Assembly (NCBI GenBank): GCA_029239235.1
Contig: JAQZBD010000115.1
Span: 1-41,330, forward strand
Origin: Herbinix sp.
GTDB lineage: Bacteria; Bacillota; Clostridia; Lachnospirales; Lachnospiraceae
Direction of reading: 5' to 3'
DNA: 41,330 nt
The notes below the pieces were generated by a model. It did not search any database. It saw nothing but the letters and a program-made list of their open reading frames with translations, and was not told the origin of the DNA. Positions 1 to 41,330 of the stretch are shown piece by piece; positions within the stretch are counted from its first letter, which is position 1, and the number at the start of each line of letters is the position of its first letter. The position numbers and the translations under genes were made by a program.

Positions 1-28
1 TCTATCATAATGCTCGGCTGTACAAAAA

Positions 29-52
29 GGGAAGAGCATCCCTGCTCTTCCC
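29..52 (-). terminator. Hairpin, terminator-like on the minus strand
   Basis: Two perfect 10-bp arms (29-38 and 43-52) enclose a 4-nt loop. Read on the minus strand the hairpin is followed by five T, which fits an intrinsic terminator. On the plus strand the T-run is weak. The nearest right-hand gene is on the plus strand, so it may end a plus-strand gene lying left of the window or simply insulate the DedA gene. Confidence 0.5.
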
Positions 53-165
53 TCTAAATCTGCTATTATCATTTATATGCCATGGATTACATCAAAGTTT
101 AATTCATGACATCCACTATTTTTGAATATAAATACAGTAATTCATCCTATGTTTAAGGAGTTCAA

Positions 166-783
166 ATGGATCTCATCACCCAATTCATCAACGATTACGG
201 CTTACTGGCCATGTTCTTAATTATCATGCTGGAATACGCTTGCTTTCCGGTTTCCAGCGAAATCGTACTCCCCTTTTCGGGAGCCTTCGCTTCGGCAAAT
301 GACATCAATTATTTCGTCTTGCTTCCCTTAAGTATTCTGGCAGGTTTAATCGGCACCGGCTTTTGCTTTTTTGTTGGCTGGTACGGTGGCGGGGCTATCC
401 TGCAAGCGATTACCACCAAATTCCCTAAGTCAAAGAAAGGTTTAGATGCTGCCAATAAGAAATTTATTGATAATGGAGCCGCCGCTGTTTGTCTTGGCCG
501 GGTGATCCCCTTAATACGAACCTATATTGCTCTGATTGCCGGAGCATCCAAATTAAACCCTGTTACATATTTCGCTGCATCAGCACTGGGAATCACTGTC
601 TGGAACACTCTCCTTATCGGACTTGGCTATATCCTTCATGAAAATTATCAGTTTGTTGCTGTTTATTATGAACGCTATAAGCACAATTTAGTCCCGGTTG
701 CCATCATCTGCCTTGCTGCTTTAATCCTCAATTTTATCCATAAGAAGAGTAAGAGTGGCAAGAAAACGGCTAAGCCGATATGA
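166..783 (+). CDS. DedA family integral membrane protein
   Basis: 205 residues with several hydrophobic segments (about 12-30, 50-70, 103-125, 135-155, 175-190) and a lysine-rich C-terminal tail. The family signatures are present: an acidic stretch with E23 and E32 around F-P-V-S-S-E, and G-R-x-x-P-x-x-R (R112, R118) before an amphipathic region. DedA/SNARE-associated proteins act in the cytoplasmic membrane and are linked to lipid-carrier flipping and envelope homeostasis; the substrate here cannot be read from sequence. ATG follows a good SD (AAGGAG, about 7 nt spacing). The last 14 bases overlap the convergent MATE gene. Confidence 0.9.
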   Translation: MDLITQFINDYGLLAMFLIIMLEYACFPVSSEIVLPFSGAFASANDINYFVLLPLSILAGLIGTGFCFFVGWYGGGAILQAITTKFPKSKKGLDAANKKFIDNGAAAVCLGRVIPLIRTYIALIAGASKLNPVTYFAASALGITVWNTLLIGLGYILHENYQFVAVYYERYKHNLVPVAIICLAALILNFIHKKSKSGKKTAKPI

Positions 784-2125
784 TCGTCTTTGTTTTCCAC
801 TTTCCGGAATATACTCTTATCATACCAACAAGGCATGTCATCACCCAGTTTAATGCCGTAGCCCACCAGATTCCGTAGAAACCAATCCATCTGGTTAATA
901 CAACAGCAAAAAGAATTCTGCAAATAACCTCTGTAAATCCCATAATTAATGGTATATTGATATCACCTGCACCACTGAGGAAATTCCTGGTAATCAATAT
1001 CATTCCAAGTGCGGTATAGAAAAAGCAGGTGATTCGGATTGCATTTATTCCGATTGTCAAAACCTCTCCCTCTTTGGCTGTATCCAGGAAGAGTGCCATA
1101 ACATATTCTCCGCCGAAATACATGACCGGGAGCATGATAATACTAAATATCATCAGAATTATCGTGGAGGCCTTAAAGCCCTCCTTAACACGATCAAGCC
1201 TTCCGGCGCCAACATTTTGTCCGGTATAGGCTGCCAGGGCAGCGCCTACCGACATACCGGGCTGAAGAACAAGCTGCTCAATTCTGGCATATATGGTATT
1301 AGCGGCAATTACCACATCATTATAGCTATTGATAACCCCCTGCAGCGCCATCATAGAGGAGGAAACCAGAGCATTTTGCAGCGCTACAGGAACGCCCAAT
1401 TTTATACATTTACGTAAAATTTCTTTGTCAGGTTTAAACTCCTTCCAGGGCATATGTAGGACTTTCACCTTTATCATTGCATAGATAGTGCAAGAAAGGG
1501 CTGCCGCAATCTGAGAAATCACTGTTGCAAAGGCTACCCCCGGAACATCCCAGTGGAATTCCAAAACAAATATTAAGTCTAAGACGATATTTAAGAGACA
1601 AGCCATAATTAAAAAGATTAACGGTGTTGTGGAATCACCGAAGGCTCGAAGCACTGCTGCTACACCATTATAGCAGGTAATACCTAAGATTCCTGCAAAG
1701 GTTATCTTCATAAACATATCGGATTGATCAATAATAGTATCCGGGGTATTTAATAGTTCCAGAAGCCATCGGCTGGAAAAGAACCCTAGCACGCCCAGCA
1801 GCACCGATACCCCCAGCACCAGATAGGTAGCTGTTGCAAAGGCCTTACGTACATTATCATAATCCCTGGCTCCGAAATATTGTCCGATTACAATAGATAC
1901 ACCGGTAGATAGACCAAAGGAAAGACCTATGATTAAAAATACGAGGGAACCGGTGGCTCCAACGGCTGCCAGTGCCTCGCTCCCTACGAATTTACCCACG
2001 ATGACAGAATCTATAATATTATACAATTGTTGAAAGATATTACCAATAAGCATCGGAACCGAAAATTTTAAGATCAATTTTGCGGGTGACCCCTTTGTCA
2101 TATCCTTAGTTATTGACTTTTCCAT
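770..2125 (-). CDS. MATE family efflux transporter
   Basis: 451 residues, the usual size for a 12-helix multidrug and toxin extrusion protein that exports cationic compounds using a Na+ or H+ gradient. N-terminal K-x-x-P-x-K-L-I-L-K-F-S-x-P and two homologous hydrophobic halves are typical (S-P-A-K-L-I-L-K-F-S-V-P-M-L-I-G-N-I-F-Q). An in-frame ATG at 2152 lacks an SD; the ATG at 2125 sits 6 nt after GAGG and gives the normal family N-terminus, so it is preferred. The stop lies inside the convergent DedA gene. Confidence 0.92.
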   Translation of the reverse strand: MEKSITKDMTKGSPAKLILKFSVPMLIGNIFQQLYNIIDSVIVGKFVGSEALAAVGATGSLVFLIIGLSFGLSTGVSIVIGQYFGARDYDNVRKAFATATYLVLGVSVLLGVLGFFSSRWLLELLNTPDTIIDQSDMFMKITFAGILGITCYNGVAAVLRAFGDSTTPLIFLIMACLLNIVLDLIFVLEFHWDVPGVAFATVISQIAAALSCTIYAMIKVKVLHMPWKEFKPDKEILRKCIKLGVPVALQNALVSSSMMALQGVINSYNDVVIAANTIYARIEQLVLQPGMSVGAALAAYTGQNVGAGRLDRVKEGFKASTIILMIFSIIMLPVMYFGGEYVMALFLDTAKEGEVLTIGINAIRITCFFYTALGMILITRNFLSGAGDINIPLIMGFTEVICRILFAVVLTRWIGFYGIWWATALNWVMTCLVGMIRVYSGKWKTKTIISA

Positions 2126-2302
2126 TTCATACCTCTTTTCTTTCTTTTTCATGCGCTAAATTACATTCTATCACAAGAAATCACCCATAATAAAGTTTTT
2201 TATTATTTTCGTTGAAAATATACAAATGATTACTCATATTTCATCTGTCTTTCTATCAAGGGATTGGTATTATGATTAGAGCGTTAAAGCCTTCCTTATA
2301 CT

Positions 2303-2437
2303 AACGCAGTGAATATGGGTGCATATATATCCATATGGGCGCAGACCGGGCCTCCTGTGATTGCCTGCAATTGGCAATCATGGGATGTTAAAGGCAAGCC
2401 CAGGTGGATATATATGCACCCATATTTACTTCACAGC
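2303..2437. repeat. Long palindromic element with nested hairpin
   Basis: Exact 22-bp inverted arms at 2312-2333 and 2405-2426 surround about 70 bp. Pairing continues inward after two mismatches (TGGGC/GCCCA) and the centre holds a separate stem of eight base pairs (TGATTGCC with GGCAATCA). Pairing also extends outward (GCAGTGA against TCACAGC, one mismatch, with a small bulge). It fills the gap between the divergent MATE and ATPase genes. It could be a miniature palindromic repeat or a structured transcript; no T-run follows either end closely. Confidence 0.75.
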
Positions 2438-2597
2438 CTAAACCTAGCACATTATACGATCCCCCTCATATTCTATCATGATGAATGTGACTGTATATGT
2501 ACGTTCATTTTCCCCACTTCTGTATCTTTCCTAACTCATATTTCCAAGCTTGTAACATATAATGAAAAAGAGATTGACCAAACTAGGAGTGACTGAA

Positions 2598-5261
2598 ATG
2601 AATTGGCATAATTTAACTGCAGAAGAAACCCTGAAAGAGCTTTCTGTTAGTTCCAAGCTAGGATTATCTGACGGTGAAGTGAAGAAGAGACAGCAAACCT
2701 ATGGTAAGAACATCCTAACTGCAAAAAAGCGAAAAAGCTTAATTCTAAGATTTTTTGCTCAATTTGCGGATTTTATGATATTGATTCTAATCTTTGCTGC
2801 TTTCCTATCATTTTTAGTATCCTACTTAGAAGGAGAGCCAGATTTTGTTGACCCAATTATTATTTTGATTATCATCTGCATGAATGCTACCATCGGTCTC
2901 ATGCAGGAAGCCAGAGCTGAGCGAGCCTTAGAAGCACTTAAGAAAATGTCAGCCCCAACCGCTCATGCGCTGCGTGACGGAAAAATCTCCGTCATCAATT
3001 CTTCCGAGCTGGTTCCCGGAGATATTATACTCCTTGAAACGGGAGGATTTATTCCCGCTGACGCAAGATTAATCGAGTCCCATAATCTAAAGGTTGAAGA
3101 GGCTTCTCTCACCGGTGAATCCCACTCCGTGGAAAAAGCAGCTGAGGTTAGATTAAAGGAAGATACTACTCTCGGTGACAGAATTAATCTTGTTCTTGCT
3201 ACAAGCACAGTAACCTATGGCAGAGGTCTTGCCGTTGTTACTGAAACAGGTATGAATACTCAGGTAGGCCATATCGCAACTATGATAATGGAAGATGATA
3301 CCCCAATGACACCTCTTCAGAAAAGACTGGCAAAAACAGGCAAGGTTCTTGGTATCTCCGCACTCATTATTTGTGTTTTTATATTTGTGATGGGATTACT
3401 GAAGCAAATGCCTATCTTTGACATGTTTATGACTTCTGTCAGTCTTGCTGTTGCTGCGATTCCAGAAGGTCTGCCCGCCATAGTTACAATCATGCTCTCC
3501 CTCGGAGTTCAGCGTATGGCTAAGAAAAATGCTGTAATTCGTAAGCTTCCGGCTGTTGAAACTTTGGGCAGCGCCACTGTAATCTGCTCCGATAAAACCG
3601 GAACCTTAACCCAGAACAAGATGACCGTTACTGATATCTGCTCCTTAAATGGCGGTGAAAAGATGAACAGCGAGTTTGGCTCCTTTCTTCTCTCCCATGC
3701 CGCTTTATGTAACGACGCCATACTTCAAATTGATAAGAAATCTACCTCCATCAGCGGAGAACCAACAGAAAGTGCACTGGTGCAGGCAGCTTTAAATCAA
3801 GGTTTAAATAAACTGGAGCTGGAGAAAAGCTATCAGCGTATTAATGAGATTCCCTTTGATTCCGGGCGAAAGCTTATGACAACCGTACATAAAACAGCGG
3901 ATCAAACCTATCGTAGTATCACAAAGGGCGCCTTTGATTTTATGATTAATCGCTGTACACAGTTCTATAATAAAGGTCAGCTCTACCCAATGACCTCTAG
4001 GGAAAAATCCCGCTTAAACCAGCTAAATAACGCCATGACGGAAAAAGCTTTGCGGGTCATTGCTGTAGCATATAAGAATCTTCCGTATTCTTCTAGCAGA
4101 GCAACGCCCGAAGAGCTGGAAAATAATCTTATCTTTATTGGTCTCATCGGTATGATCGACCCTCCACGTGAGGAAGTTAAGGAAGCGGTTGCTACCTGCC
4201 GCCAGGCCGGAATCCGCCCTGTTATGATTACCGGCGATCATGTACTTACGGCTGCTGCTATTGCAAAAGAGCTTGGTATCCTACGTAACGATGAACATGC
4301 CATTACCGGTGAAATGCTTTCTAAGATGAGTAACGAAGAGCTCTGTGAAAACATTAAAGAATATAGTGTATTTGCCCGTGTATCTCCGGAGCATAAAGTC
4401 CGTATTGTAAAGGCACTCCAAAGTCAGGGTGAGGTTGTTGCCATGACAGGTGACGGAGTAAATGATGCACCGGCTTTAAATGCAGCGGATATTGGCTGCT
4501 CCATGGGTATTACAGGAACTGATGTGGCTAAAAATGCCTCTGATATGATTCTGACTGATGATAACTTTGCCACAATTGTATCGGCCGTAAAGGAAGGCCG
4601 GGGTATCTATGACAATATTAAGAAAGCGGTGCATTTCCTGCTATCCAGTAATATCGGTGAAATCTTGACTATTTTTGTAGCCATCTTACTGGGTCTGCCA
4701 ACTCCTTTGGTGGCTGTTCAGTTATTATGGGTGAACCTTGTAACGGACTCTCTTCCGGCGATTGCCCTTGGTGTAGAACCGGTGGAGAAAGATATTATGA
4801 AGAAGGCACCAATTTCTCCGAAAAAAGGAATGTTCGCAGACGGCCTGGCAATTCGTATTATTATAGAGGGCTGCATGATTGGTTCACTTGCCCTGCTCGC
4901 CTTTATCATTGGATATCATCAATTTGATATCCCGGCTTCTCCTGGCACCAACACACCTTGGGTCGGCAGAACCATGTGCTTTGCAGTACTCAGTCTTTCC
5001 CAGTTATTCCACTCCTTTAATATGAGGAGTGAACATTCACTTTCCGAAATTGGTGTATTCAGTAATAAAAATCTTGTTTTATCCTTTATTATCTGCACCT
5101 TTTTACAAGTATCCGTAATTACCTTTGCTCCACTTGCTTCTATCTTTCAGATTGTTCCACTAACCGGGAAGCAATGGGCAATTACATTATTATTAGCCTT
5201 CACGCCAATTGCCCTGGTTGAGCTTCAGAAAAAGTTAAATATCATTTCACATAAGAAATAA
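2598..5261 (+). CDS. P-type cation-translocating ATPase, calcium-pump type
   Basis: 887 residues with all P2-ATPase landmarks: N-terminal cation-ATPase domain (about 1-70), actuator loop T-G-E-S at 172-175, P-E-G-L in helix M4 (289-292), phosphorylation site D332 in S-D-K-T-G-T, hinge T-G-D-G-V-N-D at 617-623, and a six-helix C-terminal region. The M4 P-E-G-L and overall length match bacterial SERCA/PMR1-like Ca2+ ATPases that export Ca2+ across the plasma membrane; Mn2+ transport is possible. An upstream ATG at 2562 has no SD; the ATG at 2598 follows AGGAG with 8 nt spacing. Monocistronic as far as seen. Confidence 0.95.
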   Translation: MNWHNLTAEETLKELSVSSKLGLSDGEVKKRQQTYGKNILTAKKRKSLILRFFAQFADFMILILIFAAFLSFLVSYLEGEPDFVDPIIILIIICMNATIGLMQEARAERALEALKKMSAPTAHALRDGKISVINSSELVPGDIILLETGGFIPADARLIESHNLKVEEASLTGESHSVEKAAEVRLKEDTTLGDRINLVLATSTVTYGRGLAVVTETGMNTQVGHIATMIMEDDTPMTPLQKRLAKTGKVLGISALIICVFIFVMGLLKQMPIFDMFMTSVSLAVAAIPEGLPAIVTIMLSLGVQRMAKKNAVIRKLPAVETLGSATVICSDKTGTLTQNKMTVTDICSLNGGEKMNSEFGSFLLSHAALCNDAILQIDKKSTSISGEPTESALVQAALNQGLNKLELEKSYQRINEIPFDSGRKLMTTVHKTADQTYRSITKGAFDFMINRCTQFYNKGQLYPMTSREKSRLNQLNNAMTEKALRVIAVAYKNLPYSSSRATPEELENNLIFIGLIGMIDPPREEVKEAVATCRQAGIRPVMITGDHVLTAAAIAKELGILRNDEHAITGEMLSKMSNEELCENIKEYSVFARVSPEHKVRIVKALQSQGEVVAMTGDGVNDAPALNAADIGCSMGITGTDVAKNASDMILTDDNFATIVSAVKEGRGIYDNIKKAVHFLLSSNIGEILTIFVAILLGLPTPLVAVQLLWVNLVTDSLPAIALGVEPVEKDIMKKAPISPKKGMFADGLAIRIIIEGCMIGSLALLAFIIGYHQFDIPASPGTNTPWVGRTMCFAVLSLSQLFHSFNMRSEHSLSEIGVFSNKNLVLSFIICTFLQVSVITFAPLASIFQIVPLTGKQWAITLLLAFTPIALVELQKKLNIISHKK

Positions 5262-5376
5262 AACCGGATGATACATTGAACTATACCTTGCTTCATGCTA
5301 AAAATCTATTCTCTGTTTCGATGAATCGGTGCCATAAATATTAGATGATATTTTCTATGAAATCCTACAGCTCTAC

Positions 5377-5405
5377 TTGAAGTTTTAGTGATTTAGTTAT
5401 ATAGT
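5377..5405 (+). promoter_or_regulatory. Predicted sigma-A promoter for the 68-residue orphan
   Basis: TTGAAG at 5377-5382, 17-bp spacer, TATAGT at 5400-5405, about 30 bp before the start of the downstream small gene. Matched by eye to the consensus. Confidence 0.5.
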
Positions 5406-5437
5406 TAATATGAAGTGAATTTTGTGAGGTGGACACC

Positions 5438-5644
5438 GTGAATTCTAAATCAGTGAATAAACATACCAATGAAAGGCCTTTCGATGATTCGGCATTTGAC
5501 CGTAATTCCATGTATGATAATATGCCCTACGAATGGGATCCTGACTTAAATATTGAGAAGGTATTTCGCAGGGAATCCGGTAACCTCATTAAGGGATACC
5601 GTTGTAACCTGGAAGAACCCTTTAAGCTTTGTTATAACGTATAA
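5438..5644 (+). CDS. Small hypothetical protein (68 aa)
   Basis: I do not recognise a family. The product is hydrophilic and acidic near the N-terminus (E-R-P-F-D-D-S-A-F-D), then Y-E-W-D-P-D and a basic stretch; no signal peptide or membrane helix. GTG at 5438 has GAGGTG 6 nt upstream, better placed than the in-frame GTG at 5429. It has its own promoter-like sequence upstream and a strong terminator 42 bp downstream, which supports a real, separately transcribed gene. Confidence 0.6.
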   Translation: MNSKSVNKHTNERPFDDSAFDRNSMYDNMPYEWDPDLNIEKVFRRESGNLIKGYRCNLEEPFKLCYNV

Positions 5645-5686
5645 TTTTTTGCTACATATCGACTTTTTTTAATCAAGTATTTTGGG

Positions 5687-5714
5687 GCTGCACCGAGAAT
5701 GGTGCAGCTTTTTT
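5687..5714 (+). terminator. Intrinsic terminator
   Basis: GCTGCACC and GGTGCAGC form a perfect 8-bp stem (5687-5694 / 5701-5708) with a 6-nt loop, followed by six T. It closes the transcript of the small orphan gene. Confidence 0.9.
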
Positions 5715-5759
5715 GTATATATTGCACAATTTTATCATAGAATACCTAAAATAATATAT

Positions 5760-5787
5760 TTTACTTTTTGTAAATTTGATGTATAAT
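5760..5787 (+). promoter_or_regulatory. Predicted promoter for the MBL-fold gene
   Basis: TTTACT at 5760-5765, 16-bp spacer, and an extended -10 (TGTATAAT, hexamer 5782-5787), about 70 bp before the TTG start. Confidence 0.45.
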
Positions 5788-5859
5788 TTAGCGTAAGTGA
5801 ATTTTTTATTCCTTGATGAACTCGAAATATTATCAAAGGCGATGACGAGGTGAAAAAAG

Positions 5860-6486
5860 TTGAAAGTAATCAGCTTAACTAATAATTCAACAAATTGCTA
5901 TCTTCTTCCTGCAAATGATGGCTGGCTTCTGGTTGATACCGGTCTACCGGATACATTTTCTCATTTATTACAGCTATTATTTAAAAATAGCATTTCGATC
6001 TATGAGATTAATTATCTGCTAATCACTCATTTCCATCCAGACCATGCAGGTTTAGTTCAAAATCTAAGGGATTTGGGAACAAACCTAATTGTCCATGAAG
6101 ATCAGATACCATATATGCAAAAGTTAAACAGCTTTTATAAGAAAAATCCTAGAGCTAATTTTAGAGATATTGTTTCTCACCATATGATCACTGTTTCAAA
6201 TTCCGATAGCAGAGAATTCCTACAATCCATTGGGATTTCAGGGGATATCGTTACTACTCCCGGACATAGCGATGACAGTATTAGCTTAGTACTTGACGAT
6301 GAATGTGCATTTGTTGGGGATCTACCTTCTTACCATTTAGTTGAGGCTTATAACGATATCGTCATTGATGATAGCTGGGAAATGCTTCAGGCACATAATA
6401 TTAATACCATTTATCCCGGACATGGAGAACCATATCAATTGGATTATTCCAGACAGCTAGTAAAGACTAATCATTATATCGTATAG
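5860..6486 (+). CDS. MBL-fold metallohydrolase
   Basis: 208 residues. Metallo-beta-lactamase fold metal ligands are complete: H57-x-H59-x-D61-H62, H136 in T-P-G-H-S-D-D-S, D154 in F-V-G-D-L, H188 in Y-P-G-H-G-E-P. This is the glyoxalase II/lactonase-like layout for a dinuclear zinc or iron hydrolase; the substrate is not predictable. The start is TTG at 5860, 8 nt after a GAGGTG ribosome site; no ATG fits. It stands alone, convergent with enolase across a shared terminator. Confidence 0.88.
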   Translation: MKVISLTNNSTNCYLLPANDGWLLVDTGLPDTFSHLLQLLFKNSISIYEINYLLITHFHPDHAGLVQNLRDLGTNLIVHEDQIPYMQKLNSFYKKNPRANFRDIVSHHMITVSNSDSREFLQSIGISGDIVTTPGHSDDSISLVLDDECAFVGDLPSYHLVEAYNDIVIDDSWEMLQAHNINTIYPGHGEPYQLDYSRQLVKTNHYIV

Positions 6487-6598
6487 TTCAATAATTTACG
6501 AAGTTTATCATTGTTCTTTCTATTAAAAATTAAATTGTTCTTACATTTAAATTATCATTGATCTTAACGTTAAAGTTATCATTGATCTAATATTAAAT

Positions 6599-6656
6599 CA
6601 AAAAAGACTCCGCCTAAGATACATCCTGCTATAATTCATGTATCTCTGGCGAAGTC
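6599..6656. terminator. Bidirectional terminator between MBL-fold gene and enolase
   Basis: An approximately 14-bp outer stem with one wobble (AAAAAGACTCCGCC against GGCGAAGTCTTTTT), plus an inner AGATACAT/ATGTATCT stem. T-rich tracts lie on both sides, so it can stop transcription of either convergent gene. Confidence 0.85.
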
Positions 6657-6719
6657 TTTTTCTTATGATCTATTGTTTAGTTAGAAAATAATCGATCTTT
6701 CAATCGTTTTCATCAATAC

Positions 6720-8048
<1,329 letters not shown>

Positions 8049-8155
8049 TTATAAGTATATAATAAATTGTATTATTAACTTTTATATGGAAAGTATACGT
8101 AAATATGAATTAACTTTCCTTATTCAAAGTTTATAGCATTGCCAATCCGATTTTC

Positions 8156-8171
8156 TGTGATTCAAATCACA
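8156..8171. promoter_or_regulatory. CRP/FNR-like palindrome at the enolase promoter
   Basis: TGTGATTCAAATCACA has perfect 7-bp arms around two bases and matches the CRP pattern TGTGA-N6-TCACA. It lies just downstream of the predicted minus-strand -10, near the expected transcription start, where a bound regulator would most likely repress. The cognate regulator is not in the window. Confidence 0.45.
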
Positions 8172-8178
8172 TAACTAT

Positions 8179-8207
8179 ATCATAATACAAATACTTGTCT
8201 ACTTCAA
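8179..8207 (-). promoter_or_regulatory. Predicted sigma-A promoter of eno
   Basis: Read on the minus strand: TTGAAG (8202-8207), 17-bp spacer, TATGAT (8179-8184). The leader to the ATG is about 140 nt. Confidence 0.5.
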
Positions 8208-8258
8208 TATTTTACCTGTAGATTATATGATATTATTTCTCTTTTTCCAAAGATTGGA

Positions 8259-8287
8259 TTGCTATGCATTTTAAAAATTGATATACT
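8259..8287 (+). promoter_or_regulatory. Predicted promoter of the M32 carboxypeptidase gene
   Basis: TTGCTA (8259-8264), 17-bp spacer, TATACT (8282-8287), about 110 bp before the ATG. Divergent from the enolase promoter in the same 365-bp gap. Confidence 0.5.
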
Positions 8288-8395
8288 AATTTAATAAACT
8301 AATAATCAACATAAATCAGCAAGCTAATTTTATTGTTATAAACAAGAGGAATCAGTGAGCTGATTCACTTATCATGAATTAGAGAGGAAACATCC

Positions 8396-9901
8396 ATGAA
8401 CAAACTATTTGAAAAACTACAGCCCTATCTGGAGAAATCTATGGCTTTACAGACCGCACGTAATCTATTTGATTGGGATGACCAGACTGCGGCTCCTTTT
8501 GAAGCAGCAGATTATACCTCGAAAGTCATTGGTATTCTTTCTGATGAGTATATGAAAAGCTTAATTAATGATGATGTTCGCAAGCTTCTGAAAAAGCTTC
8601 AGGATGAAAAGGAACAGGAAGAATTAGATGAGAAGGAAAAGGCAATTGTTAAGGAGCTTGCTAAGATTTATGAGCAGCTGGAGAGTGTTCCGCCTGAAGA
8701 GTACCGCGCCTTTAACGAGCTAACCTCTGTCTCCAGCCGTAAATGGGCAAAAGCAAAGAAGGACAACCGTTATGAGGATTATGCACCCTACCTCGGAAAG
8801 ATTATTGACTATAAGAAAAAATTTGCAGGCTACCGGGTTAAGGGAGACAAAAAGCCTTACGAGGTTCTGCTCAGTGATTTTGAGGAATGCTTTTTAATAA
8901 AAGAACTGGATGAATTCTTTGAACAAGTAAAAGAGGAAATCATTCCACTGCTGAAGGAAGTAGCAAAAAAAGCTGATACCATTGACAAAAGCTATAATTA
9001 TCTTAATTATGATATTGATAAACAAAGGGAATTCTGCAAATTTCTTGCCGGATATGTTGGCTTTGATTTTAGCCGCGGCGTGATTGCGGAAAGCGAGCAT
9101 CCATTTACAACCAACCTGCACAATCATGATGTCAGAATCACAGACCGCTATATGGAAAATAATTTGGAAAGTGGTATGTTTTCTATGATTCACGAGAGTG
9201 GTCACGCCTTATATGAGATGAACATAGATGATGATCTGACACAGACTCTTGTTGGCACAGGCGCATCCATGGGCATGCATGAATCCCAATCCCGTTTTTA
9301 TGAAAATATACTGGGCAGAAGCTCTGACTTCTGGGAGCCAATCTATGAGAAGCTAGTTTCCACCTACCCTGAAAACCTCTCCAATATTAGCCTGGAGCAT
9401 TTTATCAAGGGTATAAACAAAGCAGCTCCCAGCCTTATTCGCACAGAAGCAGATGAACTCTCCTATTGTATTCATATTATAATCCGCTACGAAATTGAGA
9501 AAATGATCTTTGCTGATGAAGTTACTGTGGATGAGCTGCCTAAGGTTTGGAATCAAAAATACCAGGAATACATGGGTATCACCCCTACTACTGATACAGA
9601 AGGGATTCTCCAGGATGTTCATTGGTCTTTCGGCGAATTCGGTTATTTCCCCTCCTATGCAGTTGGTACAGCTGTAGCCTCCCAGCTGTATGCTTGTATG
9701 AAGAGTAAGATGCCGCTGGAGGAATACCTTAAAGCCGGCAATTTAAACCCAATCAAGGAATTTTTGCGAGACAGCATTCATAAGCATGGTGCTGTAAAGA
9801 ATACAAACCAGTTGCTAAAAGATGTTTGCGGTGAAGAATTCCGTGCTGAATATTATATAAATTATTTAAAAGAGAAATATACGAAGCTTTATAATTTATA
9901 A
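8396..9901 (+). CDS. M32 family metallocarboxypeptidase (Taq carboxypeptidase type)
   Basis: 501 residues, the normal M32 length, predicted cytosolic (no signal peptide). The zinc site H266-E267-S-G-H270 and the downstream ligand E296 in M-G-M-H-E-S-Q-S-R-F-Y-E-N are both present, as is the N-terminal D-W-D-D-Q-T-A-A-P family signature. These enzymes remove C-terminal residues from peptides with broad specificity. ATG follows GAGAGGAAA. Ends in its own terminator; no operon partners. Confidence 0.95.
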   Translation: MNKLFEKLQPYLEKSMALQTARNLFDWDDQTAAPFEAADYTSKVIGILSDEYMKSLINDDVRKLLKKLQDEKEQEELDEKEKAIVKELAKIYEQLESVPPEEYRAFNELTSVSSRKWAKAKKDNRYEDYAPYLGKIIDYKKKFAGYRVKGDKKPYEVLLSDFEECFLIKELDEFFEQVKEEIIPLLKEVAKKADTIDKSYNYLNYDIDKQREFCKFLAGYVGFDFSRGVIAESEHPFTTNLHNHDVRITDRYMENNLESGMFSMIHESGHALYEMNIDDDLTQTLVGTGASMGMHESQSRFYENILGRSSDFWEPIYEKLVSTYPENLSNISLEHFIKGINKAAPSLIRTEADELSYCIHIIIRYEIEKMIFADEVTVDELPKVWNQKYQEYMGITPTTDTEGILQDVHWSFGEFGYFPSYAVGTAVASQLYACMKSKMPLEEYLKAGNLNPIKEFLRDSIHKHGAVKNTNQLLKDVCGEEFRAEYYINYLKEKYTKLYNL

Positions 9902-9959
9902 TTATTCTTATTCAGGATTCTGATTCAACTTATCATAAAACTAATATAAGCTTATTTGG

Positions 9960-10004
9960 ATACTTCGCAGTATAGTTAAGATAAATGCTGCGAAGTATTT
10001 TTTT
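9960..10004 (+). terminator. Intrinsic terminator after the M32 gene
   Basis: ATACTTCGCAG and CTGCGAAGTAT are perfect 11-bp arms (9960-9970 / 9988-9998) followed by a T-run to 10004. Confidence 0.9.
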
Positions 10005-10040
10005 GCATATTTATAAGTTTTTCTTGCATATTTTTATAAA

Positions 10041-10046
10041 AGGAGG
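10041..10046 (+). promoter_or_regulatory. Strong SD sequence displaced from argH
   Basis: AAAAGGAGGT is the only strong ribosome site before argH, but AGGAGG ends 105 bases before its ATG. No ATG, GTG or TTG lies at normal spacing behind it; the closest is a TTG about 19 nt away. Confidence 0.55.
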
Positions 10047-10148
10047 TAATATAAGTTATCAGAAGTTGAACTTTACTTCTGATAAAAGGCGCTGTACTTG
10101 CGCCGTGCATCTCGATTATAGGAACACGTATTTTGTTCCTATAATATA
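10047..10148 (+). repeat. Hairpin-rich segment flanked by a 7-bp direct repeat, argH leader
   Basis: Three successive hairpins: 11-bp stem 10056-10066/10075-10085; 5-bp GGCGC/GCGCC stem 10088-10092/10100-10104; perfect 12-bp stem 10115-10126/10134-10145 with a 7-nt loop. TAATATA occurs at 10047-10053, directly after the SD, and again at 10142-10148, directly before the argH start region, so removal of one repeat unit would leave SD, ten bases and ATG. This fits an inserted palindromic element with target duplication, or a regulatory leader. The repeat is AT-rich and short, so chance is possible. Confidence 0.55.
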
Positions 10149-10151
10149 GCT

Positions 10152-11525
10152 ATGAAACTTTGGGGCGGACGTTTTACCAAAGAAACAAATCAATTGGTTC
10201 ATAATTTTAATGCATCTATTTCCTTTGACCAGAAGTTCTTTCAGCAGGATATTGAAGGAAGTATTGCGCATGTAACCATGTTAGCGAAACAAGAAATCAT
10301 CAGTGAGGATGATAAAATCCAGATTATCAATGGACTAACCGGTATTCTTGATGATATCAAAAATGGAGACCTAGAAATTGATGCCGAGCATGAAGATATT
10401 CACAGCTTTGTTGAAGCTCATTTAATTGATCGTATCGGAGATGCAGGAAAAAAACTGCACACAGGAAGAAGCCGTAATGATCAGGTTGCTTTGGATATGA
10501 AATTATACACAAGGGATGAGATTGCAGAAATTGATGAATTACTTAAAACATTACTGCAGGCACTTCAGGATATCATGAAAGCCAATACCTCCACCTTTAT
10601 GCCTGGCTTCACTCATTTGCAGAAGGCTCAGCCGGTAACTCTGGCTCATCATATCGGGGCTTATTTTGAAATGTTTAAACGGGATCGGTCAAGACTCAGT
10701 GATATTTCTAAGCGTCTGAATCTCTCTCCCCTGGGCTCAGGTGCACTTGCCGGAACTACCTACCCCTTAGACCGTAGTTATACAGCACAGCTTCTAGGCT
10801 TTGATGGTCCAACGCTAAACAGTATGGACAGTGTCTCTGACCGTGACTATCTGATTGAATTATTAAGTGCCCTTTCCACCATTATGATGCATCTAAGCCG
10901 CTTCAGCGAAGAGATCATCATCTGGAACAGTAATGAATACCGCTTCGTTGAACTCGATGATGCTTATTCTACCGGCTCCAGTATTATGCCCCAGAAAAAG
11001 AATCCAGACATTGCGGAGCTTGTCAGAGGGAAAACCGGACGTGTGTATGGCGCACTTATGTCACTGCTTACGGTGATGAAGGGTCTGCCCTTAGCCTATA
11101 ATAAGGATATGCAAGAGGATAAGGAATTTACCTTCGATGCAATTGATACGGTAAAGGGTTGTGTCGCTCTATTTACAGGGATGGTAACCACCATGAAGTT
11201 CCAAAAAGAGAATATGGCAGGCAGCGCAAAAAACGGATTTACCAATGCTACAGATGCAGCAGATTATCTTGTTAATAAAGGTGTACCTTTTCGAGATGCC
11301 CATGGTATCGTGGGTCAGCTTGTGCTCTATTGCATTGATAAAGACATTGCTTTAGATGATATGAGTCTGGAGGAATTTAAGAGCATCAGCCCCGTGTTCG
11401 AGCAGGACATCTATGATGCGATCAGCCTAACCACCTGTGTTAATAAAAGAAATACCATCGGTGCCCCTGGTGTGGAGGCGATGGCTCAGGTATTAAAACT
11501 AAATGATGAATATTTAAATAGCTAA
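10152..11525 (+). CDS. argH: Argininosuccinate lyase
   Basis: 457 residues, full length. Splits argininosuccinate into arginine and fumarate, the last step of arginine synthesis, in the cytosol as a homotetramer. N-terminal [16 protein letters not shown] and the fumarase/aspartase signature [12 protein letters not shown] (catalytic serine about 277) are all present. The ATG at 10152 gives the family N-terminus, but no SD precedes it; a hairpin ends 6 nt upstream. argG is not adjacent. A terminator follows at about 11.6 kb. Confidence 0.97.
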
Positions 11526-11592
11526 TTATTATATCGATTATTTGATGATCAAATCTTGTAATCATAGATATAAATAAAGACATAGAAACCTC

Positions 11593-11647
11593 GAAAAAAG
11601 TCCATCTAACGGGTAAATTTATCTTGCCGGTCAGGGGACTTTTTTTC
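11593..11647 (+). terminator. Intrinsic terminator after argH
   Basis: AAAAAAGTCC pairs with GGACTTTTTT around an inner partly paired region, ending in a T-run at 11640-11646. The symmetric A/T arms make it potentially bidirectional. Confidence 0.8.
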
Positions 11648-11655
11648 TATATGAA

Positions 11656-11684
11656 TTGACATTTATTCTATTTTGCATTATACT
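11656..11684 (+). promoter_or_regulatory. Sigma-A promoter of the hydrogenase-sensor operon
   Basis: TTGACA (11656-11661), exactly 17 bp, TATACT (11679-11684): a near-perfect housekeeping promoter. The predicted start falls at about 11691, inside the Rex operator. Confidence 0.8.
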
Positions 11685-11689
11685 AATCT

Positions 11690-11707
11690 TTGTTAATACA
11701 TTAACAA
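11690..11707. promoter_or_regulatory. Rex operator
   Basis: TTGTTAATACATTAACAA is a perfect 18-bp palindrome matching the Rex consensus TTGTTAA-N4-TTAACAA. Rex is the NADH/NAD+-responsive repressor of Gram-positive bacteria; it leaves DNA when NADH is high. The site sits 5 bp downstream of the -10 and covers the predicted transcription start, a classical repressing position. Rex itself is not in the window. Confidence 0.85.
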
Positions 11708-11827
11708 TGTTGGGGGTTATTTCATTAATATAACTGAGTTTGTCTTCTTAAAGCAGACATTTGCTGCAAAAGTGTGTGCAATACAGCTTACAGGAGCACT
11801 CAGAAATGAAAAGGAGAATTTATTTTT

Positions 11828-12082
11828 ATGAATATTTACATCTGTGTCGGCAGTTCCTGCCATCTGAAAGGATCGTATGATATTATTCAGCTTATGAGAG
11901 AAGCCATTTCCAATAACAAACTTGAAGATAAGGTAAAGCTTTCCGCAGCCTTCTGTCTTGGGCGCTGTACTGATGGGGTATCTGTAAAAATAAATGATGA
12001 CATTGTTTGTGGCGTTTCAAGGGATAATTTTAATCAATTCTTCCGCGATAATGTATTAAGCCAAACAAAACTGACTTCCTAA
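11828..12082 (+). CDS. Thioredoxin-like [2Fe-2S] ferredoxin (NuoE/HydC-like)
   Basis: 84 residues, a stand-alone thioredoxin-like ferredoxin. The four cluster ligands have the NuoE spacing: C6-x4-C11 and C43-x3-C47; C61 is an extra cysteine. Such proteins pass single electrons between NAD(P)H- or ferredoxin-linked modules. First gene of a three-gene operon with a hydrogenase-like sensor and a phosphatase, 34 bp upstream of the sensor, so it probably supplies or removes electrons from it (inference). ATG preceded by AAGGAG at about 11 nt spacing. Confidence 0.85.
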   Translation: MNIYICVGSSCHLKGSYDIIQLMREAISNNKLEDKVKLSAAFCLGRCTDGVSVKINDDIVCGVSRDNFNQFFRDNVLSQTKLTS

Positions 12083-12116
12083 GTTCTTCCTATTTTCGAA
12101 AGGTTATGATATTAAA

Positions 12117-13799
12117 ATGAATTATTACATACAACTCAAAAAATCAAACTGCAAAAACTGTTATAAATGCATCCGAAATTGCCCTGTAAAATCTATTCGT
12201 TTTGCTGATCATCAGGCTCATATCGTAAAGGAGCAATGTATTCTCTGCGGTCAATGCTTTATTGCCTGTCCCCAGAACGCAAAGCAAATCCGTAATGATG
12301 TCGGGTTCGTTAAGGAGCTCATTGCAACCGGAAAGCCTGTGATTGCTAGTCTTGCTCCTTCCTTTGTTGCTAATTATGAGGGCTCTGATATTGGATCCAT
12401 GCGAGAGGCTTTACTAAGCCTTGGTTTTACCGATGTTGAAGAAACTGCCCTAGGTGCAACCATTGTGAAGCAAAAGTATGATGCCATGATTCGCGACCGA
12501 CAGTCCAGTGTAATCATCTCCTCCTGCTGCCACACGGTAAACACCTTAATTCAAAAGTATTATCCGGAAGCACTGCCCTACCTGGCAAATGTGCTATCCC
12601 CAATGCAAGCTCATTGTGCTAGCATTAAGGAAAGGTATCCACAGGCCTATACCGTCTTTCTAGGCCCATGCATATCAAAAAAGGATGAAGCAGATCAATA
12701 CCCGGGAATCGTCGACTGTGTTCTGACCTTCGAGGAGTTGTCCGATTGGATGAAAGCAGAAGGAGTTTCTCTTATCACTAGCCCTGAGAAGGATGAATTG
12801 CAGGAAGGTCGTGCGAGGCTCTTCCCTATTCCAGGCGGAATTATAAGATCTATGCTTCCGCAGCTGGAAGGTCATCACTACTTTGCCGTTGATGGGATAG
12901 AGAATTGTATGCGAGTTCTTACTAACATTGTTAGCGGCGATCTTTCTCATTGCTTTATCGAGATGTCCGCCTGCTCTGGCAGCTGTGTCGGTGGTCCTGC
13001 CATGGAAAAAGAACATCGTATGCCGATTACCGATTATCTACGTGTCAACAACTATGCGAAAGAGAAAGATTTTGAGCTACCGGCATCAACAAATACACAG
13101 CTGGAAAAGCACTTTAGCTACTTAGGTGCCCGCAGCCAGATGCCCGGCAGCAGTGCCATCACTGAAATACTTCACAAAATGGGCAAATCTTCGCCGGAAC
13201 AGGAGCTTAATTGCGGCAGTTGTGGATATAATACCTGCCGGGATAAAGCAATCGCTGTGTATCAAGGCAAAGCTGATCTTACCATGTGTCTTCCCTTCTT
13301 AAAGGAGAAGGCTGAGAACTTCTCTGACAACATTATCTTTAATATGCCGAATGGTGTAATTGTGCTCAATGAGGACTTAGAGGTTCAGCAGATCAATCGT
13401 GCCGCTAAGCAAATACTAGGGATTACACACAAGAATGATATCCTGGGACAGCCGGTCATCCGTATCTTAAATCCAGCCTCATACCTTCAAGTTATGACTG
13501 CCGGAAGAAATGTACATGATAAACTAACTTATCTTGAAGATTATCAAAAATACGTGGAAGAAACCATTATTTATGACCGAACCTACCATATCATCATCAG
13601 CATCATGAAGGATGTAACCCTTGAGGAAAAATCACGTCTGAAAAAAGAAAAGATCAACCAGCAAACTGTAGAAATTGCTGATAAGGTAATTGAAAAGCAG
13701 ATGCGTGTTGTCCAAGAAATTGCTTCCCTTTTAGGTGAAACAACTGCTGAAACAAAGATTGCGTTGACTAACTTGAAGGAGAGCTTGAAGAATGAATAA
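12117..13799 (+). CDS. Sensory-type [FeFe]-hydrogenase with PAS domain (HydS-like)
   Basis: 560 residues. Order: two [4Fe-4S] ferredoxin motifs (C12, C15, C18, C22; C41, C44, C47, C51), H-cluster domain (about 70-310), a further 4Fe-4S Fes-type domain (C366, C369, C374, C391), PAS domain (about 405-500) and a terminal helix likely to coil (500-550). H-cluster cysteines are kept but motifs are divergent: S-S-C-C-H (C137/C138) for T-S-C-C-P, G-P-C185-I-S-K-K for M-P-C-x-x-K, and E-M-S-A-C286-S-G-S-C290-V-G-G-P. This matches group C hydrogenases thought to sense H2 or redox state rather than turn over H2 fast. Stop overlaps the phosphatase start by 8 bp. Confidence 0.92.
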   Translation: MNYYIQLKKSNCKNCYKCIRNCPVKSIRFADHQAHIVKEQCILCGQCFIACPQNAKQIRNDVGFVKELIATGKPVIASLAPSFVANYEGSDIGSMREALLSLGFTDVEETALGATIVKQKYDAMIRDRQSSVIISSCCHTVNTLIQKYYPEALPYLANVLSPMQAHCASIKERYPQAYTVFLGPCISKKDEADQYPGIVDCVLTFEELSDWMKAEGVSLITSPEKDELQEGRARLFPIPGGIIRSMLPQLEGHHYFAVDGIENCMRVLTNIVSGDLSHCFIEMSACSGSCVGGPAMEKEHRMPITDYLRVNNYAKEKDFELPASTNTQLEKHFSYLGARSQMPGSSAITEILHKMGKSSPEQELNCGSCGYNTCRDKAIAVYQGKADLTMCLPFLKEKAENFSDNIIFNMPNGVIVLNEDLEVQQINRAAKQILGITHKNDILGQPVIRILNPASYLQVMTAGRNVHDKLTYLEDYQKYVEETIIYDRTYHIIISIMKDVTLEEKSRLKKEKINQQTVEIADKVIEKQMRVVQEIASLLGETTAETKIALTNLKESLKNE

Positions 13800-14964
13800 T
13801 CTTTGTACTGATATTGGATATTTGAGTATTAATAAATACGGAGAGCAACTCTGCGGTGATCATGTTGAAACCGTGGAAAGTGATGATAAGTCTCTGGTTC
13901 TCGTGCTGGCGGATGGACTGGGCAGTGGGGTAAAGGCAAATATCCTATCCACTCTTACCTCTAAAATCATCTCCACTATGATGGCCAACCATATGTCAAT
14001 CGAAGATTGTGTTACAACAGTTGCTTCCACCCTGCCCGTATGTGAAAAAAGGGGAATTGCCTACTCCACCTTTACCATCATCCATGTTGTCGATAATAAA
14101 ACTGCAGAGGTCATCCAGTATGATAACCCTCAAGTGATTCTTCTCAGAGACGGAATCAATTGCGAGTATGAAACGACCAGCATACAAATCGGTGATAAGA
14201 ATATCTTACAGTCTCGTATTGAGTTATCTCCAGGAGATGTCTTGGTTGCCATGAGCGATGGCGCCGTCTATGCGGGTGTTGGCAAAAAATTCAATTTTGG
14301 GTGGCAACGAAAAAATATTATTGAATTTTTAGAAGTGGCTTGTGAAAACACTTTTTCTTCAAAAATGATCTCTACTATTTTATTAGAGCAGTGTAATCAG
14401 CTGTACGGAGGTGCCCCCGGAGATGATACGACGATTGCCGCTGTTAAAATCAGAAAACGTGAGCTTGTAAACCTACTTATTGGTCCCCCCTCAAAGGCGG
14501 AGGATTTGGAATCAATGCTCAGTCAATTCTTCTCTAAAGATGGAAAGCATATTGTATGCGGTGGAACTACTTCTTCCCTCGCAGCAGACTTCCTTGGAAA
14601 AGAGATACACACTGGTTTGGATTATCAGGATCCGACAATTCCTCCTCTCTCAGAGATTGAAGGAATTGATCTGGTTACAGAAGGGGTTATCACAATCAGC
14701 CGTGTCCTATACTATGCTCAAAATTATCTTGAAGATAATACCTACTATCTTGAGTGGAGCTATCGTAAGGATGCAGCCTCACAAATTGCAAAGCTATTAT
14801 TTGAAGAAGCAACTGATATTGTATTCTATGTTGGCCGTGCTATGAATCCAGCACATCAAAATCCTAATCTTCCAATTAGCTTTAATATAAAAATGAAGCT
14901 GATTGATGAATTGTCCGATTGTCTGCGTAAGATGGGAAAGAATATAGAGGTGTATTATTTTTAA
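13792..14964 (+). CDS. SpoIIE/PP2C-type serine/threonine phosphatase paired with the hydrogenase sensor
   Basis: 390 residues. The first about 220 form a SpoIIE-type PP2C domain with metal-binding aspartates in L-A-D41-G-L-G-S-G, M-S-D156-G-A and P-G-D211-D-T-T; the remaining about 170 residues are a C-terminal extension I do not assign. No membrane helix. Its start overlaps the hydrogenase stop, so the two are translationally coupled. Known group C hydrogenase loci carry such phosphatases as outputs; here it would dephosphorylate a serine/threonine-phosphorylated target, perhaps an anti-sigma antagonist (inference). Target not visible in the window. Confidence 0.9.
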   Translation: MNNLCTDIGYLSINKYGEQLCGDHVETVESDDKSLVLVLADGLGSGVKANILSTLTSKIISTMMANHMSIEDCVTTVASTLPVCEKRGIAYSTFTIIHVVDNKTAEVIQYDNPQVILLRDGINCEYETTSIQIGDKNILQSRIELSPGDVLVAMSDGAVYAGVGKKFNFGWQRKNIIEFLEVACENTFSSKMISTILLEQCNQLYGGAPGDDTTIAAVKIRKRELVNLLIGPPSKAEDLESMLSQFFSKDGKHIVCGGTTSSLAADFLGKEIHTGLDYQDPTIPPLSEIEGIDLVTEGVITISRVLYYAQNYLEDNTYYLEWSYRKDAASQIAKLLFEEATDIVFYVGRAMNPAHQNPNLPISFNIKMKLIDELSDCLRKMGKNIEVYYF

Positions 14965-14971
14965 TCCAGAA

Positions 14972-15011
14972 AAAGATCAGGGTATTTGTTATGATGTCCC
15001 CTGATCTTTCT
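14972..15011. terminator. Terminator between phosphatase and epimerase genes
   Basis: AAAGATCAGGG and CCCTGATCTTT form a perfect 11-bp stem (14972-14982 / 14999-15009). A-run and T-rich sequence flank it, so it may serve both convergent genes. Confidence 0.8.
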
Positions 15012-15031
15012 ATTTTATGTCTATTTAGTTT

Positions 15032-15919
15032 CTACTCCATACCATACTTTCGAAGCATATTCTGCGTATAGTTTAAAAGATATGCAGCTTCTTTATCTCG
15101 GTATTCCGCTGACATATCAGCCTCTAAATCTCTCCAAACACAGATATCTCTGCCAACTTCATTTCCTTGTGCCACGAATGGCTCAGATACAATGCGACCT
15201 TTGAAATTAATATCTGCTAATGCCTTAAATATTTCATCGAAATTAATATGCCCACGGCCCGGACATCTCCTGTTGTTATCACCTGTATGTACACTTACTA
15301 ACTTATTACCAGCAAGATGGATTGCTTCTGTAAAGCTATCCTCTTCAATATTCATATGATAGGTATCAAGTAATACACCTATGTTCGCGGAACCAACGGC
15401 ATTCACATAATCCACTGCTTCTTTTGCCGTATTGATCAGGCAGCCTTCGAATCTGTTTACAGCCTCAACGCAATAGGTAACGCCAAAATCTTCCGCGGTT
15501 TTTATAATCTCCCCCATTGACTTTAGAGAATTCTCCAACAGAATACTTTTACCCAAAATCGGATCGACCTCGCAGCATCTCCAACCCGCATAGCTAACTC
15601 CGGAAAGAACCTTACCTTCCATATATCCGATTCGTGCAACAACTCTTTTTAGGTATTCTACACCGCCTAAACGGATAGCTTCGTTATTATTTGATACATC
15701 ATATTTCGGATCAAGCCCTAAGCTATAGGTTAATTCAATTCCTAAATCCTCTGCAATCTGCTTCATCTCATCCATGTGATCATGGGTCATCTCTAATAGT
15801 GACTGTGCCTGAAACTCCAGAATATCAAAACCAATATCCTTAGCCTTCTTCATATATTTAACATGGTCAACATCCCAGGTGTTCTCCCAAAAATTAATAA
15901 AAATCCCCAACTTATTCAT
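15032..15919 (-). CDS. Sugar phosphate isomerase/epimerase, ketose 3-epimerase-like
   Basis: 295 residues from ATG 15919, which follows AGGAAGGGG; an ATG 39 bases upstream has no SD. TIM-barrel AP-endonuclease-2 family. With this start the expected metal tetrad falls at E152 (V-E-A-V-N-R-F-E), D185 (L-L-D-T-Y-H-M-N-I-E-E), H211 (V-H-T-G-D-N-N-R) and E246 (V-S-E-P-F), the same numbering as in Pseudomonas cichorii D-tagatose 3-epimerase. It probably interconverts ketohexoses at C3 with a Mn2+/Co2+ cofactor; exact sugar unknown. No sugar transporter or kinase adjoins it. Confidence 0.87.
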   Translation of the reverse strand: MNKLGIFINFWENTWDVDHVKYMKKAKDIGFDILEFQAQSLLEMTHDHMDEMKQIAEDLGIELTYSLGLDPKYDVSNNNEAIRLGGVEYLKRVVARIGYMEGKVLSGVSYAGWRCCEVDPILGKSILLENSLKSMGEIIKTAEDFGVTYCVEAVNRFEGCLINTAKEAVDYVNAVGSANIGVLLDTYHMNIEEDSFTEAIHLAGNKLVSVHTGDNNRRCPGRGHINFDEIFKALADINFKGRIVSEPFVAQGNEVGRDICVWRDLEADMSAEYRDKEAAYLLNYTQNMLRKYGME

Positions 15920-15992
15920 AATTTTACCCCTTCCTGTGCTCTTTTGATAACTTTTCATCGATGAAAGCTTCTAAGACGACCTTCATGTTATT

Positions 15993-16021
15993 ATTATATT
16001 TCATTTATATAACTTAATCAA
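15993..16021 (-). promoter_or_regulatory. Predicted promoter of the epimerase gene
   Basis: Minus strand: TTGATT (16016-16021), 17-bp spacer, TATAAT (15993-15998). Confidence 0.6.
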
Positions 16022-16087
16022 TTCTTTCTTTGGTTATTTTATAAATCTTTTTATAAAAGTTTTGATATATGTTTATTTGAATCTAAT

Positions 16088-16129
16088 AAAAAAGAACCCT
16101 TATTGCTTATGTTCAGCAACAAGAGTTCT
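16088..16129 (-). terminator. Terminator after signal peptidase gene
   Basis: AGAACCCTTATTG pairs with CAACAAGAGTTCT (two wobble/mismatch positions) and is followed on the minus strand by six T. It lies 30-70 bp past the stop of the signal peptidase gene. Confidence 0.75.
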
Positions 16130-16159
16130 CATTCTATTATTTTATCCTAAGGATAATGC

Positions 16160-16678
16160 TTAATATAACCAATCAAAATCCGGATATTTCAAGATTGCTT
16201 TTCCCCGGATCTTATCTTTTTCTACGAATTTATTCGTCCAAAATCTAGCATCCCAGGATATGTTTCGATTATCACCCATCATGAAATAACTGCCTTCCGG
16301 AACCTCATAAGGTCCAAAGCTTCCTTCCATCGGCTCCTTCTGATAATCCTCCTCCAAGGGTTCACCATCGATATATACAACACCATCAATTACTTCTACT
16401 GTTTCACCAGGGAGACCGATCACTCTTTTGATATAATCTTCCTCCGGAGTGTCCGGTGCCTGAAATACCACGATATCTCCTCTTTCCGGTTTAGAGAATA
16501 AATAAGCCAGGCGGTATGTGATTACCTTATCATCTACCATGATCGTATTTTCCATCGATGCCGTCGGCGGGCTGACTTTATAGATTACCAACTTATTAAT
16601 AATTAATGCTAATGCAATAGCAATGACAATTACTACTACCCAATCCAATACTTCCTTCAGTGCTTTATTTTTTGCCAT
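16160..16678 (-). CDS. lepB: Signal peptidase I
   Basis: 172 residues, the short Gram-positive form with one N-terminal transmembrane anchor (about 10-32) and an external catalytic domain. The serine-lysine dyad is visible: S41 in P-T-A-S-M-E-N-T and K84 in Y-I-K-R-V-I-G-L-P-G-E. Box E is M-G-D-N-R-N-I-S-W-D-A-R-F-W, where G-D-N-R-x-x-S-x-D-S-R is usual. It removes signal peptides from exported proteins. GGAGG lies 7 nt before the ATG, and a near-consensus promoter sits upstream. Confidence 0.95.
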   Translation of the reverse strand: MAKNKALKEVLDWVVVIVIAIALALIINKLVIYKVSPPTASMENTIMVDDKVITYRLAYLFSKPERGDIVVFQAPDTPEEDYIKRVIGLPGETVEVIDGVVYIDGEPLEEDYQKEPMEGSFGPYEVPEGSYFMMGDNRNISWDARFWTNKFVEKDKIRGKAILKYPDFDWLY

Positions 16679-16719
16679 GTAGACCTCCTCATGCCATTAA
16701 GCATACCGTATAATCTACA

Positions 16720-16748
16720 ATTATACCCTGCGTGTGTTTTTTTGTAAA
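16720..16748 (-). promoter_or_regulatory. Predicted promoter of lepB
   Basis: Minus strand: TTTACA (16743-16748), 17-bp spacer, TATAAT (16720-16725). Confidence 0.65.
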
Positions 16749-16792
16749 CAAAAACAAATTATGCTAAGTAAAATAATGCTAGGGTGGACAAA

Positions 16793-18076
16793 TTACACCT
16801 TAGTAACGGTATAGCTTGATGCTACCACCATCCAAAGCCCCGGGAAGAAATTCATAACCTGCCAAACTCCGCCGCCGCTTAGCCCCAGCTCAGGTATTAG
16901 CCTCATTTTGGCATTCATACTTCTCACATCATCAAACCATACCACATGGTTTACTCCATTTGCATCCGTGTAATTAAAGAAGGGGGACGCTGCAGGTTCG
17001 TCAAAATTAATTTCAACTCCGTAATTGGAGGCTCTCCAAATAGCCTCCTGATTCGTGATAGATTCCGCCTTTGTCACTCCTCGAACGAAGGGCAATGGCC
17101 AATCATAAGCATAATTAGGGATACCCATTAATATTTTATTTGGATCAATTACGGACACTCCGTACTGCAACACTCTTCTCATATTATTCAGCGGTGCTGT
17201 TGCCATGGGAGGCCCGAAGGTGTATCCCCATTCATACGTCATTAAAAGTACTTTATCTGCAACAGCTCCAATGGTCGGATAATCATGGGCTTCATATAAC
17301 AAACCCGTCATCGTTCCGGAAGTCTTAGGTGCCAGCGCTACCAGAGTTATAAATCCTTCTTGATCCAGCCTTGTATTCACCGCTGTGATGAAACTCAAGA
17401 ATTCTTCTTTATCCTCAGGTAATATAAATTCAAAATCTATGTCTAATCCCACATACCCTTTTGCCTTCATCGTTGCAACAATAGCTTCAATCAGTGCTGC
17501 CTGCCCTGCCGGGTTAGCAAACATATCATGAGCGATCCCTGTATCAAACGCACCTTCTGCATTCATCGGTGCCAGCATCATAATTGGTGCAACTCCGAAT
17601 TCCTGTGCTAATGCGATCAATTCCGAATCATCAATTGGAACTAATTCACCTTGGGCATTAAACCCGTAGGTAAAGAGAGACAGGTAGGTTAGAAATGGTA
17701 ATGTTTTTCTCAATGTATCCTTATTAATAAAGGGATATGCATAACCGTTCAGGATTAGCGTATCAATCTTCTCATCTCCTGTATAAGTAATTACAAGAAC
17801 TTCCCCGAGAACCAGCGCCGGACCTGTGGCCTTCTGGGGATTATTTTGCCTGATTTGATTTACACTCACATCATATTGTCTGGCAATCGAAATAAGAGTA
17901 TCTCCAGCCACAACGGTATGTGTGACATTCGGTACTCGTATGCCAATGCTCTGACCTACTACAAGTCTTTCTGGATTTGGCAGCTCATTTTGCAGAATTA
18001 TCTGCTCCTGAGATATGTTATATTGCTGTGCAATTGATGTAAGTGTATCTCCCTGCTTAACAACATGGATGGTCAT
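16793..18076 (-). CDS. LysM-GH18 protein, YaaH/SleL-like spore cortex N-acetylglucosaminidase
   Basis: 427 residues: LysM 1 (about 2-49), LysM 2 (about 51-98), then a GH18 barrel (about 105-420). The GH18 catalytic signature D212-I-D214-F-E216 is intact. Two N-terminal LysM plus GH18 and no classical signal peptide is the SleL/YaaH layout; those proteins are spore-coat-associated and cut cortex fragments at N-acetylglucosamine during germination. ATG has TAGGAA close by and GGAGG 16 nt upstream. The -10 region contains CATATACT, resembling the sigma-E -10, which would fit mother-cell expression (tentative). Confidence 0.88.
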   Translation of the reverse strand: MTIHVVKQGDTLTSIAQQYNISQEQIILQNELPNPERLVVGQSIGIRVPNVTHTVVAGDTLISIARQYDVSVNQIRQNNPQKATGPALVLGEVLVITYTGDEKIDTLILNGYAYPFINKDTLRKTLPFLTYLSLFTYGFNAQGELVPIDDSELIALAQEFGVAPIMMLAPMNAEGAFDTGIAHDMFANPAGQAALIEAIVATMKAKGYVGLDIDFEFILPEDKEEFLSFITAVNTRLDQEGFITLVALAPKTSGTMTGLLYEAHDYPTIGAVADKVLLMTYEWGYTFGPPMATAPLNNMRRVLQYGVSVIDPNKILMGIPNYAYDWPLPFVRGVTKAESITNQEAIWRASNYGVEINFDEPAASPFFNYTDANGVNHVVWFDDVRSMNAKMRLIPELGLSGGGVWQVMNFFPGLWMVVASSYTVTKV

Positions 18077-18112
18077 TTCCTACATAGCCTCCGACCCAAT
18101 ACATTTCATATT

Positions 18113-18141
18113 AGTATATGCTTTAGAAAATAGTTTGTGAA
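18113..18141 (-). promoter_or_regulatory. Predicted promoter of the LysM-GH18 gene
   Basis: Minus strand: TTCACA (18136-18141), 17-bp spacer, TATACT (18113-18118), preceded by CA so that CATATACT also resembles a sporulation sigma-E/G -10 element. Its upstream end abuts the divergent promoter of the next gene. Confidence 0.4.
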
Positions 18142-18145
18142 ATAC

Positions 18146-18174
18146 TTGCATCAAAAGTTGTCTTATCATATAAT
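18146..18174 (+). promoter_or_regulatory. Predicted promoter of the flavin reductase-like gene
   Basis: TTGCAT (18146-18151), 17-bp spacer, TATAAT (18169-18174), about 48 bp before the ATG. Confidence 0.65.
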
Positions 18175-18221
18175 AAGCATCGAAGTAACTTAAAGTTATA
18201 GGACAGGAACTGGAGGTAAAC

Positions 18222-18734
18222 ATGAATAACTTTAAAGAAATATCACCTGATTTAATTAAGAAAAATATATTTCATTCCATCGGTAAGGATTGGATGCTGA
18301 TAACAGCCAGTGATGGTGAGAACGTAAATACAATGACTGCTTCTTGGGGCGGTTTGGGCGTAATGTACGGTAAAAATGTTGCTTTTGTAGTTATTCGACC
18401 ACAACGATATACCATAGAATTCATTGAAAAGGCTGAAACCTTTTCCCTATGCTTCTTAGATAAAAGCTATCGTAAGGTTCTAAATTATCTGGGCAGCGTT
18501 TCCGGCCGAACAGAAAATAAGATAGAAAAATCCGGCTTAACTTTGGTAGAGGAGGATAATACACCATACTTTGGTGAATCCAAGCAGGTATTCCTCTGCA
18601 ATAAGCTCCTTAGGCAGCCTCTGCAGGAGGGTTCTTTATTAAATGAGAAGCTTGAATCCACGTTTTATCCAAACAAGGATTATCATATCCTGTATATTGC
18701 TGAGATAACAAAAGCCTTAAAGGCGACAAGATAA
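18222..18734 (+). CDS. Flavin reductase-like (flavoredoxin-type) protein
   Basis: 170 residues with the FMN-binding split-barrel pattern: N-T-M-T-A-S-W-G-G-L-G near residue 30, then V-I-R-P-Q-R-Y-T and an F-S-L-C-F-L strand, as in small clostridial flavoredoxins. It likely binds FMN and shuttles electrons between reduced cofactors in the cytosol; partner unknown. ATG follows GGAGG at 6 nt. Convergent with cobO; a REP-like hairpin separates them. Confidence 0.85.
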   Translation: MNNFKEISPDLIKKNIFHSIGKDWMLITASDGENVNTMTASWGGLGVMYGKNVAFVVIRPQRYTIEFIEKAETFSLCFLDKSYRKVLNYLGSVSGRTENKIEKSGLTLVEEDNTPYFGESKQVFLCNKLLRQPLQEGSLLNEKLESTFYPNKDYHILYIAEITKALKATR

Positions 18735-18748
18735 AGAGGCGAGACAGG

Positions 18749-18831
18749 TGACAAGGGGAGTGACAAGGGGACGGGGTTAGTGTCACAGGTACAATGTGAC
18801 ACTAACCCCGTCCCCTTGTCACTCCCTTGTC
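18749..18831. repeat. REP-like long GC-rich palindrome
   Basis: Perfect 27-bp arms (18760-18786 and 18796-18822) enclose 9 bp, and pairing extends outward to about 38 bp with one bulged G. The core contains GACAAGGGGACGGGGTT. A 26/27-identical copy of one arm lies at 19457-19483. The GC-rich style differs from the local AT-rich DNA and resembles repetitive extragenic palindromes associated with RAYT transposases. It can double as a terminator-like barrier between the convergent genes. Confidence 0.85.
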
Positions 18832-18903
18832 ACTCCCTTGTCACTCCCTTGTCACTCCCTTGTCACTCCCTTGTCACCACCCTTGCCACCACCCTTGTCA
18901 CCC
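18816..18903. repeat. 11-bp tandem repeat array
   Basis: Five exact copies of TTGTCACTCCC (18816-18870) followed by degenerate 12-, 12- and 9-bp versions up to 18903. The unit is the outer part of the adjacent palindrome arm, so the array probably grew from it by slippage. It ends 4 bp before the cobO stop. Confidence 0.9.
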
Positions 18904-18906
18904 AAA

Positions 18907-19431
18907 TCAACGTTCAATTCCAATTCTCGCGGGAATTCCTTGATCATAGGGATGCTTTATTTTTACTATTTCAGATACATAATCAGCCAATGTAACCAGT
19001 TCTTCGGCCGGATCTCTTCCGGTTAATACAACCTCTAACTGCTCAGGCTTATTCTGAAGAAAGTCTAATAACATCTGCCGATCAATTAATTCATAATTAT
19101 AGGTCGCAATGATTTCGTCCATAATCAGCATTTGATACTCTCCTGCCTTCACAGAATCGATGATTCTGGCAAGATAATTACTGTAGGTCTCTTTTGCCAG
19201 CTTCTTTGTTTCCTCCGACATTCTAAAATAAAATCCAAAGGTCTCGCCGCATAGCTCCAAATGAATATTCTCTATCTCTTTTAATATCTTTAATTCACTG
19301 GACTTGTTATCCTTTAGAAACTGTGAGAATAAAACCTTCCCACCATTGCCCGCACACCGTACGCCAAGTCCGACGGCGGCTGTTGTCTTTCCTTTTCCGT
19401 TTCCTGTATAAATATGTGTTAAACCTTCCAT
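18907..19431 (-). CDS. cobO: Corrinoid adenosyltransferase (CobA/CobO/BtuR type)
   Basis: 174 residues. Walker A Y-T-G-N-G-K-G-K-T-T-A-A near the N-terminus and L-I-M-D-E-I in the middle are the hallmarks of ATP:cob(I)alamin adenosyltransferases that transfer 5'-deoxyadenosyl to reduced cobalt. The C-terminal A-D-Y-V-S-E-I-V-K-I-K-H-P-Y-D-Q-G-I-P-A-R-x-G-I-E family tail is complete. Start ATG with AAGGAG at good spacing. Last gene of the cobalamin operon, separated from cbiP by 68 bp that hold a REP-like copy. Confidence 0.95.
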   Translation of the reverse strand: MEGLTHIYTGNGKGKTTAAVGLGVRCAGNGGKVLFSQFLKDNKSSELKILKEIENIHLELCGETFGFYFRMSEETKKLAKETYSNYLARIIDSVKAGEYQMLIMDEIIATYNYELIDRQMLLDFLQNKPEQLEVVLTGRDPAEELVTLADYVSEIVKIKHPYDQGIPARIGIER

Positions 19432-19455
19432 GAATACTCCTTTCTGTGTAGTGAA

Positions 19456-19494
19456 GGTGACAAGGGGACGGGGTTGGTGTCACCCCCTGTCACC
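19456..19494. repeat. Second REP-like element inside the cob operon
   Basis: Positions 19457-19483 differ by one base from the left arm of the palindrome at 18760-18786. Here the partner arm is missing, but GGTGACAAGGGG can still pair with CCCCCTGTCACC. It occupies most of the gap between cbiP and cobO, so it could reduce cobO transcription or protect upstream mRNA from 3' decay. Confidence 0.85.
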
Positions 19495-19499
19495 CTTTA

Positions 19500-21002
19500 T
19501 CAACCATTTAATATTGCATATATTTCCGGCATATGAAGATGCTGTCTTAAGGTGTCTGCTAAAATGTTATACTGCAATTCCTTATGCTCCGAATAATCCC
19601 TGGAACTGATCTGATCCAGGTCGATATTCTTAGCCTTTGCCAGACAGGTGATTACTTTTGTTGCAATCTGCTCCTTGTCAAAGATACCATGGATATAGGA
19701 TCCATAAATATTATCATAATATGCACCATCAAGCTTCTCTTCACCGTCAACAAGGTTTGACACACTGGTCATATTCTGTAATTTCTCACGGAAATATGAG
19801 ATTCCCATATGAATTTCATAGCCTTCCACCGCTTCACCGCTTAGATCGGATAGAATCCCTTTCACTTGCCCGAAGCGTCCGGTCACTCTGGTTCGTATCT
19901 TATTGCCTTGAAATACCGTATCCATTGGCAATAAATTCATGCCCTTGATCACGCCTCCTGCTTCCACGCCGTCTGGATCACTAATATTATCCCCAAGCAT
20001 TTGGAAGCCTCCACAGATCCCAAAGATCACCTTATTTTCCGCAGCTTTCTTAAGGATCGCAGCCTCTAATCCACTCTGTCTTAGCCACAGCATGTCCTCC
20101 ATGGTATTTTTGGTTCCTGGAATAATAATCATGTCAGGATTCTTTAGCTCAGATACGGTACCAACATAGCGAAGCGATACTCCTTTGATATTCTCAAGAA
20201 TATTAAAATCCGTGAAGTTTGATATTTTAGGAAGTCGGATGACTGCTATGTCAATCAGCTCTACTTCTTTTTTCACATGAAAACGTTCAGTTAGGCTGTC
20301 CTCTTCCTCAATATCAAGCTGCATGTAAGGCGTAACACCAAGCACCGGTACTTCTGCCTTTTGCTCCAGCATCTCCACTCCGGGATCAAGAATACTCTTA
20401 TCCCCTCTGAATTTATTGATAATCAAACCTTTTACCAGGCTCTTCTCATCCTCTTCCAAAAGCTGCATCGTACCAAGGAGTTGAGCAAATACACCTCCGC
20501 GGTCGATATCTCCGACAATTAATACCGGAGCATTCACCAGCTTTGCCATACCCATGTTTACAACGTCTTCGTTCTTTAGATTAATTTCCGCCGGACTTCC
20601 TGCACCTTCAATCACGATGATATCGTATTCTTCCTCTAATTTATGATACGCCTCTAAAATATCCGGAATCAACTGCTTTTTAAACGCGAAATATTCTCTG
20701 GCATTCATATTCTGGCGAACCTCACCGTTTACAATTACCTGAGCTCCTGTATCCGAGGTAGGCTTTAATAATATTGGATTCATCAGGACGGAAGGCTCTA
20801 TTCCTGCTGCCTCAGCCTGCATCACCTGAGCTCTTCCCATTTCCAGTCCTTCCTTGGTTATATAGGAATTTAAGGCCATATTCTGTGATTTAAACGGTGC
20901 AACCTTATATCCGTCCTGTGCGAATATGCGACATAAGCCTGCTGTAATCAGACTCTTACCAACATTAGACATGGTACCCTGTATCATAATTGCTTTTGCC
21001 AT
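19500..21002 (-). CDS. cbiP: Cobyric acid synthase
   Basis: 500 residues. ATP-dependent amidation of four peripheral carboxylates of adenosylcobyrinic a,c-diamide using glutamine. The N-terminal dethiobiotin-synthetase-like ATPase region begins [15 protein letters not shown]; the C-terminal class I glutaminase has its nucleophile in [11 protein letters not shown] and its histidine in [10 protein letters not shown]. Full family length (also called CobQ). The ATG shares its first base position with the stop of the broken cobD, so genes are tightly packed. Confidence 0.96.
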
Positions 21003-21794
21003 TAGCTTACCGCCTCCTCTAATATCTTAAGTAGTTGTAGATTCTCATGATGATTTCTTACTGCAATCCGGTAATAACCATCCCCCAAGCCACGATAGTT
21101 ACTGCAATCACGAATTAGAATGCCCCTCTCAAAGCAGTAGGGCGTTAATCCGGCAACCGCTTGAAAGAAGATATAATTTGCCTTGGAATCAAAGACGCGA
21201 AATCCCAGCTTATTAAGCTCATCCTTCAGATAAGCTCTCTCTTTTCTAATTAGCTCAAGGGAATTATCTACATACTCTATTTCCCTTAAGGCCGCAATCC
21301 CTGCCATCTGCGCCGGAATAGAGACATTCCAGGGTTGCGACACCTCTCTCATTTGCGCAAGAAATTCCATATTGGATGAGATCCCATAGCCTAAGCGAAG
21401 ACCCGGCATTGCATATAATTTTGTAAATGCCTTCAATATCATTAAGTGCTTCGCCTTCTCTGTCTGTCTCACAATCTATGATACTCAAGGCCTTCTCATA
21501 TTCATAGAAGGATGGTACCGGCAGCAGTGCCTTTTTTGGTTTTAACGCCAGTACCATAGAATAGATGATATCTGCCGCTCCATTTCCGCAGATAATATGA
21601 TCAATGGGAACTCCTGCAGCTTCAGAAATACTTTTTCTAAGCTCTCTGCATTCCACATCCGGATAATTGGCAGAACGCCTCACCCCTTCACAGGCTGCAC
21701 TTATAACACTTTCTGAAATTCCCATTAAGTTAATATTGGCAGAAAAATCAATAAGAGCCTCCTTTTGATATATGTCTCCTCCATGCTTATGCAT
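21002..21794 (-). pseudogene. cobD: cobD, threonine-phosphate decarboxylase, broken by internal deletion and frameshift
   Basis: Two partial frames of one PLP aminotransferase-fold gene. The N-terminal part (from 21794, to about 21440) has H-K-H-G-G, F-S-A-N-I-N and G-N-G-A-A-D-I-I-Y. The C-terminal part, in another frame and open to 21002, has M-I-L-K-A-F-T-K-L-Y-A-M-P-G-L-R-L-G-Y with the PLP lysine. They meet near 21430-21465, where about 90 family residues are missing, including the usual N-P-N-N-P-T-G and D-E-C-F stretches. The intact enzyme makes aminopropanol phosphate for CbiB. Product should be non-functional unless this is an assembly error. Confidence 0.85.
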
Positions 21795-21931
21795 CTCTTA
21801 ATCTTCTTCCCCTTTCCCGCTCTCTTCCCGACATTTACAACCATGTTACTGCTCATGTCTATGAAACTCATTACTTCTCATAGATAAATGTTCTTTGTAT
21901 GAAAGCTTCCATCTTATTTGACTTTCAATCG

Positions 21932-22903
21932 TTATTGAATCAAAAATATTATCAATAGTTTAATAGCTCCACAGAGTAACAATCCGAGAATCGCTGTAAA
22001 GTATAGCAATTCATTTGCCTTTTTAATATCAGCTACTTCAACAGGTCTAATATTATCCCCAATGGTTTTCTTCGGATATAATGTTCCAAAATAATAGGCA
22101 TCCCCGGCCAGCTGAATCTCCAGTGCACCTGCGGTAACAGCCTCGGTATGAGCAGAATTCGGACTGGCATGGTTGAACCGGTCTCTACGATAGATTTTCC
22201 AAGCCTTTTTCGCTTGAAAGCCTCGGATTGCCGCTGCTCCAATCATCAGATAGGCGGATAATCTTGCCGGAAAATAGTTTAATACATCATCCAGTTTTGC
22301 TGCTGCTTTGCCAAAATAGAGATATTTATCATTTTTGTAACCCACCATGGAATCCATCGTATTCACAGCCTTATAGAAAAAGCCGAGAATCGGCCCGCCA
22401 ATTGCCATAAAAATAATCGGAGCAATACTGCCATCCGAGGTATTCTCGGCTACCGTTTCCACCGCTGCCTTCACGATTCCTTCCTGTGAAAGCTTTTGCG
22501 TATCCCTTCCGACGATCATTGATACTGCCTTTCTTCCTCCTTCCAGATCACCAGCCTTTAATGCATCATGAACCTTCATGCTCTCTACCTTTAAGGACTT
22601 TGTAGCTAAAAGCTGATAACACATAATAGACTCCAAAAGAATTCCTGCATATACATTCCAGTGAAACACAAGCAATAAAAGTGCCGCTGGAATTCCTGCT
22701 GAGATGAGAACCACAACACATACAAGAACAACACCTGCAATCAGCTCCCCTTGCTTTGTGTGAGGAATTATTTTTCGGAGTAGCTTTTCCATAACTGAGA
22801 TCAGATTTCCGATTCCTCTGATAGGATGCCACAGCCAATAAGGATCGCCAAAGATTAAATCCAATAGGAAACCGATACCTAAAGCGATTAATGAATATTG
22901 CAT
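21932..22903 (-). CDS. cbiB: Adenosylcobinamide-phosphate synthase
   Basis: 323 residues with several membrane helices (about 1-16, 50-90, 155-180, 200-215, 300-322). N-terminal L-I-F-G-D-P-Y-W-L-W-H-P-I-R and V-A-E-N-T-S-D-G and H-A-S-P-N-S-A-H-T-E motifs are diagnostic of CbiB/CobD-type synthases. It attaches aminopropanol (phosphate) to the f side-chain of adenosylcobyric acid. Its 5' end overlaps cobC by 16 bp. Its normal substrate supplier, cobD, is broken next to it. Confidence 0.95.
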   Translation of the reverse strand: MQYSLIALGIGFLLDLIFGDPYWLWHPIRGIGNLISVMEKLLRKIIPHTKQGELIAGVVLVCVVVLISAGIPAALLLLVFHWNVYAGILLESIMCYQLLATKSLKVESMKVHDALKAGDLEGGRKAVSMIVGRDTQKLSQEGIVKAAVETVAENTSDGSIAPIIFMAIGGPILGFFYKAVNTMDSMVGYKNDKYLYFGKAAAKLDDVLNYFPARLSAYLMIGAAAIRGFQAKKAWKIYRRDRFNHASPNSAHTEAVTAGALEIQLAGDAYYFGTLYPKKTIGDNIRPVEVADIKKANELLYFTAILGLLLCGAIKLLIIFLIQ

Positions 22904-23466
22904 ATATTGATCAGCCTCCCGTCCATTTCTTCATACTCAGTAATGTATCCATTACCATTTTCCACATGCCAGTAATAATAGTCCTGTTTTGTATCGGCAT
23001 ATTGCTCCAGTATACTCATTATTGTCCCTCCATGAACCACTAGTGCCACAGCCTGATAGCCTTCCTTAAGACTGAGGTTTATGACCTTTTGAAATTCTAA
23101 AATACAGCGGTTTTTAAACTCCTGAACATCCTCTCCTCCTGGAAAAGCCATTGTACCACCGCTATTAATCCACTCTTGATATTTATCATGATCAGACAAT
23201 TCAAGATAGTTTTTATTCTCAAACTCTCCAAAATTACATTCTTTAAAATCCTCACAAACAACGGGTTGTAGGTTCGGATATACCAATGCTGCTGTCTGCC
23301 TGCATCTGGTAAGCGGACTGACAAAAACAGCCTCTACCTCTGGATACGCTACCTGTTCAAGGTTCGGAATCCCTTCCTCCCATAATCTCTCGTCTGTTAC
23401 TCCAATATATCGTTTCAACTGATTTCCATAAGTTGAAAAGTGTCTGATGAATATAAGCTTAAGCAT
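22888..23466 (-). CDS. cobC: Histidine phosphatase, probable alpha-ribazole phosphatase
   Basis: 192 residues of the histidine phosphatase superfamily: catalytic R8-H9 in F-I-R-H-F-S-T-Y-G-N, second arginine in S-P-L-T-R-C-R-Q-T-A, acidic residue in F-G-E-F-E-N-K and the second histidine in V-V-H-G-G-T-I. The position between cbiB and cobU/cobS genes, with overlaps on both sides, points to removal of the 5'-phosphate from alpha-ribazole phosphate or adenosylcobalamin phosphate. The R-H-F instead of R-H-G is a minor deviation. Confidence 0.85.
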   Translation of the reverse strand: MLKLIFIRHFSTYGNQLKRYIGVTDERLWEEGIPNLEQVAYPEVEAVFVSPLTRCRQTAALVYPNLQPVVCEDFKECNFGEFENKNYLELSDHDKYQEWINSGGTMAFPGGEDVQEFKNRCILEFQKVINLSLKEGYQAVALVVHGGTIMSILEQYADTKQDYYYWHVENGNGYITEYEEMDGRLINICNIH

Positions 23467-23845
23467 GCTTAATCACCGTTCCAATCCCACAAATAACACG
23501 ATGAACTTCCTGTGCTGACGATGCAAGCTGGCAGCAGATTCTACCAGTAACCTCACGATAGTTGCGGTCGTAAGGCTCTATAGGAACAATGCCACAGCCC
23601 AACTCATCTACAAGAATCACAATGTGTGGATTAGCTCTCAGAATTTGCTCTACTAAATCTTTAACATCCTGTTTCTCTTTCAGCATCCGATCAATCCAAA
23701 GATGAAAGTGATTCACAAGCCGCGTTTTTAGAAGCTCGTCCATACTGCAGGTCATACCATCTACAACTAAATTCTCTTCCACACCAAATATTCTCAGTGC
23801 ATAATCAAGCTTTCCCTGAAAAGCGCCCCCACTGATTAGCCACAT
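23459..23845 (-). CDS. Short divergent CobU-like protein
   Basis: 128 residues, a second relative of adenosylcobinamide kinase/guanylyltransferase in the operon. The expected P-loop is G-G-A-F-Q-G-K-L, with leucine where serine or threonine should bind Mg-ATP, and the region carrying the CobU guanylylation histidine is shortened. The C-terminal half, V-D-E-L-G-C-G-I-V-P-I-E-P-Y-D-R followed by R-E-V-T-G-R, is well conserved with CobU. It overlaps cobC (8 bp) and cobS (10 bp). May be an accessory subunit, or a kinase with changed chemistry; not obviously redundant with the full-length cobU. Confidence 0.7.
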   Translation of the reverse strand: MWLISGGAFQGKLDYALRIFGVEENLVVDGMTCSMDELLKTRLVNHFHLWIDRMLKEKQDVKDLVEQILRANPHIVILVDELGCGIVPIEPYDRNYREVTGRICCQLASSAQEVHRVICGIGTVIKHA

Positions 23846-24603
23846 AATTTACCTCCTACTACTGCACAAATCACAATTATAAGCTCACATAATTGAAGGA
23901 AGTAACCAGCCAAATCCCCGGTAATCCCTCCGAACTCCTTTACGGACATTAGATAATAATAGATAAACAGAAGTATTACTCCTAACAAACAAATAACACC
24001 CAGTTTCCAATTAATTAGAAGCATTCCGCAAGTCGCCAGCAGAATAAAGCATATCATAACAACTCTGGTAAGCTTTTTATTAGCCTCACTGGAAAATGTT
24101 GCTGCCAAACCGCTATTCTTCGCAAGGGGAAAGGTCACTACCGCCAGTCCGCTGAAAGCTCTAGATAAAACAAACCCAATTGTCACAACCGGAACAACCT
24201 CCGGAGTTACCTCATACCAGAATCCAAAGGTCAGTAAGAAATAACTGACACAGGCAATCACTGCAAAAGCACCTGTATTGGGATCCTTTAAGATCTCCAG
24301 CTTCCTCTCCCTTGGCTGATAGGAACTACGGGCATCCGTTGTATCCATAAAGCCATCCAGGTGTATTCCCCCCGTAAGAAGAAGGGGTATTAAAATTACA
24401 ATAATGGTATTAAAAACCCTGCTCATGGCTAGAACCTCTGAGAAGCTGCTCCAAAGATACACAACTCCTCCTAATACCGCGCCAACGAGCGGAAAAAAGC
24501 ACATGGCATATCTCATATTTTCTTTTGACCATTCCACCTTTGGCATGGGTATCTTGGAATACATGGAAAAAGCAATGGCGAAACTACTTACTAACCGCTT
24601 CAT
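23836..24603 (-). CDS. cobS: Adenosylcobinamide-GDP ribazoletransferase (cobalamin synthase)
   Basis: 255 residues, polytopic membrane protein. The signature G-G-I-H-L-D-G-F-M-D-T-T-D-A near residue 80 is the Mg2+-binding motif of CobS, which joins adenosylcobinamide-GDP and alpha-ribazole. Full length, with an ATGA-type 4-bp overlap with cobU upstream and 10 bp with the CobU-like gene downstream. Confidence 0.95.
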   Translation of the reverse strand: MKRLVSSFAIAFSMYSKIPMPKVEWSKENMRYAMCFFPLVGAVLGGVVYLWSSFSEVLAMSRVFNTIIVILIPLLLTGGIHLDGFMDTTDARSSYQPRERKLEILKDPNTGAFAVIACVSYFLLTFGFWYEVTPEVVPVVTIGFVLSRAFSGLAVVTFPLAKNSGLAATFSSEANKKLTRVVMICFILLATCGMLLINWKLGVICLLGVILLFIYYYLMSVKEFGGITGDLAGYFLQLCELIIVICAVVGGKLCG

Positions 24604-25166
24604 ATGTAATGGAAACCTCTCTTCTCTATACTCTCATTATTCTTTTCCGATATGATCACCGGAATACCATGTACCACCTCGATGACCTGATCAGCATAAC
24701 TGCTTATGGTTCGATTGATATTTCCAAGCACTCTTAAGTATTCTTTTGTTGTCTCATCGTAGTGACCACCATCCTCAAACACATTATTAGTGACTATGAC
24801 AAGATTCCTTGCATTCATTCTCAGCTTTTCCACTCCCCTAAGGATAGCTTCTTCCGCATGCTCTTTTGCACCAGCATCACTAAACATCTCATTTGCCACC
24901 AGGTTCGACATGCATTCCAGTAACACAGAGGTATTTTGCGGGAAACTAACCTGTTCCAGTGTAACATACTGCTCCAAGGTCATGAAGCCTTTATCCTTAC
25001 GCATATTTTGATGTCTTAGAATCCGTTGTCCAGTCTCTTCACCAAAGGGCTGCATCGTAGCAATATAGAGTAAATCCGATCCAGCCAGCTTGCTCTGTTC
25101 CACAATTTTATTCTCTGCATACTCTGATTTCCCACTTCCGCTGCCCCCAATAATTAATGCTACCAT
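24600..25166 (-). CDS. cobU: Adenosylcobinamide kinase / guanylyltransferase
   Basis: 188 residues. Walker A G7-G-S-G-S-G-K-S and the guanylylated histidine H52 in R-H-Q-N-M-R are intact, unlike in the short paralogue downstream. It phosphorylates adenosylcobinamide and transfers GMP from GTP, the activation step before CobS. ATG about 12 nt after AGGAAG. A 216-bp gap with no gene separates it from cobT; I see only loosely repeated CTCTTG-containing sequence there. Confidence 0.95.
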   Translation of the reverse strand: MVALIIGGSGSGKSEYAENKIVEQSKLAGSDLLYIATMQPFGEETGQRILRHQNMRKDKGFMTLEQYVTLEQVSFPQNTSVLLECMSNLVANEMFSDAGAKEHAEEAILRGVEKLRMNARNLVIVTNNVFEDGGHYDETTKEYLRVLGNINRTISSYADQVIEVVHGIPVIISEKNNESIEKRGFHYI

Positions 25167-25382
25167 ATACTCACTTCCTAATTTCTACATAATCTTAAAA
25201 TATCATCATTGTTGTCGTAACAAATATATTTATTCAGAAACACTGTCTTGTGACTGTCATATAATTCTCTTGTTGTTACCCTCTTGCTACACTGTTGTTA
25301 TTCTCTTGCTTCTTAATTGTCTATGCGTAATTCAACCAAATATTAATCTTTATACAAGTTCTCGATTAATATTAGCTTGGTA

Positions 25383-26432
25383 TTATAATGGTTGGTACGC
25401 CTCAATATCAACCTGTTCAAAGGTACTCATCTGATTATAAACTGCAAGCCCCATATCCAACACAGGAAATAATGCAATTGCTCCTGTTCCTTCCCCAAGA
25501 CACATATCACAAGTAATATAAGGCTCAAGTCCAAGAGCATCCAACAGGAGCTTTCCCGCATTTTCTTTGGACTGATGAGAAGGCATTATGTAATTAATCA
25601 CCTCCGGCTCAATCCGAAGTGCAATCAGAGCTGCTACACTAGAGATAAAGCCATCAATAACCACTGGCAGCTTAGCCGCAGCTCCACCTAGGAATAGCCC
25701 TACCATACCCGCGATATCAAAACCACCTACTTTAGCAAGGACATCAATAGGATCTTTTTTATCCGGTCGATTTCTTTCAATGGAATTTAGGATTACTTCT
25801 ATTTTTCTTTTTAACCCATCACTTGATAGCCCGGCACCTTTTCCGGTGACTTTTTCTACCGGTAAATCAAGGAGTACCGCAGCAATTGCACTGCTGGTGG
25901 TGGTGTTACCAATTCCCATCTCTCCCGTCGCTATGATATTATAGCCTTCTTCCTTTAATTCAAAGGCGGTGTCAATTCCAACCTCTATCGCATGAATTGC
26001 CTGATCTCTTGTCATGGCAGGTTCCTGCGCCATATTCTTTGTTCCGTACGCCACCTTCTTATTACCCGGAAGCTTCGTATCAACACAGATTCCAATGTCT
26101 ACCGGGAATACCTTGGCACCGATCTGTGCTGCCATAATACAGGCACAAGAATTCATATCCATAAAATTCTCTGAAACAATGGCCGTAACCTCGCTCGTGG
26201 ATTGTGTAACCCCTTCTGCAACTACTCCATTATCTGCACACATAATCACTAGTGCTTTTTTAGCCAGACTTATCTGAGAAGTACCGGCAATACCCGCTAG
26301 CTGAATCACACCGGACTCTAGCTTACCAAGACTATGCAAAGGCTTTGCGATACTGTCCCAGCGCCTAGCGCATTGCTGCATTGCTTTCTTATCCGGCGGC
26401 ACAATCAGCTTTAATGCTTCCTCAAAATTCAT
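25383..26432 (-). CDS. cobT: Nicotinate-nucleotide:dimethylbenzimidazole phosphoribosyltransferase
   Basis: 349 residues, full length. Makes alpha-ribazole phosphate from nicotinate mononucleotide and the lower-ligand base. Recognisable motifs are A-T-G-E-M-G-I-G-N-T-T-T-S-S-A in the centre and the C-terminal L-G-E-G-T-G-A-I with the catalytic glutamate. SD GGAGG lies about 7 nt before the ATG. It is the first complete cob gene behind the B12 riboswitch. Which base is used as lower ligand cannot be read from CobT alone. Confidence 0.96.
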   Translation of the reverse strand: MNFEEALKLIVPPDKKAMQQCARRWDSIAKPLHSLGKLESGVIQLAGIAGTSQISLAKKALVIMCADNGVVAEGVTQSTSEVTAIVSENFMDMNSCACIMAAQIGAKVFPVDIGICVDTKLPGNKKVAYGTKNMAQEPAMTRDQAIHAIEVGIDTAFELKEEGYNIIATGEMGIGNTTTSSAIAAVLLDLPVEKVTGKGAGLSSDGLKRKIEVILNSIERNRPDKKDPIDVLAKVGGFDIAGMVGLFLGGAAAKLPVVIDGFISSVAALIALRIEPEVINYIMPSHQSKENAGKLLLDALGLEPYITCDMCLGEGTGAIALFPVLDMGLAVYNQMSTFEQVDIEAYQPL

Positions 26433-26538
26433 ATAACACTACCTCCAATAGCAAAATATACCTGCTGGCAATCTGATTAGGATTTCCCCGGTTTTATAAA
26501 AAACTCACATAAACATAAACATCTTTTAACACTACAAA

Positions 26539-26583
26539 AAGGCCTCAAAAAGAGAACCAAGCGGTAACTCCCTTGAAAGCCTT
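26539..26583 (-). terminator. Terminator-like hairpin overlapping the end of the 75-codon ORF
   Basis: Arms 26568-26583 and 26539-26554 pair imperfectly around 13 nt and are followed on the minus strand by TTTTT. The stop codon of the preceding small ORF (26545-26547) lies in the downstream arm, so a ribosome finishing that ORF would open the hairpin. Placed between the riboswitch and cobT. Confidence 0.65.
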
Positions 26584-26772
26584 ACATTTTTTTCTATAAA
26601 TATCTACATCCTCATAACCTAATATATAGAATACACTTTCCTGTTCTACCAATGCCATTGCCGATTTGGCATATGTATACTCAGAAATATATTTTGCACA
26701 ACCGGATATTATCAAACCGAATCCTTGAGATCGGCAGAATCGTCCTGAAATCAATTCGCTCATATATTTCAC
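26545..26772 (-). CDS. Hypothetical 75-residue ORF under the cobalamin riboswitch
   Basis: No family recognised. The GTG start at 26772 has AAGGAG 6 nt upstream. The product is moderately basic, with three cysteines and no clear membrane helix or signal peptide. It begins about 55 nt after the B12 box and ends inside a terminator-like hairpin before cobT. It may be a real small protein, or a translated regulatory leader that lets riboswitch control of its translation decide read-through into cobT (inference). Confidence 0.45.
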   Translation of the reverse strand: MKYMSELISGRFCRSQGFGLIISGCAKYISEYTYAKSAMALVEQESVFYILGYEDVDIYRKKCKAFKGVTAWFSF

Positions 26773-26825
26773 TGTAATCTCCTTCTGCTCACCCTTCCCT
26801 CCGAAGGCAAACGGTCAATTCATAT

Positions 26826-27033
26826 ATGGCAGGTTTCCTGACTTATGGTTAACTTACTTACTGCTGTCTTCTCAGATAAATGCTCCCTTATCAATCGAAC
26901 CATACCTTCGGCAGTTGATCGAAATTCCTCATTCCTCCAATGACTATTCCTGCAGCTTTCAAACCAAATACAGTAGCGGGGGCTGTTGTGGCATTATTCC
27001 ACATTCCCTTTTAACTTTATAAAAGCACCATAG
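26826..27033 (-). ncRNA. Cobalamin riboswitch
   Basis: Read on the minus strand: AAAAGGGAA with a nearby GCCACAACAGCCCCCGC-TACTGT core and the B12 box (AGTCAGGAAACCTGCC, 26828-26843). These conserved blocks are in the order and spacing of an AdoCbl-type riboswitch. A consensus promoter lies directly upstream and the cob operon directly downstream, so B12 should repress the operon. Boundaries are approximate. Confidence 0.93.
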
Positions 27034-27050
27034 ATTATTATCACTTCCAC

Positions 27051-27079
27051 ATTATATCTTTTTTTACTCAATTGTTCAA
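27051..27079 (-). promoter_or_regulatory. Promoter of the cobalamin operon
   Basis: Minus strand: TTGAAC (27074-27079), 17-bp spacer, TATAAT (27051-27056). Transcription would begin about 10 bp before the riboswitch aptamer. Confidence 0.75.
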
Positions 27080-27125
27080 GCATTAAACTAAAATGCTTTG
27101 AAAAGTATACAAATGTCATAAAAAT

Positions 27126-27150
27126 TCACGCTACCAATTAAGTAGCGTGA
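27126..27150 (-). terminator. Terminator of the phospholipase-like gene
   Basis: TCACGCTAC and GTAGCGTGA form a perfect 9-bp stem with a 7-nt loop (27126-27134 / 27142-27150). On the minus strand AATTTTTA follows. It lies 100 bp past the stop of the upstream gene and protects the cob promoter from read-through. Confidence 0.75.
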
Positions 27151-27250
27151 TAAGAATAATAATATTAATTGTGATCCATTTGTTTATAAATGATTATCTA
27201 AACATTTCAATGATTGAAAACTGTATTTGCTTCCTACATAGGAATCCTAA

Positions 27251-27874
27251 TTATGCCTGTGAATAGTGAATTCTCACCTTATGCTGATGCAAAATTTCAT
27301 TTTCAAACTTCTCAATCGCCAATTCGAAGAATCGAAGTATCGCGTCAACTACCTTGTAACACAGATGAATGATAAACTGAATATCTTGATTAACTACTTT
27401 TATTGCTTTTAGATATTCTCCATGAGTTTCATTAATAAAACGGATGATTTCTTCAAAGGTATGGAAGCTTTGACCAGGAATACGTTCTTTCTGTACCTCA
27501 TCTCGGCCAACATATTCGCGAAGCTTAAATTTCAAATCCTTTTCATAAGTAACATGATCCTTCAGGCTTCCGTCAAAAATGGAATTATGAGGAAAAGTGC
27601 AGTAATCTGATAAATAATGGGTGATAACCCCTAAATGTCTGGCATAGTAACTGTTAATCCCTTTATGAATATCATACTCGATTGTAATTTTTCTAATCTC
27701 TTCAATCAATATCTCAAAGGTCTCTTCAATGGTATGACGCTTTGTCAGAAAAGATGGCTGAATATCCGGCAAAATGCTTCCCAAATAAAATGCTTTCTTA
27801 TGGTCAAGTAAATCTTTTACTTGCATATTATTAACTAAATATCTTGCGAGGGAGATGTGTGATTTCTTACGCAA
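27251..27874 (-). CDS. Zinc-dependent phospholipase C family protein
   Basis: 207 residues. Zinc-ligand-type motifs of the family are visible: K-S-H-I-S-L-A near the N-terminus, G-S-I-L-P-D-I-Q-P, and H-L-G-V-I-T-H-Y-L-S-D-Y-C-T-F-P-H. No signal peptide, unlike secreted clostridial phospholipase C toxins, so a cytosolic phosphoesterase or hydrolase role is more likely. The start is TTG, 8 nt after AGGAGG; the first ATG is far downstream and would lose the N-terminal histidine motif. Confidence 0.82.
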   Translation of the reverse strand: MRKKSHISLARYLVNNMQVKDLLDHKKAFYLGSILPDIQPSFLTKRHTIEETFEILIEEIRKITIEYDIHKGINSYYARHLGVITHYLSDYCTFPHNSIFDGSLKDHVTYEKDLKFKLREYVGRDEVQKERIPGQSFHTFEEIIRFINETHGEYLKAIKVVNQDIQFIIHLCYKVVDAILRFFELAIEKFENEILHQHKVRIHYSQA

Positions 27875-27956
27875 TTCGTATGCCTCCTAATAAGTACGTA
27901 GTGCTAATTTACTAACTGTAAGAACCTATTTCTTAAGACGAAAAGCACTAATTAAA

Positions 27957-27985
27957 ATGATACACTATTTTTTTTAATTTCACAA
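27957..27985 (-). promoter_or_regulatory. Predicted promoter of the phospholipase-like gene
   Basis: Minus strand: TTGTGA (27980-27985), 17-bp spacer, TATCAT (27957-27962). Confidence 0.5.
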
Positions 27986-28353
27986 TAGGATTATCCTGTT
28001 TTTATAGCACAAATCTGTGGTACAAATCGACATTTTTCTCAGGTTTTACAATGTCCTTTCAAATCTTTTCACTGTCATTCTTATACTATTCATTTAACAA
28101 TATCGTTGTCGCTATGTCCTTTTTATAAAATATGAATGAAATAACTATAAAATAACAATACAAATCTTGACATTTCACATTTTGTTACCTATGATTAATG
28201 ATTAATAACACATATAAAGAATATCATAACTTAACCTAAAGCAATGCTAACAATAAACTGAACCAAAATCTTTGTTTGAACCCAGCGGGCAGACATAAAC
28301 TATAGACAGAGAAGACCCAGAAACTATAGTTCCACATGGGCGTGCATTTACAT
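27986..28353. other. AT-rich intergenic region without a recognised gene
   Basis: About 370 bp between divergent promoters. Mostly AT-rich. A more GC-rich patch at 28275-28345 carries AAACTATAG twice and ends before the next promoter. No ORF, RNA family or terminator could be supported. Confidence 0.5.
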
Positions 28354-28381
28354 TTGACAGAAAGATAGGGTTCGTTATAAA
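28354..28381 (+). promoter_or_regulatory. Predicted promoter of the HlyC/CNNM-like gene
   Basis: TTGACA (28354-28359), 16-bp spacer, TATAAA (28376-28381). Confidence 0.6.
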
Positions 28382-28480
28382 ATAAGTTAGCAATTATAAA
28401 AGAAAATACACATTAACCTCATTGATTTCTTGGTTTTAAACAAGATATCATATTTAAAAAGAAAAATAGGAGATGATAAT

Positions 28481-29758
28481 TTGGATCCCAGTGATGCCAC
28501 GCAACCGATTATATTGTTTTTATTACTTGTACTATCCGCCTTTTTCTCAAGCTCTGAGACGGCTCTAACTACAGTGAATAAGCTGCGAATTCGCACATTA
28601 GCGGAAGACGATATAAGAGGTGCAAAAACGGTAAGTAAATTAATAGAAAACCCAAGCCAAGTGCTAAGCGCTATCTTAATAGGTAATAATATTGCGAATA
28701 TTACAGCTGTCGTCATAGCAACTACCTTAGCATCAAAGTACGACGTAAATCAATGGATTGGATTAGTGACATTTATTTTGACATTAATTATTCTTATTTT
28801 CTGCAAAATCACCCCAAAATCCATATCAACAATTTATGCGGAAAGGATTGCCCTTTGGGTCTCGGGACCAATTTACTTCCTGACAAAGCTGCTGACACCA
28901 GTTATTTTTATTATAAATAAACTATGTAATGGACTCCTTATGATTCTTCGTATGGATCCAAAGACTAAGACCTCCTACATGACTGAAACTGAACTTAGAT
29001 CTATCCTGGATTACAGTCATCAGGAAGGAGTAATTGAAAGTGAAGAACGACGAATGATTACCAATGTGGTTGATTTCGGAGATTCTATAACAAAGGATGT
29101 CATGGTTCCACGAATTGATATGGCATTTGTAAATGTTGAATCCAATTACAACGAGCTGATTCAAGCCTTTGCCAAGGATAAATACACCAGAATGCCAGCA
29201 TATTCTGAATCCAGAGACAACGTAATCGGAATCGTTAATCTCAAGGATGTCTTCTTTTATAGTGAAAATACGAAGAATTTTAACATATCTGATATCATGC
29301 GGGAGCCTTATTTTACATATGAATATAAGAAGACTTCCGAGCTGTTGATTGAAATGCGTCGTAATTCTATCTCACTAGCTATCGTTCTGGACGAATATGG
29401 CGCTACCGTTGGACTGATTACCATCGAGGATCTCTTAGAGGAGATTGTCGGTGAGATTCGAGATGAATACGACGATGATGAGGAAGATAATATTAAAGCC
29501 CTGTCTGAAAAAGAATTTATTGTTGATGGCTATACGAAGCTGGATGAAATCAACGAGGCACTTGGCCTAGAACTGGAATCAGACGATTATGATTCCATCG
29601 CAGGTCATATTATATACCTACTGGATCATCTTCCCGATGAAGGTGAATCCGTTACCGACCATGATGTTGTATTTACTGTTGCTTCCACAGATAAAAATAG
29701 GGTGGATAAGGTTCACATCCTCCTACACCCGGAACAAACGGAATTATTGAATGATTAA
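28481..29758 (+). CDS. Hemolysin-family CNNM/CorC-like membrane protein with CBS domains
   Basis: 425 residues: DUF21 membrane domain with three to four helices (about 10-140), a CBS pair (about 200-320) and a C-terminal CorC/HlyC transporter-associated domain (about 345-420). The family is linked to Mg2+ (or Co2+) export and ion homeostasis, not to haemolysis. The TTG at 28481 sits 8 nt after AGGAG, better than the upstream in-frame TTG at 28430, which has no SD. Followed by its own terminator. Confidence 0.9.
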   Translation: MDPSDATQPIILFLLLVLSAFFSSSETALTTVNKLRIRTLAEDDIRGAKTVSKLIENPSQVLSAILIGNNIANITAVVIATTLASKYDVNQWIGLVTFILTLIILIFCKITPKSISTIYAERIALWVSGPIYFLTKLLTPVIFIINKLCNGLLMILRMDPKTKTSYMTETELRSILDYSHQEGVIESEERRMITNVVDFGDSITKDVMVPRIDMAFVNVESNYNELIQAFAKDKYTRMPAYSESRDNVIGIVNLKDVFFYSENTKNFNISDIMREPYFTYEYKKTSELLIEMRRNSISLAIVLDEYGATVGLITIEDLLEEIVGEIRDEYDDDEEDNIKALSEKEFIVDGYTKLDEINEALGLELESDDYDSIAGHIIYLLDHLPDEGESVTDHDVVFTVASTDKNRVDKVHILLHPEQTELLND

Positions 29759-29763
29759 TCTTG

Positions 29764-29800
29764 ACACTGGTTATCCTACCTTGGATAGCCGGTGTTTTTT
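29764..29800 (+). terminator. Intrinsic terminator after the CNNM-like gene
   Basis: A 13-bp stem (29764-29776 / 29783-29795) with wobble pairs and a 6-nt loop, followed by a T-run. Confidence 0.9.
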
Positions 29801-29902
29801 AATTCAAGACACTGAAATCATCTTTATATGTGTCTTGAGATAAATGAAATACACTTTTTTATAAGAAACTCCAAATTTATTTTATAAAAATGAAAAATAC
29901 TA

Positions 29903-29931
29903 TTGACAATTCGTTATATATTGTTTACAAT
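29903..29931 (+). promoter_or_regulatory. Promoter of the glutathione peroxidase genes
   Basis: TTGACA (29903-29908), 17-bp spacer, TACAAT (29926-29931). The -10 forms the left arm of a 15-bp palindrome, TACAAT-CTA-ATTGTA (29926-29940), a likely operator. Confidence 0.65.
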
Positions 29932-29972
29932 CTAATTGTATTAAATATTAATGCAATGAAGGAGGATGTCCA

Positions 29973-30449
29973 ATGGGCTTTTATGATTTTACCGTTAAGG
30001 ACGCAAAAGGGAATAATGTATCAATGCAAGAGTATAAGGGGAAGCCGGTTTTAATTGTGAACACAGCTACAGGATGTGGCTTCACTCCCCAATATTCGGG
30101 ATTACAAACCTTATATGACAAATATAAGGACAAAGGCTTTGAGATACTGGATTTTCCATGTAATCAATTTGCCAACCAGGCTCCTGGAACCGAAGACGAG
30201 ATTCAAACATTTTGTATGTCCAGATTTGGAACAACCTTTAAGCTCTTTGCAAAGGTCGATGTTAAGGGTAAAGAAGCTGAACCATTGTTTAGTTATTTAA
30301 AAAAAGCTCAAGGCGGATTATTTGGTAACGACATCAAATGGAATTTCACTAAATTCTTAGTTGATCAGAATGGAAACGTAATCAAGCGCTACGCTCCCAC
30401 CGCGACCCCGGAAAGCATCGAAAAGGACATCGCTAAAATAGTAGGTTAA
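29973..30449 (+). CDS. Glutathione peroxidase-family (thiol peroxidase) protein
   Basis: 158 residues, full length. The catalytic tetrad C35 (A-T-G-C-G-F-T-P-Q-Y), Q69 (N-Q-A-P-G), W123 and N124 ([10 protein letters not shown]) is complete, with cysteine in place of selenocysteine. Such bacterial enzymes reduce H2O2 and organic peroxides, normally with thioredoxin as donor. ATG with a GGAGG site. A second, related gene follows 127 bp downstream. Confidence 0.93.
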   Translation: MGFYDFTVKDAKGNNVSMQEYKGKPVLIVNTATGCGFTPQYSGLQTLYDKYKDKGFEILDFPCNQFANQAPGTEDEIQTFCMSRFGTTFKLFAKVDVKGKEAEPLFSYLKKAQGGLFGNDIKWNFTKFLVDQNGNVIKRYAPTATPESIEKDIAKIVG

Positions 30450-30576
30450 ATAATGTTATTTTTGAATAGAATACAGTTATACGAATTAAAAACTAAAGTT
30501 CATTAACAAAAGTTTATTAAGGATTATTAATTAAGAAAGGATAAGGTATATTCAGACAATATACCAGGTGAATGTT

Positions 30577-31059
30577 ATGAGTATTTATGAATTTAAGGCA
30601 CTAACCAGAAGCGGTGAGGAAGTTTCTTTATCAGATTATGAAGACAAGGTTTTGTTAATTGTTAATTCAGCAACTCAGTGTGGTTTTACTCCACAATACG
30701 ATAACCTTCAGGATCTCTATGAGAAATATAAGGATGAAGGTTTCGTAGTACTTGACTTCCCATGTAATCAATTCGGCAATCAGGCTCCGGGCAGCAACGA
30801 TGAGATCTACAGCTTCTGTGATGCTAATTATGGTGTCACTTTCCCTATTTTCTCTAAGATCGAAGTGAATGGTGACAATGCTCATCCACTCTATAAATAC
30901 CTTAAGAGCGAAAAGGGCTTCGAAGGCATTGATATGTCCCATCCGATTGCTCCGAAATTAGTTCCTCATCTTGAGAGCATGGATCCGGATTATGCCAACA
31001 ACGCAAATATCAAATGGAATTTTACTAAATTCTTAGTTGACCGTAAGGGAAATGTTTAA
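30577..31059 (+). CDS. Second glutathione peroxidase-family protein, C-terminally shortened
   Basis: 160 residues. C35, Q69, W147 and N148 are present, and an extra loop (about 113-143, [11 protein letters not shown]) is inserted relative to the first copy, as in many canonical GPx proteins. It stops right after [10 protein letters not shown], missing the last about 22 residues (K-R-Y-A-P-T... helix) of the first copy. No continuation is readable in other frames. ATG at 30577 follows AGGTG; an upstream in-frame GTG at 30568 has no SD. May be partly active or decaying. Confidence 0.8.
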
Positions 31060-31101
31060 GGTTAAGGACTTGTTGTAAGATAAGAGTATAATTTTAAAAA
31101 A

Positions 31102-31177
31102 AGAGAATTATTGCAAGTTTAGAGTATAATTGTAAGAATAGAGAATTATTACAAGAATAAAGAATAATTGCAAGAAA
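31102..31177. repeat. Degenerate 19-bp tandem repeat
   Basis: Four adjoining 19-bp units of the type AGAGAATTATTGCAAGTTT (31102, 31121, 31140, 31159) differ at a few positions each. They follow the shortened peroxidase gene by about 40 bp. Confidence 0.75.
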
Positions 31178-31275
31178 AGCAGTGTATCTATTATATCCCC
31201 ATAAAAGGAAAGCTACTTACCGTTCGTTAAATCAACTGAGGTTGTCAGTCGATATAAATGAAGCATTTTAAATAA

Positions 31276-31352
31276 TATGCCTATGCTTTATATTAAAGAA
31301 TGTATTTTGCCAAACCATAGGTTAGCGCATTATTCTAATATTAGCATAGGCG
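31276..31352 (+). terminator. Long imperfect hairpin followed by T-rich sequence
   Basis: GCCTATGCT and AGCATAGGC outer arms with further TAATATTA-type pairing form a stem-loop of about 75 nt, followed by GTATTTTTATATG and more T-runs. It could end the peroxidase transcript, although it is some 220 bp past the stop. Confidence 0.45.
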
Positions 31353-31411
31353 TATTTTTATATGTTTTTTTATATGTTTTTTATATGCAATACTACTCTC
31401 TTACTAAACAA

Positions 31412-31657
31412 CTAATGCAGTACTTTGTCTACAAGATATTTTGCTTGTTCATAATCTTTATTCTTTACATATACATAATACTGTTTTTCGTAATTAACAT
31501 TTGATCCGAAGCTTCCATATCTTCCTCTGCTATGACTGGAATGGCTATTAACTTTATAATCGTATTTAATTTGAGCCAGCATCAGGCATTCTCTTACCTT
31601 TGATAATTCTTCCAAAGAATATCCAATATACACCTCTTTACAATTAAACAAAAACAC
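31412..31657 (-). CDS. Small hypothetical protein, DUF2007-like
   Basis: 81 residues, soluble. The pattern E-V-Y-I-G-Y-S-L-E-E-L-S-K-V-R-E near the start, a central serine/glycine-rich loop, and Y-Y-V-Y-V-K-N-K-D-Y-E-Q-A at the end resembles small alpha/beta DUF2007-type proteins with one exposed loop; this is a tentative match. The GTG start at 31657 is 8 nt after AGGAGG. Confidence 0.6.
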   Translation of the reverse strand: MFLFNCKEVYIGYSLEELSKVRECLMLAQIKYDYKVNSHSSHSRGRYGSFGSNVNYEKQYYVYVKNKDYEQAKYLVDKVLH

Positions 31658-31737
31658 TATATATTCCTCCTGTTATATCAACATTTCAAGATTTTCATAT
31701 CTTGCGTTCTAAGCAAGCCTAGTTTAATGGATATTAT

Positions 31738-32346
31738 TTATAATAGTTTGTATTTCAATTTAATCTTTTCTAAATCTTCTTGCGAAGGTGTTTTTATGGT
31801 AGGGCTTATCATAATAGGTTCAGAATGATGTTTAATCCTTTTCATAGGTTTATCTATTACTGAATTCATTAAGCAAATCTGATTAAAATACCAAAATCTC
31901 TGCTCATATTCAAGGTTTTCTTCTTGCTGATCAATAAGTTCCTGAAACCATTTTTCGTTCAACAATTTGGGATGATAAGCAGATTCACGCCAGAGTGACA
32001 TTCCTAAATCCTTAAAGTAATAAGTCCAACTTAGATATTCATCCTCACAATCACAATCGTAATCACTAATTCTCTTAAAAGCGTCGAAGATTTCTTCAGC
32101 CTTTGTATGAAAAAGATCAATATTATTTAATAAAACTATAAAATCGTCCTGCTTAGTGAAGTATATTTCATTAACCACATTATCTTTGTAGGTAATATGG
32201 TAATCAGAATATTGAATATAAATACCATCATTTATTGACTGTTCCCCATAATGTTTTGGAGAAATAATTTGCTCAACTTCATTTCTTGTCATGCCAAAAT
32301 TAATATTACCTATTCCTTTATGTGGGTATACAATAATTGTCTTCAT
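31738..32346 (-). CDS. Hypothetical protein (202 aa), immunity-protein-like N-terminus
   Basis: Soluble, acidic, rich in aromatic residues, no signal peptide. The opening G-I-G-N-I-N-F-G-M-T-R-N-E-V resembles the start of small bacterial proteins found with polymorphic toxin/immunity loci, but I cannot name the family. ATG follows AGGAG at 8 nt. No toxin gene is recognisable next to it. Confidence 0.6.
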   Translation of the reverse strand: MKTIIVYPHKGIGNINFGMTRNEVEQIISPKHYGEQSINDGIYIQYSDYHITYKDNVVNEIYFTKQDDFIVLLNNIDLFHTKAEEIFDAFKRISDYDCDCEDEYLSWTYYFKDLGMSLWRESAYHPKLLNEKWFQELIDQQEENLEYEQRFWYFNQICLMNSVIDKPMKRIKHHSEPIMISPTIKTPSQEDLEKIKLKYKLL

Positions 32347-32429
32347 GCCGTTTATCTCCTATGTAAATTTAATCATCTATTCTATCCCAATCGTACATAA
32401 TTGTGAAGAATCGTATAAATAATAAAGAC

Positions 32430-32669
32430 CTACGATTTTGAATCCTTTTCAAATATACCCCATAGTCTAAGTAAAAATCCTGTTATTCCCAGAATAATAA
32501 AACCAGTAAAGATAGGCGTTAAGTTTAATAAATTCAAATATACCATCAAGCTTGAGTCACCATTAATACTGCCATATTGTTTTTCTAATTGTATCGCTGC
32601 AAAGAGCATAGAAATTATACCAATTGCACTAGTAGCCATACAAAATCCGGAAAATATTATTTTTTTCAT
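32430..32669 (-). CDS. Small membrane protein with two helices
   Basis: 79 residues; hydrophobic segments about 4-25 and 46-67 with a charged tail. ATG at 32669 lies 6 nt after GGGAGG, better than an in-frame TTG six bases upstream that abuts the SD. No family recognised. Same strand as the two neighbouring orphans, with gaps of 60-80 bp, so possibly co-transcribed. Confidence 0.6.
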   Translation of the reverse strand: MKKIIFSGFCMATSAIGIISMLFAAIQLEKQYGSINGDSSLMVYLNLLNLTPIFTGFIILGITGFLLRLWGIFEKDSKS

Positions 32670-32738
32670 ATTCAACCTCCCAAACTAAATTAATCCCACT
32701 TTCCCACCATTTGCAATTACTATCAATTACTCAAGATA

Positions 32739-33407
32739 TTAATTGCTTGGAAGCCACCTTAATTCACTAGGATGTATTGTTGAATTAACGATTTCGTAGC
32801 CTAAATGGTATAATTCTTGATTATCAATTGAATATGCCACTCCATTCAAATCATTCCAATTAATCGACTTTTTCCAAGAAAAAATAAGTACTTCTCCTGA
32901 TTTAACTGCTTTTCTCTGCCTATCTGTAACCGGACCCATTTCTATAAATGCAACATTTTCATCAAAACTTTGAACTGGAACTACTGTAATATAGTTATCA
33001 GCTCCATCATTGTAATTGCACCAACCAACTAATTTAATCATATCCTCTGTCTTATTAGCCCAAAAGCCGGTGTTCGACTTCCAAAATGGGAATTTATATT
33101 GTGCAATAACCGTAAGATATTTATCTGAGTTTTCATATAGATATACCATATATGGAGAAGAATCTACTGTTTCAAGCAAAGTTGAAGTATCCTCTAACCA
33201 TGGGTTGGTGTTAATTGCCTGTTTCGAAGTGAAGCGTGCACCTGATATAAAGAAGAAAACAAAACAAATTGCACCAAAGATAAATAGTCGAATGATCAAT
33301 TTTTTTACAAACAATTTCTGATTAGCATGCAAATTGCCGCTTCCTTCAAAATCCAACTTTAAATTATATAGCACACCACCCTTCAAAAAGGAATTTATCT
33401 GTATCAT
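32739..33407 (-). CDS. Hypothetical single-pass membrane protein
   Basis: 222 residues: short cytoplasmic N-terminus, one helix at about 36-55, and an extracellular domain of about 165 residues rich in aromatic residues with one cysteine. No family recognised. No good SD is visible before the ATG at 33407; an in-frame GTG at 33374 is preceded by AAGGGTG but too close, so the start is uncertain. Confidence 0.55.
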   Translation of the reverse strand: MIQINSFLKGGVLYNLKLDFEGSGNLHANQKLFVKKLIIRLFIFGAICFVFFFISGARFTSKQAINTNPWLEDTSTLLETVDSSPYMVYLYENSDKYLTVIAQYKFPFWKSNTGFWANKTEDMIKLVGWCNYNDGADNYITVVPVQSFDENVAFIEMGPVTDRQRKAVKSGEVLIFSWKKSINWNDLNGVAYSIDNQELYHLGYEIVNSTIHPSELRWLPSN

Positions 33408-33489
33408 CTTGATAAATTGTGTGACTGCAATTTCATGTAGTGTTTCAATTTTTATTTGATAGGTTCCCAGTTTATCATATTAACTCTTA

Positions 33490-33540
33490 AACTATAATAG
33501 ACGACAAGTATAAGTCTTATCTAAATTATAGTATAGTTTC
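33490..33540. repeat. AT-rich inverted repeat
   Basis: AAACTATA and TATAGTTT (33490-33497 / 33533-33540) with an inner AGAC/GTCT stem. No T-run follows. The surrounding 278-bp gap holds nothing else I can support. Confidence 0.4.
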
Positions 33541-33685
33541 GTTACATTTTCTACCATTATCTAATTAATCTAATTGATTGCTGGCTATAGCTAATGTGGA
33601 TAAATATAAAGAGCAAGATACTTTCATATTTTACTCGTTAATTTAGTAAGGTACAGAAGGGACAATTTCTACCGTCTATTTCTGA

Positions 33686-36600
33686 TTAATAGATTGCTCC
33701 AGTTGAATAATCTTCACTCATTTTACGATTAGAATAATAAACACAGATATCACCAGCAAAAAAATTGAACGTAGGCCCTTTGTAACTACTCTTAGAAAGC
33801 GGTGGGTTCTCCATTAACCACATACTACAATTATCATTATTCTTATAGTTTGCCGCATTAATATAGCTTAAATGCTGTTTCTTCTGTTCATCAGTTGTAT
33901 AAATATTGAAATTAACTATAAGATACCCCTGATCAAGCCAGAAGCTTTCATCATAATCGATCCCATGCTTATCAGCGTAATCCATCACATCATACCCTTG
34001 CGGAGCTGCATGTACATCATTCGGAATATAATACTGTCCATACCACCGCTGCATGGACTTATCCGATTTACTACTTGTTATCCCGCTTGCAACAATAGCT
34101 TCATAACTATCCATTTTTTTGATGGAAGCTGTGTACTTCTGTCCGACAAGAGTACGAAAAGCATAATTCAGCTGAACTTTTGAAAAGGTAAACATTCCTG
34201 ACCGTTGCCAGAAGAATTTGCCATACTTTACATTCCTGAGTGCTGCTGTATTCTTAATCTCAGCTGACGGTATCCCAAGGTTTGGTTCGCCAGTGTAAGT
34301 AGATTTCATATTAAGTGAATCTAAAGCTCCTCCTACCTTTACCAGCGTCCTTGATTTGCCGTTGATTTCTTCCGAATAATACAGGTCTACTGCTGTACGA
34401 TTCTTACCGTCCTTATCGACAAAATAGAACGAGGGCTTAATCACCACACTGGTTGCATCCGAATACATAGTTCCAATGGTATCCAGTGAATACCTGAACA
34501 TATATCCTGTCTTAAGGATTCCCTGGTTTTTATAATAGGGATGGCTGCCGTTTACCAGCGGAAATGTATATTTCACATTTCTTCCGGTATCTTTACCATA
34601 CTGGTCATTCGTTCCTACCGTATAGGTATAGTAATGCCCTTTATTATAAGCCAAACTTCCAGAACCGTCCGAATATTTTATACTATTCTTTTTCAGCCCC
34701 GAAGACTTTGGTATACGGAAGACATCCTTCCACAACGGATAATCCGTAATATCATACATGGTCAGTCCGTAAATTCTTCCGGACACCTCAAACTTAACCG
34801 TTTCGGTAGCCACATAATGGATTCTGTCCCTGTTCGCATAGGTTTCTGTATTGTCGATATAATCTTCACCATTGACAGCGACTGTGCGGAAATCTGCGGT
34901 ATAGACACCCTCCGTGATCCAGGTTGGCAGGTAGAATCTTGCGGTGGAACGTCCTAGCGTGATCCAGGTTCCTGCCTTGATATAATCATCATTCTTCTGG
35001 TTGCTGTCACTTCCCACATCCACAAATACATCAAAGGGAAATTTCACCTCATTTCGAAGCAGACCGTTTTTCTCTGCGATATAGGAAGCTATGGTATCAT
35101 GTAGGGATCTGGAAAAATCTCGCGTGTAATACCCCAGCATACCGGTATGGAAACCCGTATTTGAAATCCGTACCGTAAAATCGGACAAGATTGGATCAGG
35201 ATCAAGTACAAGGTTCACGCATCCGGCCGTGGGCTTAATTAGCTGTACATATTTATCATTGTCTGCATTGATGACAGGCTCGCATACCACTGGTGTATGT
35301 ATTACCACGTCATTGATGCCTGCTACGGGGTAGCTGGCTGTTTCACCTTTGGATGAACCTACCCTAGCTACTGCTGCATAAGTGATGGTGCCACTGGAGG
35401 AATAGATACCATTTCTCTTTATGTCCTTGATTACCTGATCATTTTTATACAGTGCATTTTGGTGAGTGTTAGTTGTGCACGGTGGAAGCGCTTCCGTGTT
35501 AATATTAGGTGCCTCTGTTTCTGATATGGTGCCGCTGATAACGGTTTGACCTCCAAACACCAGGGTATCACTTCTCACCTTGCATTTTCCCGTCTGTGAC
35601 AGGGCATAGTAAGTAAAATCCTCGGACGGCACTGATGGTCTGCTGGTACCACCAGAAATACTCTGGGAGGGTAGCGTTATACCATTCACTGCCTCATTGG
35701 GAGGAATGATGTGATAGCTCTCATTTGTCTCATGGGTATAGCTGATGATGGGTGGACTGTAGTATGTCCTGTTCGGAGAAATGGTGATGACTCCATCCGG
35801 AAGCGCATAGTTACGCAGAACTGAGCTGCCGATGTTATAATAGTCAAGATTAATAATCTCCCAGTAGCCATAGGCTCTGGGTACAGATATGTACTGGGTA
35901 ACGGTCACCGTATCTGTCAGCGTTTTGGGTCCTACTGCACTCGTCGGTGTCGCACTCTTCCAACTTAGATTGTAATTCTTTGAGACTCTCACGGAATAAT
36001 ACTTGATGCCCACCTTTTTCTCAAAAAAATATCCGACTAGATACTCCTTCGCCGTTACCTGTCCGTAAAGGCTTTCTGTGGTCGGTACTCCAGCTGTGAC
36101 TGTGAACTTTTCGCTTCCACGGTCATCTGCTCGGATCTCGCCTGCAGTCACTGCTTTCGTAAATTCGGAATAAGCAGATTCATATGCAGGTACCGTCACC
36201 TCCTCAATAGCTGGTGTCGGGGTAGGTGAGGCTGTCGGAGCCGGTGTTACCGTACCACTAGGTGGAGGTGTTGGCGTACCGCTTGAATTATTATCGTAAA
36301 TAAAATAGAAAGTGGCCAGAGATCCATCCTGTGCCGCCGGCATGGGGTAGTTATTGACCTTTGTAGTTGTTTTTGTATCAGTGGTCTGTACCATGCCACC
36401 TGTGTCTTTATATTTTAAATACCATTTATTCTGAAAATTGTAACCCATGGTTCCTTTCGTAAAAGAGTCAATGGGGTCATAGCTGACCTTCTGTCCTGAC
36501 TTTACACTGATACGCTCCGAGGTCAAGTGCCGTAGGTAATTTCCTTCTGCATCGATTGCCACTGAATTATATTGGTATGAAGTTTCTTTTTTATCAAATA

Positions 36601-37513
36601 TCATATTTATTGTAAGAGTTGAACCACCGGCAGCATCCGGGGCATGGAAGCTTACCGAATTTCCTGAGAATGGTCCCTTCTGCAATGTACTACCGGTTTC
36701 TCGGTCTTTATAGCTGTAATTCCATTTCGAAGTATATTCATAGGAAACCCCTCCTACGGATATTGTGTTCTGGGTCAGCGTAAAGGGTGGGATTACTTCG
36801 TCATAAATTGCGTTTTTTGTATACCCCAGAAGGTTAGAATTGAGTAGGTTACCGTCCTCATCTACTGCAATGACCTTAACTTTGAAGGTAGTGTTGTTAC
36901 TGATTACGTATTTAAAATTGTAATATCCTTTAAGATAGTTAATCGTAGCCGAACTCCAAGGGGCTTCTGCAAGCATTTCCTGGTAGCCATAGACATAGGT
37001 ATCAAGGGTATTGCCTCCTTGGAAGATTTCAAATACGTTATTTAAATACACTTCGGCACTGCCGTTCCTAACTATGTAGTCACCTGTAACACCGATATTG
37101 GCCGCCGCCTTCATGAAGTTTTTCTGTCGGATGATATATTCAGTAGTTTTAGTAGTCCCATTATCTGTTTCTTTACCGAACTCAAATGGTACATAGGCAA
37201 AATTAATACTAGCATTATTCCCAGTCGTAAATTTTTCCGACAAATTATACCTTTGAATTGCCATTTTATAATATAATGTTTTATAACGGGTGGATTTTTC
37301 ATCTGCACTATTATGGATTCCTTTTTGTACAATTGTAGCATCCATTACTTCAGTATTCTGAATCCCATTTGTACCGCCCTCTATTGTAAGCCACGGTGCT
37401 GCAGCACTTATTGTGTAAGAATTACATGTACTATTACAGATAATAAATATGATTATGAGAAAAGATATAGTCTTTCGAACTTTATAATACCGATAACGAT
37501 TAATCATCTGCAT
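33686..37513 (-). CDS. Large secreted surface protein (1275 aa), possibly DUF5704-type
   Basis: N-terminal signal peptide or anchor (about 14-37). Residues about 40-405 include two MucBP-like stretches (K-V-I-A-V-D-E-D-G-N, and V-A-I-D-A-E-G-N-Y-L-R), then a proline/threonine linker (about 407-434), then a long beta-rich region with few cysteines. No LPxTG sorting signal and no SLH at the end. The C-terminal two-thirds may be the DUF5704 region of clostridial surface proteins (from memory, unverified). Its ATG is 2 bp after the stop of the SLH-like gene and its SD lies in that gene's 3' end, so the two are translationally coupled. Function unknown. Confidence 0.75.
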   Translation of the reverse strand: MQMINRYRYYKVRKTISFLIIIFIICNSTCNSYTISAAAPWLTIEGGTNGIQNTEVMDATIVQKGIHNSADEKSTRYKTLYYKMAIQRYNLSEKFTTGNNASINFAYVPFEFGKETDNGTTKTTEYIIRQKNFMKAAANIGVTGDYIVRNGSAEVYLNNVFEIFQGGNTLDTYVYGYQEMLAEAPWSSATINYLKGYYNFKYVISNNTTFKVKVIAVDEDGNLLNSNLLGYTKNAIYDEVIPPFTLTQNTISVGGVSYEYTSKWNYSYKDRETGSTLQKGPFSGNSVSFHAPDAAGGSTLTINMIFDKKETSYQYNSVAIDAEGNYLRHLTSERISVKSGQKVSYDPIDSFTKGTMGYNFQNKWYLKYKDTGGMVQTTDTKTTTKVNNYPMPAAQDGSLATFYFIYDNNSSGTPTPPPSGTVTPAPTASPTPTPAIEEVTVPAYESAYSEFTKAVTAGEIRADDRGSEKFTVTAGVPTTESLYGQVTAKEYLVGYFFEKKVGIKYYSVRVSKNYNLSWKSATPTSAVGPKTLTDTVTVTQYISVPRAYGYWEIINLDYYNIGSSVLRNYALPDGVITISPNRTYYSPPIISYTHETNESYHIIPPNEAVNGITLPSQSISGGTSRPSVPSEDFTYYALSQTGKCKVRSDTLVFGGQTVISGTISETEAPNINTEALPPCTTNTHQNALYKNDQVIKDIKRNGIYSSSGTITYAAVARVGSSKGETASYPVAGINDVVIHTPVVCEPVINADNDKYVQLIKPTAGCVNLVLDPDPILSDFTVRISNTGFHTGMLGYYTRDFSRSLHDTIASYIAEKNGLLRNEVKFPFDVFVDVGSDSNQKNDDYIKAGTWITLGRSTARFYLPTWITEGVYTADFRTVAVNGEDYIDNTETYANRDRIHYVATETVKFEVSGRIYGLTMYDITDYPLWKDVFRIPKSSGLKKNSIKYSDGSGSLAYNKGHYYTYTVGTNDQYGKDTGRNVKYTFPLVNGSHPYYKNQGILKTGYMFRYSLDTIGTMYSDATSVVIKPSFYFVDKDGKNRTAVDLYYSEEINGKSRTLVKVGGALDSLNMKSTYTGEPNLGIPSAEIKNTAALRNVKYGKFFWQRSGMFTFSKVQLNYAFRTLVGQKYTASIKKMDSYEAIVASGITSSKSDKSMQRWYGQYYIPNDVHAAPQGYDVMDYADKHGIDYDESFWLDQGYLIVNFNIYTTDEQKKQHLSYINAANYKNNDNCSMWLMENPPLSKSSYKGPTFNFFAGDICVYYSNRKMSEDYSTGAIY

Positions 37514-37515
37514 TA

Positions 37516-38823
37516 CTAATTAATTCTCCTTTTATCATATATTAGTTCGTCCCAGATTGCATAAATAACGCCTATATTATCCGGATTTTTAATAGAATAC
37601 CATCCAAGTTCAACATCAAAATAACTTTCTTTCCACTTACCTATTGAATATGATTTTAGGCAAACGATCGGCTCCCTAGTATATAGAATCTTTCCATAAG
37701 GATTTTCCATGATCAAGGTATCTGCATCTGCTCCATATTTTACTGTTGATGATAATATACGGTACTTAACATATACTCTTAATACATACCTTCCTCTGAA
37801 GTAGTATAGTGATGAACCCTCCACTGCTATCTTAGAACTTTCCACGACAGTCTTATTTGCTTTCATCTCTTTTATATACTCTACCACATCCTTTTTTTCC
37901 TTAGCTTTAATATTATCATGACCATTACTATAGTCCACTAACAAAAGTTTGTTCACCCACTGCTCATCAATGGTACGGTAATCAACGTTAAATACGCATT
38001 CAGTATAGGTCTTAACTTTTTGAACCCATATGTCAAGATATTTTTCCTTCACAGATTCAAAATCATCAAAATCTGTTATCTTATCTATATCCTTTGGAGA
38101 AGCATATTCTTCTATGTATACATAGGGCATTCTTTCATCTGTCCTAGGATTAACTTTCGCCTGACCCTCATACTCAAACTTCCAGTCATAATATTTATTT
38201 GGATAGCTAGCAAGGATGTAAGGATAATGTTTAGCATACTTTGGCAAATTTGTTGTTCGGATCAACTGTCCGTCCGGACTGATTTTTGACCTTTTACTAG
38301 GATCCAACACGAGTGAAATGACTGACTTAGCAGCATCCGTTGATACATACCACATACCATTGAATTTCCTGTTCTCAGAATATGTACCATTGCTAAAGCC
38401 GATGATAATTCCTTTTGCCATAACCTTGGCTACATCTTCGCGTTTACCTGGGGCCACGCTTTTGATGTCAGATATCCTCTTCTCCAAGACCGTGCTGAGA
38501 AGTTTCTCACTCACTGTATTTCCATTGAGATACTCATCTGCTCTGTTTGCCAGTACCGCAAGGTCAGCCCTGGTCAGGTATCCAGTGTATTTATTAAAAT
38601 CTCCGTCCTTCAGTATACCTGCGGTTAGAGCAGCTTCAATGTATGGTTCGTTTTTACCTGCATCTACCGGGAGCTCAAGTCCTGTGACCAGCAGTTTCAC
38701 AAAGGAATTTACTTTGATATAATCTGCAGCCTTCGTTTTTTGAGCAGGCATTGCAGTTGTAACAACCAATAATGCCACCATTAAAATACTCATAAGTCGC
38801 TTAATCTTTAAACCTTCTTTCAT
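37516..38823 (-). CDS. Secreted SLH-like domain protein
   Basis: 435 residues. Signal peptide about 1-32 (K-x-K-R-L-M-S-I-L-M-V-A-L-L, cleavage near T-K-A-A). Residues about 36-100 look like an S-layer-homology repeat: F-V-K-L-L-V ... Y-I-E-A-A-L-T-A-G-I-L-K-D ... L-T-R-A-D-L-A-V-L; a second weak repeat follows (V-A-K-V-M-A-K-G-I-I-I-G-F-S-N-G-T-Y). SLH domains bind secondary cell-wall polymer. The rest is unassigned. ATG follows AAAGGGGAAAGGG. Coupled to the 1275-residue protein, suggesting one anchors or presents the other (inference). Confidence 0.78.
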   Translation of the reverse strand: MKEGLKIKRLMSILMVALLVVTTAMPAQKTKAADYIKVNSFVKLLVTGLELPVDAGKNEPYIEAALTAGILKDGDFNKYTGYLTRADLAVLANRADEYLNGNTVSEKLLSTVLEKRISDIKSVAPGKREDVAKVMAKGIIIGFSNGTYSENRKFNGMWYVSTDAAKSVISLVLDPSKRSKISPDGQLIRTTNLPKYAKHYPYILASYPNKYYDWKFEYEGQAKVNPRTDERMPYVYIEEYASPKDIDKITDFDDFESVKEKYLDIWVQKVKTYTECVFNVDYRTIDEQWVNKLLLVDYSNGHDNIKAKEKKDVVEYIKEMKANKTVVESSKIAVEGSSLYYFRGRYVLRVYVKYRILSSTVKYGADADTLIMENPYGKILYTREPIVCLKSYSIGKWKESYFDVELGWYSIKNPDNIGVIYAIWDELIYDKRRIN

Positions 38824-39130
38824 ATTCCCTTTCCCCTTTCATAGGTAAAAAATAGTATACATACTTCTCTATTTATAATAGCCTCTGGTAACGCATTCAT
38901 GCCTCAATTTATATTTCATCATGTCTAAAAGACAGTCCAGGCTCTCTCTTCCTTCCAGTCTATCCAACTCACAATTTTGCAGTGTCCAGTAGGGATGCTA
39001 ATGTATTCTACAAATGTTATTTTATTTATTCCCGTACTTTCTTTTAATTTGTCACCGTTACGTTTATTACCTCCCTCTCTACTTCGTTCCAATGTTTTTT
39101 AGGGTTATAAAACTTTTGATTCTTATGTTT
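38824..39130 (-). other. Long 5' leader of the SLH-like operon
   Basis: About 300 nt between the predicted promoter and the SLH-like ATG. It contains GAGAGGGAGGT without a useful start codon behind it and an AGCCT/AGGCT pairing near 38882-38950. No known riboswitch class could be matched by eye. Confidence 0.4.
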
Positions 39131-39158
39131 ATTATATACTTATTGTATGTATTGTCAA
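39131..39158 (-). promoter_or_regulatory. Consensus promoter upstream of the SLH-like operon
   Basis: Minus strand: TTGACA (39153-39158), 16-bp spacer, TATAAT (39131-39136). Both hexamers are perfect. It lies just past the stop of the small membrane protein gene. Confidence 0.7.
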
Positions 39159-39214
39159 ACTTTTCCACTATTATTCTACATTATTTTACTTTAAAGTAAT
39201 GATTCCGAATGAAT

Positions 39215-39538
39215 TTAAAAACCTTTTCCTTCAATATCCCACTTTGATATCTGTACCCTATTAGGAAATATCCAAAGAGCAGCTAATACAGCTGCACTTA
39301 AGATTAATGCCATCAAACCTGCTCCTGGTATTATGAATTTTCCCTTTTCCATATAATCCATCATGGAATAGGTGTTCTTGAATACCAAATTGTTAGTGAG
39401 CTCCAAAACCAAAAATGGGAATTCCAGCATATAAAGCGTACATAAAGCCTTTAAAAATATCGTTATTCTTTTCATCATGTTTATATTCGTTATTCTTCTT
39501 TTCATTATTCTTCTTTTTATTAAGATCTTTTTCTTCAT
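39215..39538 (-). CDS. Small basic membrane protein
   Basis: 107 residues: very basic N-terminus, hydrophobic helices at about 25-47 and 69-90, short tail. No family recognised. ATG at 39538 overlaps the stop of a three-codon mini-ORF (TAATG), and AGGAG lies 13 nt upstream. Other in-frame ATGs at residues 12, 21 and 22 are possible starts, and the 5' end is built of repeated AGAAGAATAA-like sequence. Confidence 0.55.
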   Translation of the reverse strand: MKKKILIKRRIMKRRITNINMMKRITIFLKALCTLYMLEFPFLVLELTNNLVFKNTYSMMDYMEKGKFIIPGAGLMALILSAAVLAALWIFPNRVQISKWDIEGKGF

Positions 39539-39632
39539 TATTCTTTCATAGCTCCTGTATATTTAAGTGATAAAATAAATCTAATTTGTTGCTAAAATAG
39601 TAATTTCATCACATAATTTGATATCACTAATA

Positions 39633-40691
39633 TCACTCAACAATTGGCATATAATCCGGTGCAAATGCTCCCTGAGCATTGCATTTAGGACATGCGTATG
39701 CTCCCGTCTTTGCACAACTTTTTACTGTAAAAAATGGTTCATCCAGAAACAGTATACCGTCCCCCTGAAGTTCAAGACAGGTACTCCTGTGATAGATCAG
39801 GTACCAGCCTTTTTGTTCCAGATAAAAAGCATCAACCTTTGATACTTTAGCGCCTGCTGTAGCAATCCTGCTGTAGGTTTCTCCCGATCCATCATGATAT
39901 GGATAGGCTTGGAATACTACAAACATACTGTGCCTGCTCAGATAGCTTTCCCATACGCTTCTATCAATGGCGGGGAGTGCAAAGTCATAGGTAATGCCAA
40001 ACTGTGCAGCTATCCTGTTGTGTCTGCTTGTATAATATCCCATGGAATCCTGTATAAGCCCTACAAGTGTACCGTTTTTTATTTCTGAATACTTTGCATC
40101 AGATAAAATCATATTATTTGGTCTGGAAGCACGGAAGGCGGCATATTCTTCATTGTTCTGGAGGTCATGGTAATCCATGATGAATATTTTCTGGTTACCG
40201 GAGGGATCCAGCAGACAATTCTTATCGTATAATGTCACCTGGTTTCCCAGAGTAAATCCGTATATAAATTCTTCGTCCTCATAATAGTACGGGAATTTCT
40301 CTGACCATCTCTTGGTTGCATAAGTCTTCCCATCAGTTCCGGTATATGTATCACTGTAGAAGATATAATAACCATCCTCTACTGTAACACATACGACAGG
40401 TACATAAAGATTAAGTTTCTCTTTTGCCTGCTGATCGGACAGGACACCGAAGGAAGATGCAAGAGAAATGAAAAAACTGTTGACTGCAGAGCCTTTATCA
40501 ACAATCATTCGGGAATCATCCTCTACCCTTACGAAGGATGATATCCCGTCATCGATGGCATTATCAAGATTCTGGTCAATCTGTTTCTTATCCTTTATGG
40601 CTGCCTTAAGGTTGTCTGTTTTAATGTCCAGAATCACCACTGTTGAAATTACGATAATTACAAACACTAATAAAAAATGGTTTAATTTCAC
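39633..40691 (-). CDS. Membrane-anchored extracellular protein with C-terminal cysteine motif
   Basis: 352 residues. N-terminal helix about 5-24 (no lipobox), then a long extracellular part rich in tyrosine. The last 25 residues hold C-x7-C-x2-C (C-A-K-T-G-A-Y-A-C-P-K-C), a half zinc-ribbon echoing the upstream gene's C-P-Y-C motifs. No family recognised; similar size and topology occur in pilus-like assembly loci, but no pilus ATPase is in the window. GTG start after GAGGAAG. 21 bp downstream of the partial gene, so co-transcribed. Confidence 0.65.
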   Translation of the reverse strand: MKLNHFLLVFVIIVISTVVILDIKTDNLKAAIKDKKQIDQNLDNAIDDGISSFVRVEDDSRMIVDKGSAVNSFFISLASSFGVLSDQQAKEKLNLYVPVVCVTVEDGYYIFYSDTYTGTDGKTYATKRWSEKFPYYYEDEEFIYGFTLGNQVTLYDKNCLLDPSGNQKIFIMDYHDLQNNEEYAAFRASRPNNMILSDAKYSEIKNGTLVGLIQDSMGYYTSRHNRIAAQFGITYDFALPAIDRSVWESYLSRHSMFVVFQAYPYHDGSGETYSRIATAGAKVSKVDAFYLEQKGWYLIYHRSTCLELQGDGILFLDEPFFTVKSCAKTGAYACPKCNAQGAFAPDYMPIVE

Positions 40692-40712
40692 AATTCTTCC
40701 TCTCCTCTTGAT

Positions 40713-41330
40713 TTACTGACCATCTTCACGGATAAAGCCGCCATCCTCCGTCCTAATATTTTCTTCTGATAAGGATTTATATAGCAAGGAGTTCATCCTT
40801 CCGCCCGGACTCCTAGTACTGTTGGTCAGTGATATTTTCAAATAATCCTCTCTGGAGAAATAGTAGATTCCATCACCCTCATAGAGTTCCTTTAAGATAT
40901 CATCTGTATATTTTTCTTTCTTGTATTCCAGTACATTTCCCGTAAAGACCGGTGTTTTTGCGGCGCAATAGGGACATCCCGGGTCGGAATCATCTGCATA
41001 TAATTCATAATATCTTCCACAAACAGTACACCTTGTAAGGTTCCTCTTCACTGTTACGGTAAGAGATACTGTTTTTCCCTTATACCCTATCGTAACAGTC
41101 TGTGTTCCTATGTAGTCTTTATCCAGGTTGTCTTCATATCCTCCTGTTACGGTTTCCAGATATCCATCCAAGTATAAAGCATTTAGTTCCACCCCATTTG
41201 CATCAAGGTTTGTCCCTCGGTAGATTGTCAGCTTACCATCACTAGGTATGACGAGAGTAAGTGAGGAAAGCCACGCCTTACAGTACGGACACCCTGGGTC
41301 GCTTCCGTCCGCATTCAAATTATATACATG
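40713..41330 (-). CDS. Secreted protein with repeated CxxC and Ig-like modules (5' part outside window)
   Basis: The frame is open to the right edge, so the N-terminus is missing; at least 205 residues are visible. A module occurs twice: Y-x-L-x-A-D-x-S-D-P-G-C-P-Y-C-x-A, first at the edge and again after about 90 residues, the second with its upstream C-T-V-C partner, giving C-x2-C-x14-C-x2-C like a rubredoxin or zinc ribbon. Between them lies an Ig-like stretch (Y-I-G-T-Q-T-V-T-I-G-Y-K-G-K-T-V-S-L-T-V-T-V). The last about 80 residues are unassigned. Likely an extracellular structural protein. Confidence 0.7.
   Translation of the reverse strand, partial: HVYNLNADGSDPGCPYCKAWLSSLTLVIPSDGKLTIYRGTNLDANGVELNALYLDGYLETVTGGYEDNLDKDYIGTQTVTIGYKGKTVSLTVTVKRNLTRCTVCGRYYELYADDSDPGCPYCAAKTPVFTGNVLEYKKEKYTDDILKELYEGDGIYYFSREDYLKISLTNSTRSPGGRMNSLLYKSLSEENIRTEDGGFIREDGQ

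Follow-up and report, generated by a model that had tools for sequence, protein, structure and literature searches.

The window analysed here, 41,330 nucleotides of Herbinix sp. DNA, contains a three-gene operon encoding an 84-aa thioredoxin-like [2Fe-2S] protein, the 560-aa PAS-containing sensory-type [FeFe]-hydrogenase HydS and a 390-aa SpoIIE-type phosphatase. Based on sequence features, we infer that the operon is under Rex control and forms a sensor-phosphatase module built on a sensory [FeFe]-hydrogenase of the phosphatase-linked type; this module would sense H2 and pass the signal from HydS to the phosphatase (probability of roughly 0.68). Its architecture, motifs and tree position match the phosphatase-linked class proposed as HydDB group C3. 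The idea of a phosphatase-linked sensory hydrogenase is already published, in the accounts given in PMC5037454, PMC6776011, PMC5707799 and PMC11837493. HydDB [FeFe] group C3, labelled 'phosphatase-linked (putative)', likewise pairs a PAS-type group C hydrogenase with a Ser/Thr phosphatase, and its description in the relevant part of PMC5037454 is silent on an operator, on a tail motif, on a C-terminal domain of the phosphatase and on a substrate.

HydS is encoded at positions 12,117 to 13,799 of the forward strand, on which all features described below lie, and was recognised from its domains, motifs and tree position, with Pfam matches to Fe_hyd_lg_C (E 1.6e-49), FeS (E 1.5e-10) and Fer4_10 (E 1.3e-07). 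Two N-terminal [4Fe-4S] sites (Cys 12, 15, 18, 22 and 41, 44, 47, 51; 12,150 to 12,269; Fer4_10) are followed by an H-domain (12,333 to 12,998), whose ligands C138, C185, C286 and C290 were located by alignment, and by a C-terminal Fe-S domain with the pattern C366-x2-C369-x4-C374-x16-C391 (13,203 to 13,295; PF04060). A PAS domain occupies about residues 404-510 (13,326 to 13,646), as indicated by PF00989 (25.8 bits, above the cut-off of 22.6), PF13426 and predicted strands and helices. In CpI numbering, C137 corresponds to C299 and is kept, G183 corresponds to M353 and S284 to M497. The H-cluster ligands (C300 and others) are strictly kept in 81/81 HydS rows, the window included, and the same rows all carry the second-sphere exchanges M353->G and M497->S. 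The hydrogenase with divergent H-cluster motifs and a PAS domain that a preliminary description of this DNA had proposed is thus confirmed.

In a tree of 70 hydrogenase rows, built by a quick method with deep forks at 85-93 and long branches flagged, and with group letters taken from motif and architecture and no named HydDB reference among the rows, the window's HydS groups with the other PAS-bearing HydS rows. It stands apart from the A-type (L001), B-type (L003, L004) and D-type (L006) enzymes of the same assembly; the placement within group A that would have told against the original reading did not occur. Group C (M2f) is defined in PMC8163306, in the portion considered here, by a pair of [4Fe-4S] sites at the N terminus and a Cx2Cx4Cx16C motif at the C terminus. 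HydS has both, together with a PAS domain that follows the C-terminal cluster and that group D (M2e) lacks, replacements of M353 and M497, and a tree position outside group A, all of which support the sensory class suggested for it earlier. The HydS of Thermotoga maritima (TmHydS) likewise has a PAS domain and the M353->G and M497->S exchanges, according to the relevant sections of PMC10055695 and PMC8163306; it differs in having Ala at the C299 position, where the window's HydS has Cys.

The group C description also expects C299 not to be conserved, and this position is Cys in all 81 HydS rows, the window's among them. Loss of this proton-relay Cys is often quoted as a mark of sensors. Nevertheless, since a Cys occupies the position in 17% of sensory sequences, as stated in the part of PMC10055695 consulted, we did not treat the criterion as defining. 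The retained C299 would also suit a HydS that is a working low-rate hydrogenase whose phosphatase neighbour acts separately, and a passage of PMC13277313 raises the possibility that HfsABC is a functional hydrogenase without HfsD. This alternative is very unlikely in our judgement, as the PAS domain, the output tail behind it and a conserved gene overlap all speak against it.

The output tail comprises residues 511-560 (13,647 to 13,796) and was delimited by conservation and structure prediction, with predicted helices around QEIASLLGETTAETK (pLDDT 60-77). Its core, QEIA[SG]LLGETTAETK, is near-invariant and is retained even in divergent HydS proteins with variable active-site residues. Among near relatives, the fraction of conserved positions is 0.60 in the tail versus 0.36 in the PAS domain, and the tail is also better conserved than the H-domain, a further point against a purely catalytic role. 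The tail is probably the contact with the phosphatase. The 80 related loci compared here are the best 80 of at least 561 relatives and have 58-87% identity to the window, so the conservation figures describe near kin.

Within this set, the phosphatase adjoins HydS in 76 of the 77 loci with room downstream, as is expected of the C3 class with its linked Ser/Thr phosphatase, and 65 of these 76 pairs share an identical 8-nt overlap. The [2Fe-2S] gene accompanies the module in 75/78 of these best 80 loci, so the co-occurrence of the three genes on which the preliminary description had made its reading depend was indeed found. A broader sample covered 398 genomes of the phylum, with neighbourhoods read at the 30 best loci and at 20 hand-picked places, 8 of them shared. 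HydS lies beside the phosphatase in 15 of the 20 hand-picked places; of the other five, L159-L161 have the C-terminal domain of the phosphatase by itself, L167 has HydS with no phosphatase recognised, and L170 has a fragment only. Elsewhere, L123 has the phosphatase and no HydS, and L059 has HydS with its tail and no adjoining phosphatase. Gene clusters were called with our own ORF finder and BLAST, and contig ends cut some genes, so the upstream linkages to AdhE (at least 30), Rex (at least 21) and an APH-type kinase (at least 35) among the 51 relatives with 5 kb upstream are lower bounds.

The first gene of the operon (11,828 to 12,082) encodes the thioredoxin-like [2Fe-2S] protein (PF01257, E 7.9e-08), and its four Cys (6, 11, 43 and 47) are invariant in 114/114 aligned relatives. 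Its linkage to HydS, about as tight as that of the phosphatase, and its frequent occurrence as a tandem pair (41/78 of the best 80 loci of at least 561 relatives) could point to a sensor of redox state and not of H2. The H-cluster would then serve as a poised sink for electrons, and what is signalled would be the redox state of ferredoxin or of the [2Fe-2S] protein, delivered through the small protein, with H2 as one route only. The retention of every [4Fe-4S] site Cys in HydS is consistent with this account. However, the strict conservation of all H-cluster ligands would be needless for a pure redox relay, and in the Ruminococcus albus co-culture described in the relevant part of PMC6776011 the product pattern tracked the H2 level. 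We thus regard a redox sensor as unlikely and favour H2 sensing.

The phosphatase gene (13,792 to 14,964) overlaps that of HydS by 8 nt and encodes a predicted SpoIIE/PPM-type Ser/Thr phosphatase (SpoIIE, E 1.4e-15). Its catalytic PPM domain, delimited by alignment and fold, spans residues 1-221 (13,792 to 14,454), and the expected metal-binding Asp 23, 41, 156, 211 and 212 align with those of SpoIIE and are invariant in 72/72 relatives; the overlapping SpoIIE-type phosphatase proposed earlier is accordingly upheld. The best solved fold matches are SpoIIE and other PP2C proteins; the RsbU-RsbW protein 3ke6 ranks eighth, and all 50 matches listed of the 1018 found by Foldseek are of PP2C type by title. 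The PPM catalytic domain is thus common to this protein and SpoIIE, RsbU and RsbX; unlike in those phosphatases, the sensor is encoded by a separate, overlapping gene and an extra C-terminal domain is present.

This C-terminal domain, delimited by conservation, comprises 169 uncharacterised residues (222-390; 14,455 to 14,961), had no credible match in Pfam or NCBIfam and is conserved as strongly as the catalytic part. It is present in 122 of the 398 evenly drawn phylum genomes, and 29 of its best 30 loci there, the window's included, lie beside a HydS with PAS domain and tail. In three genomes (L159-L161), the domain alone lies beside bifurcating-type hydrogenase genes. Its probable role is recognition of the target or of a further partner. 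A NagB/DeoRC or SIS fold, suggested by a CGGTT stretch, was dropped after hhalign gave probabilities of 0.4% (DeoRC) and 0.2% (SIS), which did not exceed those of seven unrelated controls; phosphoheptose isomerase, a weak match in the PDB (E 0.018), was insufficient to assign either fold. DUF436/TIGR01440 was likewise rejected as weak (E 0.062 and 0.13, in 2/20 members each), and DUF436 itself was found in 0/13 relatives searched.

Upstream of the operon, we localized a sigma-70-type promoter, TTGACA(17)TATACT (11,656 to 11,684), with 11/12 consensus bases, and an AAAGGAG stretch resembling a ribosome-binding site was read off the sequence at 11,810 to 11,816. Just 3′ of the -10 box lies a palindromic Rex-type operator, TTGTTAATACATTAACAA (11,690 to 11,707), with 0 mismatches to the Rex consensus TTGTTAANNNNTTAACAA quoted in PMC8457756; it thus sits where transcription probably begins. 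Only two perfect sites occur in the 4.97-Mb assembly, the operon's own and one on contig C340 near an AI-2E-type transporter gene. Seven of 23 upstream regions of relatives repeated others, and the 16 distinct ones, each counted once, had 0 mismatches in three cases, 1 in two, 2 in three and 3 in four, a score that 4-15% of approximate dinucleotide shuffles also attained; the other four lacked a Rex-like site (at least 5 mismatches). A TTGACA/TTGACT...TATACT-like stretch 5′ of the Rex site was also present in L010, L011 and L015. Genome-wide, the pattern at up to 2 mismatches was not enriched: it matched 80 times per strand, the reversed control 94 times. When up to 3 mismatches were allowed, the window held 2 matches, fewer than its shuffles (mean 5.87). 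The case for the operator therefore lies in its perfection, position and conservation. The Rex operator proposed earlier is thus supported by a perfect site at the promoter and by Rex-type sites upstream of the module in relatives, and the presence of TTGTTAANNNNTTAACAA at the promoter makes the module a putative member of the Rex regulon. The assembly encodes four Rex-type genes, and each of its two full-length adhE genes has two 1-mismatch Rex-type sites upstream.

The window's module no longer has HydA beside it, nor Rex, AdhE or the APH-type kinase, so it could be a relic whose signal goes nowhere. An APH-type kinase query from L034 also matched nothing in the assembly, with no positive control for the query. 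A relic is nevertheless extremely improbable: all three ORFs are intact, the operator is perfect, and HydA, absent beside the module in several members of the genus, changed its linkage at least four times on the HydS tree with the HydS-phosphatase pair retained throughout. L003 (contig C187) was rejected as the ortholog of the missing operon HydA, as its partner in the tree is the HydA from a different HydS operon, in G424, and it falls outside the clade holding the HydA of L011-L014. The assembly encodes the maturase HydF (576.9 bits), and its group D-type HydS lies beside a HATPase_c_2 kinase-fold protein, in our own reading RsbW-like.

We propose that a rise in NADH would release Rex from the operator and so allow expression of the module. 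The H-cluster of HydS, presumably slow, would then come into equilibrium with H2, and also with the electron pool by way of the [4Fe-4S] clusters and possibly the small [2Fe-2S] protein. The resulting change would be passed to the PAS domain chiefly through an altered conformation and leave HydS by the near-invariant tail, which may dock on the phosphatase and alter its activity. RsbP-type phosphatases have their activity changed through PAS and coiled-coil segments, and the tail may act by analogy with these. The substrate of the phosphatase would be a protein phosphorylated on Ser/Thr, most likely one that controls fermentative alcohol and hydrogen genes. The earlier signalling model thus stands as to sensory class, co-occurrence, phosphatase and Rex-type operator; its Fe-S chain relay is weakened because, in the part of PMC13104023 concerned, the C-terminal [4Fe-4S] cluster of the group D enzyme TamHydS, which has no PAS domain, remained unreduced under H2 at 1 atm. 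As a quite unlikely extension, HydS and the phosphatase could form a split switch joined at the tail, with the C-terminal domain as a novel domain that binds a partner or ligand in hydrogen metabolism, also acting alone beside bifurcating-type hydrogenases, and, given the group D-type HydS/HATPase_c_2 pair, the two sensory hydrogenases could drive an opposed kinase and phosphatase on a shared regulator.

The HydS cluster of R. albus, as presented in PMC6776011, likewise combines a group C hydrogenase, a PAS domain and a putative Ser/Thr phosphatase. HfsB and HfsC of Thermoanaerobacterium hfsABCD are named in the same class in sections of PMC5707799 and PMC11837493 and are likened here by description; that cluster contains hfsD, whereas the window's operon has no adjoining hfsD-like hydrogenase. 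Deletion of hfsABCD with overexpression of hfsD in T. thermosaccharolyticum gave an ethanol profile similar to that of an hfsB deletion, as reported in the portion of PMC11837493 considered; HfsC is thus dispensable for that phenotype, which tells against the model.

H2 sensing and the choice between ethanol, acetate and H2 in fermenting Clostridia bear on rumen methane and biofuels, and the pair of HydS and phosphatase ranks among the leading candidates for this sensing. We found neither a signal path nor a substrate in the papers considered here; the tail motif and the extra domain of the phosphatase offer two concrete contact points, and an operon that lacks a linked catalytic hydrogenase would provide a simple background for testing both.

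The operon lies on the + strand and comprises an 84-aa [2Fe-2S] protein (11828-12082), the 560-aa PAS-containing [FeFe]-hydrogenase HydS (12117-13799) and a phosphatase (13792-14964), with an overlap of 8 nt between the last two genes. The three ORFs, promoter and operator of the preliminary description were all found in place. The perfect palindrome TTGTTAATACATTAACAA, a putative Rex operator, starts at 11690 on the + strand, just beyond the promoter TTGACA-17-TATACT (same strand), whose last base is 11684; thus, a repressor bound there would sit over the likely transcription start. The clostridial Rex consensus is quoted as TTGTTAANNNNTTAACAA in the available text of PMC8457756. When the best Rex-type site was taken from each of 16 distinct upstream regions, it had no mismatches in three (the window, L010 and L015), one in two, two in three, and three in four, the last score being matched by 4-15% of approximate shuffles. 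The best match had at least five mismatches in the four remaining regions (L016, L017, L149 and L153), each of which has a hydrogenase or rex gene immediately 5′. Since the assembly carries four Rex-type genes, the predicted operator could be bound by any of their products. Its two full-length adhE genes each have two Rex-type sites with one mismatch, one of them shortly 5′ of the start codon.

HydS contains two N-terminal [4Fe-4S] sites, an H-domain, a C-terminal Cx2Cx4Cx16C domain and a PAS domain, which is the plan given for M2f/group C in the available text of PMC8163306. The best NCBIfam model, the B1 subfamily, scored 193.6 bits against a cut-off of 450; therefore, none of the NCBIfam subfamilies fits HydS. 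Alignment with the CpI hydrogenase, whose numbering was taken from papers, showed that the four H-cluster ligands are kept and that M353 and M497 are replaced by Gly and Ser in 81/81 HydS rows, window included, as in Thermotoga maritima HydS (TmHydS). The C299 position is Cys in all 81 rows, whereas it is Ala in TmHydS; Cys is reported there in 17% of sensory sequences (PMC10055695, available text). The residue following ligand C300 is His in 79/81 HydS rows versus Pro in all 61 rows of other hydrogenases at these loci. Second-sphere residues are variable in more distant phosphatase-linked HydS.

In a 70-row hydrogenase tree, built by a quick method with long branches flagged, HydS of L010 (88% identity) is the partner of the window HydS, and both fall among PAS-bearing HydS rows. 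The hydrogenases of the same assembly that we take to be A-type (L001), B-type (L003, L004) and D-type (L006), letters assigned from motifs and architecture following the usual definitions and the papers, are placed elsewhere. The deepest splits have support of 85-93, so architecture and motifs carry as much weight as the tree in excluding HydS from group A. This kind of phosphatase-linked sensory hydrogenase is already known as HydDB C3. At L006 (G000, contig C42, 392-3693), a group D-type HydS lacking PAS has two DRTGG genes, a HATPase_c_2 gene and a PHP gene as neighbours; we read the HATPase_c_2 protein as RsbW-like, and this kinase-fold protein may be to the D sensor what the phosphatase is to the C sensor.

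Among the best 80 of 561 relatives (58-87% identity to the window), the expected co-occurrence of the three genes was borne out. The phosphatase directly follows HydS in 76 of the 77 loci that extend 300 bp or more downstream, L059 being the exception, with an overlap of 8 nt in 65, 14 nt in 7, 41 nt in 1 and none in 3. The [2Fe-2S] gene lies upstream of HydS in 75/78 (exceptions L021, L023 and L040), as a tandem pair in 41/78. Its product is a short thioredoxin-like protein whose PF01257 match is confined to the C-terminal half (profile 67-140 of 145), with Cys 6, 11, 43 and 47 invariant in 114/114 aligned relatives. A second hydrogenase, HydA, is present downstream in 54/64 loci with room, and the 51 loci with at least 5 kb upstream include an APH-type kinase in 35, AdhE in 30 and Rex in 21. 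From these counts, the usual complete arrangement is LysR - Rex - AdhE - APH-type kinase - [2Fe-2S] - HydS - phosphatase - HydA. A query search, run without a positive control, did not find the APH-type kinase in this assembly.

The phosphatase (390 aa) has a PPM domain of the SpoIIE/RsbU type at residues 1-221, with Asp 23, 41, 156, 211 and 212 invariant in 72/72 sequences. Residues 222-390 gave no credible family match in Pfam or NCBIfam, and profile tests for a DeoRC or SIS fold were negative. The share of conserved positions is 0.48 in this region versus 0.44 in the catalytic part, the best-kept stretches being GPP, CGGT, PP, DLVTEG and GxAxNxAHQNPxLP. Its predicted structure is mostly confident (block means 85-96) and weak at residues 351-370 (52, 69), the location of GxAxNxAHQNPxLP. 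A profile of this C-terminal domain matched in 122 genomes of an even sample of 398 across the phylum, and a HydS gene with PAS and tail adjoins the phosphatase in 29 of the best 30 loci, the window's own included. The sole exception, L123 (G005), neighbours DUF3810 and GGDEF-HD protein genes. The domain also stands alone in 156-159-aa genes of three genomes sharing one genus code (L159, 4045-4515; L160, 4023-4502; L161, 3999-4475); in L159, NuoF-like and [FeFe]-hydrogenase genes come before it and NuoE- and NuoF-like genes after it. In L163, the catalytic domain and the C-terminal domain are each encoded by their own ORF.

In near relatives, the share of conserved positions is 0.60 in the last 50 residues of HydS (511-560), compared with 0.36 in PAS, 0.43 in the H-domain, 0.51 in the N-terminal Fe-S region and 0.69 in the C-terminal Fe-S region. 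The predicted structure (mean pLDDT 79.6; 60-77 in the tail stretch) shows a helix at 501-539, a turn and a helix at 544-559. A Pfam search of the tail gave nothing credible. The motif QEIA[SG]LLGETTAETK persists, with single changes, in divergent HydS of other families in the phylum. From this sequence evidence, we infer that the tail is probably the phosphatase contact. The tail-phosphatase link is not strict, since L059 keeps the motif without an adjoining phosphatase and L171 has two tailed HydS and a single phosphatase. The available portions of the open-licence literature searched held no mention of the tail motif or the phosphatase C-terminal domain, which we do not claim as unpublished.

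The module is reduced in the window lineage. Full-length HydS is present in 14/34 genus genomes and partial in one more. HydA follows the phosphatase in six genus members (L180, L181, L183, L185, L186 and L187), with a signal-peptidase-like gene after it in five, whereas the L181 contig stops at this point. HydA is missing from this position in the window, L182, L184 and L188, where the signal peptidase adjoins the phosphatase or lies one gene beyond, an epimerase-like gene intervening in the window and L182. Family searches verified Peptidase_S26 in the window, L184, L185 and L188 and the epimerase family in L182; the other genes were assigned by eye. HydA is also absent after the phosphatase in L189 and L190, the former having a hydrogenase gene upstream instead. 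HydA linkage changed at least four times on the HydS tree (16 scored rows, of which 6 lack and 10 have linked HydA, 4 of the latter added as outgroup); the change count alone cannot separate gain from loss, and loss is the simpler explanation, HydA being the rule outside the genus.

Within the assembly, the adhE blocks L195 (C16) and L196 (C307) lie on syntenic contigs with 76% DNA identity over 4.4 kb, and L006 and L008 are 74-79% identical. These pairs suggest that the assembly combines sequence from two related organisms or else contains large duplications; thus, gene counts may be inflated. Elsewhere in the window are a cobalamin riboswitch (RF00174, 26811-27047, - strand, 91.2 bits) that precedes a series of minus-strand ORFs, a 1275-aa ORF with DUF5704 (33686-37513, - strand) and, next to it, a 435-aa ORF with a weak S-layer homology match (37516-38823).

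The literature, in the text available, supports a regulatory role and does not support the wiring. The eight-gene R. albus cluster that includes HydS was expressed 111-fold lower when the bacterium was grown together with an H2-consuming partner (PMC6776011). In T. saccharolyticum, ethanol and adhE transcripts were raised by deletion of hfsA or hfsB, with no such rise on deleting hfsC or hfsD (PMC5707799). In a T. thermosaccharolyticum hfsABCD deletion, hfsD overexpression was sufficient for the ethanol phenotype (PMC11837493), which argues against a need for HfsC in that phenotype. The preliminary description had the signal relayed through the Fe-S chain to the PAS domain and phosphatase. In the available text on TamHydS, a group D sensory relative, H2 leaves the C-terminal cluster unreduced but is reported to alter secondary structure (PMC13104023); electron relay is therefore disfavoured and a conformational route to the PAS domain and phosphatase preferred. 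The conformational signal would pass from the H-domain through PAS and the tail to the phosphatase, whose likeliest class of substrate would be a regulator of adhE and hydrogenase genes.
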